This document shows positions 1 to 64,000 of a DNA stretch of 64,000 bases, piece by piece. Positions within the stretch are counted from its first letter, which is position 1. The number at the start of each line of letters is the position of its first letter. Source of the DNA: Odoribacter sp. (GTDB taxonomy: Bacteria; Bacteroidota; Bacteroidia; Bacteroidales; Muribaculaceae); contig JAMPHZ010000001.1 of the NCBI GenBank assembly GCA_023663145.1, positions 1 to 64,000 of the forward strand, written 5' to 3'. The position numbers were made by a program, and so were the translations under genes. The notes beneath the pieces are model-generated. The model ran no database searches. It saw only the letters and a list, made by a program, of their open reading frames with translations, and was not told the origin of the DNA.

Positions 1-180
1 GCCGAGTTCTTCAAATTTATTGCCTAATTTTGCACTTGCAGGTAGAATCTGCACAACTAAAAATAAATTATAAGGTATACTTATCTTTTTGAAAGCGTAT
101 TTGAGTCTTATAATCGGTCATATATTTGGTCTTAAGTATATATAAATTAATTACCGGACATCTACTTGAAAAATTATTAT

Positions 181-188
181 TACCTTTG
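181..188 (+). promoter_or_regulatory. Putative -7 element upstream of ECF sigma factor
   Basis: TAccTTTG matches the Bacteroidetes -7 consensus TAnnTTTG. No TTTG lies 19-21 bp upstream, so only half of the promoter is convincing. Transcription would start near 194, downstream of the TTG at 166, which argues for the ATG at 232 as the start of the sigma factor gene. Confidence 0.45.
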
Positions 189-231
189 CCGCTGGTTGCT
201 ACCACTGCCAATCAGCTTTATCAAAAAGTTA

Positions 232-732
232 ATGAATACAGCTCAGTTTGAACGTCATTTCAAGTCTCTGTACCTGCCTTTGGGTATGTATGCGCTGCGT
301 ATTGTCGGTGATACCGCTGAAGCTGAGGATATTGTGGAGGAATCATTTATGAAAGCCTGGCAATTAATCTCCGGAGGCTATGAGATTGATAGTTTCAAGC
401 CATTTATGTATAGGATGGTGAGAAATGAGTGTGTGGATTTTATGCGTCACAAGCATCCGGCCGAAAGTATTGAAGGAATACCCGAGGTATGTGAGGAAAC
501 TGTGGATACATCTGTGCGCGACGCCGCCGTATGGCATGCGATAGATTGTTTGCCTGATAAATGCCGCACGGTGTTTCTCATGAGTAAACGTGATGGTCTG
601 TCAAACGATGAGATCGCTGAAGAACTCGGGATATCTGTAAAAACTGTTAAGAATCAGATGACAAAGGCGTTGTCGCGGTTGCGCGAATCTCTTTCAGATG
701 GCAGAAAACCATTTTTTCTACCATTTTTATAA
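232..732 (+). CDS. ECF RNA polymerase sigma factor (sigma-70 family, FecI-like)
   Basis: A 166-residue extracytoplasmic-function sigma factor that would direct RNA polymerase to a small regulon, probably the genes that follow. Region 2 is seen in the AEAEDIVEESFMKAW and FKPFMYRMVRNECVDFMR stretches. Region 4 is seen in the helix-turn-helix around LSNDEIAEELGISVKTVKNQM. The same frame opens at a TTG at 166, but the ATG at 232 gives the usual ECF start (MNTAQFERHFKSLY) and lies downstream of a -7 element. Downstream come a barrel protein, a FecR-like protein and an STN-containing TonB receptor, so this is probably the cytoplasmic end of a surface-signalling relay. The inducer is unknown. Confidence 0.9.
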   Translation: MNTAQFERHFKSLYLPLGMYALRIVGDTAEAEDIVEESFMKAWQLISGGYEIDSFKPFMYRMVRNECVDFMRHKHPAESIEGIPEVCEETVDTSVRDAAVWHAIDCLPDKCRTVFLMSKRDGLSNDEIAEELGISVKTVKNQMTKALSRLRESLSDGRKPFFLPFL

Positions 733-805
733 TTTTTCAGTAATCAGGATAGGACTTTTAATACAAAGTTGCGTCATATAGGCAGAATTAACAAAAACCA
801 CCTGT

Positions 806-1369
806 ATGCGACACTTATTTGTACTGATTATGTTTTTTATTGCGGTTTCGGGTGCTATCGCGCGTCAACCTGCTTCCGGTTACCGAGGTTTTATTGAATG
901 GGACAATTCCATTACATCTTATGATGAATATTATCCGGGCAACCGGGTCACATATTATTACACAGGAGTGTCTACATCGCATGGTTACCAGATAAACAGT
1001 CATGTTTTTGTAGGTGCAGGGCTTGCAGTCCACTATTGTCCGCACGACGACACTGTCGAGATACCTTTGTTCCTGCATGTGCGCACGGATCAGAAATATG
1101 GCAGTTTCACGCCTTTCGCCGATCTGCGGGGCGGTTATACGCTCACCGACGGTACCGGGTGGGATATTTCGCCCACTGTGGGTTACCGTATCAACTGGGG
1201 GCGCAAGACCGGCCTTGATATCGGTGTAGGCCTTACATTGAAAGGGCGTACTATAGAGTGTTTCACTGCTGATTATGATCCGGTGTCAGGGATGTGGAAT
1301 CTCGGGTATATGGGGCAGAAACAATCGGTAAAGGCAATGTTTACTTTCCGTGTAGGATTTGATTTTTGA
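806..1369 (+). CDS. Small outer-membrane beta-barrel-like protein
   Basis: A 187-residue exported protein. Residues 1-19 form a signal peptide ending near AIA/RQ. The rest alternates short Gly/Tyr/aromatic beta segments and ends in Phe (FRVGFDF), the usual end of an outer-membrane barrel. I do not recognise a specific family; it looks like an eight-stranded OmpA/OmpW-type barrel. It sits 73 bp after the sigma factor and its stop overlaps the leader of the FecR-like gene, so it belongs to the same operon. It may be an accessory to the receptor downstream. Expression and location are inferred from the signal peptide and strand pattern only. Confidence 0.7.
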   Translation: MRHLFVLIMFFIAVSGAIARQPASGYRGFIEWDNSITSYDEYYPGNRVTYYYTGVSTSHGYQINSHVFVGAGLAVHYCPHDDTVEIPLFLHVRTDQKYGSFTPFADLRGGYTLTDGTGWDISPTVGYRINWGRKTGLDIGVGLTLKGRTIECFTADYDPVSGMWNLGYMGQKQSVKAMFTFRVGFDF

Positions 1370-1371
1370 CA

Positions 1372-1812
1372 ATGGAAAATAATATAGACTTCATAGCGCG
1401 CCACTACCGTAAGGGGGCGTTCTCGACTGTCCGGGCATTAAAACGTCTTAATCCTGCCAGGGTAGAGCGTCTGCGCCGTCTGCGTATAGCTGCCTCGGTG
1501 GCTCTGGTGATGGGATTGTCGGCGGTGGCCGCCATAATCTATAATGATTATATTGCAGGAGTTCCGGCTGCACCGGCCTCGGAGATGATGTCGGTATCAA
1601 CGTTGGAGACTGTGAAAGTGATTGATTTTGAGGATGCGTCACTGCATGATGTGGTCAACCGTATCAATGAAGTGTACTCAGTGAGAGTGGTGAACGTGCC
1701 TGCTGATGCTGATGTATACCATCTTTCGTTGCATTTTGAAGGCAATCCGGTAGACCTTGTGGCAGCAATTAATGATATCTTAGGGACTGACATGTCAATA
1801 GCGGAGAAATGA
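1372..1812 (+). CDS. Reduced FecR-like membrane regulator (DUF4974-type C-terminus)
   Basis: A 146-residue protein with a basic N-terminus, one membrane helix at about residues 41-60 and a periplasmic C-terminal domain. That domain (FEDASLHDVVNRINEVYSV, then HLSLHFEGNPVDLVAAINDIL) resembles the DUF4974 domain at the end of Bacteroidetes FecR anti-sigma regulators. Full FecR proteins are about 300-400 residues; the central FecR domain is absent here. The cytoplasmic part (IARHYRKGAFSTVRALKRL) could hold the sigma factor. The start is taken at ATG 1372, three bases past the upstream stop, rather than the TTG at 1366. It overlaps the receptor start by 4 bp, which suggests translational coupling. 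The anti-sigma role is inferred from position and architecture. Confidence 0.65.
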   Translation: MENNIDFIARHYRKGAFSTVRALKRLNPARVERLRRLRIAASVALVMGLSAVAAIIYNDYIAGVPAAPASEMMSVSTLETVKVIDFEDASLHDVVNRINEVYSVRVVNVPADADVYHLSLHFEGNPVDLVAAINDILGTDMSIAEK

Positions 1813-4268
1813 AAAGGGTCATCATCAATATAATACTTATAAGTTTTTTAGCACTCAACTGCATTGCCCGCAATGTTACGGTTAATGCCGATCAGGAGCC
1901 GGCTGCTGTAGTTTTCCGCGCTATTGTGGAACAGACGGGTAAGAACTTTGTGTATTCATCTGATATTCTTGAAGGGCTTAAAGTCACAGTCCATGCTGAA
2001 CGGAAACCACTCAAGAATGTATTACGAGACATGTTCAAGGATACCGATATTGAATTTAAGATAAAAGGAAACAATATAATATTAAGGCGCGGTAATATCA
2101 GGAGACTGGAGAATCCGGCACGAATCCCACATACACAGCCTGAGGTGACGTATATAGCATCGTTACCCGAGGTTACGATGCTTGATGAAGTGGTTGTGGT
2201 GTCGCGTCTTGAAGCGCCCGCGGTGGAGGCTGTCGAAATCGGTGCCACTAAGGTCACGGCGCAACAGGTGCGGGACACTCCCTCGTTGTTTGGAGAACCT
2301 GATGTTATAAAATCATTGCAGAAGCAGCCAGGAGTGGCGCAAGGGGATGAAGGCATGGCCGGGATGTATGTCCACGGTGGTAATGCTGATGAAAATCTGT
2401 ATATGCTTGATAATGTTCCGTTATATCATATAAATCATTTTGCTGGCTTGTTCTCGGCGTTCAACAGTGACATTATCAGGTATATTGATTTTTTTAAATC
2501 GTCGTTTCCGGCAAAGTACGACGGTCGTTTGTCATCGTTCATGGACGTAAGGTCGCGTAACGGCGATACTATGGGATACCATGGTTCTGCGCGTCTCGGT
2601 CTGACATCCGGAGCATTCAACATATCAGGGCCGGTAGGTTCGCGTACCACTTGGCTGGCGGCTATAAGACGTTCCTGGTATGATGTCCTTACTATCCCGG
2701 TGCTGGCTCTTGCCAATTCAGGGCAAGACGAGAAGGTGCGGTTCCATTATTATTTTATGGATTTGAATGCCAAGGTCACGCATCGCTTCAATGACAATAT
2801 GTCGGGCTTTGCCAGCGTATATTTTGGCGATGATATGCTTAAGACCGGTTCAAAAGACAGTGATCCCGGCAGCAGTGACTTTTCAGGATGGACTGAAGAC
2901 GATAAGTATGATTTCCATTGGGGTAACCTTGTGGTGCAGACAGGCCTCAATTGCCGTTTCTCATCGAAAATATCGGCTGAATTTACCGCAGCTTACACAC
3001 GCTTTTTTTCATCTATGAAGCATCATGACACCAATACATCTTTTTCCAACGGCACATCTTTGTCAGTATCACAGGAAATCTCAAGGACCAACAATAACAT
3101 AAACGATTGGATCTTCCGCGGCGACTTTGATTGGCAACCTTTCTCTGACTCGCGCGTGAGATTCGGCGCCGGCTATATCAGACATGCGTTTTTGCCGGCA
3201 CGCACCTCACACAGCTACATTTATAACGATACCCGTATTGACACGCGTGATTCAACATTTAGCTATGGAGCTGATGAGGTAAACGCATATGTTGAGAATG
3301 ATTGGCGCATCAGTGGTAAGGTGCGTGCCAATGTTGGAATCCATGCGTCGTTGTTCTCCATTGACTCTCACATTAAGCATGGATTGTCTCCGCGAATTTC
3401 AATAAATTGGCTTCTGGCAGAGGATTGGTCGATAAAGGGGGCTTATAGCCGTACGGTGCAATATGTGCACAAATTGGAGCAAAGCTATCTGTCAATGCCT
3501 ATTGACCAATGGTTGCCTGTGACCGGATCGTTCAAACCCCAGTCAGCTGATAAGGTCGCGGCCGGATTATATTGGCAGACCGCTTCAAGTATGGTTGCAG
3601 TGTCAGTGGAGGGATATTGGAAATGGATGCACAATCTTATTGACTACGGTGATGAATATTACTTGAAACCGCCTCTCGAGATGTGGGACAGCAGGCTTGT
3701 TACCGGTAGAGGTACTGCAAAGGGTGTTGATGTGAAGATTGAGAAAAAATATGGTAAGGTGACCGGTTATCTGACATATTCGCTTGCCTGGTCTGACCGT
3801 ACTTTTGCCGGTAAAAACGGCGGCCGCACTTTCCCCGCGCGTTTTGATAACCGTCATACAATAAATTTAGTTGTGAATTGGAAAATAAACGATAAGATTC
3901 AGCTTAACGCAGCATGGACAGGCCACTCAGGCAACCGTTTCACATTCATGCCTCAGGTGTGGGATGACCCCGGTTTCCACACCATATACGCAGGCTCTGT
4001 GACTCCGTTGCGTACATCTGTCAACAACTATCAACTTCCGTTTTATCACCGTCTTGATCTTTCGTGTACAGTAACCAATAGTCGCGGATACTGGTCCTTC
4101 GGATTATATAACGCATATAATCATCTCAACACAGTAGCTATAAGGCGCGCTCACAAGGAGGTGATTGTACCTACACCTGACGGTGTGGCCATTGAGTCGA
4201 AGCCGGTTTTTCAGAAGGTCAGATTTTTGCCTTTAATTCCATCAATATCATATACATGGCTTTTTTAA
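1809..4268 (+). CDS. TonB-dependent outer-membrane receptor with N-terminal STN signalling domain
   Basis: An 819-residue transducer-type TonB receptor. Residues 1-21 are a signal peptide. Residues 22-95 form an STN (secretin/TonB short N-terminal) domain, as in FecA-like receptors that pass a ligand signal to a FecR protein. A TonB-box-like MLDEVVVVSR follows near residue 125, then a plug domain (about 145-260; IKSLQKQPGV, MYVHGGNADENLYMLDNVP) and a barrel ending in SISYTWLF. The carboxypeptidase-like domain common in Bacteroidetes receptors is not seen between STN and plug. It is coupled to the FecR-like gene before it (4-bp overlap) and to a DUF4249 lipoprotein after it (13-bp overlap). 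The substrate cannot be read from the sequence. Confidence 0.9.
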   Translation: MKRVIINIILISFLALNCIARNVTVNADQEPAAVVFRAIVEQTGKNFVYSSDILEGLKVTVHAERKPLKNVLRDMFKDTDIEFKIKGNNIILRRGNIRRLENPARIPHTQPEVTYIASLPEVTMLDEVVVVSRLEAPAVEAVEIGATKVTAQQVRDTPSLFGEPDVIKSLQKQPGVAQGDEGMAGMYVHGGNADENLYMLDNVPLYHINHFAGLFSAFNSDIIRYIDFFKSSFPAKYDGRLSSFMDVRSRNGDTMGYHGSARLGLTSGAFNISGPVGSRTTWLAAIRRSWYDVLTIPVLALANSGQDEKVRFHYYFMDLNAKVTHRFNDNMSGFASVYFGDDMLKTGSKDSDPGSSDFSGWTEDDKYDFHWGNLVVQTGLNCRFSSKISAEFTAAYTRFFSSMKHHDTNTSFSNGTSLSVSQEISRTNNNINDWIFRGDFDWQPFSDSRVRFGAGYIRHAFLPARTSHSYIYNDTRIDTRDSTFSYGADEVNAYVENDWRISGKVRANVGIHASLFSIDSHIKHGLSPRISINWLLAEDWSIKGAYSRTVQYVHKLEQSYLSMPIDQWLPVTGSFKPQSADKVAAGLYWQTASSMVAVSVEGYWKWMHNLIDYGDEYYLKPPLEMWDSRLVTGRGTAKGVDVKIEKKYGKVTGYLTYSLAWSDRTFAGKNGGRTFPARFDNRHTINLVVNWKINDKIQLNAAWTGHSGNRFTFMPQVWDDPGFHTIYAGSVTPLRTSVNNYQLPFYHRLDLSCTVTNSRGYWSFGLYNAYNHLNTVAIRRAHKEVIVPTPDGVAIESKPVFQKVRFLPLIPSISYTWLF

Positions 4269-5269
4269 ATAGATTCTTACCTATATTGTCTCTCTTGTCT
4301 CTGACAGGTTGCTATCAGGATTTCACTCCTGAGATAGATACCCGGGAGGTGCTTTGCATCAACGCTTTGGTCACTGCCGGTGCCCCGTTGAATGTCAAGA
4401 TAAGTCATACACGGGTTTTTACAGACGAAACAGATACTGATGTGCATGATGCGAATATCATGATATATGTCAATGGTGTTCCCGCTATAGACGGGTACAT
4501 CCCTGCCGAGGGTGACCATGTGCGCATAGTGGCTGAAAGTGCGGTATATGGTCGCGCAGAGGCCGAGGTAGATGTGCCAATTGGTGTGTCTCCGGCGTCG
4601 GTGGAATGGCATGCGGCCGCAACTGGCGTGACACAATCTGATGTTGAAGGTTGGGATTTCGTTGCAAGTGTTATATTTGATCTCAGTCTCGCCATGACGA
4701 TAAATGACCCAGCCGATGTGGCGAACTATTATAACATATCATGGTCAGGTGAATGGCCCTCGATTAATGACGGATATTATGACGAGTGGGGTGATCCGCT
4801 TGAATCGGTCGATTTCACTATGGGTGAACTCCGGTATAAGTCAGAGCCGTTGTTTTCTGAAAATATTGGTTTGCTTGAGAGCGTTACCGGTGCTGATGCC
4901 GAGGGTTTCACATTCTTCACAGACCGGCAGTTCCCCGGTAAGTCATATACATTGCATCTCAATTATGACAATATGCGTTATTCTGTGCGAATGATCAATT
5001 ATGATGAATCGGTTCTTGACTGCAAGTTCACGGTAACCCTGTATACAGTATCAGCATCGTTCTACAATTGGGCCAACTATTTCTGGCAACTTGACTGGGG
5101 TTTGATAGGCGACCTTGGGAACATCGGGCTTGGAGAACCCGTAGCCGGGTACAGTAATGTATCTACAGGAGCCGGTGTGGTGGCTGCCCGGGCGGAGCAC
5201 TCGTTCACTGTCAACTTGAGCGATTTTCTAAAACAAACTTTTAAAGATAGTAGTAATAGAGAATTATGA
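4256..5269 (+). CDS. DUF4249 family lipoprotein
   Basis: A 337-residue lipoprotein. The signal peptide ends in a lipobox (SLTGC, Cys19). The next segment (REVLCINALVTAGAPLNVKISHTRVF) is the typical opening of DUF4249 proteins, which in Bacteroidetes are encoded directly after TonB receptors and are thought to sit at the cell surface as partner lipoproteins, functionally like SusD but unrelated in sequence. The gene starts inside the end of the receptor gene and overlaps the next gene by 4 bp (ATGA). It probably helps capture the receptor's ligand; this is inferred from family context. Confidence 0.85.
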   Translation: MAFLNRFLPILSLLSLTGCYQDFTPEIDTREVLCINALVTAGAPLNVKISHTRVFTDETDTDVHDANIMIYVNGVPAIDGYIPAEGDHVRIVAESAVYGRAEAEVDVPIGVSPASVEWHAAATGVTQSDVEGWDFVASVIFDLSLAMTINDPADVANYYNISWSGEWPSINDGYYDEWGDPLESVDFTMGELRYKSEPLFSENIGLLESVTGADAEGFTFFTDRQFPGKSYTLHLNYDNMRYSVRMINYDESVLDCKFTVTLYTVSASFYNWANYFWQLDWGLIGDLGNIGLGEPVAGYSNVSTGAGVVAARAEHSFTVNLSDFLKQTFKDSSNREL

Positions 5270-5679
5270 AAAGAATGATTGATCGCATTGCTGCGTTGTC
5301 TGCATCGATGATGTTGCTTGGTTGCAGTGATGATACCCCCCGCATTGAGTGGGACTGCAGATTTACCCCGGAGGATAATTTTGAGGTATTCATATCCCCT
5401 GAATTTCATCCTTCGGTAATGATAGGCGCGGGGAAACAAGAGGGATCCGTCACGCTCACATCTGTTAATTATGGTGAAATACGCATTGTTGACAATGATG
5501 ATTATCACCTGTTGCAGGCGAGTGATCTGTCGGTGGAACAAACTGCAGCAAACGAGTTGACGATTACATTTCCGGCCACGGATGATGACCAATATGAATC
5601 TTTTTTTATGACTGTGGCCGGAGTCAGCAGCTCAGGACATGTATTGTCAACGGTCGGAATAACACGTGACAAAAGATAG
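5266..5679 (+). CDS. Small hypothetical lipoprotein
   Basis: A 137-residue protein with a clear lipoprotein signal (MMLLGCSDD, Cys20). The mature part is acidic and beta-rich, without a family I recognise. It is the last gene of the sigma factor/receptor operon, overlapping the DUF4249 gene by 4 bp. Position suggests an accessory surface or periplasmic lipoprotein for the same uptake system. No terminator of strong form is visible after it. Confidence 0.7.
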   Translation: MKRMIDRIAALSASMMLLGCSDDTPRIEWDCRFTPEDNFEVFISPEFHPSVMIGAGKQEGSVTLTSVNYGEIRIVDNDDYHLLQASDLSVEQTAANELTITFPATDDDQYESFFMTVAGVSSSGHVLSTVGITRDKR

Positions 5680-5754
5680 GTTGCTGAAAGGTATGGTTTT
5701 GTCAATAACCGGTTAAATATTGTAAAACAATGCGTGTTAATGGTGGTTTTTTGC

Positions 5755-5762
5755 TATCTTTG
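5755..5762 (+). promoter_or_regulatory. Putative -7 element of NhaC gene
   Basis: TAtcTTTG followed by CA matches the Bacteroidetes -7 box. The expected -33 TTTG is not seen at 20 bp. Transcription would start near 5768, giving a 40-base leader before the TTG start at 5808. Confidence 0.5.
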
Positions 5763-5807
5763 CACGCATTTTTAAAATCATAATTCTGTTTCTTTAATTC
5801 CAATAGA

Positions 5808-7265
5808 TTGACAAAACAAGTTTTTAGTTTGCCTAAACGCCCGAATGTGCCGCCTTTATGGATCTCGGCATTGCCGGTGGCGGTATTGCTGCTGTCGTTT
5901 ATTCTCATTATAATATTCCTTGGACCTGACGCGATAAGTGATTATTCGCAAGTAGCGTTGTTAGGTTCCGCCGCTGTGGCTTTTTGCCTTTCCATGGCTT
6001 GCCGTTCATTATCAAGGCGGTCATTGGTCGTGGGGCTTCGGCGATCGGCTACCCAGATCCTGCCGGCGGTGCCCATGCTTGTGTGTATAGCTGCACTTGC
6101 CACTACATGGATGATATCGGGTGTTGTGCCAACTCTCATTGATTATGGACTGCAATGGCTTAATCCTAAGTGGTTTCTTGTGACTACATGTGTGGTATGT
6201 GCTGTTGTTTCAGTCCTTACAGGCAGTTCATGGTCTACCATAGCCACTATCGGTATAGCGTTCATGGGTATAGGTGGAGTGATGGGATATAGTGAGGGAT
6301 GGATCGCAGGTGCGGTTATCTCGGGTGCATATTTTGGCGACAAAATCTCACCGTTGAGCGATACCACAGTTGTAGCATCCTCGACTTGCGGGGTTGACCT
6401 TTTCAGCCATATCCGCTATATGATGTATACAACAGTGCCAGCTATGGCTGTCACGTTGCTTGTTTTTGGTCTGAAAGGATTGCTGTCATCGGTTACACCT
6501 GTCAACGAGGAAGTTGAAATGATAAACGGACTGATGGCGACATTCAATGTCTCGCCATGGACTCTTGTAATTCCTTGTGTTACGATTATATTGATCGTGT
6601 TGCGGGTAAATACATTGGTTGTGCTTGCTACAAGCGCGCTTATGGGCGCCCTGGGCGTGTTTGTATTTCAGGGCGACACTTCCTGGACAGTAGGGCAGAT
6701 TGCAGCTGCGGCATGGGGTGGTTTTACAAATACCAGCGGTATAGCATCTGTTGACCGGCTTACATCGACCGGCGGTATTTTGGGTATGCTACCCGTGATT
6801 TATCTTGTTCTCAGCGCTTTGTGTTTTGGATGGATGTTGATCTCAACAGGAATGCTGCAGCGGGTTGCTGATGCTATAACGGGGCGTTTGCGCCGTCGCC
6901 CTTCAATTGTGGCATCGACTCTTGGTGCCGGTATCGTACTGAATTCGTGTACGGCTGACCAATACCTGTCACTGATTATTTCCGGAAATATGTTCCGCTC
7001 GGTATACCGCCGTTCCGGCATGAGCGACCGCATGCTCAGCCGCACTATTGAGGACGGTGTTTCCGTTACCTCGCCGCTGATCCCTTGGAGTTCGTGTGGT
7101 GTCACGCAGGCTACGGTTCTTGGTGTGTCTACTCTGACTTATCTGCCTTATTGTGTTTTCAATTATCTTACCCCCGTGATGTCAATGGTTGTAATAACTC
7201 TTGGCTTCAGGATAAGGGCTGCCGTGGGCCGAGCCTACGGAGTGGTCAGAACGAGGCCCGCGTGA
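5808..7265 (+). CDS. nhaC: Na+/H+ antiporter, NhaC family
   Basis: A 485-residue inner-membrane protein with about 11-12 hydrophobic segments. It carries the two best known NhaC signatures: GAYFGDKISPLSDTTVVASS near residues 170-190, and SPLIPWSSCGVTQATVLG near residue 425. It would exchange sodium (or another cation) for protons and help pH and salt balance. No ATG exists near the start: an in-frame stop lies at 5781 and the only plausible initiator is the TTG at 5808, since the first internal ATG would remove the first membrane helices. The 3' end overlaps the convergent PAP2 gene by 20 bp. Family is clear; exact substrate is not. Confidence 0.85.
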   Translation: MTKQVFSLPKRPNVPPLWISALPVAVLLLSFILIIIFLGPDAISDYSQVALLGSAAVAFCLSMACRSLSRRSLVVGLRRSATQILPAVPMLVCIAALATTWMISGVVPTLIDYGLQWLNPKWFLVTTCVVCAVVSVLTGSSWSTIATIGIAFMGIGGVMGYSEGWIAGAVISGAYFGDKISPLSDTTVVASSTCGVDLFSHIRYMMYTTVPAMAVTLLVFGLKGLLSSVTPVNEEVEMINGLMATFNVSPWTLVIPCVTIILIVLRVNTLVVLATSALMGALGVFVFQGDTSWTVGQIAAAAWGGFTNTSGIASVDRLTSTGGILGMLPVIYLVLSALCFGWMLISTGMLQRVADAITGRLRRRPSIVASTLGAGIVLNSCTADQYLSLIISGNMFRSVYRRSGMSDRMLSRTIEDGVSVTSPLIPWSSCGVTQATVLGVSTLTYLPYCVFNYLTPVMSMVVITLGFRIRAAVGRAYGVVRTRPA

Positions 7266-8193
7266 AAGCGCCAAAGGTAATTGAAGATACGGATTTGTTG
7301 AGAGTCCACAAAGAATAGCCGATCTCGGCGCCCAAAGAGAGTGAGGGGGTGAGCGTGCAACTTGCCCCTATATTTATGTCGGTTGTGAATGAAATGTGAG
7401 GCTTTCTGAGATCACCGCCATGGAAGTTGGCTATGAACCCTGGGAGTGCCCGTGCCTCGATACTGAATCGGCGCGAAGGAAGAGGTATATAAAAAACGGC
7501 TCCGGCAGATACACCTCCGCCATCAATGTGCGTCATGTAAGAGTTCTGATGATATACAGGCATGGAACGCATGTTCACGGCAGCCGTAATACCCCAATGG
7601 TCTGACAGCGGTAGTGCGGCACGCACTGAAGTGTTTATTGCCATGCGGGCCGATGTTGCCGTCGTGGCTCCGTTGAGCGGGAACATTGCAGTGGTGGTCA
7701 CATCAAATGACGGCAGGAAGTCAGCCGTAGCATCAGGTAGCGTTTCGCGTTCACCCGGATATATGAGGTCTCCTAAAAAGTAGCCTATTTCAGTCGATAT
7801 AAGCCCGGTAACCAAACCTCCGAATGTGTCTTTAGGATAGTGGGCATTGCAAAGTGATCGCTGTATCATCATGGCGTCGGTCACGGCATGTGCACTTATG
7901 ACCCACCATGCCGACTTGCGGTATAGTTCATGCCCGACTATGGAGGCAACAGTCGATGTCCATGATACATGTCGTGATGGCCAGGAGTCATTGTCGGAAC
8001 GATCGGGGCGTATTTCGTGGATTGTTGACTTTAACACTTCTGTAAGTGCTGCATTGATCACGAGTGATGAACCAATACGCACTGCGTAAGGTGCGACGCG
8101 GCGCGAGAAGTCGGCGGTATCGCCCCGCTCGATTCCCTGCATGGAAACCGGGAAAAGCAAAAGCGCCAAGGGTAGAAATTTAGGTACACGCAT
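7246..8193 (-). CDS. PAP2-family phosphatase with C-terminal beta-barrel-like domain
   Basis: A 315-residue exported protein. Residues 1-20 look like a signal peptide. The three PAP2 motifs are present: K55-x6-R62-P63, P72-S-R-H75 (usual PSGH with Gly replaced by Arg) and R112-x5-H118-x3-D122. Histidines 75 and 118 would be the catalytic pair. Residues about 185-315 switch to alternating aromatic/Gly beta strands ending in Phe (TFGAFTRASF), as in outer-membrane barrels. PAP2 enzymes dephosphorylate lipid phosphates such as undecaprenyl pyrophosphate, phosphatidic acid or lipid A. It is the last gene of the tamB/nucleotidase/GH3 series. The barrel reading is inferred from the strand pattern. 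Confidence 0.8.
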   Translation of the reverse strand: MRVPKFLPLALLLFPVSMQGIERGDTADFSRRVAPYAVRIGSSLVINAALTEVLKSTIHEIRPDRSDNDSWPSRHVSWTSTVASIVGHELYRKSAWWVISAHAVTDAMMIQRSLCNAHYPKDTFGGLVTGLISTEIGYFLGDLIYPGERETLPDATADFLPSFDVTTTAMFPLNGATTATSARMAINTSVRAALPLSDHWGITAAVNMRSMPVYHQNSYMTHIDGGGVSAGAVFYIPLPSRRFSIEARALPGFIANFHGGDLRKPHISFTTDINIGASCTLTPSLSLGAEIGYSLWTLNKSVSSITFGAFTRASF

Positions 8194-8238
8194 GTTTGGA
8201 AACCTTATCGAATAGTTCTGCTTTAGCAGAATATTATG

Positions 8239-11199
8239 TTATAGCAGACTCTTGTAAACCTGTGAGAACAAACCTGGGCGCAGGTTGGCCTTGTTGAAAG
8301 CTTCGTTATCGCGTGTGGGATTGACGCGATTGGTGAGAAAAATGAAGATGAGTTCTTGTCCGGGATCAACCCAGAACACTGTGCCTGTGAAGCCCAGATG
8401 ACCGTATACGGCTTCAGACGCCTCCTCACAAGTAGGTGAGTTGTCAGGATTGGCAGTGTCAGGTTTGTCAAAGCCGAGACCGCGGCGACACGTCTGACTC
8501 TTGGCAGTTGTGAATAGCTTTACAGTCTCTGGTGATAAAATGCGGGCATCGCCATAAACGCCTCCGTTAAGCCACATCTGACATAATTTGGCCAGATCGG
8601 TAGCCGAAGCGAATACTCCGGCATTTCCCGAAACTCCACCGAGCATGGCGGCGGTTTCATCATGTACGTATCCATGCACGAGTTGCTTGCGCAGGAAAGT
8701 GTCATTCTCGGTAGGAGCGATCTGTGAGAGTGGTAAATGAAGGGTAGGGCGGTAACATGCTGTATAAGCTCCGATGGGGGCCCATATGCTGTCTGTGACC
8801 CATTGGTCATGTCGTTGCTTGGTGATGCGCTGTTCCATATCCATGAGCAGGCAGAAGTTCAGGCAGGAGTAGGCATACTCCTTATTCTTGCGGCGTGGAA
8901 TGTTGTATATTCGCGACATGATGGTATCATAAGCCGCCGATCCTACCCATATTCCATGGGCTGCTTCAACCGGATATTCCTCTGACCGTGAAGATGCGAC
9001 TATATCAGAGCGTAGTCGTGCCCCATTGTATCCCCATGCGCCGTTCTGTATCTTTATGGCATGGTTGGAATCACGTCGGGGTGTGATCAGTCTTCCTGTG
9101 TAGGAGGCGGTATCAATCATGGTGTTGAACATGTTGAGCGATGGTGGCATACCCGACTCGTGGTATAGGAGCTGTCTTACGGTTATGTCTTCTTTGCCTG
9201 CCGAGGCCAGGGCGGGTATGTAGCGTGCAGCCGGTACGTCAAGGTCAAAAAGGCCAAGGTCATAGGCTTTCATTACGCCGGGCAGTGTGCCGGTGGCCTT
9301 CGATACTGAGGCAAGGTCATAGACTGTAAAATGTGTCACTGCATCGCCGCCGGATGTCAGGTTCCCATAACATTTATCGATCACAATATTGCCGTTGCGC
9401 GCTACCAATACCTGGCATCCCGGAATAGCACCGGTGGCAAGTGCGTTGCCGACAATCGAATCAATTGAGTCGGTGAGCGATGGCCGCATATTCTCGCCAA
9501 GCGGTGAGGAGAAACCAAGACGAACCTTTGGAATGCGTACTCCGGTACCAATCTTGGCTGTAGGAAGCAAGTTGACAGGAAGCATGCCGCTTACCTCGTT
9601 GCCTCCGAATACAGCCTGGGCTGCGGCACTGCGCATCTGAGGTAAGTTGTCATAGCACAGCAGCAGGGCATCAGTTTCTTTTAGTCCACTTTGGAATTTG
9701 GCCATTTTGTAGGGATGCATCAAGAATACGCCTACAAGTGATTTCGCACCTGAAAGTTGACCGAATGCGGCGCGGGCTGCTGCATCGTTGTTGTATACAG
9801 CGGCAATCACCACGTCATGGGCAAGGATTTCTTTTAGTGTGGATTGGGAAATATTGCCAAGGGTCGCGTATTCGTCAACAGCGGCGTAGCGGCGAGCGGT
9901 GGCATTGAAATTATCGTCACCGGGAGTCCCTATTGTAACGATGGCTATGGAGCGTTTGTCAAGCTGACCCAGAGGGAGGGTGGATTCGTTGTTCCAGAGT
10001 GCTGTTATGGATTTTTGGCATAGCTCATTGATGAGAGCCTGACATTCAGGGGAGTTTATACGGTTCATAAGACCGTTGATGTCAAGCCTTTTTTCAAACG
10101 GTAATCCGAGAATGTATTTATATTTAAGAATACGTTTGCAGCGATCCTCTATAATCTGACGTGATATTTCTCCACTCTGTACCATGTTGTATATCAGGTT
10201 GATGTCGCTTATCGGGTCTTTCGATGACAGCAGTACATCAGCCCCGGCCCTAAGCGCTTCGACAGCGGCGTTGAGTCCTTCGATCTGAGCGCCTTTCATC
10301 CCTAAGGCATCGGTATAGATAAGGCCCTCGAATCCCATCTCTCCTCGCAGCAGATCAGTGGTCATTTTATGAGATAATGAAGCCGGTCGGCCGGATGGAT
10401 CAAGAGCCGGCACCACAATATGTCCCATCATGATACCTGAGAGGCCTGCACCTATGTACCGCTCAAAAGGAACAAGATCTATGGCCTTGAGTGTGGCGAG
10501 ATCGTGTGTGACGGTAGTAATGTCCTTGTGTGAATCGGTTTCAGTGTCACCGTGACCAGGAAAATGCTTGGCGCATGATTGTACGCCGGCGTCTTCAAGT
10601 CCGCGGGAGAATGCCACACCAAGTGCTGCTACGCGCATGGGATCTTCTCCGAATGAGCGGTAACCTATGACCGGATTACGTGGATTTGAGTTAACATCCA
10701 TCACTGGTGCGAAGTTAACATGTTCACCCACAAGACGGCATTGGCGTCCCATCTCAAGCCCGTAGCGGTACATAAGAGATGTGTCATTGGTGGCTCCGAG
10801 AGCCATGTTGCAAGGATATTTAGGTGTGCCGTTTATGCGCATCGCAAGTCCCCATTCACCGTCGAAAGTCATCAGCAAGGGTACTTTCGCAAGGCTTTGG
10901 GCAACGTTTGTCATCTCAATGTATTGTTCAAGAGTGCCGGCGGTGAATAATAGTCCACCGATGTCGTTTTTATCAACGTAGCGTTTTATAGCGGCCATTG
11001 TGCCAGGACCTTGCGCCGGCATAGTCTTGGGAAAGATAAGTTGTGCCACACGCTGGCGTTCTGTGAGAGAGTTGTATACCGAGTCGACCCATCGGTCGCA
11101 GGCTGCCCGGTCAACACTGTTTTCAAGGTAAGGGGTCACTGCCTGGGCGGCCATTGTGGCCATAGTGGCAATAGCTGAAAGAATTAGTCGTCTAAGCAT
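8239..11199 (-). CDS. Glycoside hydrolase family 3 (NagZ-like) / serine beta-lactamase-like fusion
   Basis: A 986-residue exported two-domain enzyme. After a signal peptide (1-20), residues about 35-370 are a GH3 beta-N-acetylhexosaminidase. They carry the NagZ loop KHFPGHGDT-x2-DSH (211-224) and the nucleophile Asp297 in YTDALGM. Residues about 565-986 are a class C beta-lactamase/penicillin-binding-like serine hydrolase: S631-V-S-K634, Y777-S-C-L-N781 and H934-LGFTGT. The linker (400-560) resembles the GH3 C-terminal domain. NagZ removes GlcNAc from muropeptides, and the second domain probably acts on peptides or esters, so a role in peptidoglycan turnover fits. It lies 72 bp after the 5'-nucleotidase gene. 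This fusion is a known architecture in Bacteroidetes, as far as I recall. Confidence 0.9.
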   Translation of the reverse strand: MLRRLILSAIATMATMAAQAVTPYLENSVDRAACDRWVDSVYNSLTERQRVAQLIFPKTMPAQGPGTMAAIKRYVDKNDIGGLLFTAGTLEQYIEMTNVAQSLAKVPLLMTFDGEWGLAMRINGTPKYPCNMALGATNDTSLMYRYGLEMGRQCRLVGEHVNFAPVMDVNSNPRNPVIGYRSFGEDPMRVAALGVAFSRGLEDAGVQSCAKHFPGHGDTETDSHKDITTVTHDLATLKAIDLVPFERYIGAGLSGIMMGHIVVPALDPSGRPASLSHKMTTDLLRGEMGFEGLIYTDALGMKGAQIEGLNAAVEALRAGADVLLSSKDPISDINLIYNMVQSGEISRQIIEDRCKRILKYKYILGLPFEKRLDINGLMNRINSPECQALINELCQKSITALWNNESTLPLGQLDKRSIAIVTIGTPGDDNFNATARRYAAVDEYATLGNISQSTLKEILAHDVVIAAVYNNDAAARAAFGQLSGAKSLVGVFLMHPYKMAKFQSGLKETDALLLCYDNLPQMRSAAAQAVFGGNEVSGMLPVNLLPTAKIGTGVRIPKVRLGFSSPLGENMRPSLTDSIDSIVGNALATGAIPGCQVLVARNGNIVIDKCYGNLTSGGDAVTHFTVYDLASVSKATGTLPGVMKAYDLGLFDLDVPAARYIPALASAGKEDITVRQLLYHESGMPPSLNMFNTMIDTASYTGRLITPRRDSNHAIKIQNGAWGYNGARLRSDIVASSRSEEYPVEAAHGIWVGSAAYDTIMSRIYNIPRRKNKEYAYSCLNFCLLMDMEQRITKQRHDQWVTDSIWAPIGAYTACYRPTLHLPLSQIAPTENDTFLRKQLVHGYVHDETAAMLGGVSGNAGVFASATDLAKLCQMWLNGGVYGDARILSPETVKLFTTAKSQTCRRGLGFDKPDTANPDNSPTCEEASEAVYGHLGFTGTVFWVDPGQELIFIFLTNRVNPTRDNEAFNKANLRPGLFSQVYKSLL

Positions 11200-11271
11200 T
11201 GTGTGGTTGTGATGTGGTATTTCAAGGTTATATTCTATAGGATGTTGTTTTAGAGCTTTATAGACATGGCT

Positions 11272-12813
11272 TTATTCTATGGGGCGCATGCGCATTGTGG
11301 AAGCCGGATTTATAATTTTCTTGCGGCCTGCTCCGGTGCGCAGATAATCAAGTACATCATTATAAAGTACTTGGCTGCTTTGGGCAACCGGTGTGTGATT
11401 GCGAAGACTGGGCATATAGTCACCCCCTCCGGCAAGGTAGTCGATAGTGGCTACGCGGTAGGTCCGATCTGGATCAATAGGTGTGCCGTTGAGTTTTGCT
11501 TCGATGAGTCTTGCATCCTGCTTTTTGGCTTCATCGGTGCCGGGCACGAATGTTATTTCAACTCCGTCGCTCACCCCGTTGCCGTCTACGCGAGCCATGG
11601 CTTCGAATGCTTTAAGCAAGTCGCTCCCTTTTATGTCAATTACCTGTATCCGGTTGTTGAAAGGTATCATTGTAATTAGCTGTCCTTCGTTGACAGTGCC
11701 TTTTGGAAGCCCGCGGCGAAGACCGCCCTTGTTGAGGATGGCGAAGTCAACATCAGGGGCAAGTCCACGCCCGAGTTCGAGCACTACATCGGTTGCCCAA
11801 TTGAGCAACTCAACTGAGTTCTGGGCCAGCGCGTGCTTTGTTTTAGCTACTGGTACACGGGTCATGAGTGAATCCACACCGGCTCTGTATGGCGCTATCA
11901 GATCCTTCATTTCCTGTGATACAAGTGCGTCAAGGCGGCTGTTGATCGGAATGACACGATAATCAGATGTGAGCGAGTCAAGATCTATGGTGATTTCGCC
12001 TACATTTTTACCTGACTTGCCAACTTGAGTCACAAGCACAGGCTTTCCTGACGAGTTAGTAACTCTGTATTCATATTTTTCGTTTCCGGGAGTGATGAGG
12101 TCATGGGAATGACCGCCTATTATTATGTCAATGTTATCGCTTTGCCGCGCAAGCATCAGATCACCCGGAGGTGTCACGGGTTGGTAGCCTATATGTGTTA
12201 TAGCGATTACAAGGTCACAGTGTTCTATGTTTTTGAGCCACCATGCTGATGCATTGGCGGATTCTACAGCATCAAGGTATTCCACTCCATCATAGTTTCC
12301 CTCTGCAATCATCCCTTTAGGTTCAAGATTTATAGCAATGAATCCGATGCGCTTTCCGTCAATTTCTTTGATGGTGAATTTCTCGAACATGTCGTTTAAC
12401 GGAGAATCGCTCAGATCGTAATTGGTAGCGAGAAGATCGGCCTTTACTATGGATAGTATGTCAGATAAGGCATCAACTCCATTATCAAACTCATGATTGC
12501 CAAGGATCTGAATGTCGTATCCCATGGCATTCATTGCCAATTCTTCAACTTTCCCTCCATAGAGATTGAAATATAAGGTGCCTTGCACCACATCACCTGC
12601 ATCTATGAGCATGACATTGTCGTTTACAGCTCTCACGCTGTCTATAACCACTTTGCGACGCCCCACGCCGCCCAGATTATCGCTGTCGTCGGGATCAATC
12701 TGCGAGTGGGTGTCATTGGTGTGCAGTATGACAAGCTTTTCTGCATAGGCGCTTGTCGCGGCTGTTATCGCTATCGTGGCTGCAAGGCATTTCAGGAAGT
12801 GTCGTGGTGTCAT
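11272..12813 (-). CDS. Periplasmic 5'-nucleotidase / UDP-sugar hydrolase family
   Basis: A 513-residue exported metallophosphoesterase. The signal peptide ends near residue 24 (SAYA). Metal-binding motifs of the family are present: N33-DTH36, D71-AGD74 and G105-NHEFD. A GGHSHD motif lies near residue 235. The C-terminal 5'-nucleotidase domain carries NKGGLRRGLPKG and the aromatic substrate-stacking region. It would hydrolyse periplasmic nucleotides or UDP-sugars to nucleosides and phosphate (UshA-like). It is 26 bp downstream of the TamB gene and 72 bp upstream of the GH3 fusion, consistent with one envelope operon. Exact substrate cannot be set from sequence. Confidence 0.88.
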   Translation of the reverse strand: MTPRHFLKCLAATIAITAATSAYAEKLVILHTNDTHSQIDPDDSDNLGGVGRRKVVIDSVRAVNDNVMLIDAGDVVQGTLYFNLYGGKVEELAMNAMGYDIQILGNHEFDNGVDALSDILSIVKADLLATNYDLSDSPLNDMFEKFTIKEIDGKRIGFIAINLEPKGMIAEGNYDGVEYLDAVESANASAWWLKNIEHCDLVIAITHIGYQPVTPPGDLMLARQSDNIDIIIGGHSHDLITPGNEKYEYRVTNSSGKPVLVTQVGKSGKNVGEITIDLDSLTSDYRVIPINSRLDALVSQEMKDLIAPYRAGVDSLMTRVPVAKTKHALAQNSVELLNWATDVVLELGRGLAPDVDFAILNKGGLRRGLPKGTVNEGQLITMIPFNNRIQVIDIKGSDLLKAFEAMARVDGNGVSDGVEITFVPGTDEAKKQDARLIEAKLNGTPIDPDRTYRVATIDYLAGGGDYMPSLRNHTPVAQSSQVLYNDVLDYLRTGAGRKKIINPASTMRMRPIE

Positions 12814-12839
12814 TGGCTTTTAGTTTAGAGCTTAAACGT

Positions 12840-15800
12840 TTATTGCGGGTTTAAGGTTGGCGTTGAGGTGGAGTCGGCCGGAATGGAGTCGGGCTGAGTG
12901 GTATGTTTGCGGCTTCGGAAAATGTCAGCGATGGAATCAAATTCACGTTTGAACATTATTCCGATACCTTGGGTTGTTGCCGCTTGACGCAGATAGTAAT
13001 TCTGGTCGTTGTAGCGGTTGTACGCTTTAAGACGCCATATACCGGTAGGTGTGAGCAGATATTCAATGTCGAAATCTCCAATGAATTGGTTGGTGTTCAG
13101 TGATTTGTCTCTATATCCGAAGTTCCCGTTCAGCAGTAGCCGGTTGTTTAGGAGACGTGATGATAGGGCTACGTCTACCTCGACATCGCTGAAGTCTCCG
13201 CGGTCACTGCGCAAGTTCGGGGCAATGCTCCATTTATCACTGAGTTTCCCCAGCATGTTGGAAATCTGGCTTGTTATCGTTGATGCAGCCACCGAGAATA
13301 TTTCATTTCCTTTGGTGGTTGATGCCATGTAATCGGGGGTGTAGAAACGGTTGAGTGCAAGCAGGTAAATGATCTGCCGGCTCATCATGTCCTCGGTAGA
13401 GATGATTGAGCGCACCTTGCGGTAGGTGTCGCTGGTAAGGGTCGGGAAACGCAGATCAAAGCTGATTTCGGGTTGACGCATGTCGCCGGTGACATTGAGC
13501 AGGGCCTGTACCGGCACATTCGTACGGTTAAGTTCGCGGTCCTGGGTAAATGATTCGTCAAGATCGCTCAGGTTGGCGTTGAGCGAGTAAGCTGCCTGCA
13601 GGTTAAGTTCGGCACTGTAGGGGTCTCCCTTGAATGTTATCGAACTACCTGATTCTATTGAGAAGTCTTTGATAATAATATCCTGAAGGGTAAAATTATA
13701 ATTGCCCTCATCAAGTGTATATGTGCCTCGCATGCCCAATGAATTATCATCGGAATTGTACTCCATGGCCATGTCACCTGATCCGACCGCGCGGATGCGG
13801 TCGCCTCCAACCGGATCCATAACGATTATAAGTTCAGCATCAGGAGTGATGTCCATTTTGATATTCATTAGGTATGTTGACGGGGATTCTTCTATTGCTG
13901 CCGCTTGCCGTGCCTGATATTCTTTTACTGCCGCGGGTACGTCATCTATGGCTATCAGTGACTCTTCAACAGTTACCTCTGTGCAGTCGTTGAAAGTTAT
14001 AAATGAATATTGCTCGGCATCAAGCCGGTCACTCAGCACGAAAGTGAATGTGGAATGTGGGGCAGTTGACATTTTGACTCCGATCTCAACAATACCTGGA
14101 CTTCCTTTGACACTTGCCGACCCATTGCCGTATATAGTTCCGTACCAGTCGGGATTTATCTTGGGCGTTACATTGTAGCTCAGGAAGTTGCGGGCCTGTG
14201 TGATATTGAACTCAAATATGGGCGAGTGGAAATAGTCGTGTTTAAGCCATCCGTTAAGACGGGCGGTATGCCCTTCGGTATCGCGTATGGTGATATCGTT
14301 TAGATTTATCAGGCCGGGTTTGATGTGTATTGAGTCAGTGGCGCTGTACCAGGTGTTCGTAAAGTCGATTTTGATATGTAGATCTTCGGCAAAAACATCG
14401 CCCGACAGGTCTATGTCCTTGAATGTCCCAAATAATCGAGCCTTCCCTGACACATAGCCGGTTACGTCGCTTGTGAATGCTGCCATGAATGGTTTCATGA
14501 AGCCGACTTTTACATGCTGTGCATCGAAATTAAGGTCAAGTGCCTCACGGGTGGCATAGATGTCACCCCATATGCGTGAATGTTGTCCTTCGGGATTGAC
14601 TATATCGGCATCAAGAAAGAATGATTGGCGTTCGTTGTTCCAGTTGGCTTTCACGTCTGCATCGCCAAGAGTGCAGTAATTATAGCCTATTGAGTCTACG
14701 TGCAGGTTGTCTGTCGCAAGAGCCGGTATCTTGGAAAAAGCTGATGTGGCAGTGAACGAGCCGCTTGCACGCCCTCCTATCAGCGCTTTATCAATCTCAA
14801 GTGTCTCGAAGATTGGCGCCAGAGAAATGTTCCTGAGCACTACGTTGACGGTATCGGTGTCGAAAGCTGAAGCTGTACCGTCAATTGCAATAGCTTGGCT
14901 TCCTGAGATAAGGGAAAAATCCTCAATAACAAGATGGTTGTCACACCAGTTTACTGATGAGGTGGCTATTTCCCACACATCGTCACCGAAGTTGATCTGA
15001 CCTGGATTGAAATCAGTGTCAATGCACAATGCTCCGCTTTCGCTGCGGTCAAGTAAGGTTGAGAAGTTGATTTGGCCGTTGAGAGGAATCTTGCGGTCAA
15101 TAATCCAGTCAATACGGGTGTCAAAACGGTTTTCTGAACCGGACACACCCAAGACGGCCGTCATAGGCCCTTTTTTAGTAGGCATGTGCGTGGTGGCGAA
15201 AACGGTGGCGCGTCTGTCATTTCCGTCAACTTCTACAGTGGCTACTGTCTGATCAATGATCTTGTCACCTTGTTGCAGGTAAGGCGCGTCAAGGGTGAAT
15301 GTAGCTATGTCGTTGATTCCGTCAATTGAAGCCGTGATGTCAACCGGGTATATTATCGTGACAGGTAACTTGAAGAAGTGTGACATTTCTTCTGCATTTG
15401 CGATAGTGAATTCTGCACTGAAATCATTTGGGGTTTCATCATCAGTCCGGTCTTCGTCAATGCTGATTACATCAGGCAATATCTCGGCGCCCAACCGTTT
15501 TATGTCATTGACAAGTGTAGTGGGGGTTATGCACCCGGTGATATTGCCGTTTATGATGTCGCTCCTGAGAGTCAATATGTCTTCGCTTCCTGACCGGTCA
15601 AGGTCAACCGCAAGCTCTCTGATGTTAAGTCCGGCTCCTATCGAGTCAAGGTATGAGACCTCAGAAATCGTTATGTTACCGTCGAGGTCGTCGGGTGAGG
15701 TACCGCCGGCATCGGCACTTATTTTTGCCGAAAGTGTGTAGCCTGCCTTGCCACCGAGATTAAGGGCCGATGTGTTAAGCCTTGATATCTCCCCGTCAAG

Positions 15801-17366
15801 GGATAATGTCTTGTATTCGTGATGTGGTTCGGCTTCTATCCTGAATCTGAATGAGGCGTTGGGGTCTGTTGAAGCCATATCAAGATTGACTGCTGTGTTG
15901 AGCTTGTCGTAGGTCCCAGTGGTTGTGATTCCGGTATAAGTGTATCCATTCCATTGCAGGCGTGGTATTTCCAATGTACCCTCAACTTTGATATTGCCTG
16001 GTGCCACAAGCCCGTGACCGTTGAGTGAGGCATCAGCCATTCCGGCCTTTTCGTTTCCTGTGATCGCCTTTATATCAAGATCAGTGATGTTTGCACGGCC
16101 ATTGAATGTGAATGATTTATAGCGGTCAGGTGTGGCTACCATGCCGTTGAAAGCAAGCCGTGCACCACGTGCGGTGGCGTTGAAATCAAGTGTCGCTCCG
16201 TGAAGGTCTCCGCGGCCGCTGCCATGCAGGTATATGTCACCGGCATGTCCTATCGCGCGTGCTACTCCGGGATTGAATCTGCTGATGATAGATGCTGTGG
16301 AAGCCGCAGGGGCTTTCAGATTTATTCGCAATATGTTGAATTCAAGCCCGTCAATGGAGTCAAGACGTGAAATTGCACCCATCATCTCAAGTTCGCTGCC
16401 TTTGTCATCGGAGATATTGAATCGGTTTATATTTATCTCTCGCAAGGCCGCGTCAATTGCAAAATCAGCTGTTATAACGGTATTCAGATGGTCAAAAGCC
16501 GGTGTTAGCCAGGTGAAATCGGCCATGTCAAGGGATACAGTCTCAGTAGGTTCTATCAATACGGAGCGTGAGTTAATGATTTTCTCAATTGAGTTATATC
16601 CGTTGATACGCAGCTCAATTGGCTTGAGAGAAAGATGGCTGTTAGGCATCTCAACATTAAATCCTCGCAGTGCTATCAGTTCTGGAGATACAGTCACACC
16701 GGTTGAAAGGTCGGTGATAACAAGTCCGGAACGTTCTTTTAGCGAGAGTGATTCAATATCTACATTCCATGCCTCGCGGCTCCCCTGTCGCAGATAGGCA
16801 TATAGATTTATGTCATAGGCATGGACGTGCGAGGCGGTGAAATGCCCGGTAGAGTCAGGTGCCGACATTATATCGTAATTAAGCCGCCCGTGGCGTATCA
16901 CTACTGTGCCGATTTTTAACTGAAATTCAGTAGGCGGTTTGTTTTTGTCGGCAGGCTTAAGATGTGCTATGATATTGCTTATGTTCAACGGCTCGTCGGC
17001 AGACTGCTTGTATAGGGTGATCTCGGGAGCATCTATGAGCACGTAGTCGAAGTCAAGCCGCCCGGTCTTTATGAATGTGAAAAGTTCGAATCGTGTAGCA
17101 ATCCTGGCTGCTGCGAGCGCGGGGCGACCGTAATCATCGCTGACTCTCACACCATTGATTGACAGTGTGCTGAACGGATGATAAACAATATTTCCGAACT
17201 CTACTTCGGTGCCGAGCAGTGATGATAGCTGCGATGTTGCCACCTCGCGTAGTTTTTCCTGAGCCCATGGCGTTGAGACTATAATGTAGACACTGGCAGG
17301 CACAACCACTAAAAGCAGCAGTAATGTCACCACAATAGCGCGCACTATTTTTCTCAGCTTTCTCAT
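12840..17366 (-). CDS. tamB: TamB/YtfN-like translocation and assembly module protein (DUF490)
   Basis: A 1508-residue envelope protein. One N-terminal membrane anchor (about residues 9-31, rich in Val/Leu) is followed by a very long repetitive beta-rich AsmA/TamB body. The C-terminal TamB (DUF490) domain contains stretches such as GTYTLDEGNYNFTLQDIIIKDF and LRFPTLTSDTYRKVRS. TamB-type proteins span the periplasm and are linked to outer-membrane protein insertion and phospholipid transport. It is the first gene of the minus-strand envelope series. A -7-like CAAAATTA (17374-17381) would put the transcript start almost on the ATG. No TamA homologue is in the window. Confidence 0.88.
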   Translation of the reverse strand: MRKLRKIVRAIVVTLLLLLVVVPASVYIIVSTPWAQEKLREVATSQLSSLLGTEVEFGNIVYHPFSTLSINGVRVSDDYGRPALAAARIATRFELFTFIKTGRLDFDYVLIDAPEITLYKQSADEPLNISNIIAHLKPADKNKPPTEFQLKIGTVVIRHGRLNYDIMSAPDSTGHFTASHVHAYDINLYAYLRQGSREAWNVDIESLSLKERSGLVITDLSTGVTVSPELIALRGFNVEMPNSHLSLKPIELRINGYNSIEKIINSRSVLIEPTETVSLDMADFTWLTPAFDHLNTVITADFAIDAALREININRFNISDDKGSELEMMGAISRLDSIDGLEFNILRINLKAPAASTASIISRFNPGVARAIGHAGDIYLHGSGRGDLHGATLDFNATARGARLAFNGMVATPDRYKSFTFNGRANITDLDIKAITGNEKAGMADASLNGHGLVAPGNIKVEGTLEIPRLQWNGYTYTGITTTGTYDKLNTAVNLDMASTDPNASFRFRIEAEPHHEYKTLSLDGEISRLNTSALNLGGKAGYTLSAKISADAGGTSPDDLDGNITISEVSYLDSIGAGLNIRELAVDLDRSGSEDILTLRSDIINGNITGCITPTTLVNDIKRLGAEILPDVISIDEDRTDDETPNDFSAEFTIANAEEMSHFFKLPVTIIYPVDITASIDGINDIATFTLDAPYLQQGDKIIDQTVATVEVDGNDRRATVFATTHMPTKKGPMTAVLGVSGSENRFDTRIDWIIDRKIPLNGQINFSTLLDRSESGALCIDTDFNPGQINFGDDVWEIATSSVNWCDNHLVIEDFSLISGSQAIAIDGTASAFDTDTVNVVLRNISLAPIFETLEIDKALIGGRASGSFTATSAFSKIPALATDNLHVDSIGYNYCTLGDADVKANWNNERQSFFLDADIVNPEGQHSRIWGDIYATREALDLNFDAQHVKVGFMKPFMAAFTSDVTGYVSGKARLFGTFKDIDLSGDVFAEDLHIKIDFTNTWYSATDSIHIKPGLINLNDITIRDTEGHTARLNGWLKHDYFHSPIFEFNITQARNFLSYNVTPKINPDWYGTIYGNGSASVKGSPGIVEIGVKMSTAPHSTFTFVLSDRLDAEQYSFITFNDCTEVTVEESLIAIDDVPAAVKEYQARQAAAIEESPSTYLMNIKMDITPDAELIIVMDPVGGDRIRAVGSGDMAMEYNSDDNSLGMRGTYTLDEGNYNFTLQDIIIKDFSIESGSSITFKGDPYSAELNLQAAYSLNANLSDLDESFTQDRELNRTNVPVQALLNVTGDMRQPEISFDLRFPTLTSDTYRKVRSIISTEDMMSRQIIYLLALNRFYTPDYMASTTKGNEIFSVAASTITSQISNMLGKLSDKWSIAPNLRSDRGDFSDVEVDVALSSRLLNNRLLLNGNFGYRDKSLNTNQFIGDFDIEYLLTPTGIWRLKAYNRYNDQNYYLRQAATTQGIGIMFKREFDSIADIFRSRKHTTQPDSIPADSTSTPTLNPQ

Positions 17367-17455
17367 TAATGTACAAAATTACGTAAAAACTATGGATTTC
17401 CACGTCATTCTGACAAAAAAAGTGACATGCTGTATCATGTCGTTGCTGTATGCAA

Positions 17456-17487
17456 TTTGTGAGATTGATTTAAAGTTTGTAAATTTG
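17456..17487 (+). promoter_or_regulatory. Consensus promoter of FadL-type porin gene
   Basis: TTTG (17456-17459), a 20-bp spacer and TAAATTTG (17480-17487) match the Bacteroidetes housekeeping promoter exactly. Transcription would start near 17493, giving a leader of about 55 bases before the ATG at 17549. Confidence 0.75.
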
Positions 17488-17548
17488 TCGAAATTTTGGA
17501 AGTTTTATCCAATTTTTGGTTGGTTTCCATGGTAAATTTCAAAAAACA

Positions 17549-18913
17549 ATGAAAAAATTGATTCTTTTGGCCGCTTTAACAGCGGCTTGTCCTCAGCTGT
17601 GGGCCGAGGGTTATCAGGTGAACACTTTCAGTGCGAGACAAACCGGCATGGGACATGCAGGTGTGGCGATGAAACTTGGCGCTGAAAGTCAGATATTCAA
17701 TCCCGGCGCCGTTGCCTTCTCAGACAAGACATTTGAGATAAGCGGCTCTGTAGCTGCTATATCGGCATCAGCTACAGCTAATTATCAAGGCGTTGATTAC
17801 AAGACTGATAATGGAATTTCTACACCTATGAATTTCTCTGCTAACTGGCGTATCCTTGATAATTTCTATGGAGGTATCGCATTCTATACCCCTTACGGAT
17901 CAGCTATTAACTGGGGTGAGCATTGGCCAGGTGCTGTTATGAATCAGCAGGTTACTATAAAGTCTTTCACGTTGCAGCCCACATTCTCTTATCGGTTCCT
18001 GTCCAATCTATCTGTAGGCGCCGGCATCATGGTGTCGTGGGGTTCGGTCAACCTTGATAAAGGGTTGATGACCGGTTCCTCGCTCAACAGACTTATGGGA
18101 GCCTTGGGTATGCCGGAAGATGCTATGTACGCCCCTGACGCCACTCCCGCCTCGGTAAACCTGCGTGGCTCTTCCAAGCTTGCGGTAGGTTATAATGTCG
18201 GTGCGCTTTGGGAGATTGACAAACATTGGAGTGTAGGTGCATCTTATCGTTCTAAAATGACAATGACGGTGCAGAAGGGTACTGCAGCTGTCAGCTATTC
18301 GGGAGCTGCGCAGGCAATGCTCGCTCCGGTACTTGACAACCTTAATGAAACCAATTTCAAGGCATCATTGCCTTGCCCATATATTCTTACCGCAGGTGTG
18401 GCCTATAAACCGGTCGATAACGTGACTATAGCTGTTGATGTGCAACTCAACGGGTGGGGCACATATAAGTATCTTGACATAGAATTCGACAATCTTGAGG
18501 CATTCAACCAGCATCTTGAAAAGAATTATCATAATGCGTTCACATACCATGCCGGAGTGCAGTGGGGGGTGACTTCAAGGCTTGATCTACGTGCCGGTCT
18601 TATGGTAGATTGCAGTCCATGTGATAAGAATTTTTACAATCCTGAAACCCCGGGGCAGACCCGTATAGAGCCTTCTGTGGGCCTGTCATTTCGCCCGATT
18701 CCAAACCTTTCGGTTGATTTCGCATTCATGTATGTGCATGGTTGCGGCTTAAAGAACGCCTCGGGGCAGTATGATGACTTTGTGTATAAGATGGCAGCTC
18801 AGACCAATCCCGAGTTGCCTGGCATGCTGGGTTTATCACCGGTAGGAACATTCACAGCCGATTATAAGGTGCACGCCTTTATTCCCGCGATTGGTCTGAG
18901 CTACAGTTTCTGA
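17549..18913 (+). CDS. OmpP1/FadL/TodX-family outer-membrane transporter
   Basis: A 454-residue outer-membrane barrel for hydrophobic compounds. The signal peptide is residues 1-19, and the mature protein begins EGYQVNTFSARQTGMGHAGVA. This fits the FadL pattern of an N-terminal hatch followed by QIFNPGAVAF. The barrel ends PAIGLSYSF with terminal Phe. An in-frame ATG lies at 17516, but the ATG at 17549 begins a clean MKKLILLAAL signal and is chosen. FadL proteins take up long-chain fatty acids or aromatic compounds; the substrate here is unknown. It stands alone behind its own promoter and converges with the leucine-rich repeat gene, only 2 bp apart. Confidence 0.88.
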   Translation: MKKLILLAALTAACPQLWAEGYQVNTFSARQTGMGHAGVAMKLGAESQIFNPGAVAFSDKTFEISGSVAAISASATANYQGVDYKTDNGISTPMNFSANWRILDNFYGGIAFYTPYGSAINWGEHWPGAVMNQQVTIKSFTLQPTFSYRFLSNLSVGAGIMVSWGSVNLDKGLMTGSSLNRLMGALGMPEDAMYAPDATPASVNLRGSSKLAVGYNVGALWEIDKHWSVGASYRSKMTMTVQKGTAAVSYSGAAQAMLAPVLDNLNETNFKASLPCPYILTAGVAYKPVDNVTIAVDVQLNGWGTYKYLDIEFDNLEAFNQHLEKNYHNAFTYHAGVQWGVTSRLDLRAGLMVDCSPCDKNFYNPETPGQTRIEPSVGLSFRPIPNLSVDFAFMYVHGCGLKNASGQYDDFVYKMAAQTNPELPGMLGLSPVGTFTADYKVHAFIPAIGLSYSF

Positions 18914-18915
18914 TA

Positions 18916-20712
18916 TTAAATTATTACCTTACGCACGCGGCCTGCGGCATTTATGATGTATATGCCGTGGCCGGGTGTGATTGAGGCAGGCCCATAGCCG
19001 CTGTAGATCAAGAGTCCTGACAGATCGTATATTTCGACCCGGATTCCGGGCATGATTGTGATATGTTCTCCTTCAATTCTTACAGCTTCGTCTGATACTG
19101 CATCAGTAATGCCCGATTCGTCGGGCTTTATTGTTTTGAAAAGTCCCCACACGCTGTCGCTTTTATATGCGTCAACTGCTTCTACGGGAACCCATACTGT
19201 CGCATTATAGTTTTCAAATGATCCCTCCGACGCTATAGGCGGTACAGATGAGCCGGAGTATATGTCGGTTAAAGCGTTGCAGTCGGCGAACGCGAAGTTT
19301 GCTATTTTTGATAGACTGCCACCCAGTCTGGCCACCCTGAGTGATGAACATCCGTTGAAACAGCTTTTACCGATGGAAGTGGTAGATGACGGCAATGTTA
19401 TTTCTTCAAGCGATGTACATAGATAAAATACCCCGAAGCCAAGTGTGGTCATATCGTTGCCTATTTTTATGTTCTTTAATAACGAGCATTCGCCAAATGC
19501 ACCGTCTTGCAGTTGTGTGATCCCTTCAGGCAGGATCACTTCGGTTAGCTTCGTGCCATAGAAAGAGTATGCGCCAAGGGACGATAATGACTCGCTTAAT
19601 GAGATATTTCTTAGAGATATACACCCTTCGAAGGCTGAGCGACCTATCGTCTCGACCGATGCTCCGCCTTCTACCGTGGTAAGCGATGTGCATTCCAGAA
19701 ATGCGTTGTCACATATCTCTTTCAGACTCTCAGGCAATGTCGCTTTTTCTATTGTGGTACAGCCCTGGAATGTTGCCGGATTTATGATGGTCAGCCCTTC
19801 AGGTATCATCAGTTTTGTCAATGGAATGCCACCCATAGTTAAATTATGTGCGATAGAGAGCGGGTTGGAATTAGCATTCGAAAATGATATTTTACACCAT
19901 GATTCCACACTTCCTATATCAACATATCCGAGATTTGAACAGCCGTTGAAAGCATCTTCTCCTATCGTTGTGACTGAGGCAGGTATATTTATGCTTGTTA
20001 GAGAGCTGCATCCGTTGAATGCCCAACCGCCTATAGTTTCCACATTATCCCCCAAGTGTATGTCTTTAAGTGCAGTACAGCTATCGAAGGCACTGGTCCC
20101 AAATGCTGTGAGCGTGGAGGGTAGTTCGATTTCCTCAAGATTAGGACAACCGTAGAAGGCAAGGTTGTTGATTTCAGTAACACTTGCCGGCAGGGTTACT
20201 GTTCTCATGCCGCAACCGGTGAAAGTGCTTTCTTTTATAACGGTCAGTCCTTCAGGTATTATTATATTGTCAAGGATATGCCCGTCAAGATATAGATCGT
20301 GGCCATAATACAGTGGATTCGAGAAACCATCTGCCATGTCAATATCACACCAGGCTGTGAGATCGGTGATGTCTACTCGCGTGAGTTCCGAGCATCCCAT
20401 GAAGGCGAAAGTCCCGATAGTCTTTATTGTTGCCGGAATTGAGACTTCAGTGATGCTGCGGCTGGAGTAGAATGCCATCTTGCCTATTGATGTTACAGTG
20501 TATTCCTCGCCTTCGTGCGTAAACGACGTCGGTATATTGGCAGAAGTAAGGGTGGCTGCGGCTGCAGTTAATGTAGCTGTCTTGGCATCGGTATTCAGTT
20601 CAAACTTGAAATCCCCGGTTGATACTTCGGTCAAGGCATGTGTTGCAAAAGTCCCTGGTAACAAGGCTGCGGCTATTGCTGCTCCCCGTAGATAAATAGT
20701 TGTTTTATTCAT
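18916..20712 (-). CDS. BspA-like leucine-rich repeat surface protein with C-terminal sorting-like domain
   Basis: A 598-residue exported protein. The signal peptide covers residues 1-26. Residues about 70-500 contain more than fifteen LRR_5 (BspA/Treponema type) repeats of the form AFxGCxxLxxIxLPxSxxxIG. The last 60 residues (VEIYDLSGLLIYSG, then HGIYIINAAGRVRKVII) resemble the type A C-terminal sorting domain of type IX secretion cargo. BspA-like proteins are surface adhesins or host-protein binders. A -7 box (CAAATTTA, 20737-20744 on the complementary strand) lies upstream. Secretion by the type IX route is inferred from the tail only. Confidence 0.85.
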   Translation of the reverse strand: MNKTTIYLRGAAIAAALLPGTFATHALTEVSTGDFKFELNTDAKTATLTAAAATLTSANIPTSFTHEGEEYTVTSIGKMAFYSSRSITEVSIPATIKTIGTFAFMGCSELTRVDITDLTAWCDIDMADGFSNPLYYGHDLYLDGHILDNIIIPEGLTVIKESTFTGCGMRTVTLPASVTEINNLAFYGCPNLEEIELPSTLTAFGTSAFDSCTALKDIHLGDNVETIGGWAFNGCSSLTSINIPASVTTIGEDAFNGCSNLGYVDIGSVESWCKISFSNANSNPLSIAHNLTMGGIPLTKLMIPEGLTIINPATFQGCTTIEKATLPESLKEICDNAFLECTSLTTVEGGASVETIGRSAFEGCISLRNISLSESLSSLGAYSFYGTKLTEVILPEGITQLQDGAFGECSLLKNIKIGNDMTTLGFGVFYLCTSLEEITLPSSTTSIGKSCFNGCSSLRVARLGGSLSKIANFAFADCNALTDIYSGSSVPPIASEGSFENYNATVWVPVEAVDAYKSDSVWGLFKTIKPDESGITDAVSDEAVRIEGEHITIMPGIRVEIYDLSGLLIYSGYGPASITPGHGIYIINAAGRVRKVII

Positions 20713-20787
20713 GATTGGAAATGTTTATACGACAGGCAAATTTAGTCATATAATCATTTCATGGCATGATTTTTGGGTTAAAATATG

Positions 20788-22188
20788 TTAATAGTTGTGA
20801 ATCCACTTTTTTGACGTCATCCTCCACAGAAATATCAGACCTCTGAAGCTTAATTCAATTGCCATGGCTATCCACACACCACGTAGTCCCATTGAGGAGG
20901 CCATGATGGCTGCAAGTGGTATTCTCACAGCCCATATGCTGCCGAAATTCATTATTGCAGGGATTAAGGTGTCCCCGACACCTACAAATGCACCATAGGC
21001 TACGATAGAGGCTGCATATAACGGTTCTGCCCATGCCTCTATGCGCAGCACTTCGGTCCCCAGCTGTCGTATTGAATCTACATTGGTCATGAGATCCATC
21101 ATCCATGGCGCCGACAGGTATAATATCACGCCCATTACGGTCATTACAGCTATTCCAAGACCTACGGTCAGGTGGGCGAAGCGTATCATAAGATCCTTAC
21201 GTCTGGCTCCATAACATTGGCCGGTAAGAGTGGTGGCTGCGTCACCAATACCAAAGCCGGGCATGTAGCACAGGCTTTCGGCAGTAACAGCGAATGCATT
21301 TGCCGCAATGGCAATTGTGCCGAGTGGTGCCACGATGACTGTAATCATAATTTGCGCGCCGCAGAATACTGCGTGTTCGAGTGTCATCGGTGCAGCTATT
21401 TTACAAGCTCGCTTAAGCACACGGCGGGTAGGGCGGAAGCTGCCGGGCTCCCGGCCATGCAGTTTCATCTCAGGTTGTCGCCATATTAGATAATACATCA
21501 TCAGGCCGGCCGTGAATACTTCGGCCGCTACAGTTCCCAATGCCGCTCCCAATACTCCCAGCCCGGCTCCTGGAACGGAAATGGATATTGTTCCGAGCAT
21601 GATGTCGCGGGTAGGAAATATGAGAAAGAAGTTGAATACAACATCCATCAGGCACATGGCTATGTTAAGCATGGCCGGTATCTTCATGTTACCGGCTGAT
21701 CGCAACGTGCCTCCGGCAAGATAGTTCATCGTCAGCAGTGGCAAAGCCGAGGCAAATACCATGAAATACACTGAAGCATTGTGGCATATGGCCTCATCAC
21801 CGCCAAGCCATTCAGGCAGGAACGGTCCTATTGCTATTCCTGTCAGGGCCGCAATGGCGCTGAACACCAGACAGGCCGTGATGCCTTGGCGCAATACATC
21901 GCGCGCCTCGGAGGCGGAGTTGGCTCCGAGACGGTGGGCTACTTGTACCGAGAAACCTGTTGTGACAGCTGAACATATTCCCCAAAATAGCCATAGGGAA
22001 CTGCTCATGAGACCTACCGAGGCGGCACCGTCAAGGCCGAGACGCCCCACCATCGAGGCATCTATATATTGCATGATGATGCTCGACAATTGGGCCAGTA
22101 TGGCAGGAATGGCAAGCTGTGTTGTGAGACTGATTTGCTGCCGCAGAGTCATGGGTGCCCCGTTCCTGATAGGTGACATGTCAGCCAT
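20788..22188 (-). CDS. MATE-family multidrug/cation exporter
   Basis: A 466-residue inner-membrane protein with about 12 hydrophobic helices in two similar halves, the MATE fold. The N-terminus (LAIPAILAQLSSIIMQYIDASMVGRLG) is typical of the family. MATE proteins export cationic drugs or metabolites in exchange for sodium or protons. It is the third gene of a tight series after the SurA-like and OstA-like genes (12-bp and 6-bp gaps), so it is probably co-transcribed with outer-membrane biogenesis genes. Its substrate may be linked to the envelope; this is inference from position. Confidence 0.88.
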   Translation of the reverse strand: MADMSPIRNGAPMTLRQQISLTTQLAIPAILAQLSSIIMQYIDASMVGRLGLDGAASVGLMSSSLWLFWGICSAVTTGFSVQVAHRLGANSASEARDVLRQGITACLVFSAIAALTGIAIGPFLPEWLGGDEAICHNASVYFMVFASALPLLTMNYLAGGTLRSAGNMKIPAMLNIAMCLMDVVFNFFLIFPTRDIMLGTISISVPGAGLGVLGAALGTVAAEVFTAGLMMYYLIWRQPEMKLHGREPGSFRPTRRVLKRACKIAAPMTLEHAVFCGAQIMITVIVAPLGTIAIAANAFAVTAESLCYMPGFGIGDAATTLTGQCYGARRKDLMIRFAHLTVGLGIAVMTVMGVILYLSAPWMMDLMTNVDSIRQLGTEVLRIEAWAEPLYAASIVAYGAFVGVGDTLIPAIMNFGSIWAVRIPLAAIMASSMGLRGVWIAMAIELSFRGLIFLWRMTSKKWIHNY

Positions 22189-22194
22189 GGCGTG

Positions 22195-23970
22195 CTATAT
22201 ATCTGCTATTGTAGTGTTTTGTAGGGCAGGCACGGTTACAGGTTGTGCCGGTTGGGAACCCGTCGTCTCTTCAGGACGGGCTGCATTCCTCATAAGTTCT
22301 TCCATTGCATCCGGAATTACCATCACATCGCTTGGTGACAGCGGACGCATTCCTTCGAAAAGTTTGAACTTGGGCAGGAATAGCATGGAACGTCTTACCA
22401 GAAATAGAGGCGTGGCTGTGCCGGGCGTCTGAGGCCACATTTTTATGTATTCGGCGGTGTTCCCTTTGAAAACTGCGGTCAGGAATGAACTTTGGGCGGT
22501 CACCATCTTGTTGAAGGTTGAATCAGATTCTTCGGGGTACATCAGCAGATCCACATTACCGCTTATATCAAGCCGCCGTAACTCTCCTCCTTCAAACTGT
22601 GCGACCATTTCCTTACCTGAGATCTGGTCATAGTAATCGTCACATATTCTTTGCGATGAAAATCCGTTGTGGGGGAGTCGTGCTTCCTTGATTGTGGAGT
22701 CGTTCATGTGCAATTCTATTATGTCTCCGAAGATCTGACGACCTTCGCTCCATATCACAGGTGAGACATACATGCGCAAGGTAGTGTCAGCAGCGGTGAC
22801 CCGCATGGAGTCACATATTCCCTGCATGTCGGATCTGAAGAATCTCACCCGCGGCCATAGGTCGGCCACATTGCTGGTATCGGATATTGTCACAGCCTCG
22901 CGGGCCTCTGTACCGGCTATTGTATCCGCTTCTGCGTCTGGAATGACTATAGTGTCAATAACGCGGTATGCATTGACATTGCGGGCATGAAGATATAAGG
23001 TATCACCTTTACTGTATTCTTTAATCAAAAGACGCCCGGTGGCAAACGCGCTATCGGTGTTTTGATTGAAGAAACCGTAGTCGGCTGCCAATGACGCTTG
23101 TCTGGCAGAGTCGGTTAATATCATGTTGCCGAAACATTCGCCAAGTCCGGCAGGTCGGTCATAATATATGGTATCGGCAACCATAGTGCGGCCTTCTGGA
23201 GTCTTGACCACCGAGCGGTCATAGAGCGCCGCGGTGTCAAGCTGTGTATCATACATGCCGTTGCGGGTGTGGATAGTGCCGCGGGCGTTGATGATGATAC
23301 TTGGCGAGGTCAACTCCGATATATGTGTGACAGTGCTGTAAAACAGCGTGTCGGTGTAAATGTTTAGAGTGTCTGATTCCCCACGCGAGTCAAGATGGAC
23401 ATTTATGTAGAAATTAGCTTCCTTGTTGGATGGATTATATTCGCCTTCGAGCGACACAAGCCGGTTCTGTTTGTCATAGAGCACTCCTCCCTGGGTATAG
23501 TAGCCGAGATTTATGCCCATGTCGTAGATGAAAACATCGGTCTCAAGAGTCACATCGCGGTTAATCATGCGAACCTTGTTCCCCGGATTGGCATATAGGT
23601 AACATGTCTGTTCAGGGCCACGGTAATTTAGTTCGTCAGCGAATATGAAAAGGGTGTCACCTTGCTCCATTTTTACGTTGCCGAAAGCATCAAATGATTC
23701 TGTTTCGGCATAGTAGTGGGCACTGTCACAGGTCATGATCATGGGCCCTTTGGTGAATTTCACGTCACCGCTCACAATCATGAAAGAGTCATTCCGCTCT
23801 TTGTACAGGACTTCAGCATGCTCAAGAAACACGCGGCGGCTGTCGTCGCGCGCGGCGCCCGGCACCTGCGGTGTGAAAGTAGCCTGAGGATGCGGATCAA
23901 TGCCGGCGGCGTAGCACAGGGCTGTCACTGCCGCTATCAGTGTTAAAAGTGCTGCAAAGGTCTTGCGCAT
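22195..23970 (-). CDS. OstA/LptA-like lipopolysaccharide transport protein
   Basis: A 591-residue exported protein. The signal peptide is residues 1-22. The following OstA repeats (VFLEHAEVLYKER, FMIVSGDVKFTKGPMIMTCD, SFDAFGNVKMEQGDTLFIFADEL) match the OstA/LptA jelly-roll fold that carries lipopolysaccharide across the periplasm. At 591 residues it is far longer than E. coli LptA (about 185), as is usual for the Bacteroidetes OstA-like proteins. It is 12 bp after the SurA-like gene and 6 bp before the MATE gene. A role in lipid A or LPS export is inferred from the family. Confidence 0.82.
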   Translation of the reverse strand: MRKTFAALLTLIAAVTALCYAAGIDPHPQATFTPQVPGAARDDSRRVFLEHAEVLYKERNDSFMIVSGDVKFTKGPMIMTCDSAHYYAETESFDAFGNVKMEQGDTLFIFADELNYRGPEQTCYLYANPGNKVRMINRDVTLETDVFIYDMGINLGYYTQGGVLYDKQNRLVSLEGEYNPSNKEANFYINVHLDSRGESDTLNIYTDTLFYSTVTHISELTSPSIIINARGTIHTRNGMYDTQLDTAALYDRSVVKTPEGRTMVADTIYYDRPAGLGECFGNMILTDSARQASLAADYGFFNQNTDSAFATGRLLIKEYSKGDTLYLHARNVNAYRVIDTIVIPDAEADTIAGTEAREAVTISDTSNVADLWPRVRFFRSDMQGICDSMRVTAADTTLRMYVSPVIWSEGRQIFGDIIELHMNDSTIKEARLPHNGFSSQRICDDYYDQISGKEMVAQFEGGELRRLDISGNVDLLMYPEESDSTFNKMVTAQSSFLTAVFKGNTAEYIKMWPQTPGTATPLFLVRRSMLFLPKFKLFEGMRPLSPSDVMVIPDAMEELMRNAARPEETTGSQPAQPVTVPALQNTTIADI

Positions 23971-23981
23971 TCAACGCCAAA

Positions 23982-25340
23982 TTATTTGCTCTTTATCCAA
24001 CCGTCGTATTGGAAGTCGCAGCCGCGCCAGCCGTCTTCGATGCGCACATATGTGCTTTTGATCTTCTCAAGCAGCCAATTTTGCACGATCTTATCGCTCT
24101 GAGCCTGCTCGCACATGTTTTTCAACAGCTGATAATCGTCTGACAGATTTGCTCTGTGAGCCGGAATGCGTGCTGTGAGTTTTACGATAGCGACGATTTC
24201 CCTGTCGCGGCGCGGATCACGCATTATGAACGGAGCCGAGATCTCGCCGGGTTCAAGTCCGGCAACCACGCGGGCTATTTCCTGTGGCAGTTGCGACATC
24301 TCGAAATTAGTGGTGCCTGTTTCTGAGTTTACCATTACGCCGCGTGAGTTGCGGGTATCTTTGTCCTGCGATATGTAGCGTGCGGCATCTTCAAATGTGA
24401 AACGGTTATGTTCCACGATATCTGTGCGCACCGAGTCAAGTTTTACTATAGCGTCGGTGAGATCTTTTTCAGCCACTTTGGGGCGCAGCAATATGTGACG
24501 GGTGTTGATGCGGTCACCTCGTTTCTCTATAAGCTGTATGATATGGAAACCGTATTCCGTCTCGACTATTTTGGAAACTTTGTTAGGATCATTCAGGTTG
24601 AAAGCTACTGCTGCGTATTCTGGCACGAGTTGGCCTCTTCCCATGAATCCTATCTCGCCGCCGCGCACACCTTCGGGTGCCTCGGAATACAGGATTGCCA
24701 AAGTGGAGAAATCGGCCTCCCCGCGATTTACGCGGTCGGCGTAGTCGCGTAGTCGTGCTTTGACATCTTCTATTTCTTCACGTGGTATGATGGGATTGAT
24801 GGTCACAATCTGCACCTGTACCTGCAGAGGCAGGTATGGAATTGAGTCGCTTGGAAGGTCATTGTAGTAACGTCGAACGTCGGCCGGTGTAACTTTTACA
24901 TCCTGAGTGAGATTGCGGCGCACCTGATTGATACGGAACCTGTTGCGCATTGACGTGATATAGTAATCGCGTATGTCGGCGAACGGCTTGCGGAAATATT
25001 GTTCGACTTTCTCACGTGAGCCGAGATTGGCGATCAGGAAGTTCATCTGTGCATCTACCTGTGCGACTACCATGGACTCCGATACCTCAACGGTGTCAAG
25101 GTCAGCCTGGTGCAGGAACAGACGCTCCACAGCTATCTGTTCAGGAATTACGCAATATGGATCTCCAACCAAGGGGGTACGGTCGTTTTGCATGTCCTGA
25201 TAGGTCTGCTCTATCTCCGACTTGTAAATTGGCTCGTCACCGATAATCCAGGCAACTTCTTCTATGATATTGTTTTGGGCGAAGCCTATTATCCCTGCGG
25301 CTGTGAGGGCGGAGGCCAACGCGAGTGTCTTGATTTTCAT
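23982..25340 (-). CDS. SurA-like periplasmic chaperone with parvulin peptidyl-prolyl isomerase domain
   Basis: A 452-residue exported chaperone. The start at ATG 25340 gives a normal signal peptide (MKIKTLALASALTAAGIIGFAQ); the longer frame from 25382 would place it internally. The SurA N-terminal region follows (NNIIEEVAWIIGDEPIYKSEI). A parvulin domain is seen at about residues 170-270, ending VETEYGFHIIQLIEKRGDRI. A second degenerate copy begins at NTRHILLRPK. SurA helps outer-membrane proteins fold. It leads a tight operon with the OstA-like and MATE genes. A -7 box lies at 25362-25369. Confidence 0.88.
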   Translation of the reverse strand: MKIKTLALASALTAAGIIGFAQNNIIEEVAWIIGDEPIYKSEIEQTYQDMQNDRTPLVGDPYCVIPEQIAVERLFLHQADLDTVEVSESMVVAQVDAQMNFLIANLGSREKVEQYFRKPFADIRDYYITSMRNRFRINQVRRNLTQDVKVTPADVRRYYNDLPSDSIPYLPLQVQVQIVTINPIIPREEIEDVKARLRDYADRVNRGEADFSTLAILYSEAPEGVRGGEIGFMGRGQLVPEYAAVAFNLNDPNKVSKIVETEYGFHIIQLIEKRGDRINTRHILLRPKVAEKDLTDAIVKLDSVRTDIVEHNRFTFEDAARYISQDKDTRNSRGVMVNSETGTTNFEMSQLPQEIARVVAGLEPGEISAPFIMRDPRRDREIVAIVKLTARIPAHRANLSDDYQLLKNMCEQAQSDKIVQNWLLEKIKSTYVRIEDGWRGCDFQYDGWIKSK

Positions 25341-25361
25341 GCGTGAATGGATGTTTGGGCG

Positions 25362-25369
25362 CAAAGTTA
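25362..25369 (-). promoter_or_regulatory. Putative -7 element of surA-ostA-MATE operon
   Basis: CAAAGTTA on the plus strand is TAACTTTG on the coding strand. It lies 22 bp upstream of the SurA-like start. No clear -33 TTTG at 20 bp. Confidence 0.45.
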
Positions 25370-25474
25370 CAAAATAATTCATTAATCGGGTGCCCGTGTC
25401 TACTAAAATTACTTAATTTACATAGCTGCCGCTGATTTTTTATAGCGGGGCAGTGTTGTTATCACAAAAAGCAT

Positions 25475-25482
25475 TATCTTTG
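25475..25482 (+). promoter_or_regulatory. Putative -7 element of ferritin gene
   Basis: TATCTTTG followed by CG matches TAnnTTTG. A TTG at 25456-25458 is only 16 bp upstream, so the -33 box is weak. The leader would be about 30 bases. Confidence 0.5.
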
Positions 25483-25516
25483 CGTTATATTTCACGACAA
25501 TTTAAACTATTGATCT

Positions 25517-26041
25517 ATGTTAAGTCCAAAACTTCAGGACGCTCTGAACGCCCAAATCAATGCCGAATTTTGGTCGGCTTACCTCTATCTTTCTATGGCC
25601 ATGCACTTTGAAAGCGTGGGGTACCATGGTATTGCCAATTGGTATCGCGTGCAGTTCAAGGAAGAACAGGCTCATGCCGAAATTTTTATCAATTACGTGA
25701 ATTCGCGTGGTGGTCGTGTGATGCTTCAACCCATAGCTGAGGTCCCTTCTGAATGGGCTTCTCCTCTTGCTGCGTTCGAGGACACTCTCGCTCATGAAGA
25801 GAAAGTGACGGGTCTTATCAATGACCTGTACGCGTTAGCCGAGGCTGAACATGACTATGCTACACGAGGCAAACTTGACTGGTTTGTTAACGAACAGGTA
25901 GAGGAAGAAGACAATTGCCGCAATCTTATTGACCGAGTGAAACTTGCCGGCGATACTCCTTTGGCCATCTTCCAATTCGATCAGGAACTTGCAACCCGCA
26001 CATACACCGTTCCTTCACCTCTTGCTCAGAACGAGAATTGA
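25517..26041 (+). CDS. ftnA: Bacterial non-heme ferritin
   Basis: A 174-residue iron-storage ferritin, full length for the family. Every ferroxidase-centre ligand of E. coli FtnA is at the same residue number: Glu17, Glu50, His53, Glu94 and Gln127, with the third-site Glu129 and Glu130 also present. It would oxidise Fe(II) and store Fe(III) in a 24-subunit cage, protecting against Fenton chemistry. The gene is monocistronic, with a -7 box at 25475 and a hairpin terminator at 26062. No Fur-like box is obvious. Confidence 0.95.
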   Translation: MLSPKLQDALNAQINAEFWSAYLYLSMAMHFESVGYHGIANWYRVQFKEEQAHAEIFINYVNSRGGRVMLQPIAEVPSEWASPLAAFEDTLAHEEKVTGLINDLYALAEAEHDYATRGKLDWFVNEQVEEEDNCRNLIDRVKLAGDTPLAIFQFDQELATRTYTVPSPLAQNEN

Positions 26042-26061
26042 TTTAACGGTATCCGCTCTTT

Positions 26062-26097
26062 AAGGCTCTGCATGAAAATGTGCGGAGCCTTCTTTAT
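26062..26097 (+). terminator. Intrinsic terminator of ferritin gene
   Basis: An 11-bp stem with one mismatch (AAGGCTCTGCA at 26062-26072 with TGCGGAGCCTT at 26081-26091) and an 8-base loop, followed by TCTTTATT. It also overlaps the 3' end of the convergent folK gene. Confidence 0.8.
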
Positions 26098-26474
26098 TGT
26101 AGATAAGTCAACTGGCGGTAACAGGCAGTGAAATATGGTCTTGAGTAATCATATTCACTCACGATGCTGCCGTCATATATCACAAGGTCTATGTCGATAG
26201 GCATGATACCGCGCTCTTTAGACTCGGGGCTTCGGCCGAGCAATCTTTCTGTGTCGCGCAATGATTCGTGCAGTTGTTTCGGTGTGAGTTGAGTGACAAG
26301 TCTTACCACAATATTGAGGTATTGCGGCCCGATACATCTGTCGTCATCGCTCTCAATGGTTTCTGACACAGCATCAATATCGCCCACTTTTTTCAGAGCT
26401 TCAATTGCGTCGTCAAGCCGGCGAAGGCGTGGAGGCATGTTACTTCCGATGCACAGATAGCAGATATGGTTCAT
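26094..26474 (-). CDS. folK: 2-amino-4-hydroxy-6-hydroxymethyldihydropteridine pyrophosphokinase (HPPK)
   Basis: A 126-residue protein resembling FolK, the folate-pathway enzyme that transfers pyrophosphate from ATP to hydroxymethyldihydropterin. Visible motifs are YLCIGSNMPPR near the N-terminus, CIGPQYLNIVVRL (residues 47-59), and ERLLGRSPESK with the metal-binding PIDIDLVIYDG (about 93-103). It is about 30 residues shorter than E. coli FolK, mainly in the middle and at the C-terminus, so activity is less certain. It is the last gene after tex (26-bp gap). Confidence 0.72.
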   Translation of the reverse strand: MNHICYLCIGSNMPPRLRRLDDAIEALKKVGDIDAVSETIESDDDRCIGPQYLNIVVRLVTQLTPKQLHESLRDTERLLGRSPESKERGIMPIDIDLVIYDGSIVSEYDYSRPYFTACYRQLTYLQ

Positions 26475-26500
26475 AGATCGGACAAATATTGCATCTTAAA

Positions 26501-28627
26501 TTAAAGGCTGTTTAAGCCTTTTATTGATAATGATATACGATGTCGGTCGAGATCTACATCAATGACCTTTACCTTTAGTATCTGGTTTATTTTTACCACT
26601 TTCGACGGGTCGGAAATCCGTTTGTCGCTCATCTGGGATATGTGCAGCAAACCGTTTTCCTTGATCCCCAGGTCAATGAACGCACCGAATGCTGTGATGT
26701 TACCCACCTTGCCTGGCAGTATCATGCCGGGCTTTATATCGTCGATTGTGGTGATTGACGGGTCAAATTCCACATTTCCGGCTTCAAGCCGCGGATCCCG
26801 TCCTGGCTTACGTAGTTCGGCTATTATATCTTTCACTGTGGCTGCCCCGTCGGCGGAGTATCGTTCCGGATTGATTCTGTCAATTGCCTCGGGATTATTG
26901 ACAAGGTCATCGGGCTTTAGGCCAAGATCAGAAGCCATTCGTGATACTATATTATAGCTTTCAGGATGTATTCCTGTGTTATCCAGTGGATTGTCAGAAA
27001 TTGGAACACGTAGGAATCCGGCTGCTTGTTCAAAAATCTTGTTTCCCAACCGCGGCACGTCCATCAACGCGTTACGTGATGTGAACGGCCCGTTTTTTGT
27101 CCTGTAATCCACAATCTTGGAAGCCATGGCCGGCCCGATACCGGATATGTAGCCAAGCAGTTGCGGCGATGCGGTGTTAAGGTCGACTCCTACTGAGTTC
27201 ACACAGCTGAGCACCGTGAAATCAAGAGCTTTACGCAATGAGGACTGGTCAACATCGTGTTGGTACTGACCCACACCTATCGATTTAGGGTCAATTTTGA
27301 CAAGTTCAGCCAGCGGGTCTATCAGACGGCGCCCTATCGAGACGGCGCCACGCACGGTCACGTCTTTATCCGGAAATTCGCTGCGCGCAACATCAGAGGC
27401 CGAATAAACTGAAGCCCCGTTCTCACTCACTATAAATACCTGGGTGAAGTCGCTTATGCCGCTTGTCCTCAGGAAATTTTCAGTCTCGCGTGAGGCAGTG
27501 CGGTCGCCGAGTGCTATTACATCAATTTCATAATCGTCTATCAGACGCATCAGAGTCCGCATCGCATCCGTTGTGTCGCGTCGAGGCTCGTTGGGATATA
27601 TCACGGCATCATCAAGCAAATTACCGCTACGGTCAAGCGCTACCACCTTGCATCCGGTGCGGAATCCCGGATCAATAGCCAGCACGCACTTCCCGCGTAA
27701 TGGGGGAGCCATGAGGAGCTGCCGGAGATTGTCGGCAAATAGGGAGATTGCGGTGGCATCCGCTTTTTCCTTGCATCGTGAAGCCATCTCGTTTTCGATC
27801 GAAGGCCGTATCAGACGTTTGTATGAGTCGGATACAGCTTCTGCAATAAATGCACGGCCTTCACCGGCACTGTTGCGGGGCATGAATCGGTTTGTAGCAT
27901 CTTCACTCACTTTCGCGTCATCAATGTTGACAGTTACCTTCAGCAGTCCCTCGGCCTCTCCGCGCTTTATGGCAAGATATTGGTGTGATGCTATGGAGCG
28001 CAGTGGAGCGCAGAATTTGTGATATGCTCGGTATTTGTCAGCCTCTCCTTCTTTCCCTTTTATTATTGTTGAGGATATCACAGCTTCGCGGCTGAAATGA
28101 TGACGCACTGCCGAGCGCACTCTCGGAGACTCGGATGCCCACTCTGCTATGATGTCTGAAGCACCGGCCAAGGCTTTTTGCATGTCGGCTATATTGCCTT
28201 TGACAAATCTGCCGGCAACGGCTACAGGATCCGCACCACCCATTATCATCTTGGCCAGCGGCTCAAGCCCTGCTTCACGCGCCATGGTGGCCCTGGTGCG
28301 TTTTTTTGGTCGATAGGGTAGGTAAATGTCTTCTATCGCCGAGGCTGTGGTGGCTTCCTCGAGTTGGCGTCGCAGTTCTGGTGTGAGTTTTTCTTGTGCA
28401 TCAATAGCTTGAATTACTGAATTGCGGCGTTCATCAAGACGTTGAAGCCTGTCAAGTTCGATTTCGATATCACGGACAGCCACTTCGTCAAGGTTTCCTG
28501 TGACTTCTTTGCGGTAGCGGCTGATGAATGGGACTGTGGCGCCCGATGCGAGTAGTGAGGCGGTCGCTCTCACCGATGGCAGAGGCAAGTTCAGATTTGA
28601 AGCCGCGAGGGCTATGATGTCGGTCAT
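26501..28627 (-). CDS. tex: Tex-family RNA-binding transcription accessory protein
   Basis: A 708-residue Tex protein. It has an N-terminal helical region, a YqgF/RNase H-like domain (CVLAIDPGFRTGCKVVALDR, near residue 315), a helix-hairpin-helix pair (GVDLNTASPQLLGYISGIG and FTSRNALMDVPRLG) and a C-terminal S1 domain (about 630-705; GKVGNITAFGAFIDLGIKE). Tex binds nucleic acids and is linked to transcription and ribosome-associated processes. Its ATG overlaps the stop of the metallophosphoesterase gene (ATGA), so the two are translationally coupled. Length and domain order are normal. Confidence 0.93.
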   Translation of the reverse strand: MTDIIALAASNLNLPLPSVRATASLLASGATVPFISRYRKEVTGNLDEVAVRDIEIELDRLQRLDERRNSVIQAIDAQEKLTPELRRQLEEATTASAIEDIYLPYRPKKRTRATMAREAGLEPLAKMIMGGADPVAVAGRFVKGNIADMQKALAGASDIIAEWASESPRVRSAVRHHFSREAVISSTIIKGKEGEADKYRAYHKFCAPLRSIASHQYLAIKRGEAEGLLKVTVNIDDAKVSEDATNRFMPRNSAGEGRAFIAEAVSDSYKRLIRPSIENEMASRCKEKADATAISLFADNLRQLLMAPPLRGKCVLAIDPGFRTGCKVVALDRSGNLLDDAVIYPNEPRRDTTDAMRTLMRLIDDYEIDVIALGDRTASRETENFLRTSGISDFTQVFIVSENGASVYSASDVARSEFPDKDVTVRGAVSIGRRLIDPLAELVKIDPKSIGVGQYQHDVDQSSLRKALDFTVLSCVNSVGVDLNTASPQLLGYISGIGPAMASKIVDYRTKNGPFTSRNALMDVPRLGNKIFEQAAGFLRVPISDNPLDNTGIHPESYNIVSRMASDLGLKPDDLVNNPEAIDRINPERYSADGAATVKDIIAELRKPGRDPRLEAGNVEFDPSITTIDDIKPGMILPGKVGNITAFGAFIDLGIKENGLLHISQMSDKRISDPSKVVKINQILKVKVIDVDLDRHRISLSIKGLNSL

Positions 28628-29805
28628 TTGAGGACGAGTAGTGTGATTTCAGGTGTGGCGCCTATGCGTGCCGGCATTCCAACCTCACCAAGGCCTATAT
28701 TTACGTAGAGTGTGCGCCCTGAGTGGTCGCGGTAAACACCACCCCATGTCTTGTAGCGTAGTGCGGCGGGAGACATGCCAAGAAGCTCTATCTGCATGGC
28801 GTGGGTATGCCCTGACAGGGTGAGTGCGAAGTTCTGTCCGTTCTTATCGGCGATTGAATCACACCAGTGGGCGGGATTATGGGAGAGTAGTATTTTTATA
28901 TTGTCATCATCCGGTGTGGGATATGCAGCCGCCAAAGAGCCATAGGTGTGGAACGGTGGATCGCCGATATTCTCCACCCCGACAAGTGCGATGGAATCAT
29001 TCTCGCCGCATCTGAGCCACACGTGAGTGTTGTCAAGCATTTTCCAACCCATTGACGCGATGAGGTGGCGCAGGTTTTCAATATCAGCTTGTTTTTTACC
29101 GGGTGACGGCCAGTTGTAATAATCGCCATAATCATGGTTTCCCATTATGGAATATACGCCGGCTTTGGCATGTATGTTGCTAAGGACTCCGGTGTATGGC
29201 TCAAGTTCTTCGCTACGGCGGTTCACGATATCACCTGTGAACACCACAAGGTCAGGTTTAAGACTGTTGATACGCTCGACTACACGGTGCAGGAAAGTCG
29301 TGTCACCATCGAAAGATCCTGTGTGGATGTCGCTGACCTGTACTATGCGGTAATTTTTGAATGATTCCGGTAGTCCGGGGATCTCTACATTTATTTCATT
29401 TACATCAATATGGTAGCGGTTGAAAAGTGCGCCCCACCACATTAATAAGAACATTGCCGCAGCAACTGCTCCACCACCATAGCTTATGCCGCGCATCGGG
29501 CGTTTGAAAACGAGTGCCGCTACTGACCTCAGCAACTCTGCTATGCAATATATTGTTTTGGGTACATAAATTGTGAGAAATGTATATAGCACCCACATTA
29601 TTGCCCTTAATTCGGCAGGGGATCCTTCACGCTTAGGCAGCATTATGATTGCTACAAGCGACAGAAGGCAAGCCACGGATACCGCGGCATATCCTATGCA
29701 CCATCCGCGCGATACCTTCGCACGTCGTATCTGACGATATATGAATATATCAATCACGGCGCTTATAATCAGCACTGTAATTATAGGGAGTAATGGAAGC
29801 CGCAT
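28624..29805 (-). CDS. Membrane-anchored calcineurin-like metallophosphoesterase
   Basis: A 393-residue protein with several hydrophobic segments in the first 135 residues, then a catalytic domain. The metal-binding motifs in order are VQVSDIHTG, VFTGDIVNRR, IMGNHDYGD, LLSHNP and LSGHTHAMQ. This arrangement fits the YkuE/LpxH-like membrane phosphoesterases, some of which act on UDP-2,3-diacylglucosamine or phospholipids. It lies 21 bp after an acyltransferase gene and overlaps tex by 4 bp. A lipid-phosphate substrate is plausible from the neighbours but not proven. Confidence 0.85.
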   Translation of the reverse strand: MRLPLLPIITVLIISAVIDIFIYRQIRRAKVSRGWCIGYAAVSVACLLSLVAIIMLPKREGSPAELRAIMWVLYTFLTIYVPKTIYCIAELLRSVAALVFKRPMRGISYGGGAVAAAMFLLMWWGALFNRYHIDVNEINVEIPGLPESFKNYRIVQVSDIHTGSFDGDTTFLHRVVERINSLKPDLVVFTGDIVNRRSEELEPYTGVLSNIHAKAGVYSIMGNHDYGDYYNWPSPGKKQADIENLRHLIASMGWKMLDNTHVWLRCGENDSIALVGVENIGDPPFHTYGSLAAAYPTPDDDNIKILLSHNPAHWCDSIADKNGQNFALTLSGHTHAMQIELLGMSPAALRYKTWGGVYRDHSGRTLYVNIGLGEVGMPARIGATPEITLLVLK

Positions 29806-29826
29806 GATGGTGGTGCTTAATATACC

Positions 29827-31020
29827 TTAAGGTTCGCGGTCGCAGGCTTCTGCTGCCGCAAGCTGGTTTCGCAGCGGATTGGAATACATGTTCAGCATCA
29901 TCTCACGCATGAAGTTGCGTTCCTCGGCTGTAACGTCTTCTATATCTACTTTGTCGAGTTGAGCGTTGATGTACTTGTCAAATGAGGCCATATCATCGGC
30001 GGTGTAGTGCCCCGTGAACCTTGATGAACCTTCTATCTCGTCAAATGCGATGTAGTTGCACGGATATATCTTGTAGCCGCAATGGATGGAGCGGTCAATC
30101 AGTCGGCAACTTTCTTTCACAACCTCAAGTCTGGTTTGCCCGGGATATGTCTCAAGCGTGGAGTTTATGGACTCGCCTATGTGCATGTGGACACGCCCCT
30201 TGAACTTGAGCATGCCGGTCTCCATGCTGAAAAGGTCGTCGCGCTGGCTTTTTTTGTAACCGGGATCACGACGCTTGAGCAGAAACTCGCGTGCTTTCAG
30301 ATAGTCATTGGGGTCATATTCGTAGGTGATTGATACGGGAAGCAGGTGGGCGTCAAGAATGTTTTGCTTGACATCGTCACCCGGTGCGAGCCCTATCATC
30401 TTTATGAGGCTTTCCTGTGTGACATCATTGGAATCTTTGGCACGGCCTTCACGTTGCGCTATCCACACTGACTCGTGGCGTGTCCCGACTACATAATGTA
30501 TATAATCCGACAGGTGTCGTGCCGCTTCAAGGGCATCTACCATGCGCACGTCACGCTTCACAATGAAGCTGCGGTTGAGTTTCACAAGATCAGTGATCCA
30601 GTCATAGATGAGAAGGTTGTTCCCTATGGCAACCTGTGTAAGAGGCATCTTGCGGCGTATGAAGCACAGATTGAGGAACGATGCGTCAAGCACTATGTCG
30701 CGGTGGTTGGTGATGAAGGTATAGCTGCGGCCGTCGCTAATGTTCTCAAGCCCGTCGCATGTGAGACCATCTGTAGTCTTTTCAACCAACATCTCCAGAA
30801 ATGGCCCCATCACGTTATATTGAAATTCATCGCGGTTGCTTACTTTGAGCAACTTACTTGCGAATTCATTATAATCTGTATGGGGAAATATATATTTTAC
30901 TGCATGTTCAAAACCCGGTTCGGCGACCAATGAGGCCAATTTCTCGCGGTATTGGTTGTCGTCGTAGGGCGCTATGTCTTGATATTCAGCAGGTGTCGTT
31001 TCTGTCAGTTTTGTTGTCAT
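29827..31020 (-). CDS. Glycerol-3-phosphate/1-acylglycerol-phosphate acyltransferase-like protein
   Basis: A 397-residue protein with a PlsC-type acyltransferase core. The NHRDIVLD motif (105-112) is the likely catalytic histidine/aspartate pair, though the spacing is H-x5-D rather than the usual H-x4-D. Downstream lie SFIVKRDVR and WIAQREGRAKDSND, which match the FPEGTRS-type phosphate-binding block in position. It would acylate glycerol-phosphate lipids at the inner membrane. It heads the operon with the phosphoesterase, tex and folK, behind a consensus promoter at 31047-31078. Confidence 0.75.
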   Translation of the reverse strand: MTTKLTETTPAEYQDIAPYDDNQYREKLASLVAEPGFEHAVKYIFPHTDYNEFASKLLKVSNRDEFQYNVMGPFLEMLVEKTTDGLTCDGLENISDGRSYTFITNHRDIVLDASFLNLCFIRRKMPLTQVAIGNNLLIYDWITDLVKLNRSFIVKRDVRMVDALEAARHLSDYIHYVVGTRHESVWIAQREGRAKDSNDVTQESLIKMIGLAPGDDVKQNILDAHLLPVSITYEYDPNDYLKAREFLLKRRDPGYKKSQRDDLFSMETGMLKFKGRVHMHIGESINSTLETYPGQTRLEVVKESCRLIDRSIHCGYKIYPCNYIAFDEIEGSSRFTGHYTADDMASFDKYINAQLDKVDIEDVTAEERNFMREMMLNMYSNPLRNQLAAAEACDREP

Positions 31021-31046
31021 ATCATTCTTAACATAATATCACGGTT

Positions 31047-31078
31047 CAAAGTTACAACAAAAACCGCAACTTGCCAAA
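31047..31078 (-). promoter_or_regulatory. Consensus promoter of acyltransferase-MPE-tex-folK operon
   Basis: On the minus strand, TTTG (31075-31078), a 20-bp spacer and TAACTTTG (31047-31054). It lies in the 66-bp gap after the nucleotidyltransferase-like gene, so the downstream genes form a separate transcription unit. Confidence 0.75.
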
Positions 31079-31086
31079 TTTTTATC

Positions 31087-32250
31087 TTATTTGAAATTGT
31101 CGGAGTACTCGGCGATGGCCTCGAACATGCGCTTGTGTGCCTCGGTAAGATCGCAGCCGCGGCGTGCCATCACACGTTGTGCTATGGCGAAGAATTCGCC
31201 AAGGTGCACGTTGTCGAATCCGGCTGTGCCTCCCTTTGTGAAGGAGGGTATGAATACGCGTGGCATTCCCTCACTTATGATATTGCACCCCACACCCACG
31301 GTGGTCGCGGTGTTGAACGATGTGTTGATGGCGCTTTTTGAGTGATCACCCATTATCAGCCCGCAGAATTGCAACCCTGTGCGCAGGAAACGCCCGGCAG
31401 CATAATTCCAAAGCTTGATTTCCGAATAGTCATTCTTCAGATTCGATGCTATTGTTCCACCACCCAGATTGCACCATTGTCCTATCACAGCATTGCCCAG
31501 AAAGCCGTCGTGCGCTTTGTTGGAGTATCCTTGCATCACTACATTGTTGATTTCGCCGCCGACCTTGCAGTATGGTCCTAAAGTTGTGGCACCGTACATG
31601 ATACATCCCATATTTAACTGTGAATGGTCAAGCAGCGCTATGGGGCCTCGCAGGTGGCATCCTTCCATTACAGTAGCGCCTTTGCCAATGTAAATTGGTC
31701 CCCGGCGTGTGTTGAGGGTGGTGCATTCTACCGTGGCTCCTTCTTCTATAAAAATGAGTGACGGGTCTCCGAGCACCGTGTTTGACGGGTCGATGGCACA
31801 CGAGGTGCGCCCTGCTGTGGCTATTTCATAATCTTGCTTTATCAGTTTGTCATTTAATGTGAATATATCGTATACATGGTCAATTGCGATTAACTCGCCG
31901 TTATATTCCACTGCGGTATTATCTCCGTTGCCGCGGCGAGCTATCTCCCGGTTTCCGCATGTGAGTTTTTCACCGGGCCGCAATGCTTTTACGGCTTGTG
32001 CAAGATGTGGTGTGGCCACTATGTTGCCCGCAATGTGCAAGACGTTGTCATTTGACGTATCGGCCGGAGCGGCGGCATATAGCTCGTTCAGGTAACTTAT
32101 TGTGTCGTGATAATATTTGCCAGGCATTAATATCTGCCAGCGACGGGTATTGGTGAACAAGCCTGTCAATATCTCGGCCGCCGGTCTGGTGTAGGTTATA
32201 GGCAGTAATTCGCGCCGTATATCTTCGTTGTCGTGAAGTATTATAGTCAT
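31087..32250 (-). CDS. GlmU-like sugar nucleotidyltransferase-family protein with left-handed beta-helix
   Basis: A 387-residue protein. The N-terminal half (about 1-160) resembles the NTP_transf_4 family. It opens MTIILHDNEDIRRELLPITYTRPAAEI and lacks the GxGTRM nucleotide loop of true sugar-1-phosphate nucleotidyltransferases. The C-terminal half is a hexapeptide left-handed beta-helix (IYIGKGATVMEGCHLRGPIAL, then GNAVIGQWCNLGGGTIASNLK), the fold of GlmU acetyltransferase. It is often annotated as glucose-1-phosphate thymidylyltransferase in Bacteroidetes, but the substrate is uncertain. It is alone between two promoters. Confidence 0.75.
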   Translation of the reverse strand: MTIILHDNEDIRRELLPITYTRPAAEILTGLFTNTRRWQILMPGKYYHDTISYLNELYAAAPADTSNDNVLHIAGNIVATPHLAQAVKALRPGEKLTCGNREIARRGNGDNTAVEYNGELIAIDHVYDIFTLNDKLIKQDYEIATAGRTSCAIDPSNTVLGDPSLIFIEEGATVECTTLNTRRGPIYIGKGATVMEGCHLRGPIALLDHSQLNMGCIMYGATTLGPYCKVGGEINNVVMQGYSNKAHDGFLGNAVIGQWCNLGGGTIASNLKNDYSEIKLWNYAAGRFLRTGLQFCGLIMGDHSKSAINTSFNTATTVGVGCNIISEGMPRVFIPSFTKGGTAGFDNVHLGEFFAIAQRVMARRGCDLTEAHKRMFEAIAEYSDNFK

Positions 32251-32276
32251 ATCTTAGCCGTTTTTCGTTTTGTTCG

Positions 32277-32284
32277 CAAAGTTA
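32277..32284 (-). promoter_or_regulatory. Putative -7 element of GlmU-like gene
   Basis: TAACTTTG on the minus strand, 27 bp upstream of the ATG at 32250. The -33 region is weak. Confidence 0.45.
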
Positions 32285-32519
32285 CTATATTTTTTAGAAT
32301 TTTGATAACTTACATGTATGGGATCTGCGGAAGCAAAGTGCGCGGTTTCCTGATGTTTTTTACGAAATTTGAAATTTACACATTTGAAATTGCTGTCAAT
32401 TTGCAATTATAAAGTCGTGTGAAGGCTGGTTGTGCGATATTATTACTTGCAATATGACAAAATGATATTGAATTAACGTATTTTAACATCAAAAATATTT
32501 TCATGTCTTAAAAATGCTA
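32285..32519. other. A/T-rich spacer with no recognised gene
   Basis: Part of the 550-bp gap between the GlmU-like gene and ung. It has no open frame with coding character on either strand and no hairpin of note. It may hold regulatory sites for the two divergent units. Confidence 0.5.
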
Positions 32520-32527
32520 TAACTTTG
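32520..32527 (+). promoter_or_regulatory. Putative -7 element of candidate small RNA
   Basis: TAACTTTG followed by CAG matches TAnnTTTG. The -33 region about 20 bp upstream is T-rich (TATTTTC) but lacks a full TTTG. No coding frame follows, and a terminator lies 122 bp downstream. Confidence 0.5.
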
Positions 32528-32533
32528 CAGCGT

Positions 32534-32681
32534 TAGGTAGTTTTTTCTATTCCAATAGCTGTCGTTTCATGTAGTAAAAAAGTTGTTTCAGCCCGCCAGA
32601 TTTTAGCTCCCCTGTAGGGGGGCTGAAATGAGGGCTCAAAGGAATCAGAAACCGTGACCCGCTGAGGGCCGCGGTTTTTTA
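32534..32681 (+). ncRNA. Candidate structured small RNA of about 150 nt (identity unknown)
   Basis: A non-coding unit between a -7 box and an intrinsic terminator. By hand folding, the 5' segment TTTCTATTCC (32544-32553) pairs with GGAATcAGAAA (32641-32651) with one bulged C. AGCT (32557-32560) can pair with GGCT (32633-32636). A strong apical hairpin joins TTTCAGCCC (32586-32594) to GGGCTGAAA (32620-32628), with a CCCC/GGGG stem inside. This rod with a large asymmetric inner loop is reminiscent of 6S RNA, but I cannot assign a family. The transcription start is estimated from the -7 box. The closing stem and the terminator stem share three bases, so they may compete. Confidence 0.5.
32649..32681 (+). 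terminator. Intrinsic terminator of the candidate small RNA
   Basis: Stem AAACCGTG (32649-32656) with CGCGGTTT (32670-32677), an inner CCC/GGG stem (32658-32660 with 32666-32668) and a five-base loop, then a run of T ending at 32680. It is a strong rho-independent form. Confidence 0.8.
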
Positions 32682-32743
32682 CGCTGCTCACAGCGCTCAC
32701 ATCTGCCGGATAAGGCCCAGCTACAACGTGTCTTCCACGCGTA

Positions 32744-32775
32744 TTTGGCGTTTAAATTAGTTTTGCGTATCTTTG
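32744..32775 (+). promoter_or_regulatory. Consensus promoter of ung operon
   Basis: TTTG (32744-32747), a 20-bp spacer and TATCTTTG (32768-32775), then CA. The leader before the ATG at 32801 would be about 20 bases. Confidence 0.75.
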
Positions 32776-32800
32776 CAAGTGTTTTCACTTTTATAGAATT

Positions 32801-33466
32801 ATGTACGTTAGAATTGAGCCTTCCTGGCAAAAAATAATGACCGGTGAGTTCTCCGCACCATATTTTGAAAGCCTTGCGGCCTTTATACGCGAAGCCTATG
32901 CTGCCGGTCCTGTTTATCCGCCTGCCGGAAAAATTTTTGCCGCTTTTGATGCTTGCCCGTTTGACAAGGTCAAGGTCGTGATTCTCGGACAGGACCCTTA
33001 TCATGAACCGGGGCAGGCCAATGGTCTTGCTTTTTCTGTCTATGATGGAACTCCGTTGCCACCATCGTTGGTAAATATTTTCAAAGAAGTGGAGAGTGAT
33101 ACAGGCATCACTCCATTGCCATCGGGAGATCTGCGCCGGTGGAGTAACCAAGGTGTCATGTTGCTTAATTCCACTCTTACTGTCAGTGGTGGACAGGCAG
33201 GATCACATCAAGGTAAAGGCTGGGAAGAGTTTACTGACTCGGTCATAAATCATCTCTCATCGCAGCGCTCAGGACTCGTTTTCATGCTTTGGGGCAATTA
33301 TGCCCGCCGCAAGGGAGCTTCGATCGATCGTACACGTCATCTTGTCCTTGAGTCTCCTCACCCATCGCCTCTGTCTGCTCACCGTGGATTCTTCGGGAAC
33401 CATCATTTCTCATTAGCCAATGATTATCTTGTAAAGCAAGGGCTTTCTCCAATTGACTGGAAATGA
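32801..33466 (+). CDS. ung: Uracil-DNA glycosylase
   Basis: A 221-residue family 1 uracil-DNA glycosylase that removes uracil from DNA to start base-excision repair. The catalytic motif GQDPYHEPGQANGLAFSV contains Asp65 and His68. The second motif HPSPLSAHRGFFG, with the catalytic His, lies near residue 187. Length is normal. It heads an operon with the DUF5103 and DUF3109 genes; its stop overlaps the next ATG (ATGA). Confidence 0.96.
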   Translation: MYVRIEPSWQKIMTGEFSAPYFESLAAFIREAYAAGPVYPPAGKIFAAFDACPFDKVKVVILGQDPYHEPGQANGLAFSVYDGTPLPPSLVNIFKEVESDTGITPLPSGDLRRWSNQGVMLLNSTLTVSGGQAGSHQGKGWEEFTDSVINHLSSQRSGLVFMLWGNYARRKGASIDRTRHLVLESPHPSPLSAHRGFFGNHHFSLANDYLVKQGLSPIDWK

Positions 33467-34719
33467 TTCGCGGTATTATAGTTACTGTCATATGTGCGGT
33501 TGCCGGCGCAGCTTCGGCCCGCGACACTATGGACTGCATATTTAACGATCGTGTCAAGACTGTGCGCGTGGCATTGTCAGGTGACGATTATTTCGCGCCG
33601 CCGGTCGTTACGTTGGGCTCCGGCGACTTCCTCAATATAAGCTTTGACCATTTGAGTGAAGACCGTGAATTCTTGAGATTCAGAGCCGTGAGATGCGATG
33701 CCAATTGGCAGCCTTCATCTATCCCTGAATCGCAATGGCTTGATGGATTCAATGAAAGTGTCATTGACAACTATGAATTCTCACGGGCTACCACAGTGCA
33801 CTATGTACACTATGATTTTAACTTCCCGAATGATGATATATCTCCAGCCTTATCGGGGAACTACCTTATTGAAGTTTATCCGGAAGACGACCCGTCGCAG
33901 GTTTGGTTCGCCCGGAGGGTTATGATTTCCGAACAGTCGGCACCTGTTGTGGCGTCAGTTTCATCGCAGACTGATGTCGACTATAACAAGGCTCATCAAC
34001 AGCTTTCTGTGGCAGTGGACACCGAGCGGGCATCTGTCTCCGACCCATTTAATGACCTCACGGTCATGATCTCGCAGAACGGTCGTGCCGATAATGAAGT
34101 GGCCCTTAGACAACCGTTGCGTATCAGTGGCAGGACGGCGGTTTACGAACATCGTGATCCGCTTATCTTTGAAGCCGGCAACGAATATCGACGCATTGAG
34201 ATTGTAGATGTGAATTATCCCGGAATGGGAGTTGAGGAAATAGCGTATGCTTATCCTTATTACCATTTTCGTCTTTCCACCGACTTACCCCGCATATCAC
34301 AACCTTATATTTACGACAGCACCCAGCATGGCCGTTTCTTTGTAAGGGAATACAACTCTGATAATTCTGATGTGGAGGCCGATTATGCCGTGGTGCATTT
34401 CTCTCTTGAAACGGAGGAAATGCCCGGAACAATGATTTTCATTGATGGAGATTTTACTTCGCGCCGTTTCGACGATAATTCGATAATGGGATACAATGAT
34501 GCCACAGGACGTTACGAAAAAGTGCTGTTGCTCAAGCAAGGAGCCTATAATTACCAATATCTGGCAGTTCCCCCTGGGGCGCGGCGTGGTTATACATCGG
34601 TAATTGAAGGCGATAAGTATCCTACATCTAACGAATATCTGATAAAAGTATATACCCGCGGGCCTCTTGACCGCACCGATCGTCTGATTGGCGTAACTCT
34701 TATTAATTCACTGCCGTGA
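33463..34719 (+). CDS. DUF5103 (type IX secretion plug-like) exported protein
   Basis: A 418-residue exported protein. Residues 1-20 form a signal peptide (IVTVICAVAGAASA). The mature protein opens VRVALSGDDYFAPPVVTLGSGDFLNISFDHL, typical of DUF5103. Members include the plug protein that seals the SprA translocon of the type IX secretion system in flavobacteria, as I recall. Homologues also occur in Bacteroidetes without obvious type IX secretion, so the role here is open. It overlaps ung by 4 bp, and its stop overlaps a GTG at the head of the DUF3109 frame. The C-terminus (SNEYLIKVYTRGP) is normal for the family. Confidence 0.8.
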   Translation: MIRGIIVTVICAVAGAASARDTMDCIFNDRVKTVRVALSGDDYFAPPVVTLGSGDFLNISFDHLSEDREFLRFRAVRCDANWQPSSIPESQWLDGFNESVIDNYEFSRATTVHYVHYDFNFPNDDISPALSGNYLIEVYPEDDPSQVWFARRVMISEQSAPVVASVSSQTDVDYNKAHQQLSVAVDTERASVSDPFNDLTVMISQNGRADNEVALRQPLRISGRTAVYEHRDPLIFEAGNEYRRIEIVDVNYPGMGVEEIAYAYPYYHFRLSTDLPRISQPYIYDSTQHGRFFVREYNSDNSDVEADYAVVHFSLETEEMPGTMIFIDGDFTSRRFDDNSIMGYNDATGRYEKVLLLKQGAYNYQYLAVPPGARRGYTSVIEGDKYPTSNEYLIKVYTRGPLDRTDRLIGVTLINSLP

Positions 34720-34742
34720 CTACAGTTACATCTGAAGAATAC

Positions 34743-35342
34743 ATGCTACAGATTCAAGATACATTAGTAAGCCTCGACTTGCTTGAACGCTTTTTTTGCT
34801 GCGACCTCAGTCAATGCCTTGGTGAATGTTGCATCGAGGGCGATGCCGGCGCACCTATATCTCAACAGGAAAAAGAAAAAATCGAGGAAATTCTACCTGT
34901 TATAATTGATGATCTCCTGCCTGCCGCGCGTGCGGAAATAGAGCGTAACGGTGTCGCATATATTGACGAGGAGGGCGATCTTGTCACCTCTATTATTGAT
35001 GGCCGCAACTGCGTCTTCAGTTGTTATGGCGAGGGCGGAATGTGCCTTTGTGCAATTGAAAAAGCATGGCGTGCCGGTAAGATTGATTTCATGAAACCGG
35101 TCTCATGCCATCTATACCCCGTGAGAATCACGGAATATCCCTCTTTTACAGCCGTAAACCTTCACCGCTGGAAGATATGTAAATGTGCGGAGGTCCTTGG
35201 CAGGAATAAAGGCATCCGTGCCTATGAGTTCCTGAAAGGGCCGCTTTCGCGCCGTTTTGGCGATGAATGGTATAAGGAACTTGAACTGACAGCTAAAGAG
35301 TATCTTCAGCAGACTCAGGGAGGTGTCGGGCCGGTTGACTGA
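34743..35342 (+). CDS. DUF3109 family cysteine-rich protein
   Basis: A 199-residue cytoplasmic protein. It opens MLQIQDTLVSLDLLERFFCC and continues with CLGECCIEGDAGAP, the signature of DUF3109. About eleven cysteines, including CVFSCYGEGGMCLCA, SCHLYPV and KICKC, suggest a metal or iron-sulfur site; the function of the family is not known to me. The start is placed at ATG 34743, where family members begin. A GTG at 34716 overlaps the previous stop (GTGA) and is a possible alternative. The 3' end overlaps the convergent small membrane protein gene by 50 bp. Confidence 0.82.
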   Translation: MLQIQDTLVSLDLLERFFCCDLSQCLGECCIEGDAGAPISQQEKEKIEEILPVIIDDLLPAARAEIERNGVAYIDEEGDLVTSIIDGRNCVFSCYGEGGMCLCAIEKAWRAGKIDFMKPVSCHLYPVRITEYPSFTAVNLHRWKICKCAEVLGRNKGIRAYEFLKGPLSRRFGDEWYKELELTAKEYLQQTQGGVGPVD

Positions 35343-35637
35343 CTTCGTGGCTGAATCCTCCGTTGACGCTCTCGTGCAGGTGGCGTCTACTCACTGTGGC
35401 CCGCGTGGGTGTTTTTGTTTTAGTGACGCGCTTCTTATGTGACCTTGAACTGTCGTAGGCAACGCTTTCGATCTTTTCAGGTTTTTGCTGATTGAATGCT
35501 GAGTCAGTCACTACGGGTCCGTGATGTGACACATATGCACCGCGACCTGCGAAAATTAGACCGAGTCCCACTACAACGGCCAGCGCAAGTACTACGCCGG
35601 CCAACTGAGGCTTGTTCATCTGTCCACGCCCTTTCAT
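35293..35637 (-). CDS. Small hypothetical membrane protein
   Basis: A 114-residue protein with one N-terminal membrane helix (about residues 11-31, LAGVVLALAVVVGLGLIFAG) and a basic, Ser/Thr/Lys-rich tail. No family recognised. It starts 3 bp after the sodium symporter gene, so it is probably translated from the same transcript. An ATG six codons in (35619) is an alternative start. The last 50 bp overlap the convergent DUF3109 gene. It could be a small partner subunit of the transporter, as known for some symporters, but this is only positional inference. Confidence 0.6.
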   Translation of the reverse strand: MKGRGQMNKPQLAGVVLALAVVVGLGLIFAGRGAYVSHHGPVVTDSAFNQQKPEKIESVAYDSSRSHKKRVTKTKTPTRATVSRRHLHESVNGGFSHEVSQPARHLPESAEDTL

Positions 35638-35640
35638 CTA

Positions 35641-37002
35641 CTACAGAAATGTGAATACGAGAATCAGAGCCACCATCACAGGTGCCATAAATCGTATGAT
35701 GAATATAGAGGCCCGGCAGAACGGAGTAGGGCGCTCGCGGCCTGATGCCAACTGATGCTCGAGCATCAGCTTCGGCGCGAACCATCCCATATACACGCAG
35801 GTGGCAATGGACACCACAGGCAGCATGATATTTGTGGTGAAGAAATCGAGAAAATCAAAAATGGTCATGCTCATGATAGTGATGTCACTAAGAGAACCGA
35901 ACGAAAGAGAGCATAACGAACTGAGCGCAAACAGTGGCAGGCACGTCACTATCACGGCTTTGCGGCGGTTCATGCGGCAGCGATCCTGGAGGAATGCGAC
36001 CGTAACCTCAAGCAGTGACACTGTAGAAGTTAAAGCAGCCACAAGCAGTAGCACGAAGAAGAGAATTGACCACAGACGTGTGCCGGGCAGGAATGAGAAT
36101 ACCTCGGGGAGTGTCTGGAATACCAAGGTCGCGCCACGAAGCGAGTGGTCCGACAACCCGAAGTGGCTCACTGACGGGAAGATTACAAACCCCACCATCA
36201 GCGCTACCAACAGGCTCATCAGCGCCACCGTTACCGCCGTAGGCGAAAGCTTGGTGTGGTCAGGGTAATATGATGAGTATGTAACGAGTATACCCATTCC
36301 GAGGCTCAGTGAGAAAAATGTTTGCCCAAGGGCGTTGATCACTGTGCGCCACGTAATCTGGCTGAAATCCGGTTTCAGAAACCATGCGATGCCTTCTGAT
36401 GCCCCGTCAAGCGACAAGGTCATGCAGCACAGAACAGCCAACACAACGAATAATAATGGCATCAGCACATTGGATACTCGTTCTATGCCTTTCTGAACTC
36501 CTCCGAGCAAGACACCCATGTTAAGCACAAGCACGGCCATTGTGAACACAAGAGGCGGCCAGTCAGTGGATATATATTGATCCATGCGTCGGCTGAAGAG
36601 GCTGTCGCTTTGCTCTACGGTAGTTGCGGCGGCATCGTAAAGATCGCCGGTGCATGAATGCCAAAGATATTCAGCGGTCCAACCCTCCACAACCATATAG
36701 AAGCCCGTTATCAGATATGAGGCCAGGATTGCCATGGCTCCTGCAAGCCACCATGGCGTTTTGGGTGCAAGCCGTCTGAATACGCCTACGGCATCGCAGC
36801 GGCCGCCACGGCCGAGGCTCATCTCAGCAAGCATCACAGGCACGCCTAAGATCAGTACGCATGCTATATAGAGAAGTAGAAAAGCCGCCCCGCCGTTTGA
36901 CTGGGCTTCTGCCGGAAAGCGCCACACATTACCCAAGCCTACGGCTGAGCCAAGTGTGGCTGCGATAAGACCTATTTTTGAATTAAATAATTTTCTTGAC
37001 AT
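35641..37002 (-). CDS. Sodium-dependent neurotransmitter:sodium symporter (NSS/SNF) family transporter
   Basis: A 453-residue inner-membrane transporter with 11-12 helices. The opening KIGLIAATLGSAVGLGNVWRFPAEAQSNGGAAFLLLY is the NSS signature; the unwound helix 1 with Gly and Asn residues binds sodium and substrate. Members such as LeuT, TnaT and MhsT import amino acids with sodium. It follows miaB by 56 bp and precedes a small membrane protein gene by 3 bp. An amino acid substrate is likely from the family; which one cannot be told. Confidence 0.92.
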   Translation of the reverse strand: MSRKLFNSKIGLIAATLGSAVGLGNVWRFPAEAQSNGGAAFLLLYIACVLILGVPVMLAEMSLGRGGRCDAVGVFRRLAPKTPWWLAGAMAILASYLITGFYMVVEGWTAEYLWHSCTGDLYDAAATTVEQSDSLFSRRMDQYISTDWPPLVFTMAVLVLNMGVLLGGVQKGIERVSNVLMPLLFVVLAVLCCMTLSLDGASEGIAWFLKPDFSQITWRTVINALGQTFFSLSLGMGILVTYSSYYPDHTKLSPTAVTVALMSLLVALMVGFVIFPSVSHFGLSDHSLRGATLVFQTLPEVFSFLPGTRLWSILFFVLLLVAALTSTVSLLEVTVAFLQDRCRMNRRKAVIVTCLPLFALSSLCSLSFGSLSDITIMSMTIFDFLDFFTTNIMLPVVSIATCVYMGWFAPKLMLEHQLASGRERPTPFCRASIFIIRFMAPVMVALILVFTFL

Positions 37003-37058
37003 GTTGTGATAGAGGAAATGGAAACGTTAGTGGAATTTAGTAGATTTATTGCCGCGGA

Positions 37059-38411
37059 TTATTCAATCAACTCACATATCAGGGTAGCCGATGTGCTACC
37101 GGTGACCCTCACTTTCACAAATTCGCCCACGTGATGGCTCCCACGTGGAAGAACGCATGCCTTGTTGCCCGACGTGCGGCCGGTGAGTTGGTCTGCGCTG
37201 CGTTTTGATATGCCTTCGATAAGTACCTCGAATTCTTTACCTACGTCACGGCGGTTTGACTCTGCCGACAGTTCGTTCTGTAGGGCGATCATGCGGTTGA
37301 GACGTTCAATCTTCACATCCTCCGGGACATTGTCAGGCATCTGGCGGGACGCCAGAGTGCCGGGGCGTTCGGAATATTTGAACATGAATGCTCCGTCGAA
37401 GCCTACTTCGCGCATCAGTGATAAAGTTTCCGCGAAGTCCTCTTCTGTCTCGTCATGGAAGCCCGAGAACATGTCGGTGGTAATGGTGCATTCGGGCATG
37501 GCGCGGCGTATGGCTGCCACGCGGTCAAGATACCATTCGCGTGTATATTTGCGGTTCATAAGCTTCAGCACTTTATTGCTCCCGCTTTGAACCGGCAGGT
37601 GGATATGTTTGCACAAATTGGGATATCTGGCTATCGTGGCTATGACTTCGTCACTCAGATCCTTGGGATGGGAGGTGGTGAAACGCACACGCATTTCGGG
37701 AACGGCGGTGGCAACCTTCTCAAGAAGTCTGGCAAAGTCGATTGTCTCGCCGGTGTCAGGCGAAGTATAGCGGTATGAGTTCACATTCTGCCCCAACAAT
37801 GTCACTTCCTTGAATCCGCGGGATCTCAGGTCTTCGATTTCCCTCAGTATACTGTCCGTCTCTCGCGACCTTTCGCGCCCGCGAGTGTAGGGGACTATAC
37901 AGTAGGAGCAGAAATTGTCGCATCCGCGCATTATACTCACAAATCCTCCCACACGGTTGGCACCTATACGCCGAGGCACTATATCTCGGTATGTCTCGGT
38001 AGTGCTCAGTTCCACATTGATCGCAGGATTCCCGGTTTCTGCGGCGGCGAATAGAGCCGGAAGGTCAAGATAGGAATCAGGACCGGCAACTACGTCTACA
38101 CCATGATCCTCTATCAGCGACTGGCGCACACGCTCGGCCATGCATCCTATGACGCCGACAATCAGTTTTCTGGAGCCGCGTTTGCGTCGGAGCGCACCCA
38201 GATATTGCAGGCGCGCCACAATCTTTTGTTCAGCATTGTCGCGTATCGAGCAGGTATTAAGCAATATTGCATCAGCTTTCTCAATGTCATCGGTGAGTTG
38301 GTAACCCGCCATTTCAAGTATTGATGCTACCACTTCTGAGTCGGCCACATTCATCTGGCAGCCATAGGTCTCTATATATAATTGAGGAAAAGATTGGTTG
38401 TTTTCTAACAT
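37059..38411 (-). CDS. miaB: tRNA-2-methylthio-N6-dimethylallyladenosine synthase
   Basis: A 450-residue radical-SAM methylthiotransferase that modifies A37 of tRNAs reading UNN codons. The N-terminal cluster cysteines are seen in YGCQMN, LNTCSIRDNAEQK and VIGCMAER. The radical-SAM motif is GCDNFCSYC (C-x3-C-x2-C), and a C-terminal TRAM domain ends the protein. The longer frame begins at a TTG at 38435; ATG 38411 is chosen because it gives the normal MLENNQSFPQLYIETYGCQ start and fits the promoter at 38440-38471. It leads the symporter and small membrane protein genes. Confidence 0.94.
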   Translation of the reverse strand: MLENNQSFPQLYIETYGCQMNVADSEVVASILEMAGYQLTDDIEKADAILLNTCSIRDNAEQKIVARLQYLGALRRKRGSRKLIVGVIGCMAERVRQSLIEDHGVDVVAGPDSYLDLPALFAAAETGNPAINVELSTTETYRDIVPRRIGANRVGGFVSIMRGCDNFCSYCIVPYTRGRERSRETDSILREIEDLRSRGFKEVTLLGQNVNSYRYTSPDTGETIDFARLLEKVATAVPEMRVRFTTSHPKDLSDEVIATIARYPNLCKHIHLPVQSGSNKVLKLMNRKYTREWYLDRVAAIRRAMPECTITTDMFSGFHDETEEDFAETLSLMREVGFDGAFMFKYSERPGTLASRQMPDNVPEDVKIERLNRMIALQNELSAESNRRDVGKEFEVLIEGISKRSADQLTGRTSGNKACVLPRGSHHVGEFVKVRVTGSTSATLICELIE

Positions 38412-38425
38412 TCTTATCGAAAAAA

Positions 38426-38457
38426 TTTGTGACAATGCACAAGATTAGCTAATTTTG
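38426..38457 (+). promoter_or_regulatory. Consensus promoter of succinate CoA-transferase operon
   Basis: TTTG (38426-38429), a 20-bp spacer and TAATTTTG (38450-38457). It is interleaved with the divergent miaB promoter, so one polymerase would block the other. The transcript would begin near 38463 and carry a hairpin at 38484-38505. Confidence 0.7.
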
Positions 38458-38471
38458 TGCAAAATTACAAA
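38440..38471 (-). promoter_or_regulatory. Near-consensus promoter of miaB operon
   Basis: On the minus strand, TTTG (38468-38471), a 20-bp spacer and TAATCTTG (38440-38447, one mismatch in the last box). It lies fully across the plus-strand promoter at 38426-38457. Confidence 0.65.
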
Positions 38472-38483
38472 ATTATCGGTGAG

Positions 38484-38505
38484 CGGGCAAAATTTTTTTG
38501 CCCCG
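38484..38505 (+). other. Hairpin in leader of the CoA-transferase operon
   Basis: GGGCAAAA (38485-38492) pairs with TTTTGCCC (38496-38503) around a 3-T loop. It sits about 20 bases after the predicted transcript start and 22 bases before the first ATG. No poly-T run follows, so it is more likely a stability or attenuation element than a terminator. Confidence 0.45.
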
Positions 38506-38527
38506 TTCGCCTTGAACCGGTATCAAC

Positions 38528-38908
38528 ATGCATTCTTTTGTAGAAGAAGTACTGCCTTGGATGGTGATCGCCTTCTATATATGGGCATACCTTTACAAGG
38601 TCATAAAGAAGAGTAAGAGACAGGCAGCCTCCCCGGCTGCTTCAGTGGCTCCGCGCCCGGTGATGCCGGTTGAACGTCAGAAGCGATCTTTGCCGGAGTT
38701 CCCTCAGGCCGGCACTTCCATTGACACCGGTGATCACGTGGCTAAGCCGGCTCCGTTACTCGATTCTGATAAAGAGGGCATGTGTGCAGTAAGTCACACC
38801 GAACCTATGCAGCCTGTGACAGTGCAGCCCATCTCACCACGCCGACGCGCTTTGCGCAACACCATTATCATGGGCGAGATTCTTACTCCTAAGTTCAAAA
38901 GTCTATAA
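38528..38908 (+). CDS. Small hypothetical membrane protein upstream of CoA-transferase
   Basis: A 126-residue protein with one N-terminal membrane helix (about residues 8-27) followed by a Lys/Arg cluster and a Pro/Ala/Ser-rich cytoplasmic-looking tail. The conserved-looking C-terminus is RRALRNTIIMGEILTPKFKSL. No family recognised. It is the first gene behind the promoter at 38426, 26 bp upstream of the CoA-transferase, so the two are probably expressed together. Confidence 0.7.
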   Translation: MHSFVEEVLPWMVIAFYIWAYLYKVIKKSKRQAASPAASVAPRPVMPVERQKRSLPEFPQAGTSIDTGDHVAKPAPLLDSDKEGMCAVSHTEPMQPVTVQPISPRRRALRNTIIMGEILTPKFKSL

Positions 38909-38934
38909 ACCATTTTATTACATAATTACAAGCA

Positions 38935-40428
38935 ATGGCATTCAATTATATCACGGCTCAGGAAGCCGCAGAAATGATTAACAACGGTGACACCCTCGGC
39001 CTCTCCGGTTTTACCGCCCCCGGTGCCCCAAAAGCTATTACAGAAGCACTCGCAGCCAAGGCTGAGCGTGAACACGCCGCAGGCCGCCCGTTTAAAGTAA
39101 ATATCCTGACCGGTGCCTCTACCTCCGATCATGTTGACGGCTGCCTTTCCCGCGCTAACGCGATCAATATCCGTGCGCCCTACCAGAATGTGCCTGACCT
39201 GCGCAAGCGCATCAACTCCCACGACGTGCACTACAATGACCGTCACCTCAGCGACATGGCACAGGAAACACGTTACGGTTTCTTCGGTAAAGTTACACAT
39301 GCTATAATTGAAGCAGCCGACATTACCCCTGACGGCGAGATAATCGTAGGCTGCGGTGTGGGCAATGTTCCCACCTATGCCGCACTTGCCGATAAGATTT
39401 TCATTGAGCTTAACGCCAAGCTCCCTCATACCCTTCAGGGCATGCACGACATATACATGCCTCTTGATCCTCCTTATCGCCGCGAGATAGGCGTCTATAA
39501 GCCAAGCGACCGCATCGGCTCTCCGGTGCTGAAGGTTGATCCTTCGAAGATCGTCGGTATAGTCCGTACTGATTCCTATGACGGCGTGAAACCGTTCACT
39601 GAACCCGATGAAATATCGAAGCAGATCGGTGCCAATGTCGTGTCATTCCTTCTCAGCGAATACAAGCGCGGTGGCATTCCAAAGGAATTCCTGCCGCTGC
39701 AATCCGGTGTGGGCAATGTGGCCAACGCTGTCCTTTATGACCTTGGCGAGAGCACAGTCCTTCCTACCTTCCAGATGTACACCGAGGTTATTCAGGACGC
39801 CGTGCTCGAGCTTATGAAGAAAGGCAAGTGCTCATTTGCATCAACATGCTCGATGACTTTCAGCGACAAAGTCGAGGAAGAACTGTTTGCAAATCTTGAT
39901 TTCTTCCATGATAAGATCCTTATGCGCCCTGCTGAGATCTCCAATAATCCCGAGGTTATACGTCGCATAGGTGTGATTGCGATGAACACAGCTCTCGAAG
40001 CCGATATTTTTGGAGGTGTGAATTCAACACATGTCCTCGGCACCAAGATGATGAACGGTATTGGCGGTTCAGGTGATTTCACCCGCAATGCCTATATATC
40101 GATATTCTCTTGCCCATCGGTTACCAAAGGTGGCCTCATCAGCAACATCGTGCCTATGGTTGCTCATGCCGACCACTCGGAACACTCGGTCGACATTGTA
40201 GTCACCGACCAAGGTATCGCCGACCTGCGCCATCTCGACCCCGTGCAACGTGCGGAAGTGATAATCGAGAACTGTGCTCACCCCGACTATCGCCCCCTCC
40301 TGCGCGATTATCTCAAGATTGGCAAAGGCGGCCAGACACCCCATAGCCTCCAGGCAGCTTTCGCGTTCCACAACGCTTTCAACGAGACCGGTGACATGCG
40401 CAACGCCGACTTCTCCAAATATATCTGA
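38935..40428 (+). CDS. Succinate (acetyl-CoA:succinate/propionate) CoA-transferase
   Basis: A 497-residue acetyl-CoA hydrolase/transferase family enzyme. Typical blocks are GDTLGLSGFTAPGAPKAITEAL at the start, the propionyl/succinate CoA-transferase core with VGCGVGNVPTYAALADKIFIELN, and NGIGGSGDFTRNAYISIFSCPS. In gut Bacteroidetes this enzyme moves CoA between succinyl-CoA and acetate or propionate, closing the succinate-propionate fermentation route. Full length. It follows a small membrane protein gene and is 5 bp before a thioredoxin-like gene. The exact acyl donor is inferred from the family. Confidence 0.9.
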   Translation: MAFNYITAQEAAEMINNGDTLGLSGFTAPGAPKAITEALAAKAEREHAAGRPFKVNILTGASTSDHVDGCLSRANAINIRAPYQNVPDLRKRINSHDVHYNDRHLSDMAQETRYGFFGKVTHAIIEAADITPDGEIIVGCGVGNVPTYAALADKIFIELNAKLPHTLQGMHDIYMPLDPPYRREIGVYKPSDRIGSPVLKVDPSKIVGIVRTDSYDGVKPFTEPDEISKQIGANVVSFLLSEYKRGGIPKEFLPLQSGVGNVANAVLYDLGESTVLPTFQMYTEVIQDAVLELMKKGKCSFASTCSMTFSDKVEEELFANLDFFHDKILMRPAEISNNPEVIRRIGVIAMNTALEADIFGGVNSTHVLGTKMMNGIGGSGDFTRNAYISIFSCPSVTKGGLISNIVPMVAHADHSEHSVDIVVTDQGIADLRHLDPVQRAEVIIENCAHPDYRPLLRDYLKIGKGGQTPHSLQAAFAFHNAFNETGDMRNADFSKYI

Positions 40429-40433
40429 TTAAA

Positions 40434-41444
40434 ATGATAAGAAAGATCTCTACAGCGGTCATCCTGGCTCTTGGGTTCATCTCGGCCCATGCCGCTGACC
40501 CTTACAAGGTGCAGGCACCCGTTCCGGCTGATTTCGACGGTGCTATGGCTTTTATAATAAACTTTGACACCGGCGAGAAAGTTGATTCAACCCTCGTCGA
40601 GGGAGCTACGGCCGTGTTCTCAGGTGCTATGGATGAGCCATTTGCCGCTCGTATGATTGTCGATGGAGCCCGCTACTCGCAATTTATCCTCGAACCCGGC
40701 TCTATTGCAATCGACGCAGCCACCCGCCGTGCTTTCGGCAGTCCGCTAAATGATCAGTTCGGCGAGATAAACCGTGCCGTCTCCGAACTATCCTCTCTTT
40801 ATGCCCGTGCAGAGACTGATTCAGCCCGGCAGGCCGTTGTGGAGCGTTATGATTCCCTGTGCGACAGCCTTATCGCCGAGAATGCCGACAATCCCATCGG
40901 CTACATGCTCTTCCTGCAGCAGGCCTATGATTACGAGCCTGATGAACTGGTGGCTTTCCTTGAAGCAAATCCCTCATTCAGGAATTACAAGCGTCTTCAG
41001 AAACTCGTCGAGATGAACGAGCGCCGCGCTGCAACCGCCGAGGGATCGCAGTTCATTGACTTTGACATCAATGGCACAAAACTCAGCGATTTTGTAGGCC
41101 GCGAAGGCAAATATCTGCTTGTCGACTACTTCGCCTCGTGGTGTGGCCCGTGTAAGGTGCAGATAGAAGTGCTTAAGGAGATATATCAGAAATATAAGGA
41201 TTCTGATAAACTGGACATACTTGGTGTGGCAGTGTGGGATGAACCCGACGACACCCGTCGTGCTATTGAATCAGAACAGATCCCCTGGGAAGTCATAATT
41301 AACGCACAGTCAATTCCCACTGACCTTTACGGCATTTCCGGAATTCCGTCGATTATGCTTATTGCGCCCGATGGCACAATCGTGAGCCGCGATAAAATGA
41401 GCGACGACCTCAAGGCAGATGTCGACCGTTTCCTGTCAAAATAA
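40434..41444 (+). CDS. DUF4369/TlpA-like exported thioredoxin-fold protein
   Basis: A 336-residue exported protein. After a signal peptide (1-20), residues about 25-125 resemble DUF4369 (beta-rich). Residues about 200-335 are a TlpA/AhpC-TSA thioredoxin domain with the redox motif WCGPC (YFASWCGPCKVQ). The cis-proline region SGIPSIMLIAPDG is present. It would reduce or shuffle disulfides in the periplasm. It starts 5 bp after the CoA-transferase stop, and a terminator follows at 41489. Confidence 0.86.
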   Translation: MIRKISTAVILALGFISAHAADPYKVQAPVPADFDGAMAFIINFDTGEKVDSTLVEGATAVFSGAMDEPFAARMIVDGARYSQFILEPGSIAIDAATRRAFGSPLNDQFGEINRAVSELSSLYARAETDSARQAVVERYDSLCDSLIAENADNPIGYMLFLQQAYDYEPDELVAFLEANPSFRNYKRLQKLVEMNERRAATAEGSQFIDFDINGTKLSDFVGREGKYLLVDYFASWCGPCKVQIEVLKEIYQKYKDSDKLDILGVAVWDEPDDTRRAIESEQIPWEVIINAQSIPTDLYGISGIPSIMLIAPDGTIVSRDKMSDDLKADVDRFLSK

Positions 41445-41488
41445 TTGTATTTTGATTATCACTGTAAGATAAGTAATATAAAAGAATG

Positions 41489-41525
41489 TACCCCGGCCGC
41501 TGAAAAATCAGAGACCGGGGTATTT
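41489..41525. terminator. Bidirectional intrinsic terminator
   Basis: TACCCCGG (41489-41496) pairs with CCGGGGTA (41515-41522), 18-base loop, followed by TTTCC. It lies between the convergent thioredoxin-like and VanZ-like genes. Confidence 0.7.
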
Positions 41526-41545
41526 CCTTTGTGTTACATATGGCA

Positions 41546-41959
41546 TTACGGCTGCTGCCTCTGCCTCCTGCTCCTGAAGCAGGCATTCACTGCCGGCGGT
41601 GCGGTAAATACCGCTATCAGTATGCCGCCCCAATCAGCCAGAAGATCAAGCGGATCCGACGGCCTGCCTATGGGAAGCAATCCCTGTATGACCTCATCCG
41701 CTATGGAGAATAAGGCCACCGCCACAGCAGTTACGACTATCGGGCGTCGTGTAAGAGTGCGCCCGCTGCGGCGGAAATCGAAAAGGATAGAGCCTGTAAA
41801 ACCGCCCATCATTATGGCATGGATGATTTTGTCAATGCCTGGGATGGCCGGAATATTATCGGGATCGATAGGCTTTGGTACCCAGGTACCGTATATTATT
41901 ACCGCCAATACTATTAAAGACGGCCACCACTGGCTTATAAATCGGGCAACAGCTTTCAT
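41546..41959 (-). CDS. VanZ-like membrane protein
   Basis: A 137-residue protein with about four membrane helices. It carries a VanZ-type pattern: PGIDKIIHAIMMGGFTGSILF with the conserved D-K-x2-H, and IADEVIQGLLPIGRPSDPLDLLADWGGI near the third helix. VanZ-like proteins are linked to glycopeptide resistance in some bacteria, but most are of unknown role. It overlaps the upstream serine hydrolase gene by 4 bp (ATGA). Confidence 0.82.
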   Translation of the reverse strand: MKAVARFISQWWPSLIVLAVIIYGTWVPKPIDPDNIPAIPGIDKIIHAIMMGGFTGSILFDFRRSGRTLTRRPIVVTAVAVALFSIADEVIQGLLPIGRPSDPLDLLADWGGILIAVFTAPPAVNACFRSRRQRQQP

Positions 41960-43062
41960 CGACGTAATTGAAGGGCACGGTCTATGATATCTACAAGCTC
42001 GCTGCGCGACCTGTCATTGCGGTTCTCAAGCACTATGATCTTTGTGTCACTCTCAGGATATACAGCTACATAAGCCTGAAAACCACCGTTATCTCCCGTA
42101 TGGAATATCTTGATCGGTTGGCCTGCAGGATGTTCTACAAATTGTCCTAAGGCATACCATGTGTCGGGGCGTCGCTGATAGTCGCAGTAAGGACTTGCCG
42201 AGACACTCACCCTCGGCTGTCGTGAAAGACTTATCCATGCGTGGGGAAGCACTATACCGTCGCGCAGGGCATTAAGCCATGACAGCATATCGCGGGCCGT
42301 TGAGTATATTCCGCCATCGGGTCGTGTGGCAAAGAATGTTTCTTCGCCATAGTCATATTCGCGCCACGAACCATCCGGGTCCGGTATATAGGCGTGTGCC
42401 TGTCCGGGCATTTCGGCATGAGGATCGAAATATGAGGTCTTGCCCATGCCGGAAACCTTGAAAAGGCGTTCCTCGGCATAGGCGGTGAACTCTTGCCCCG
42501 ATAATTGTTCCACTATGCGTGCAAGTAATATAAACGACGGATTCAGATAGTCGTAATACTCACCTGCGCCATGTGCCGGCTTTTCAAGATCGGCAAAGTA
42601 AGATATCGCGTCGTCATCGTCGGCGGTTATCTTCCATTCGCGTGATCCTTCGCGCGCGTCAGGTAGTCCGGAAGTGTGCGATGCAAGCATCGCCGGTGTT
42701 ATCTCATGCCACCACGGTTGTGTATAGCAGAGAAAAGAATCTACGGGTGTGTCAAGCAGCGGCATTCCCCCGCGATAGGCGGCCGCCTGTTGCAGAAGAG
42801 CCATCACTGTGAACTGTTTTGACACCGACGCTATGTTGAAACGGGTGTCTTCTGTTATGCTGGTATATGTGTCAAGCCGCGCCATACCGCGGTATTGCTC
42901 ATATATTATAGAGTCTCCACGGGCAATTACGATTGCTCCGCCGGGTGCGTCGGCAGCATCCCAACGCTTATTGATCATGCTGTCTATCAGTTGAAGATCC
43001 GTTGCCAGGGAGGCGCCGGCAGCAAGCATTGTTGTCACTATGGTCGTCAATATTCTAAACAA
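41956..43062 (-). CDS. Beta-lactamase-family serine hydrolase
   Basis: A 368-residue exported hydrolase of the class C beta-lactamase/DD-peptidase fold. The catalytic S79-V-S-K82 motif and YDYLNPSF near residue 168 are clear. The C-terminal FHTGDNGGF stands in for the KTG box. The start is a TTG at 43062: it yields a complete signal peptide (FRILTTIVTTMLAAGASLA), while the first ATG at 43029 would cut it in half. The gene begins right after the asnS terminator and overlaps the VanZ-like gene by 4 bp. The substrate is unknown; esterase or peptidase activity on cell-wall material is plausible. Confidence 0.85.
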   Translation of the reverse strand: MFRILTTIVTTMLAAGASLATDLQLIDSMINKRWDAADAPGGAIVIARGDSIIYEQYRGMARLDTYTSITEDTRFNIASVSKQFTVMALLQQAAAYRGGMPLLDTPVDSFLCYTQPWWHEITPAMLASHTSGLPDAREGSREWKITADDDDAISYFADLEKPAHGAGEYYDYLNPSFILLARIVEQLSGQEFTAYAEERLFKVSGMGKTSYFDPHAEMPGQAHAYIPDPDGSWREYDYGEETFFATRPDGGIYSTARDMLSWLNALRDGIVLPHAWISLSRQPRVSVSASPYCDYQRRPDTWYALGQFVEHPAGQPIKIFHTGDNGGFQAYVAVYPESDTKIIVLENRNDRSRSELVDIIDRALQLRR

Positions 43063-43075
43063 GCTCTTTGTATAT

Positions 43076-43113
43076 AAAAAGCCGGAGTGGTGCGGTTTTT
43101 CACCATCTCCGGC
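43076..43113 (-). terminator. Intrinsic terminator after asnS
   Basis: Read on the minus strand, GCCGGAGATGGTG (43113-43101) pairs with CACCACTCCGGC (43092-43081) with one mismatch or bulge, followed by TTTTT. It separates the asnS transcript from the serine hydrolase gene that starts at 43062. Confidence 0.8.
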
Positions 43114-43131
43114 ATTATATTTTTACAGGTG

Positions 43132-44520
43132 TTAAAATTCGCAGTTCTTGGGAGTGCGGGGGAACGGGATCACGTCGCGGATGTTGGTCATTCCGGTCAC
43201 AAAGAGCAACAGGCGTTCGAAGCCCAATCCGAATCCTGAGTGAGGTACAGTACCATAGCGGCGGGTGTCAAGATACCACACCATATCTTTCATCGGTATG
43301 TTGAGTTCATTTATACGCGTGAGCAACTTGTCATAGTCAGCTTCACGTTCGCTACCGCCGATGATCTCGCCAATCTGCGGGAACAGGATATCCATGGCGC
43401 GCACGGTCTTGCCGTCTTCATTCTGCTTCATGTAGAATGCCTTGATGTCGCGTGGATAGTCGGTGAGGATGACGGGCTTCTTGAAGTAGTGTTCTACAAG
43501 ATAGCGCTCGTGTTCGCTTTGCAGGTCGATACCCCATGAAACGGGAAATTCGAATTTATGGCCCGATTCTTCAAGGATCTTGACACCTTCGGTATAGGTC
43601 AGGCGCACAAAGTCATTGTGAAGTACAAATTCGAGGCGTTCCACAAGCCCCTTGTCGAAATGCTCGGCAAGGAAGTCTATGTCATCACGGCAGTGGTCGA
43701 GCACGTAACGGATGCAGTATTTCACAAATTCTTCGGCGAGATCCATGTTGTCGTGGATGTCGTAGAACGCCATCTCTGGTTCAATCATCCAGAATTCCGA
43801 CAAGTGGCGTTGGGTGTTGGAATTCTCGGCGCGGAATGTTGGTCCGAATGTATAGATTTCACCTATGGCTGTTGCTCCAAGTTCTCCCTCGAGCTGCCCT
43901 GATACAGTGAGGGCCGCGGGCTTCCCGAAGAAGTCCTGGCAATAGTCTACCTTGCCGTCTTCGGTGAATGGGATATTGTTGAGCGGTAGGGTAGTGACCT
44001 GAAACATCGCTCCGGCACCTTCGCAGTCACTTGATGTGATGAGCGGAGTGTGGAGATAGAAGAAACCTTTATCCTGGAAGAAACGGTGCACGGCATAGGC
44101 GAGTGCGCTGCGCACCCGCAGTATGGCGCCGAAAGTATTGGTGCGCGGACGCAGATGGGCTATATCGCGCAGGAACTCAAGTGTGTGTCCTTTCTTCTGC
44201 AGAGGGTAAGTCTCAGGGTTGGCTGTGCCGTATACTTCAAGGGTCTCGGCCTGCACTTCGCAAGTCTGGCCCTTGCCCTGTGATTCCACAAGTTTGCCGG
44301 TGACGTGGATTGAAGAGCCTGTCGTGACAGTCTTGAGCTCGTCATCGGTGAATTTGTTCATGTCGAAGACAATCTGGAGATTTTTGATTGTCGAGCCGTC
44401 ATTCAGGGCTACAAACTGAACGTATTTGTTGCCTCGGCGTGTGCGCACCCAACCGCGCACATCGACTTCCTGGCCGGTGGCAGCGGTGGCGAGCAATTTT
44501 ACTATCTTGGTACGTTTCAT
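43132..44520 (-). CDS. asnS: Asparagine--tRNA ligase
   Basis: A 462-residue class IIb aminoacyl-tRNA synthetase that charges tRNA-Asn. The N-terminal OB-fold anticodon domain ([21 protein letters not shown]) is followed by the catalytic core with motif 2 ([21 protein letters not shown]) and motif 3 ([15 protein letters not shown]). The start is set at ATG 44520 ([10 protein letters not shown]); the upstream in-frame extension from 44592 runs into the previous gene and is rejected. It follows the pseudouridine synthase gene by 14 bp and ends before a strong terminator. Confidence 0.95.
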
Positions 44521-44534
44521 TGCGGGTAGGTTTA

Positions 44535-46145
44535 TTATTCGAACGCGCCCATCTTGAGCAGATTGACTTCTTCTTGTGTGAGGTAACGCCAACGGCCGCG
44601 GGGGAGGTTCTTTTTAGTCAGGCCGGCAAAGTACACGCGGTCAAGCTTGGTCACATGATATCCGAGGCTCTCGAATATACGGCGTACGATGCGGTTGCGG
44701 CCCGAATGGATCTCTATGCCGGCTTGGTTGCGGTCGGTTTCGGTGGCATAGGATATGGCGTCGGCATGGATAGGGCCGTCTTCGAGCTCTATGCCATCGG
44801 CTATGCGCTGCATGTCTTCTTCCGCGATGTCCTTGTCACACCACACATGATATATTTTTTTCTTTACATATTTGGGATGAGTCAGCTTAGATGCAAGATC
44901 ACCGTCATTGGTGAGCAGCAGCACACCGGTTGTGTTGCGGTCAAGACGTCCCACAGGGTAAATACGCTCGGTGCAGGCACCTTTAACGTAATCCATCACT
45001 GTGGTGCGGTCCTGCGGATCCTCGCTTGTGGTGACACAGTCTTTGGGCTTGTTGAGCAAGATGTAGCATTTGCTTTCGAGTGCCACTACCTTGTCATCAT
45101 ATTCCACTACATCGCTGTGGCATATCTTGGTGCCCAATTCGGTCACTACATTTCCGTTAACCTTTACAAGTCCTTGCTGAATGAATTCATCGGCTTCGCG
45201 GCGCGAGCATATGCCTGCGTTGCTCATGAACTTGTTCAGACGGATCGTTTCATTTGGATCAGGTATCGGCATTTCATATTCTATGCGCTTCGGACGCGGA
45301 GTGAAGCTCTTGCCGCGGCCGGGGAAGATACCGCCTTGCTGTCCGTTGCGGCGCTGCTGGCCCTGATTGTTGCGGTTGTATCCGCCCTGCTGATTGTTGC
45401 GGTTGTATCCGCCCTGCTGATTGTTGCGGTTGTATCCGCCCTGCTGTCCGTTGCGGTTGTATCCGCCCTGCTGTCCGTTGCGGTTGTATCCGCCTTGCTG
45501 TCCGTTGCGGTTGTATCCGCCCTGCTGGTTGTTGCGGTTGTATCCGCCCTGCTGATTGTTGCGGTTGTATCCGCCCTGCTGATTGTTGCGGTTATATCCG
45601 CCCTGCTGATTGTTGCGGTTGTATCCGCCCTGCTGGTTGTTGCGGTTGTATCCGCCCTGTTGGTTGTTGCGGTTGTATCCGCCCTGAGGGCGGGACTGAC
45701 CGTAAGGACGCGGTTGGTAACCTTGTTGACGCGGTTGATAGCCTTGTGACTGATTGTCATCGTTGCCTTGACCTAACGGTGACGACTCATTGTCGCGGTT
45801 TGAAAGGCTATATTCGCTGTTGTAAGGGCGGTAATTCTGGGGACGGTTTTGATTATATGAGTGTTGGGGATTGTAAGGGCGCTGTTGGCCGTAAGGACGA
45901 CGTTCAATGTGGTTGTCTGTGCCGATTCCCTGGGTATCGTTGTCGCGGCGAGGATATGACACGCGTTCAAAACGTGGCCGATCGCCGGTGCTTTCTTCTG
46001 GATTTGGTGTGATGTGAGGCGTCATGCCTATGCGCGGACGCTTGGATTTCTTTTCTCCTCCGTTGTTATCGATAACATCCATGTCTTTAAAGATTTTTTG
46101 GTCTTCTGGGTTGGTTAATTGTTTAATTCTTGTTTTTTGTCTCAT
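44535..46145 (-). CDS. RluB/RsuA-family pseudouridine synthase with long N-terminal Gly/Asn/Gln repeat region
   Basis: A 536-residue protein. About 295 N-terminal residues are low complexity: a basic segment, a Tyr/Pro/Gln-rich segment and twelve tandem copies of GGYNRN(N/G)QQ. The C-terminal 240 residues are a normal pseudouridine synthase: an S4 RNA-binding domain ([20 protein letters not shown]) and a catalytic domain with Asp in [19 protein letters not shown]. It would isomerise a uridine in 23S or 16S rRNA (RluB group most likely). The repeat region is unusual for the enzyme and resembles RNA-binding disordered tails. It is 14 bp upstream of asnS. A -7 box at 46270 gives a leader of about 120 bases. 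Confidence 0.9.
45363..45683 (-). repeat. 27-bp tandem repeat array, 12 copies, inside the pseudouridine synthase gene
   Basis: Twelve in-frame 27-bp units encode GGYNRNNQQ or GGYNRNGQQ; by reading order in the protein the pattern is six NN, three NG, three NN. Units are nearly identical at the DNA level, differing at one or two third-codon or Asn/Gly positions. Such an array should be prone to slippage and length variation between strains without breaking the frame. Confidence 0.92.
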
Positions 46146-46269
46146 TTAGCTGCCTCGCGGCCAGCTTTGCTATGAGTTCCGGAATCGTTAGCTTAATCTA
46201 TTATTTGTTTTAAAGTATTATATGATAATTAGTTAAGTGCTACCTTAGAATAATGTTGAAACATCACTG

Positions 46270-46277
46270 CAAAGATA
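46270..46277 (-). promoter_or_regulatory. Putative -7 element of pseudouridine synthase-asnS operon
   Basis: TATCTTTG followed by CA on the minus strand, with no clear -33 box. It predicts a leader of about 120 bases with no open frame of note. Confidence 0.45.
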
Positions 46278-46363
46278 GTGAAAAATTTTTATTAATAACT
46301 ACCTCTGTGTAATAAAAGTTTTGGATGCCTGATGATTATTTTAGAAAAAATATGCAGGTTGTC

Positions 46364-46394
46364 TTGTGTATGTGCAATTTTTGTTGTAATTTCG
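46364..46394 (+). promoter_or_regulatory. Near-consensus promoter of holin-like gene
   Basis: TTG (46364-46366), a 20-bp spacer and TAATTTCG (46387-46394, one mismatch in the last box). The leader before ATG 46428 would be about 28 bases. Confidence 0.5.
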
Positions 46395-46427
46395 CAGTGT
46401 AAATCTAAAACATCTTAATCTAATACA

Positions 46428-46898
46428 ATGAATCAAGAATTAACTTTTACCGTGAAATGCATTGTCACGGCGGCCGGCGGATGGCTGTGGCAGGCTATTT
46501 ATCCCGCCATGCCTTTTCAAGTCGTATGTACCGTTATGGTTGCGGCTGATTTTATATCGGCAAGAAGGTTGGCAAGGCGTCTTGGCCGAAAAGTGCCTTC
46601 TAAACGTCAGTCGCTTAAATTCTCTTCTGCCAAATTTGGAAAAAGCCTCGCTAAAGTGGCCCGTATATATGGATTGCTCCTGCTCACGGCAATGGTGCAG
46701 CATGTAGTTATTCCCGAGGTCAACCTGTTGCGTTATATCTCTGCGGCTGTGTGCTTCTGGCAGGCGGTATCAATACTGGAGAACGAAGCCTCAGCCAATG
46801 ATGCCCAATGGGCTCGTGTTCTTGGCAAAATTCTGATTGACAAGACAGAGCGCCATCTGGGCATCTCACTTGACGAACTTAAAAGTTTAATAAAATAA
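46428..46898 (+). CDS. Holin-like small membrane protein (orphan)
   Basis: A 156-residue protein with about three hydrophobic segments (near residues 10-24, 28-43 and 78-110), a basic Arg/Lys cluster at 47-65 and an amphipathic C-terminal helix. The layout (MVAADFISARRL, then SSAKFGKSLAKVARIYGLLLLTAMVQ) resembles the phage_holin_4/toxin-secretion holin family found in Bacteroidetes phages and chromosomes. No lysin or other phage gene is nearby, so a prophage remnant or a domesticated membrane protein is possible. Similarity is weak and judged by eye. Confidence 0.5.
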   Translation: MNQELTFTVKCIVTAAGGWLWQAIYPAMPFQVVCTVMVAADFISARRLARRLGRKVPSKRQSLKFSSAKFGKSLAKVARIYGLLLLTAMVQHVVIPEVNLLRYISAAVCFWQAVSILENEASANDAQWARVLGKILIDKTERHLGISLDELKSLIK

Positions 46899-46989
46899 AT
46901 TTATCATAACCGTATAAAACATAAGTCAATAGTCAGATAACTGTCATCTATTTAAACTTAATAACTCATCATTGAAACTCGGTATTTGT

Positions 46990-47868
46990 TTAATTGCCGA
47001 AACTTAATATTGTAAAATATGCCGGATAACCTGAAGCTGTATATTCGCTTTCGTACGTTAATCTTATGAATTGATTGCCGGGCCCCCACCATGTGGTCTC
47101 TATACTGTTGCCGGAATTGTTGACACTGACAGGCGCGCCATAATTATTGGTGAGCATGGTATAGCTGATGTCGTAGCGGCTTGTGTCATAAATTGTGGAG
47201 GAGTACACAAATTGTGAAGCATATAATTGGCCTGCATTGTTGAAATACAAGGTTGCAGAGGGCCAATTCATGTTTAACATTGACACATCGTTGAGGCATA
47301 TGGTGTTGCTGCCATACGAATTGATAGAGTATCCGCTGTTGATAAGCGCATTAAGTGATATATTGAACGCAGTTCCCAATGTAATGCCCAGGATGCTGTT
47401 GATCGGGCGCCATCCCGGTGCCGGCCGCCAATGGGGTGGTGGTGTAGGGCGGTAGAAGGGCCGTGGAGGAGGAGTGTTGGGCCGCATGGGGCCGTAGCCG
47501 GGATGGCCGCCCGGAGGTCTGTGTCCCTGTGCCGGGCCACCGGGTCGGTACCCCGGATTCACAGGCCGTTGCGAACCGTTGCCCGGACGCTGTGGCCGGT
47601 TACCCGGTTGCTGCGGGCGGTTGCCAGGATGTTGCGGCTGATTGGGACGTGAAGAGGTCGGCGGTTGTTGTGGGCGGTTACCCAGTCCTTGTCCCTGATT
47701 ACCTGGTCGCGATGGCTGTGCCGGCCGTGATGGTTGCGACGGCGCTGTAGATGGCCGGTGGGTGCCTCCTCCGTTATTGTTGCGGCCACGTGTCTGTGCA
47801 TCGGCTGCCGGGAGTGCAAGCGCTCCGCACATTATCAATATCGTTACTGTCCTAAATAATCTTTTCAT
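46990..47868 (-). CDS. Secreted Pro/Gln/Arg-rich protein of unknown function
   Basis: A 292-residue exported protein. The signal peptide ends near residue 24 (PAADA/Q). Residues 25-150 are a disordered Pro/Gln/Arg/Gly/Asn region with repeats such as RPQQPGNRPQ. Residues 150-292 form a folded, aromatic and Asn-rich domain with short beta segments (ITLGTAFNISLNALINSGYSI). No family recognised. A -7-like TAAATTTG lies at 47897-47904 on the minus strand with a suboptimal 23-bp spacer to TTTG. It might be a cell-wall or surface-associated protein. Confidence 0.7.
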   Translation of the reverse strand: MKRLFRTVTILIMCGALALPAADAQTRGRNNNGGGTHRPSTAPSQPSRPAQPSRPGNQGQGLGNRPQQPPTSSRPNQPQHPGNRPQQPGNRPQRPGNGSQRPVNPGYRPGGPAQGHRPPGGHPGYGPMRPNTPPPRPFYRPTPPPHWRPAPGWRPINSILGITLGTAFNISLNALINSGYSINSYGSNTICLNDVSMLNMNWPSATLYFNNAGQLYASQFVYSSTIYDTSRYDISYTMLTNNYGAPVSVNNSGNSIETTWWGPGNQFIRLTYESEYTASGYPAYFTILSFGN

Positions 47869-48088
47869 AATTTTTTGTGCTTTATTATTTTGATAACAAA
47901 TTTAACCTCCGGTTTAACTGTATATGACAAAAAAATATTGATACAGGTATGTAACTGATGAATATACCGCCTTAGTAGGCATTTAAAACATTTTATATCT
48001 ACAATTGTTATAATCCTAAAGAATTTGCAATAGCATCTCTTAAACTGAAAACTATTATTATATTTATAAACTAAAAAACACACCTGTT

Positions 48089-49390
48089 ATGAACACAGCA
48101 CCTCTTCAGGGCATAAAAGTAGTTGATTTCACTAATGTGCAATCAGGACCCTCGTGTACACAAATGCTCGCGTGGCTTGGAGCCGACGTTGTAAAGATTG
48201 AACGTCCGGGCACCGGCGACGCCACCCGTAATGAACTTCAGTTTCTCCCCGACGAACCAAGTTATTATTTTCTCCAATTAAATTCTGATAAGAAATCACT
48301 CGCCCTTGACGCTGCCACAGCCGACGGCCGTGAAATCCTTACAAAACTCATTCAGGGAGCTGATATTTTTATAGAGAACCTTCATCCCGGCGCAATGGAT
48401 AAATTGGGCTTCAGTTGGGAGAACGTTCATAAAATCAATCCCCGTTGTATATACGGTACCATCAAGGGCTTCCCGCTTTCGTCACGTTTCGCTGACCTGA
48501 AAGCATATGAACCTGTAGCTCAGGTAACAGCCGGAGCGGCATCTACCACCGGCTGGTGGGAAGGTGACAATAATGTGCCCACTCAAAGCGGCGCGGCACT
48601 TGGTGATTCAAATACCGGCATGCACATGCTGATCGGCTTGCTTGCCGCGCTTATGCAGCGTGAAAAAACCGGAGAGGGATGTTATGTGTACCAATCGATG
48701 CACAATGCCTGTCTCAATCTTTGCCGTATCAAGACACGTGACCAGCTGACTCTTGACCGGCTCGGTTATCTTACCCAGTTCCCTCAATACCCGAATGGCA
48801 AGTTCAGTGATTTTGTCCCACGTTCCGGTAATCAGGAAGGCTCCGGCGTGCTTGGCTGGACATATAAGTGCAAGGGGTACGAGACTGATCCAAACGCTTA
48901 TGTATATGTGATACTGCAACGAGGTGCCAAAGATTTTGAGAAAGCCTGTCAGGCACTTGGTTTCGAGGATTGGCTCACCAATCCTGATTTCAACACAGCC
49001 GATGCCCGTGACCGTCATAAACAGGAGATATATGCTCGCATACAGCAGTTCTGTATTGATAAGGATAAATTCGAGGTAACCAAATTGCTGTCGGCTGCCG
49101 GTGTGCCCGTGGCTCCTGTGCTTTCGACAAAGGAAATCATGACTGATCAGAGCCTTTATGATGGCAATACTCTCGTGAAGATCAATCAGGGAGGTAATAT
49201 AGGTGAGTTCGTGACCGTGGGCGTGCCGTTTACAATGTCGAACTATCAGCCTACCTACGGCCCGTGTCCTACCTTGGGTGGCAACACCGAGGAGGTGCTT
49301 ACCTCTTTGGGCTTTACACCTGAACAGCAGGCCCAGTTCAAGGCCAACGGCACTACCGCACCCATACCAAAAGCTGCACCTTCTAAGTAA
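48089..49390 (+). CDS. frc: Formyl-CoA:oxalate CoA-transferase
   Basis: A 433-residue class III CoA-transferase that moves CoA from formyl-CoA to oxalate, giving oxalyl-CoA and formate. It aligns by eye along its length with the O. formigenes enzyme: VDFTNVQSGPSCTQMLAWLGA at the start, the catalytic Asp173 in GAALGDSNTGMH (Asp169 of O. formigenes), and YKCKGYETDPNAYVY. The mobile glycine loop (GGGG in O. formigenes and YfdW) reads EGSG here. Immediately downstream are oxc and an AEC transporter, so the call is much safer than for a lone class III transferase. No consensus TAnnTTTG promoter is visible upstream, which hints at special control. Confidence 0.93.
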   Translation: MNTAPLQGIKVVDFTNVQSGPSCTQMLAWLGADVVKIERPGTGDATRNELQFLPDEPSYYFLQLNSDKKSLALDAATADGREILTKLIQGADIFIENLHPGAMDKLGFSWENVHKINPRCIYGTIKGFPLSSRFADLKAYEPVAQVTAGAASTTGWWEGDNNVPTQSGAALGDSNTGMHMLIGLLAALMQREKTGEGCYVYQSMHNACLNLCRIKTRDQLTLDRLGYLTQFPQYPNGKFSDFVPRSGNQEGSGVLGWTYKCKGYETDPNAYVYVILQRGAKDFEKACQALGFEDWLTNPDFNTADARDRHKQEIYARIQQFCIDKDKFEVTKLLSAAGVPVAPVLSTKEIMTDQSLYDGNTLVKINQGGNIGEFVTVGVPFTMSNYQPTYGPCPTLGGNTEEVLTSLGFTPEQQAQFKANGTTAPIPKAAPSK

Positions 49391-49403
49391 TTAACCATAA
49401 AAC

Positions 49404-49440
49404 GGGAAGAACGCCAGACTCGGATCAAGGTGTTCTTCCC
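49404..49440 (+). terminator. Intercistronic hairpin between frc and oxc
   Basis: GGGAAGAACGCC (49404-49415) pairs with GGTGTTCTTCCC (49429-49440), 12 bp with one G-U pair and a 13-base loop. Only two Ts follow, so it may act as a partial terminator or an RNA-stability element that protects frc mRNA. Confidence 0.6.
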
Positions 49441-49464
49441 TTAACCGATTTCATACTAATTAAT

Positions 49465-51195
49465 ATGACAACAACGACTCCTTCCACCACACCCTCATAT
49501 CCCTCACAGGTAACCGGAATGTGGGTACTTGCCAAGGCTCTGGGTATGGTAGGTATTAAAGATATGTACGGACTGGTGGGTATTCCTGTCACTGACCTGG
49601 CTTATATCGCTCAGGAACAGGGAATACGTTTCGTGGGATTCCGCCACGAGCAACAGGCTGGCATGGCAGCCCAGACCCATGGTTACCTTACCGGCACCCC
49701 CGGCGTATTGCTTACCGTATCATCGCTCGGATTTCTGAACGGGCTCACCGCCACCATCAATGCCACTGTCAACTGTTATCCGATGATTCAGATTTCAGGA
49801 TCATCTCAACGCGAACCCATTGATCTTGATCAAGGCACCTATGAGGGTCTTGATCAACTTGCGGTAGCCCGGCCGTTGGTAAAGGCTGCCTATAGGGTTA
49901 ACCGTGTTGAGGATATTCCCACGGCTGTGGTGCGCGCTTACCGGGCCGCTATTTCAGGAAGGCCCGGCGGTGTGTATCTTGACGTAACAACTCCTTGCCT
50001 GGGGCAGATAATCGACCGTGATCAGGCCGAGGCTCTTTTCTATACCCCGGTAGATATGAATCCGGCCATGCCGCCGGCTCAGGAGGCTGTAGCCCGTGCA
50101 GCATCCATGATAGCATCAGCCAAACGCCCGGCCATTGTATTAGGTAAGGGTGCGGCCTATGCCCGTGTGGAAAATGAAGTGAAGAAACTCGTGGACACCA
50201 CCGGTATCCCTTATTTCTCAATGTCTATGGCCAAGGGACTTCTGCCTGACGATGCACCACTTAGTGCCATGGCTTGCCGGTCAACGATAATGGAGCAGAG
50301 TGATGTGGTGGTATTGATCGGTGCACGCCTCAACTGGCTTCTGTCACGCGGTCGCGGCAAATGGAGCAAGGACGTAAAATTCGTGCAACTTGACATTGAG
50401 CCTACCGAGATCGACTGCAATGTGCCTATTGCCGCACCAGTGGTTGGCGATCTCAAGAGTTCGCTTGACGCAATTCTTGCCGAGTTGCCCAATTATAAGA
50501 TGAGTATGGATCCAGCGTGGGTTCCTTCCCTGCAGGCGGAGACCAAGACCAAGAATGCCAAGTTCGCTGCCCGTCTGGCCGAGAATGCCGCTGCCAGCCC
50601 CATGAATCACTGGACCGCTCTGAATGCTATAAAGCCTATATTGGAAAGCAATCCGGATGTAATACTTGTAAATGAGGGCGCGAATACCCTTGACGACACC
50701 CGCGACACGATAAACATGAGCTTGCCCCGCCATCGTATTGATTGTGCTACATGGGCAATCATGGGCATGGGCATGGGATCGACAGTGGGAGCAGCGGTCG
50801 CCACCGGCAAGAGTGTGGTGGCCATAGAAGGAGACAGTGCGTTCGGTTTCTCGGGTATGGACTTTTCTACGGCATGTCGTTTCAATCTGCCTGTAACTGT
50901 TGTAATATTCAACAACGGTGGTATTTACAATGGTATTGGCAAGAATATGAGCGACTCAGGGGATCCTGCTCCAACTACCCTTGACATCAATGCCCGTTAT
51001 GATAAGTTGGGCGAGGCATTCGGTGCCGATACATATTATGTTACCACTCCCGAAGAACTCTCTACCGCTCTCAAGGCATCCATAGCCTCAAAGAAGCCTA
51101 CCTTGATTGATGTGCAGCTTGCGGCTGACTCAGGCAAGGAATCAGGGCATATTGGTTATCTGAATCCAGCCTCGTTGCAGCATATCACGGTATAA
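49465..51195 (+). CDS. oxc: Oxalyl-CoA decarboxylase
   Basis: A 576-residue thiamine-diphosphate enzyme that converts oxalyl-CoA to formyl-CoA and CO2, consuming a proton. Residues known in the O. formigenes enzyme are conserved: Glu62 in FRHEQQAG (Glu56), Tyr126-Glu127 in QGTYEGLDQ (Tyr120-Glu121), Tyr in NNGGIYNG (Tyr483) and Ser in KESGHIGYLN (Ser553). The ThDP/Mg motif runs from GDSAFGFSG to NNGG. It lies 74 bp after frc across a hairpin and 32 bp before an AEC transporter gene. Other ThDP enzymes such as acetolactate synthase lack these residues, so the identity is strong. Confidence 0.95.
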   Translation: MTTTTPSTTPSYPSQVTGMWVLAKALGMVGIKDMYGLVGIPVTDLAYIAQEQGIRFVGFRHEQQAGMAAQTHGYLTGTPGVLLTVSSLGFLNGLTATINATVNCYPMIQISGSSQREPIDLDQGTYEGLDQLAVARPLVKAAYRVNRVEDIPTAVVRAYRAAISGRPGGVYLDVTTPCLGQIIDRDQAEALFYTPVDMNPAMPPAQEAVARAASMIASAKRPAIVLGKGAAYARVENEVKKLVDTTGIPYFSMSMAKGLLPDDAPLSAMACRSTIMEQSDVVVLIGARLNWLLSRGRGKWSKDVKFVQLDIEPTEIDCNVPIAAPVVGDLKSSLDAILAELPNYKMSMDPAWVPSLQAETKTKNAKFAARLAENAAASPMNHWTALNAIKPILESNPDVILVNEGANTLDDTRDTINMSLPRHRIDCATWAIMGMGMGSTVGAAVATGKSVVAIEGDSAFGFSGMDFSTACRFNLPVTVVIFNNGGIYNGIGKNMSDSGDPAPTTLDINARYDKLGEAFGADTYYVTTPEELSTALKASIASKKPTLIDVQLAADSGKESGHIGYLNPASLQHITV

Positions 51196-51227
51196 TAGCT
51201 CTTATTTAACGTTTCAATATTATTGTC

Positions 51228-52205
51228 ATGGTACACATTATTTTATATGCCATAGTGCCTGTTCTGGTAATTATGCTGCTTGGATACTATTCGGGAAAGG
51301 CAGGCGCGTTTTCGGGTGATAATGCCCGTGTGCTCAACAAGGTTGTTTTAAACTATGCGTTGCCGGCAGCCTTGTTCATATCAATCGTCAAGGCCAACCG
51401 CCACATGCTTAGCGTGGACGTCAAGTTGACCATCATATCGTTTGTGGTGTTGATGGTATGTTTTTTCCTCGTATATTTTGTGTTCAAATATTTCTATAAG
51501 GACACTGTCGCTGAGTCGGCGGTATCGGCCTTGATCAGTGGTTCGCCTACGATCGGATTCCTTGGTTTTGCTGTTTTGCAGCCTATATTCGGTGACTCAG
51601 CGTCGGTAGGTCTTGTGATAGCCATTGTTGCCATAGAGGTAAATGCTCTGGGTATTCCTATCGGTCTTGCACTGCTTAATGCCGGTAATGCGCAACAGGC
51701 AGCAGCTCAGAATGGCGGCAAGAAGCCCAATCCGTGGCTTCCGGTAATCAATGCCTTGAAGCAGCCTGTGGCATGGGCGCCTATCCTGGCAGTGATATTG
51801 GTACTATGTGGGCTTAAGTGGCCGGCTTTTCTTGATCCGTCGTTCAAGCTTATTTCGGGCGCAAACGCTTCGGTAGCTGTATTCGCGGCCGGTATAACCC
51901 TTTCAGCTGTAAAGATCAAGATCAATGGTCAGGCTATCATGGGTTCATTTCTGAAACTGATCGTGATGCCTCTGGCACTGCTTGTAGTGGGTATCATCTT
52001 CAAGATGGATCCGCTTAACCTCAAGATGCTTGTGGTGTGCGGTGCACTTCCTCCCGCTTTCTCAGGTATAATCATTGCCAGCCGTTACAATTGTTATGTT
52101 GCCACCGGTACGTCATCCCTGGCGTTGTCAACGGTGCTTTTCATGGGATTCTGTCCGCTTTGGATATGGCTAACCGATGTAGCTCTCAAGATGTTCCCGT
52201 ATTGA
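51228..52205 (+). CDS. AEC-family transporter, probable oxalate (or oxalate/formate) carrier
   Basis: A 325-residue inner-membrane protein with about ten helices. The auxin efflux carrier pattern is visible: VLNKVVLNYALPAALFISIVK near residues 35-60, a central hydrophilic loop with Lys/Asn/Gln, and a second half starting ISGANASVAVFAAGITL. E. coli yfdV, next to yfdW (frc) and yfdU (oxc), is the same family. No OxlT-type antiporter is in the window, so this protein is the best candidate for oxalate entry or formate exit. The substrate is inferred from operon context. Confidence 0.85.
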   Translation: MVHIILYAIVPVLVIMLLGYYSGKAGAFSGDNARVLNKVVLNYALPAALFISIVKANRHMLSVDVKLTIISFVVLMVCFFLVYFVFKYFYKDTVAESAVSALISGSPTIGFLGFAVLQPIFGDSASVGLVIAIVAIEVNALGIPIGLALLNAGNAQQAAAQNGGKKPNPWLPVINALKQPVAWAPILAVILVLCGLKWPAFLDPSFKLISGANASVAVFAAGITLSAVKIKINGQAIMGSFLKLIVMPLALLVVGIIFKMDPLNLKMLVVCGALPPAFSGIIIASRYNCYVATGTSSLALSTVLFMGFCPLWIWLTDVALKMFPY

Positions 52206-52218
52206 TAAGGAATATTGA

Positions 52219-52275
52219 TTGAAAACAGCAATCCCGCATCACCGGCTTGAAGTGATGCGGGATTGCTGTTTTCAA
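52219..52275. terminator. Perfect 24-bp inverted-repeat bidirectional terminator
   Basis: Positions 52219-52242 and 52252-52275 are perfectly complementary around a 9-base loop. The stem is flanked by AAAA/TTTT, so it can terminate both the oxalate operon and the convergent dehydrogenase gene, whose TGA stop (52272-52274) lies within the stem. Confidence 0.9.
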
Positions 52276-53234
52276 TTGACTACATTGACCGGTGTACCGT
52301 CAATCCACGCTTTGAGATTGGAGGCCGATGATTGCAGAAGACGTCGCCGTGCAGCTACAGACTGCCATGCCACATGAGGTGTGATAATTATCTTGGAGGC
52401 GATGTCGGGTGCAAGCAGCGGGTTGTCGTGTGCGGGAGGCTCCTGGGCCATGACGTCGGTGGCTGCTGCCGCGAGATGTCCGCTGCGCAGGGCGTCGGCG
52501 AGGGCTTGTTCGTCAACGATGGGTCCGCGGGCTGTGTTGATCAGTATGGCTCCCTGCTTCATGCGGGCTAAGTTGTCGGCATTGAAAAGTCCTTTGTTTT
52601 CGGAGGTGAGGGGTGCGTTGACGGATATGACGTCGGCGTTGGAAAGCATTTCGCCGAAAGTTACTTTGCGGGCGTAATGCGGTAATGCTGATTGTGGTTT
52701 TGAGGTCGGTGTTATGACTTTCATCCCTAACGCGGCTGCAATAGCTCCGACTTTCGCCCCGATATTTCCGTAGCCATATATTCCCATGGTGAGCGATGCC
52801 AATTCGGTGATGGGTCCCAGAGTGTAGCTGAAGTCAGGACATGCCGACCAGTCGCCGCGATGCACTGATTCGTTATAGGCGGCGGTGCGGTTGGTGATTT
52901 CGAGCAGAAGTGCCGTTACGAGCTGTGCCACCGAGTCACCGCTGTATCCCGGTACATTGCATACGGTTATGCCGTGCTGTCGGGCAGCTTTGATATCAAT
53001 GTTATTGTATCCGGTGGCGAGTTCGCCAATGAATTTCAGATGCGGCAGATTGTCGATTATATGGGCGGAGATCTCTACCTTGTTCACGAATATAGCGTCA
53101 GCTCCTGATGCCCGGGTAATGATGTCGGCCGGGGATGTGCGGTCATATACCACAAGTTCTCCCATATTGGCGAGGCTGTCCCAAGATAGATCGCCAGGAT
53201 TGGCCACATGTCCGTCAAGTACAACTATTTTCAT
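52272..53234 (-). CDS. D-2-hydroxyacid dehydrogenase (glycerate/hydroxypyruvate reductase-like)
   Basis: A 320-residue NAD(P)-dependent dehydrogenase. The nucleotide-binding loop is GIYGYGNIG (GxGxxG), followed by catalytic Arg in INTARGPIVDE, Glu in MAQEPP and His in ITPHVAW. The family includes HprA, which interconverts hydroxypyruvate and glycerate or glyoxylate and glycolate. The gene is convergent with the oxalate operon and shares its terminator, so a C2-acid role is tempting, but there is no co-transcription. The coenzyme and substrate cannot be set from sequence. Confidence 0.85.
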   Translation of the reverse strand: MKIVVLDGHVANPGDLSWDSLANMGELVVYDRTSPADIITRASGADAIFVNKVEISAHIIDNLPHLKFIGELATGYNNIDIKAARQHGITVCNVPGYSGDSVAQLVTALLLEITNRTAAYNESVHRGDWSACPDFSYTLGPITELASLTMGIYGYGNIGAKVGAIAAALGMKVITPTSKPQSALPHYARKVTFGEMLSNADVISVNAPLTSENKGLFNADNLARMKQGAILINTARGPIVDEQALADALRSGHLAAAATDVMAQEPPAHDNPLLAPDIASKIIITPHVAWQSVAARRRLLQSSASNLKAWIDGTPVNVVN

Positions 53235-53280
53235 ATCTTGTTATTGATGCGAAGCTGCCAGTTAAAATAACAGCCACTTA

Positions 53281-53323
53281 ATAAAAAAGGTGAGAAGCGA
53301 GCCTAAGCTATACTTTTCACCTT
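53281..53323 (-). terminator. Intrinsic terminator of tRNA-Arg
   Basis: On the minus strand, an 11-bp stem with one G-U pair (53313-53323 with 53287-53297) and a 15-base loop, then TTTTTT. It separates the tRNA from the dehydrogenase gene downstream. Confidence 0.75.
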
Positions 53324-53331
53324 AAAAACAG

Positions 53332-53403
53332 TATGCCCGTAGGGAGTCGAACCCTAATCGTCGGAACCGGAATCCGAAATTCTATCCATTGAACTACGGG
53401 CAC
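53332..53403 (-). tRNA. tRNA-Arg (anticodon CCG)
   Basis: A 72-base cloverleaf on the minus strand. The acceptor stem is GTGCCCG/CGGGCAT with a G1-U72 wobble pair and discriminator A73. The D-arm is GTTC/GAAT. The anticodon stem is TCGGA/TCCGA with loop TTCCGGT, giving anticodon CCG (reads CGG). The T-arm is TAGGG/CCCTA with loop TTCGACT. The 3' CCA is not encoded. It has its own consensus promoter at 53420-53451 and a terminator at 53281. Confidence 0.93.
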
Positions 53404-53419
53404 ATTTAAAATTGCGGTG

Positions 53420-53451
53420 CAAAAGTAAGCATTTTTTTATAAATGTGCAAA
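53420..53451 (-). promoter_or_regulatory. Consensus promoter of tRNA-Arg
   Basis: On the minus strand, TTTG (53448-53451), a 20-bp spacer and TACTTTTG (53420-53427). The start would be about 10 bases before the mature tRNA 5' end. Confidence 0.75.
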
Positions 53452-53481
53452 AAATAAGTCTGGTAATCGGGATAAATTTCA

Positions 53482-53523
53482 GGTATTGTCTTTATGCGAC
53501 CAAAATACCTGTTTGGGTATTGT
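53482..53523. promoter_or_regulatory. Candidate operator: three GGTATT cores upstream of receptor gene
   Basis: GGTATTGT occurs at 53482-53489 and 53516-53523 as a direct repeat. An inverted AATACC lies at 53504-53509. The second direct copy overlaps the -33 box of the receptor promoter, as expected for a repressor or activator site. No regulator is identified. Confidence 0.4.
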
Positions 53524-53550
53524 ATATAAATTTTTATAGTATTAAATTTG
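53519..53550 (+). promoter_or_regulatory. Near-consensus promoter of first receptor gene
   Basis: ATTG (53519-53522), a 20-bp spacer and TAAATTTG (53543-53550). The ATG is at 53579, giving a leader of about 25 bases. Confidence 0.65.
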
Positions 53551-53578
53551 CGCGTTATAAATCAAAGTTGTCGTAATC

Positions 53579-55699
53579 ATGAAGATAGTGATATTGGTCG
53601 TTTCGGTTTTGTTGCCGTTGTCGGCTATCGCGCAAAATACCGGTACGGTCTATGACGTGTGTGTGGAGAGTCCTGACAGTACTGATGTGCATGAGCTTAA
53701 TGAGATAGTGATCGAGGCCTCCAATCAAAGGATAAATGCAGAAGTGTCAACTTATATTCCCATGGCACGTCAGAAAAATTCCGCTCAGAATGCTGTGGCT
53801 CTGCTTTCCCAGATGTCGATACCTCAGATTGATGTTGATCCCATAAATCTTGCAGTGAAAACAGCGCATGGGCAGAGTGTGTCGATTTTCATTGATTACA
53901 TTCCGGCAACATCCGCTGACCTGCAAGGTATGAAACCTCAGGATGTAAAGAAAGTGGAGTATTATATGCACCCGTCAGATGCTCGTTTTCAAGGTGCCAA
54001 GTATGTCATTAATTTTGTCATGCAGAAATATGAATGGGGTGGATATACGAAGCTTACGGCCGATAAATGGTTAGGAGTGAACCGGACAGAGGGTTCGCTA
54101 TATTCAAAGATGACTTATAAGCGAATGACATTTGATGTTTTTGCTGACGAAATATATCTGACAAACAGACATATGGGCCAAATGTCAACTGAATATTTCA
54201 AATTTACAGACTTCAATGGTGATGGTCCAATGTCGGTAATAAGAAATTCTGACACCGAGGCCTCTCTTTATAGGAATAACAGTAATGATTTCAGCATTCG
54301 CGCCTTATACAACACAAGAAACATACAGATTTCAAACAGGTTATCGTATAGTTTGACAAATGTTCCGCATAACGATTTGATAAATAGTCTGTTGTATTCT
54401 TCTGACAGATTTCCGGTGTCTGAATCTTCCACAATTTCGTCTTCTAAAGATTGGGCTTTGAACTATGTGGGTGGATATTTCTTCATGCTGTCCAAGCAAG
54501 TGGCTCTTAATGTTGATGCGACCTATACATATGGGCGTAATTCATCGAACTCTGATTTCCGGATACCTGATGATCTGTCTATAATCAACAATGCCAAGGA
54601 GGACGTTCATAAGTTCGCGACATATCTTCACCTGACATGGAACCCGGATAAGTCAAATCGATTCTTTACCAATTTTGGCGTTCATCATGACTGGAATATT
54701 ATCAACTATTATGGTAATTCACCTTCAAGGCAGAAATACGATGTGGGTGTTTATTTCCTCGGACAGAATTATCAGCACATATTCAACGATCAATGGAACG
54801 TGGGCACCGGATTGGCGTGGATCTGGGAGACGAACAGAATATCTGGCGTAAATGCTGACAATAATTTTCCTCAGACAAATATCAACGCCACATGGTCGCC
54901 TAATGATAAGAACCAACTGTATTTGACGGCTAACTACGGCTCAATGTTCCCGGATGCTTCTCAAAAAAGCCCTAATATGCTACAGCAGGATGAGCTGATG
55001 TGGTATAGGGGAACACCGGAATTAAAAGATTACAAGTACACCAATGCGTTGCTGTCATATACATGGTTGCCCAATAACCGCTGGCAACTGACTGCTGATG
55101 CTTATTTTGGCTATATCAAGGGCAGATGTGTGACCCTTTATTCACCGTCAGGTCCTGATGGTACGATGCTCCGCCAATATTTCAACGGGGGTGATTACTT
55201 CAGTGATTATATCGGAATAAACGCTACCGGCAAGTTTTTCGGCGGTAAACTTGTGGCAAAACTTCGCCCACAGTTCTGGATCCGGAAGACCACAGGCGAT
55301 TATGCATGGAGTAATAATCAGTTGACTTGCACAGCTCAACTTACGTATTATTTCGGGAACTTTTATTTGCTTGGCTATTACAAGACTCCAAGCAAGTATC
55401 AGGAAAATCACAGTGGGGTTATTCGCCGCTCTCCTTCAAAATACGAAGTCCAGATAGGTTGGGGGAAAGGAGCATGGAATGTTAAGGCGTCGGCTTACAA
55501 TTTCTTACATACCTCATGGGAAGACTATAAAGAAACGTTATCGAGCGAGTATTATAGCTTTGACCGCACGACCTTCGGCACACAGCACCATTCACGGTAT
55601 TCGGTATCGGTTACATATACTATCAGTTACGGTAAGAAAGTACAACATGATAACGAAATATCGGGATCAGGTACGGCGGGGTCGGCAATATTGAAATAA
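53579..55699 (+). CDS. TonB-dependent receptor-like outer-membrane beta-barrel protein
   Basis: A 706-residue outer-membrane protein. After a signal peptide (1-18), the TonB-box-like ELNEIVIEAS is followed by a plug domain (NAVALLSQMSIPQIDVD, then DVKKVEYYMHPSDARFQGAKY) and a barrel of about 550 residues in the OMP_b-brl_3 style. No N-terminal carboxypeptidase-like or STN domain is present. It sits 167 bp before an ECF sigma factor gene and shares plug layout with the receptor at 57237, suggesting paralogy. The final residues (SGTAGSAILK) do not end in an aromatic residue, which is atypical for barrels. Confidence 0.82.
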   Translation: MKIVILVVSVLLPLSAIAQNTGTVYDVCVESPDSTDVHELNEIVIEASNQRINAEVSTYIPMARQKNSAQNAVALLSQMSIPQIDVDPINLAVKTAHGQSVSIFIDYIPATSADLQGMKPQDVKKVEYYMHPSDARFQGAKYVINFVMQKYEWGGYTKLTADKWLGVNRTEGSLYSKMTYKRMTFDVFADEIYLTNRHMGQMSTEYFKFTDFNGDGPMSVIRNSDTEASLYRNNSNDFSIRALYNTRNIQISNRLSYSLTNVPHNDLINSLLYSSDRFPVSESSTISSSKDWALNYVGGYFFMLSKQVALNVDATYTYGRNSSNSDFRIPDDLSIINNAKEDVHKFATYLHLTWNPDKSNRFFTNFGVHHDWNIINYYGNSPSRQKYDVGVYFLGQNYQHIFNDQWNVGTGLAWIWETNRISGVNADNNFPQTNINATWSPNDKNQLYLTANYGSMFPDASQKSPNMLQQDELMWYRGTPELKDYKYTNALLSYTWLPNNRWQLTADAYFGYIKGRCVTLYSPSGPDGTMLRQYFNGGDYFSDYIGINATGKFFGGKLVAKLRPQFWIRKTTGDYAWSNNQLTCTAQLTYYFGNFYLLGYYKTPSKYQENHSGVIRRSPSKYEVQIGWGKGAWNVKASAYNFLHTSWEDYKETLSSEYYSFDRTTFGTQHHSRYSVSVTYTISYGKKVQHDNEISGSGTAGSAILK

Positions 55700-55866
55700 C
55701 GAGGATAGCGTAACGTAAGCTGTATAGCCTGCATCAGTCAGCAACAGATTGCCGCTACAATAGTTCTTGATTTATTGTGCATCTTGCTTTTCTCAACTTT
55801 ATTTGATCAAAGTGCGAGTTGCCTTGTTACGTTTGTCCGCTTCAATCGTATCAATAGTGTAACGCA

Positions 55867-56346
55867 ATGAAAAAGGACTTACTGACATCATCCTACCTTG
55901 ACATCCGGAGCAAACTGCACCGTATTGCCATAATGCTTCTTCGGAACGACGAGGATGCAAAGGACGCAGTACAGGATACTTTCGAGAAGTTGTGGAAGAA
56001 AGAAGACGTAGAATCCAGTGCGGAGGCCCGCAACAAACTGGTGCATATTCTGCGCAATGTCTGTATTGACCGGCTTAGAACCCGCCATACTGTGCCTCTG
56101 GAGTCTGTAGTGACAGAATTTGAAAACGGACATGAGATGCCAACGGAGGATATGGAACGTTACGAGCGGCTGATAGTGAATGGATTGACGGATGTGCAAA
56201 TGCATATATATAATTTGCTTACTCATGATTGCCTTGAATATGAGGAAGTCGCCAAACTTTTAAATATGTCGGTTGAGGCAGTGCGGATGAATATGAGCCG
56301 CGCCCGCAAAAGGATTCGCGAAAATATTAAAATGATTGACAGATGA
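55867..56346 (+). CDS. ECF RNA polymerase sigma factor
   Basis: A 159-residue ECF sigma factor. Region 2 is seen in LRNDEDAKDAVQDTFEKLW and LVHILRNVCIDRLR. Region 4 is seen in LEYEEVAKLLNMSVEAVRMNMSRARKRIRE. It overlaps the next gene, a membrane protein that looks like its anti-sigma factor, by 4 bp (ATGA). It probably controls the flanking receptor genes. No TAnnTTTG box is obvious upstream, so autoregulation from an ECF promoter is possible. Confidence 0.88.
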   Translation: MKKDLLTSSYLDIRSKLHRIAIMLLRNDEDAKDAVQDTFEKLWKKEDVESSAEARNKLVHILRNVCIDRLRTRHTVPLESVVTEFENGHEMPTEDMERYERLIVNGLTDVQMHIYNLLTHDCLEYEEVAKLLNMSVEAVRMNMSRARKRIRENIKMIDR

Positions 56347-56837
56347 AGACAGACGAACCGAACCTTACAGCAGATGAATTGGAAGAACTTTGCCGTCTTT
56401 ACATGGATTGCAGATTATCTGTAATGGAGGAAAAAGAGTTGGAATATGTTCTGTTGCGGACATCTCTGACTTCTCCCTCAATTGAGGAAGTCAGAAGCCT
56501 TATGGATATTCAAGTTATTCCACTTCGTTCATCAAAGTCTGCAAGAGCGAAGCTCAATCGGAATTGGCGATATGCTGCCGGAATTGCAGCGGGCATCGCA
56601 ATTATATTCGGTATAGGCTTCACCGTTTATAGACCTGATATTTCTCAATCTGCAGTTCAAGTTAATTGTATGGCTTACGTCAATGGTCATGAAATTCATG
56701 GTGATGCTGCTATGGCTCATATTGAGTCTGAAACACGAAAAGCTGAAGAATTTATAAACAGAATGGCAGAATTAGAAGAAGAGGAACAATATAAGGTTGA
56801 ACAATTTATGAACCATCAAAACGACATACTACAATGA
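56343..56837 (+). CDS. Probable anti-sigma factor, single-pass membrane protein
   Basis: A 164-residue protein with an acidic helical N-terminus (TADELEELCRLYMDCRLSVMEEKEL), a membrane helix at about residues 78-97 (AAGIAAGIAIIFGIGFTVY) and a short periplasmic part ending in a Glu-rich coiled-coil-like segment. Such a layout next to an ECF sigma gene fits an anti-sigma factor, though no FecR or zinc-binding domain is visible. It overlaps the sigma gene and the next gene by 4 bp each. The local base composition is clearly A/T-rich. Confidence 0.65.
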   Translation: MKTDEPNLTADELEELCRLYMDCRLSVMEEKELEYVLLRTSLTSPSIEEVRSLMDIQVIPLRSSKSARAKLNRNWRYAAGIAAGIAIIFGIGFTVYRPDISQSAVQVNCMAYVNGHEIHGDAAMAHIESETRKAEEFINRMAELEEEEQYKVEQFMNHQNDILQ

Positions 56838-57217
56838 GAAGATTAGTGATTTTCATAGCAATAACAATTCTGTCAGTAGCCGCATACGCAAAAGCACCTA
56901 ATCTGACTGTGGAGAAACTTTTTGATGGTCGTTATAACAAAACTGCCGGAGTTACCTCTACTATGTATAAGAATAATGGGAAATACTATCGTGGTCTCAC
57001 AATAGAGAATAATCCCAATGTGATCAAGGCTATCGCAGATGCCATGAAAACTGATGCTCCAAGAGCCTCTCATTACTCAGATCATCAAAAGCAAGACGGT
57101 CAATATACCTCAATGAAAGTTCTCAATAATGGCGAAACAATTTTCATTGGGTTACAACGGGACAACAATGGAGGTGGATTTTTCTTTATTCAAGGCAACG
57201 AAGCCGCATTTAAGTAA
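56834..57217 (+). CDS. Small exported protein (DUF6108-like)
   Basis: A 127-residue exported protein with a signal peptide (1-19). The mature part reads NLTVEKLFDGRYNKTAGVTSTMYKNNGKYYRGLTIENN, which resembles small Bacteroidetes proteins I recall as DUF6108 that are often found after ECF sigma genes. It has a signalling or ligand-sensing position between the anti-sigma-like gene (4-bp overlap) and a receptor gene (19-bp gap). No function is known to me. Confidence 0.65.
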   Translation: MRRLVIFIAITILSVAAYAKAPNLTVEKLFDGRYNKTAGVTSTMYKNNGKYYRGLTIENNPNVIKAIADAMKTDAPRASHYSDHQKQDGQYTSMKVLNNGETIFIGLQRDNNGGGFFFIQGNEAAFK

Positions 57218-57236
57218 CTAAAAGACCAATACATAT

Positions 57237-59381
57237 ATGAATATCTTAAAAACGCTGCTCTTAGGAGTGGCCTTACTCCCTGCGTCCCTTGCCGCACAGG
57301 AAAACATCGATTCCATCGCTGATTCATGGGAGCGTGAACTTGAACTCAACGAAGTTGTAGTTGTGGCTAACCGTCCGGTCATAAAGCAGAGTGAAGGTAA
57401 GCTCGTCTATATCGTAAAAAACGACCCTTATGCACGGGGGCATGACGGTATCACGGTGCTTGACCGTGTACCCCGGGTGTCCGTGAATAACGGGACTGTA
57501 ACCGTTGTGGGGAAAGGCACAGTCCGCTATATCATCGATGGTGTGCTGATGGAGCTTGATGCTACGGCTATGTCAATGCGTCTGCAGAATATGCGTGCCG
57601 AAGATATTGAGAAAATCGAATTACAGACGTCCCCTCCCTCGCGATACACTGCCGAGCCTAATGCAGTGTATATCTCAATTACCACCCGCAACGAAACCCT
57701 CGGCACCCAAGGGAGCGTTTATGGCTCATTGAATCAAGGTGATAAACTCAGGGAATATTTCAGTGGAAGTATCAGTCACACCACAAGGAGGGTGGATATG
57801 TCGCTTGACGCAAGTGTGTCGGACTACCATACCACAAATGAAAACGATATGGAATATTCGTTTTCAGACGGATCTACTTCCCGACTATCATCCACGCAAT
57901 CTAAATCACATGTGTTTGATGCCGGTTTCAATGCGTTGTTCAGATATAAACTCACACCTGATATAAATTTAGGTGTGGTTGCAAATTATAATTATGAAAG
58001 TATATCCGGTAACGGGACCAACTTTACAGACTATGGAAGTTATATATCTTCTTCGTCGTCCATTACCAAATCACAACCTAATAACGCATTGACTCTGACA
58101 GGCTTTTATGACTGGGTTTTCGGTGACAAAGGGGAACTGATGCAACTGACCTACAATTATTTCAACCGCCACAGCCCCACGATGTCGTTCATAACAACAG
58201 CATACAGCAATGGCAATGATGATGGGGTAAATGAAGATGGCAGAACCGACTATCGTTTCCACAGCGGTAAAGCCGACTTCAAGCTTCCCTACTCTTGGGC
58301 GCAATTGGAAGCCGGAGCCGCGTATACCGACATACTCAATTCTTCTGATAATTATTTGAAGTATATATATGGAAATGAGATTGTTCCGCGCTCTGAATCC
58401 AATATTTTTGACTATTCTGAACGCATAGCTGCGGTATATATCACTGCGTCACGTAGTCTTGGCTCAGGCTTTTGGGGTAAAGTTGGATTGAGATATGAAT
58501 ACACATGGACTAAAGGAGAACAAAAGTCTATATCTCGAGTCGACCGGGATAATTACGGACACTTGTTTCCAACAGTAAACGTTTCATGGAATAAAGACCG
58601 CATAGGGGTTTTCAACATCTGTTACTCAACGGGGATGGGGCGCCCTAATCTTTGGGAACTGAATCCTTTCAAATATTATTCCACTACTGATGAATATGCC
58701 GCCGGGAATGCCGCTCTGAAACCGACTATATACAACAATGCCGAGGTCAATTACTATGGGATCGGTGGATTGTATGCGGTGCTATATACTTCATTTGCTT
58801 ATGACGCAGTAGGCTATGTCAGAAGATTTGATGGAGATGGTATAATCAGTACCAAACCGTACAATTGTCTCTCTACAAACAAAACAGGACTGTATGCCAA
58901 TTACAAGCATTCGTTCTTTGGCCGATGGGAGTTGAAAGCGGGTGGCGAGGTGTTCCGCACATACACACATAGCGATGTCCCTGATTTCAAGGTTAAAAGT
59001 ATGGCGGATTGGTCGGGCAAACTTGAACTGTCCACCAACTTAATGCTCAACCGACAAAAAACGCTGATCTTCAGCGCGCAGTTTACCCATTTCTTTCCGT
59101 GGCAGCAAAACTTGATAAATTACGACTCATTCCAGCTCATAAATCTCTCTCTCAGATATTCATTGCTCAATAATCGGCTCAATCTGAAATTGAGAGCAAA
59201 TGACTTCTCCGGATGGAACAGGACAAGGTCGAAAGAGCATTATGCCGACTACACCATCCGACAGAAATTTAACGCTCATTCAGCCTATGTCTTATTTGGA
59301 ATAAGTTACCGCTTTGGCAGGGACAAGGTCAAAGGGGTATGGCGCGAGTCCAAGGAAGCTCAGTCGGTCCGTACAAAATAG
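57237..59381 (+). CDS. TonB-dependent receptor-like outer-membrane protein
   Basis: A 714-residue outer-membrane protein. After a signal peptide (1-20), the TonB-box-like LNEVVVVANRP is followed by a plug (GITVLDRVPRVSVNNGTVTV, YIIDGVLMEL, EDIEKIELQTSPPSRYTAEPN) and a barrel of about 570 residues. It belongs to the same plug/OMP_b-brl_3 type as the gene at 53579. It is the last gene of the sigma/anti-sigma operon and ends before a strong inverted-repeat terminator. The substrate is unknown. Confidence 0.85.
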   Translation: MNILKTLLLGVALLPASLAAQENIDSIADSWERELELNEVVVVANRPVIKQSEGKLVYIVKNDPYARGHDGITVLDRVPRVSVNNGTVTVVGKGTVRYIIDGVLMELDATAMSMRLQNMRAEDIEKIELQTSPPSRYTAEPNAVYISITTRNETLGTQGSVYGSLNQGDKLREYFSGSISHTTRRVDMSLDASVSDYHTTNENDMEYSFSDGSTSRLSSTQSKSHVFDAGFNALFRYKLTPDINLGVVANYNYESISGNGTNFTDYGSYISSSSSITKSQPNNALTLTGFYDWVFGDKGELMQLTYNYFNRHSPTMSFITTAYSNGNDDGVNEDGRTDYRFHSGKADFKLPYSWAQLEAGAAYTDILNSSDNYLKYIYGNEIVPRSESNIFDYSERIAAVYITASRSLGSGFWGKVGLRYEYTWTKGEQKSISRVDRDNYGHLFPTVNVSWNKDRIGVFNICYSTGMGRPNLWELNPFKYYSTTDEYAAGNAALKPTIYNNAEVNYYGIGGLYAVLYTSFAYDAVGYVRRFDGDGIISTKPYNCLSTNKTGLYANYKHSFFGRWELKAGGEVFRTYTHSDVPDFKVKSMADWSGKLELSTNLMLNRQKTLIFSAQFTHFFPWQQNLINYDSFQLINLSLRYSLLNNRLNLKLRANDFSGWNRTRSKEHYADYTIRQKFNAHSAYVLFGISYRFGRDKVKGVWRESKEAQSVRTK

Positions 59382-59427
59382 CTGATTATTTCATGCATGA
59401 ATGAAGACCTTGACGTATACATGAGTC

Positions 59428-59485
59428 TTTAACCTATAATCCCGTACACCGAGGCAAATGGGGGTGTACGGGATTATAGGTTAAA
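59428..59485. terminator. Perfect 23-bp inverted-repeat terminator
   Basis: Positions 59428-59450 pair perfectly with 59463-59485 around a 12-base loop. It lies between the receptor gene and the convergent GH13 gene and can act on both strands. Confidence 0.85.
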
Positions 59486-59562
59486 CTTTGTTTCTAAGAT
59501 AACGGGTATGTTGTCGCAATTGCCTGTACCGCACACTTATGCGGTTATATTTTTCCGGCTGT

Positions 59563-61014
59563 TTATCTGATTATGAAGATTTCGGGTTTGTATGATGAAA
59601 CAAATACCGGTTTGTCAATTCCGGTGACGTTGACACAGTCATAATGGTCGCTGAAAACCAAAACTACGGTGTTGCCTGTTTCAGGATCAGTTTTTGTGAC
59701 GGCAAATACTTGACCGAGCGATCCGTCGATAGTCTCGAAAGTCGCATCGCCGCGCCACATGGCAGGATTGTCTTTACGTAGGTTCATTATCATTGCCACA
59801 TAGTCGTGCAAATCCTGCTTGGCCGGATGAGTTGCCTCAAGATGGCCTGATGTGCGGGCGATGTTGTCTTTCTGTGCACCATCGGTTTCGAAACTCCGGT
59901 CGCCGTATTCATCGCCATAATACAATGTGATCGGGCCTGAATAAGCGGCGAGTATTGCGTGTCTCATCATCAGTTTCTCGAAATAGTACCCCTCGGCGGG
60001 ATCAAAGTGGTCGGCGAGGCGGTAGCCGTCATGGTTGGATAGGAAAAGATTAGGCATGACCGAGTCATTGAGGTAGCCTCGTTGAGATGGTGCGGAAAGA
60101 GTCATGGCAATGTCATCGTAGCCGTTTATTAGCCCGGCGTTGGCGCAACTTTGCATAGGGCCACTTATCCGTTCTTTTCCTTCGAAGTCGAAAGCTGATT
60201 TCAGGCCGCCGTCGCGGTATACGCCTTTGTTTATGACGGCTGCGTCGCCCCAATCTTCTCCCACCATGTAGCCGAGCGTACCCCATTTGAGTCCGCGGGC
60301 ACGTCGGTCGGCAGTCAGGGAATCTACAGCGGCGCTAATCTCACGCCAATAATTATGTCCTCCTTGGCAAGCCTGGTAGGCCTGATCGAGTCTCCAACCG
60401 TCTATGTCGAAATTTTCGATCCACCAAGTGGCTACTTCCTTGAAATAATCAAGGGAGCCGGGATAAGATACGTTGCCTGTCCCGCCCTGTGCTCCGCGAT
60501 CACTTTCGGTGACGGTGCAGTCAATGGTATAGCCAGACGGTGATGGGGTTGTCACTCCTCCGTGGTGACCGAACACGCCATCAAGAAAGACGTACATTCC
60601 GCGGTCATGTGCTCCTTTGACAAGTTCACGCAGGTCAGCTTCAGTGCCGAAATGCGGGTCGATGCTGAAGAAATCGTTTGTGAAGTAGCCGGTAGCCTGT
60701 AGTTTCTCGCCTCCGGCGGCTTTTGAGCTGTCGAATATGGGCGTTAGCCAGATAGCGTTGGCTCCGAGGTCGCGGATATCGTCAAGGGCCGAGATGACGC
60801 CTCTCAGGTTGCCGTTTTTGGTGTGCCCGTCGGGCCCCCACATTGCTTTGTATCCGGGAGCCCCGTCGGGGTCGTGGATGAAAGATGCCACCATTATCTG
60901 ATAGATGGTGAGGTTCCGTGGATCATTCTGCCGGACAGGTGCCGGAGCAGTAATCCGGCACCAACAGTTGAGGGCTATTACAAGGCACAGCAGTGTAGTT
61001 ATGAAATATTTCAT
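59563..61014 (-). CDS. Exported alpha-amylase-family glycoside hydrolase (GH13)
   Basis: A 483-residue exported GH13 enzyme. The signal peptide is residues 1-20. The four conserved regions are visible in order: FLDGVFGHHG (region I), IDGWRLDQA with the nucleophile Asp (region II), VGEDW with the acid/base Glu (region III) and LSNHD (region IV). It would cleave alpha-1,4-glucans or related oligosaccharides in the periplasm or outside. Its ATG overlaps the stop of prfB by 4 bp, so a starch-active enzyme is coupled to a translation factor. No SusC/SusD genes are adjacent. Confidence 0.9.
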   Translation of the reverse strand: MKYFITTLLCLVIALNCWCRITAPAPVRQNDPRNLTIYQIMVASFIHDPDGAPGYKAMWGPDGHTKNGNLRGVISALDDIRDLGANAIWLTPIFDSSKAAGGEKLQATGYFTNDFFSIDPHFGTEADLRELVKGAHDRGMYVFLDGVFGHHGGVTTPSPSGYTIDCTVTESDRGAQGGTGNVSYPGSLDYFKEVATWWIENFDIDGWRLDQAYQACQGGHNYWREISAAVDSLTADRRARGLKWGTLGYMVGEDWGDAAVINKGVYRDGGLKSAFDFEGKERISGPMQSCANAGLINGYDDIAMTLSAPSQRGYLNDSVMPNLFLSNHDGYRLADHFDPAEGYYFEKLMMRHAILAAYSGPITLYYGDEYGDRSFETDGAQKDNIARTSGHLEATHPAKQDLHDYVAMIMNLRKDNPAMWRGDATFETIDGSLGQVFAVTKTDPETGNTVVLVFSDHYDCVNVTGIDKPVFVSSYKPEIFIIR

Positions 61015-62133
61015 GCCTCATCTTGTTTGCCGGCAAATTCCATCAGGAAAGCCTTGATGAAACCATCGATGTCACCGTCCATCACTCCGCCGACATCGGA
61101 TGTCTGGAAGCCTGTGCGGTGGTCCTTTACGCGGCGGTCGTCAAAGACGTATGAACGTATCTGTGACCCCCATTCGATTTTCATTTTTCCGGCCTCTATC
61201 TTGGCTTGCTCGGCCATACGGTGTTGCAGTTCCTTGTCGTAAAGTATTGACCGAAGCTGCCGCATGGCATTTTCCTTGTTTTTGGGTTGGTCGCGAGTTT
61301 CGGTGTTTTCGATAAGGATTTCTTCTTTCTCACCGGTGTATGGGTCGGTAAACTGATAGCGCAAACGCACTCCTGACTCAACTTTGTTGACGTTCTGACC
61401 GCCAGCACCGCCGGATCGGAAGGTGTCCCATGACACGCAAGCGGGATCTACTTTTACCTCAATGGTGTCGTCGACCAATGGTGTCACGAACACGGAGGCG
61501 AATGATGTCATCCGCTTGCCCTGAGCGTTGTAAGGTGATACTCTGACGAGCCGGTGTACACCGTTCTCGCTTTTCAGGTATCCATATGCAAAGTCACCTT
61601 CGACGTTGATGGTTGCAGATTTGATGCCTGCTTCATCACCTTCGAGAAGGTTGGCCATGGATGTCTTGTATCCGTTTTTCTCGCACCACCGCAGGTACAT
61701 GCGCATCAGCATGGATGCCCAGTCCTGGGCCTCGGTGCCTCCTGCTCCTGCGTTGATTTTGAGTACTACTCCAAGTTTGTCCTCTTCTCGGCGTAACATG
61801 TTGCGCAGTTCGAGAGCCTCGATCTTGGATATTGCATCGGTGTAGAGGCGGTCGACCTCTTCTTCTTCCACAAGGCCTTCCTTTACAAATTCAAAGCCCG
61901 TGGATAGTTCTTCTACGGCGTCTTCGACTTCCTTATATCCATCAATCCAAGCCTGGATGTCTTTGATTTTTTTCATTTGTTTCTGCGCTTCGGCGGGATG
62001 TTCCCAGAAGTCCGGGACATGAGTGCGCAGTTCTTCTTCTTCGACTTCTATTTTCTTGCTGTCGATGTCAAAGATACCTCCTCAGCGCCAGCTTGCGCTC
62101 AAAGGTCTCTTTTAATTGTTCCTGAGTAATCAT
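61011..62133 (-). CDS. prfB: Peptide chain release factor 2 with programmed +1 frameshift
   Basis: RF2 ends translation at UGA and UAA. The gene starts at ATG 62133 (MITQEQLKETFERKLALRRYL, 21 codons), meets an in-frame TGA at 62070-62068 and continues in the +1 frame from 62069, giving 373 residues in all. The downstream frame alone has an internal ATG at 61976 but lacks about 50 N-terminal residues. The GGQ peptide-release motif is seen in GGAGGQNVNKVESG. The tripeptide that reads the stop codon is SPY here instead of SPF. A consensus promoter lies at 62177-62208, and GH13 follows with a 4-bp overlap. Confidence 0.95.
62067..62082 (-). promoter_or_regulatory. prfB programmed frameshift element
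   Basis: On the minus strand AGGAGG (62082-62077), TAT, then CTT-TGA-C (62073-62067). The Shine-Dalgarno-like AGGAGG and the slippery CTT before the weak TGA-C stop match the E. coli element except for one base (AGGAGG for AGGGGG). Low RF2 would favour slippage and restore RF2 synthesis, an autoregulatory loop. Confidence 0.95.
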
Positions 62134-62176
62134 AGAATAGAGATGTTTTGAATTTATCTTTTGTATAAAACGAGTG

Positions 62177-62208
62177 CAAATTTAGTGAAAAAAGGTGAGA
62201 TTGACAAA
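62177..62208 (-). promoter_or_regulatory. Consensus promoter of prfB
   Basis: On the minus strand, TTTG (62205-62208), a 20-bp spacer and TAAATTTG (62177-62184), then CA. The leader before ATG 62133 would be about 37 bases. Confidence 0.75.
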
Positions 62209-62255
62209 TTGTCAGAAGTGGCCGTCACGTGTGTTGATGCAGGGTGATGTGATAA

Positions 62256-63167
62256 TTATATGTTGTCAAGAGGAATGAAGAATGATGTGGCTATGTGTGG
62301 GTATTCGCGATTGTATAATCTGATATTAATTCCTTCGCAATTTATAGACCTGTAGTAATCCTTGATTGCTCGGGTGGCTGCGGCTGTTTTCATGCGTCCG
62401 GCTACTACGGTGCCAAAGTCTTGCATGGCTGCGATGGGACGGGAGCCGAGATATTGTCCGAGGGCTTCCAGATCTTTTACATTATAGTAGTGGCAGTAAT
62501 CGTTTATCAGTTTGCCGGAAAGACCGATTGAAGCGTTTACTGATGTGGAGTCGCCATTCCGGGTCAGTGAATATTCCTCGTCTACAGATTCTCTGTTTTC
62601 AGAAGCCGGGAGGGCTTTTGTAAAGTCGAGTTTTATGGATGAGTTGAATTCGGCAAAGCGCGCTTCGACGAGCTCGCGTTTCATTTGTGAAAGTAATTCC
62701 GTCGGCTTTTCCCGGGCGATTGAGGGCAGATCGTCAGATGGGATGGTGTGTGAATAGTTATAAGAGAGACCAATGTCTGAGTTAACCAAGGTATTCACAA
62801 TGGCGGAGGCTTTGGCGGGTGGCATTGATCTCAGCGCTATTACAAATGCAAGCTTTACGGCAGTGGCAGAGACTTCGTTGAAATTTGAGCTTAGCTCGAA
62901 GGAGGGTTCGTTTGACGGGGCCTGGTCGGGATTGTATTTTATGCCTGTGGGGGATGTGGATTTTATGTCGAAGCAGATGTCATTTTGTTTGAATTTACGG
63001 GGATTGGCTTCTATGCGCAGGCCGTAGCGCGAAAATGTGGAGGATATTTCCGCGGAATTATTTATGTCTTCGGCGAGTGTCTCGGCTTCGGTCGGAAATC
63101 TATTGCATGCACCGGTTGCCAGACTCAGTACGATTAGAACAATTATAAAGTATAAAGGCTTAAGCAA
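62256..63167 (-). CDS. Hypothetical lipoprotein, TTG start
   Basis: A 303-residue lipoprotein with a signal ending in the lipobox LATGAC (Cys21). The mature protein is mainly helical and polar, with no family recognised. The only start that keeps the signal is the TTG at 63167. The same frame contains the receptor's TAA stop just three codons earlier, so no upstream ATG is possible. The gene follows the TonB receptor by 9 bp and is likely co-transcribed and coupled to it; a surface lipoprotein partner is plausible. Confidence 0.7.
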   Translation of the reverse strand: MLKPLYFIIVLIVLSLATGACNRFPTEAETLAEDINNSAEISSTFSRYGLRIEANPRKFKQNDICFDIKSTSPTGIKYNPDQAPSNEPSFELSSNFNEVSATAVKLAFVIALRSMPPAKASAIVNTLVNSDIGLSYNYSHTIPSDDLPSIAREKPTELLSQMKRELVEARFAEFNSSIKLDFTKALPASENRESVDEEYSLTRNGDSTSVNASIGLSGKLINDYCHYYNVKDLEALGQYLGSRPIAAMQDFGTVVAGRMKTAAATRAIKDYYRSINCEGINIRLYNREYPHIATSFFIPLDNI

Positions 63168-63176
63168 CGGAGATAT

Positions 63177-64000
63177 TTATTTGAATGTGTAGGATATAAA
63201 GAACTCGGCATTAATGCCTGGCATCGGTCTTGACAGGACGGTTATATAGTCGGCGTTGAAAATGTTGTTGACCGCTATTTTTGCTGCGAGCAAACCTCGT
63301 TTGAGTCGGAATGATTTTTCAAGGGCAACGTTGCTCATGAAATATGGTTCGAGGGATCCGGAGACGGCGGATTCGTTACTTGTCATTGTGAACCGTCGGC
63401 TGTAGAAACACCATTTGTAGATAAAGCTCCATGAGTGCCAGGTGACAGAAGTGGTGAAAGACGCCGAGTGGCGAGGAGTATATGGCAGTTGCGCTCCACG
63501 GGAGCGGTCGGCTTGCGATATGCGGTCGCCGAGATTGATTGACGGAGTCCAGGAGTAGGAGGCATTGAGGTCAATTACCCATCCGGAGTGTGGTATTATG
63601 GCAGCGTTGCCTTTGATTTCAACACCATAGGCATGTACGCGTCTGATGTTTCGCGGCGAGAAGAAACCTTTTGCAGTGGGTAGCCAAAGAATCCAGTCGT
63701 TAATATATGAATCAAACCATGTGGCGGATGCGCCGGCTGAGAAAGTGCCGGGGCGCCCGAAGTTGCAGCTGATTGCGGCGTCATAGCTCCATCCACTCTC
63801 ACTCCGCAGATCGGGATTCCCTCCAGGGAGAAAATACAGGTCATTGAGGGTCGGGGCCTTGTAGTTGCGCGATCCTGAGGCTTTTAGCATCAAATTGCCG
63901 CGCCGACTAAGTAGAAAGTCTACGAATATAGCCGGCACAGGAGCCGGTACAGACGAGCCTGCCGACTCCTGCCTTACCACAGCAGATATTCCCAATGGAC
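63177..64000 (-). CDS. TonB-dependent receptor, C-terminal part (cut by window edge)
   Basis: At least 274 residues of an open frame that runs past the right edge; the N-terminus, plug and any TonB box lie outside. Visible parts are the barrel strands of a BtuB/CirA-type receptor: YKAPTLNDLYFLPGGNPDLRSE (the conserved PTLNDLY-NPDL block), RVHAYGVEIKG, and the end FISYTFK with an aromatic residue near the terminus. Its stop is 9 bp before the TTG-started lipoprotein gene. A vitamin B12 or siderophore substrate is usual for such receptors, but cannot be told from this part. Confidence 0.85.
   Translation of the reverse strand, partial: PLGISAVVRQESAGSSVPAPVPAIFVDFLLSRRGNLMLKASGSRNYKAPTLNDLYFLPGGNPDLRSESGWSYDAAISCNFGRPGTFSAGASATWFDSYINDWILWLPTAKGFFSPRNIRRVHAYGVEIKGNAAIIPHSGWVIDLNASYSWTPSINLGDRISQADRSRGAQLPYTPRHSASFTTSVTWHSWSFIYKWCFYSRRFTMTSNESAVSGSLEPYFMSNVALEKSFRLKRGLLAAKIAVNNIFNADYITVLSRPMPGINAEFFISYTFK

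Follow-up and report, generated by a model that had tools for sequence, protein, structure and literature searches.

What does the 550-bp spacer between a glmU-type gene and ung encode? The window, meaning the whole 64-kb stretch of DNA that was analysed, contains this spacer between two annotated genes, and the initial annotation placed a small structured RNA there with its own promoter and terminator, its apparent rod shape recalling 6S RNA. The evidence assembled below supports the first part of this proposal and points away from the second. The candidate, here called S, is almost certainly an RNA gene, as judged from its sequence features and homologues, and part of it is antisense to another small RNA of the same genome, X. 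The locus raises a further question, namely whether S acts on X. The features concerned are as follows.

31087-32250, minus strand: alt_bact_glmU-type gene (TIGR03991, 371 bits)
32251-32800: spacer of 550 bp between the alt_bact_glmU-type gene and ung
32473-32487, plus strand: TTAAC-N5-TTAAC direct repeat upstream of the S promoter, similarly placed at all 8 S loci
32520-32528, plus strand: -7 promoter box of S, TAACTTTGC; its 8-mer TAACTTTG (32520-32527) fits TAnnTTTG
32531-32681, plus strand: small RNA gene S, predicted transcript of about 150 nt (from the fold, the match to model R1 and homologues in seven other genomes of the genus)
32532-32551, plus strand: invariant 5' block of S, GTTAGGTAGTTTTTTCTATT
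32550-32591, plus strand: segment of S antisense to the conserved 5' part of X (from alignment to reverse-complemented X)
32590-32636, plus strand: S hairpin, with outer stem 32590-32594/32632-32636 and apical stem 32600-32629 (13 bp), in both the MFE and the centroid structure
32647-32680, plus strand: intrinsic terminator hairpin of S with U run (from folding)
32768-32775: separate ung promoter box, TATCTTTG
32801-33466, plus strand: ung, uracil-DNA glycosylase
33463-34719, downstream of ung: type IX secretion system plug protein gene (NF052315, 366 bits)

The gap between the glmU-like gene and ung does hold the -7 box, apical hairpin, terminator and separate ung promoter that had been attributed to it. 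TAnnTTTG is the -7 consensus of Bacteroidota, and the box reads TA[A/C]CTTTGC across the eight S loci; transcription is predicted to start at about 32531-32533. From the -7 box, the layout continues through about 60 weakly structured nucleotides to a strong hairpin and then the terminator. The fold is more stable than that of shuffled sequence, both for S itself (32531-32681, z = -3.35) and for the region 32520-32690 (z = -5.16), with 0 of 200 shuffles as stable in each case. A simple consensus terminator scan of 32251-32820 returned no hits, and the stem of the S terminator has mismatches; because the scan is blank there, assignment of the terminator relies on folding and on the U run. Sequence model R1 recovers S in its own genome with an E value of 1.2e-19.

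The repeat upstream of the S promoter recurs in this genome (G000), where TTAAC-N5-TTAAC occurs at 22 sites compared with 6 for the reversed control pattern. A TAnnTTTG box follows 32-33 nt after the repeat at 8 of the 22 sites, including one at a tRNA-Ser gene. An interpretation of the repeat as a phosphate-type box was dropped, as it precedes the tRNA-Ser gene, a GreA-like ORF (named by eye) and another sRNA-like unit. The repeat and the -7 box together have the look of a promoter element in general use in this genome, and S seems to be driven by a strong promoter of this general type. Several other sites carry the same arrangement. One further repeat lies within the window at 20777-20791 on the minus strand. 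From G000:C10:55388 onward (L185, about 1501-1650), the repeat is followed by a -7 box TAACTTTGC, about 85 A-rich nucleotides and a terminator-like hairpin with a T run, forming an unannotated sRNA-like unit that has no match in Rfam. At three promoters, L192 (G000:C22:119890), L193 (C23:18313) and L200 (C38:95966), runs of about nine G residues separate the repeat from the -7 box; these G tracts could vary in length and so switch the promoters on and off.

The distribution of S is narrow. Its 5' 20-mer (GTTAGGTAGTTTTTTCTATT) occurs exactly in 7 of 49 genomes of the genus, with no copies carrying one or two mismatches in the remaining 42, and R1 detects an eighth copy in G070 that is shortened and has a shorter T tract (E = 4.2e-11). 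S is present in 8 of the 49, and the 20-mer is identical in seven of these eight. BLASTN matches S in 9 of 61 genomes at E <= 0.01, five of them strong (E <= 1.7e-12) besides the own genome. In a wider search with R1, 55 of 397 genomes score at E <= 0.05; only 8 reach E <= 1e-10, all within the genus. The 20-mer is also found in six contigs of the GTDB collection and in none of the viral contigs.

S adjoins the glmU-type gene in four of the eight genomes (G000, G034, G032 and G017), lies about 2 kb from such a gene in G064, and is on a different contig from it in G014, G070 and G026. Because S stands beside glmU in only four of eight and elsewhere in the rest, action through a fixed neighbour is not indicated. 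In a tree of 30 GlmU-type proteins, taken from 30 of the 43 genomes having one, the S genomes make up 8 of the 9 members of a single clade with support of 100/100. The ninth member, G072, is 83% complete, and neither S nor X was detected in it; since G072 branches inside the clade, the presence of S needs two changes on this tree.

Comparative folding in relatives, suggested in the initial annotation as a check, reveals compensatory differences in the S hairpin. A hairpin follows the A-rich stretch in all seven S homologues that were folded individually, G026 being omitted because its 3' half differs. Next to the AG/CU pairs, the corresponding pair is U-G in G000, G034 and G064, C-G in G014 and G032, and U-A in G017; the G070 stem differs and was left out of this comparison. 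Similarly, the outer stem is AGCCC/GGGCU in G000, UCCAAGC/GCUUGGA in G017 and UCUGCC/GGCAGA in G014. These pairs were read by eye from separate folds, as a single alignment of the homologues is too gappy for column counts. The compensatory differences support a real hairpin. In G017 and G032, S ends with this hairpin, itself a perfect terminator, and the RNA is accordingly about 100 nt long; the other folded homologues carry a second hairpin, and their ends are other terminator-like hairpins. With the promoter box and 5' block kept in the eight related genomes and the hairpin in the seven folded, the proposed small structured RNA, complete with promoter and terminator, is supported.

The rod is a different matter. 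It had been attributed to complementary 5' and 3' segments, which exist as GCAGCGT (32527-32533) and ACGCTGC (32681-32687). The helix they form begins within the -7 box, ahead of the likely transcription start, and is not conserved in other S loci, so the closed rod is probably not part of the S RNA. A 6S-like RNA that binds RNA polymerase would suit a free-standing transcript of about 150 nt with a strong promoter, and the rod and internal loop noted by an earlier reader. Yet the same genome carries a Bacteroidales-1 match at G000:C22:4061-4246 (123.3 bits), and Bacteroidales-1 (RF01693) is the 6S candidate of Bacteroidales. That RNA resembles S in being free-standing, structured and of similar length, and differs from it in locus and sequence. 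At gathering thresholds, the sole Rfam match in the whole window is a tRNA (53332-53403), with none at the S locus, and a search of the spacer at E <= 10 returned snoRNA, microRNA, CRISPR-repeat and IMES-2 models, none of which came near its threshold. Moreover, the short G017 and G032 homologues have just one strong hairpin. The 6S identity and the closed rod were dropped on the Rfam result, the C22 locus and the non-conserved helix, and the analysis makes a 6S RNA at this locus very unlikely indeed. A conserved DNA element or an overlooked small reading frame in place of an RNA draws on the fact that the S transcript is predicted from sequence. This alternative is highly improbable given that promoter box, body and terminator come in the right order, that the hairpin shows compensatory changes, and that homologues differ in length and carry indels; in addition, the spacer contains no plus-strand ORF of at least 40 aa, consistent with the body having been described as non-coding.

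The partner RNA emerged from low-scoring R1 hits elsewhere in the genus, which lie on the opposite strand of a separate small-RNA gene, X. The recurrent weak hits were read locus by locus (17 loci, then 16, partly the same) and correspond to antisense X, and most weak R1 hits outside the S clade were judged to be chance. In the own genome, X is located as follows.

G000:C40:280-403, minus strand: X gene (locus L092)

X comprises a -7 box, AAACCUAAAACAAUCUUUUUUACCUUAGAAAUUGUACCUAUUGGAAACCC and then a terminator hairpin with a variable stem, with a predicted length of about 95 nt. Its 5' part is near-invariant across the genus: a 37-nt core is present with at most three mismatches in 43 of 49 genomes and is exact in 40. 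R2, a model of X, matches 310 of 397 genomes of the family, representing 29 of 30 genera, at E <= 0.01. In an order-wide sample, 31 of 247 genomes match at E <= 0.001, 27 of them outside the family, in 14 other families. Those diverged relatives that were examined carry UAACCUAAAACAAUCUUUUUUACCUUAAAA or a sequence near it, and most X relatives examined have an upstream palindrome like AACATATT-N-TAAAACATAT (ATGT-N6-ACAT-like); the X promoter is probably palindromic and regulated. X sits after an lpxH-like gene in its own genus (L103) and in two other families (L140 and L147), and has different neighbours in the other genomes looked at. Ten X loci contain no Rfam RNA family at gathering threshold, save a tRNA near one of them. 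An extra A in the 5' part of X (CCTAAAAAC vs CCTAAAAC) distinguishes 7 of 8 S genomes from the others examined (0 of 43); the list comprised 52 loci, one of which (L118) gave no match. X is apparently an old and undescribed small RNA of Bacteroidales, and by analogy its layout, a conserved and weakly structured 5' part followed by a terminator, would be that of a seed-type mRNA regulator.

Several lines of evidence connect the two RNAs. The 37-nt X core is present without mismatch in all eight S genomes, and in each of them about residues 20-60 of S are antisense to X. When the first 75 nt of S were aligned locally with reverse-complemented X, the scores were 36 (G000), 37 (G034), 35 (G064), 30 (G014), 35 (G032), 42 (G017), 25 (G026) and 26 (G070), which were reached by 0, 0, 0, 6, 1, 0, 10 and 12 of 2000 dinucleotide shuffles, respectively. 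Same-strand controls scored 12-17, compared with 25-42 for the antisense orientation. When the 64-kb window was scanned for antisense X at 8524 positions, S was the best match (36) and the runner-up outside S scored 32. This runner-up maps to about 32321-32425 on the minus strand, upstream of the promoter box that serves the glmU-type gene, and was discounted as a target.

The homologues retain different antisense stretches. For example, G026 keeps AATTTCTAAG and GATTGTT, which are lost in most others. Such patchy retention would follow from an origin of S as a complete inverted copy of X. With the X of G004 as reference, chosen because of its ATAGAAAA variant, the alignment spans S residues 9-61 and takes in the terminator arm of X; none of 1000 shuffles is as good in seven of the eight genomes, and 15 of 1000 are in G070. 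By itself, the 5' 20-mer shows weak antisense to X, a match equalled by 70 of 2000 shuffles. The conservation of this part of S, the highest in the RNA, must therefore have some other cause: the invariant block may fix the transcription start, bind a protein or act as a second seed.

The predicted duplex of S with its own X has 28-38 bp in all eight genomes (31 bp in the own genome). For the six genomes computed, cofolding of the full-length RNAs gave binding energies from -14.8 to -20.0 kcal/mol, with z between -2.8 and -4.5. RNAduplex energies, obtained with a stand-in X for G026 and G070, fall below the shuffled mean in 8 of 8 genomes (z -2.1 to -5.3) and are weakest in G026 (33 of 1000 shuffles); complementarity to X is itself weakest in G026 and G070. 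Compared with GC-richer sequence of the window, the duplex energy does not stand out, with 563 of 7510 windows giving a duplex of equal or greater stability; being GC-biased, this measure was set aside as a test of pairing. As X barely varies, there is no compensatory change between S and X to look for.

The antisense relation very probably goes beyond chance, to judge from these alignments. It was found post hoc, when R1 picked up X loci at low significance (E 0.02-0.8 in single genomes), and both RNAs are AT-rich. These E values and the ordinary duplex energy are what might be expected if S were real and its likeness to antisense X a coincidence between RNAs with U and A tracts. Coincidence is nevertheless improbable, given that shuffles and window positions seldom or never attain the observed score, that the G000 match is over 40 nt long, and that homologues keep different parts of the match. 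A further alternative is that S is an ordinary mRNA-targeting sRNA with its invariant 5' end, GUUAGGUAGUUUUUUCUAUU, as the seed, the antisense segment being a relic or a mimic of the mRNA targets of X. The 20-mer is indeed the most conserved part of S, and FopS and GibS of Bacteroides thetaiotaomicron use conserved, unstructured 5' seeds near start codons, as described in PMC11697453 and PMC7366714. Searches for targets of the block point the other way. G000 has no second site with at least 14 of 16 matches to the block complement, although real seeds can be shorter; the other S genomes have 0-4 sites each with one or two mismatches, and over the eight genomes the reversed control pattern gave 41 matches vs 16 for the block complement. 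Since complementarity to X is also kept in 8 of 8 genomes, a role of S confined to mRNA seeding appears rather unlikely.

The preferred reading, which is modestly favoured, is that S acts today as a trans-encoded antagonist, or sponge, of X. A fuller reading, to which we assign a probability of roughly 0.4, is that this sponge derives from an inverted duplication of X, which would have acquired a strong promoter and a terminator in one Muribaculaceae clade. S would pair with X over about 30-40 nt and would occupy X residues of about 12-51, the conserved part presumed to bind mRNA. The analysis demonstrates the anatomy of the gene, its conservation across the clade, the antisense relation and the joint occurrence of S and X. 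We infer that S is transcribed and that the S-X duplex forms in the cell, where S would titrate or destabilise X, the presumed sense of the regulation. S would probably have arisen once, as an inverted X copy that then gained its promoter and terminator. Shared descent by inversion would also account for the similarity of S and X without present pairing.

Sponges or anti-sRNAs such as SroC and AgvB are known from enterobacteria. Like them, S has long complementarity to another sRNA of the same cell, with titration as the expected outcome, and the partner X is present wherever S is. In contrast to them, S resembles its own partner copied in inverted orientation and equipped with a separate promoter, and its sponge role is a prediction. 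An own promoter, a non-coding body, an intrinsic terminator and conservation in relatives likewise place S with intergenic trans-acting sRNAs. Sponges as a class are mentioned in PMC7366714. PMC7366714 and PMC11697453 describe GibS and FopS of B. thetaiotaomicron as binding translation start regions with their 5' part. A single-stranded conserved 5' part and a Rho-independent terminator are shared with these RNAs by X above all and by the G017 and G032 forms of S, and the sigma-ABfr-type promoter described for FopS (PMC11697453) is a further likeness. S differs from FopS and GibS in being single copy rather than multicopy and in carrying antisense to another sRNA. The structure of FopS is stated in PMC11697453 to be deposited in Rfam; neither S nor X matches Rfam at gathering thresholds, a result that would bear on FopS if its model is part of release 15. 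MasB of B. thetaiotaomicron, as described in PMC10994844, is a free-standing RNA of about 100 nt activated by the transcription factor Cur. Compared by that description, it resembles X in size and in being free-standing, and activation by Cur may be set beside the palindrome upstream of X; unlike X, it is described there as narrowly conserved.

In the literature searched, outside supplementary files, there is no description of S or X, and the search returned no sponge in Bacteroidota and no sRNA study of Muribaculaceae. RNA-on-RNA regulation is little known in Bacteroidota, a dominant gut phylum. If the fuller reading is true, S and X would be the first case of sRNA-on-sRNA control described in this phylum, as far as the literature searched shows, and X would be an undescribed core regulator of Bacteroidales. 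Should S antagonise X, the pair would provide a clear and testable case of the birth of a sponge by inverted copying of its target, and would mark X, at about 95 nt and near-invariant through the family, as a core regulator worth study.

Follow-up and report, generated by a model that had tools for sequence, protein, structure and literature searches.

The window, i.e. the whole 64-kb stretch of DNA that was analysed, carries three intact co-directional open reading frames, frc, oxc and a gene for an AEC-family carrier, at positions 48089-52205 of the plus strand, with no internal stops and with intergenic gaps of 74 bp (frc/oxc) and 32 bp (oxc/AEC). The three adjacent plus-strand genes of the original prediction were thus confirmed by both reading frames and family profiles, and comprise the following features:

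47869-48088, plus strand: A+T-rich leader between the divergent gene at 46990-47868 (minus strand) and frc, the promoter presumably lying inside it
48089-49390, plus strand: frc, formyl-CoA:oxalate CoA-transferase, 433 aa, above the TIGR03253 cut-off, with D173, Q18, Y60, Y140 and E141 kept
49465-51195, plus strand: oxc, oxalyl-CoA decarboxylase (ThDP enzyme), 576 aa, above the TIGR03254 and NF006721 cut-offs
51228-52205, plus strand: YfdV-like AEC-family carrier, 325 aa, probable oxalate importer, placed by PF03547 and by its position after oxc

The host genome (2.25 Mb, 99% complete) belongs to Muribaculaceae (S24-7), and its nearest Oxc relatives are found in metagenome-assembled genomes of Muribaculaceae or Bacteroidales. 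Scans for sigma-70 promoters and terminators gave sites no commoner than in shuffled sequence, the sequence ahead of frc showed no enrichment of the Bacteroidetes -7/-33 consensus across 61 loci, and no convincing promoter motif was seen in the leader. Two neighbours were considered as further cassette members and rejected, namely the convergent 2-hydroxyacid dehydrogenase at 52272-53234 and the divergent proline-rich protein at 46990-47868; the window flanks share no homology with the corresponding flanks of any relative, and the cassette is therefore taken to be three genes in this genome. Further out, the minus strand encodes a pseudouridine synthase (44535-46145; S4 and PseudoU_synth_2 domains) with a long N-terminal tail of about a dozen GGYNRNNQQ-like repeats. 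On the plus strand, a gene group at 53579-57217 opens with a probable outer-membrane protein of 706 aa that matches no Pfam family; after it come an ECF-type sigma factor, a putative anti-sigma factor containing a single hydrophobic segment, and a small protein that looks secreted.

The decarboxylase scored 765.2 bits against TIGR03254 (cut-off 739.4) and 808 bits against NF006721 (cut-off 557). It is approximately 52% identical to the Oxalobacter formigenes OXC, and its closest solved structures are oxalyl-CoA decarboxylases including that enzyme; the best of these are the enzymes of E. coli, Methylorubrum extorquens and O. formigenes. The O. formigenes residues E56, Y120, E121, Y483 and S553 correspond to E62, Y126, E127, Y488 and S560 in the window and are invariant across 81 Muribaculaceae Oxc sequences.

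For Frc, the match to the formyl-CoA transferase equivalog TIGR03253 reached 579.8 bits (cut-off 504.2), with approximately 54% identity to E. coli Frc/YfdW, which is also the closest solved structure, and 47% to O. formigenes FRC. The catalytic Asp169 of the latter is D173 in the window and is Asp in all 74 Muribaculaceae Frc sequences, and every catalytic residue named beforehand for the two enzymes held in the window and in each Muribaculaceae relative compared. The tetraglycine loop (GGGGQ in O. formigenes and E. coli), which is typical of Frc but is not known to be strictly required and was not counted as defining, is absent: the window reads EGSGVLGW where the reference reads GGGGQPGW, a difference that the original prediction did not mention. 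At this site (window 48836-48856, residues 250-256) all 74 Muribaculaceae sequences, that of the window included, have EG[S/G]GVLG, whereas the loop is GGGGQPG in O. formigenes, E. coli, Klebsiella, Acetobacter and Cupriavidus, SGGGQPG in Paracoccus, and EGGQVLG in Cetobacterium and in a second Bacteroidales family, coded f78. The position of W48 is likewise changed, being Glu in the window (E49), unlike in the characterised Frc enzymes compared. The glycine loop shields covalent CoA intermediates, and its replacement by EG[S/G]GVL could therefore alter the kinetics or specificity of the enzyme.

The third protein is a member of the AEC family (192 bits against PF03547, cut-off 25.7), and its best NCBIfam match was to YfdV (NF007384), at 360.9 bits against a cut-off of 404. 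The AEC gene comes after oxc in all relatives whose sequence reaches far enough, and from this linkage the protein probably imports oxalate. No protein in the genome matched the OxlT antiporter family (TIGR04259), MFS proteins being present with none of that type, so the predicted lack of an OxlT-type antiporter extends to the whole genome and neither coupled oxalate/formate antiport nor a proton-motive gain from such electrogenic exchange is indicated. The original prediction had also proposed the gene order of E. coli without yfdX or yfdE, and this was borne out: the frc-oxc-yfdV order matches, no YfdX match was present in the genome, and the single CoA_transf_3 protein encoded, i.e. one class III CoA-transferase in total, leaves none to serve as YfdE. 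Searches of the genome for the pyruvate formate-lyase family, formate-THF ligase and formate dehydrogenase alpha (TIGR01591) gave no match, and an FNT-type formate channel is encoded away from the cassette on contig C37; together these results make formate look like an exported end product, and it is probably released as waste. At positions 2257-4154 of locus L106 (G000 C37:87000-95000), the FNT formate/nitrite channel gene directly follows a gene for a 373-aa protein with no NCBIfam match, which by our own reading resembles a universal stress protein.

Among relatives, Frc was found in 174 of 297 Muribaculaceae genomes (165 above the cut-off) and in 18 of the 30 genera sampled. An order-wide sample of 393 genomes contained it in seven, namely five Muribaculaceae and two members of family f78, and a phylum-wide sample in one of 395, the window genome itself. 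The order frc, oxc, AEC on one strand was observed in 76 of 80 relatives' loci, the other four being cut by contig ends, and upstream flanks were common to only 37 of 1830 locus pairs; the cassette stays together while the genes around it mostly differ.

A fourth gene recurs beside the cassette in part of the family. In 28 of the 71 Muribaculaceae loci with room for it, nifJ (pyruvate:ferredoxin oxidoreductase, PFOR) comes after AEC in the same orientation, at a distance of 11-287 bp in 27 loci and 1.4 kb in L004, and it also follows AEC by approximately 40 bp in both f78 genomes (L104 and L105). Examples within Muribaculaceae are:

L033, 8846-12367: nifJ
L032, 8986-12744: nifJ
26 further relatives' loci: nifJ

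Two of the AEC-linked PFOR proteins scored 1557 and 1624 bits against TIGR02176 (cut-off 911), and for the one protein compared with solved structures the closest were PFORs. When mapped on the Oxc tree, the linkage required 13-14 changes. No nifJ is present beside the window cassette or elsewhere in the 64-kb window.

In trees of Frc, Oxc and AEC, the Muribaculaceae sequences formed one clade each on a long stem. For Frc and Oxc the nearest branches were Cetobacterium and f78, and for AEC the nearest was Cetobacterium, with some of these joins below star-level support, long branches flagged, and the trees built without Lactobacillus and Bifidobacterium sequences. As all three window proteins fall inside the single Muribaculaceae clade, a recent import into this genome from outside the family is not supported. 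Within the family, locus L042 has its AEC protein in the window-like set but its Oxc outside it, and locus L013 has the opposite arrangement. Constraining the sets to stay together was rejected with AU p-values of 2.7e-96 for Oxc and 6.3e-8 for AEC, which are optimistic because the groups were picked after tree inspection; the differences in log-likelihood, 144 and 185, are large. These conflicts point to exchange and suggest that parts of the cassette have moved within Muribaculaceae.

The pathway in this family was already known. In Ormerod et al. 2016 (PMC4936053), frc, oxc and an adjacent permease are reported in 19 of 30 S24-7 genomes, the permease occurs only in genomes with the enzyme pair, and the pattern is attributed to lineage-specific loss, which together with the exchange described here suggests that both processes seem to occur. 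Lagkouvardos et al. 2019 (PMC6381624) list a formate transporter as well as the two enzymes as Muribaculaceae-specific KOs, a mouse metaproteome detected Frc and Oxc expressed by Bacteroidetes at far higher abundance in faeces than in caecum (PMC5348496), human metagenomes also hold Muribaculaceae oxc (PMC8062136), and a 2025 study lists Muribaculaceae among taxa with oxalate genes (PMC12045624). The functional reading originally proposed, a type II pathway with its carrier, therefore stands on protein families, residues and gene order, and the novelty it implied does not, given the 2016 description of the trio, the 2019 confirmation and the mouse protein data. Relative to the genes of the 2016 and 2019 papers, the window adds a further species with the same enzyme pair and permease adjoining oxc, nothing essential differing. 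What appears to be new is confined to small details for which no description was found in the literature searched: the EG[S/G]GVL loop, the exchange of cassette parts within the family and the occurrence of nifJ next to the cassette, a search for nifJ or PFOR linked to oxalate genes having returned nothing on Muribaculaceae.

The E. coli K-12 locus (yfdX-frc-oxc-yfdV-yfdE) shares the frc-oxc-yfdV order, with proteins 51-56% identical by tblastn, but the window differs in its Frc loop and in having neither yfdX nor yfdE. Plasmid p4 of Cetobacterium somerae (Fusobacteriota) carries the same frc-oxc-AEC arrangement without these partners (Frc 60% and Oxc 53% identical), but its cassette is plasmid-borne, has the loop EGGQVL and includes a cupin protein among the upstream genes. 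Both enzymes and their catalytic residues are common to O. formigenes and the window genome, which however lacks an OxlT match and has a Frc only 47% identical.

Taken together, the protein families, catalytic residues and conserved gene order support the functional reading well, and it is very likely that the trio is a standard type II oxalate-degradation operon. Oxalate would enter, probably through the AEC carrier, and Frc would transfer the CoA of formyl-CoA to oxalate, which yields oxalyl-CoA and formate. The ThDP enzyme Oxc would then decarboxylate oxalyl-CoA to formyl-CoA and CO2, returning CoA to Frc, for a predicted net reaction of oxalate + H+ to formate + CO2 with one proton consumed, and formate would likely leave as waste through the FNT channel encoded elsewhere. 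That the enzymes are active, that the carrier moves oxalate, that the genes are co-transcribed, that formate is exported and that the cell gains from it are all predictions read from the genes.

AEC-family carriers have varied substrates. That variety and the score below the YfdV cut-off would also fit a protein that exports formate or another anion, with oxalate entering by a different route. This reading is considered unlikely, as the AEC protein is the sole transporter linked to the trio across Muribaculaceae and in E. coli, Klebsiella and Cetobacterium, the genome has an FNT formate channel of its own, and, according to PMC4936053, S24-7 genomes carry the permease only together with the enzyme pair. 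The altered Frc raises a second question, namely whether the enzyme has shifted to another donor or acceptor (e.g. transferring CoA from acetyl- or succinyl-CoA to oxalate) and runs a CoA cycle unlike that of O. formigenes. The clade-wide replacement of GGGGQP, extending as EGGQVL to Cetobacterium and f78, the Glu at the W48/Q48 position and the lack of a separate YfdE-type enzyme to prime the CoA cycle would be consistent with such a shift. However, the protein matches the formyl-CoA transferase equivalog at 580 bits and the YfdE model at only 164, far below its cut-off of 522, every locus read has it together with Oxc, and loop glycines G259 and G261 are retained along with D169, leaving the shift distinctly improbable.

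That the cassette is a decayed or unexpressed remnant is scarcely credible: no promoter was recognised, but the three frames are intact, all catalytic residues are conserved, the trio is retained across Muribaculaceae, and Bacteroidetes Frc and Oxc protein was detected in mouse faeces (PMC5348496). A broader and rather doubtful proposal is that Bacteroidales hold a distinct cassette lineage, a four-gene frc-oxc-AEC-nifJ unit in which an altered-loop Frc would work with a dedicated PFOR feeding or balancing the CoA/formyl-CoA cycle; the window would then be a reduced form without the nifJ linkage, and parts would be exchanged among gut Muribaculaceae.

With a type II operon, the host cell could benefit by consuming acid, by detoxification or through a small gain of energy; the acid tolerance and the energy supply named in the original prediction are likewise predictions. 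A modest reading, in line with Ormerod et al. (PMC4936053), is detoxification or acid consumption beside sugar fermentation. Members of the Muribaculaceae abound in the gut of rodents and are also present in other mammals, and their oxalate pathway therefore bears on oxalate absorption and kidney-stone risk, a relevance already argued in 2016-2017. To this the present analysis adds an unusual clade-wide Frc loop, a physiology in which formate is probably waste, and the repeated occurrence of a PFOR gene beside the cassette.
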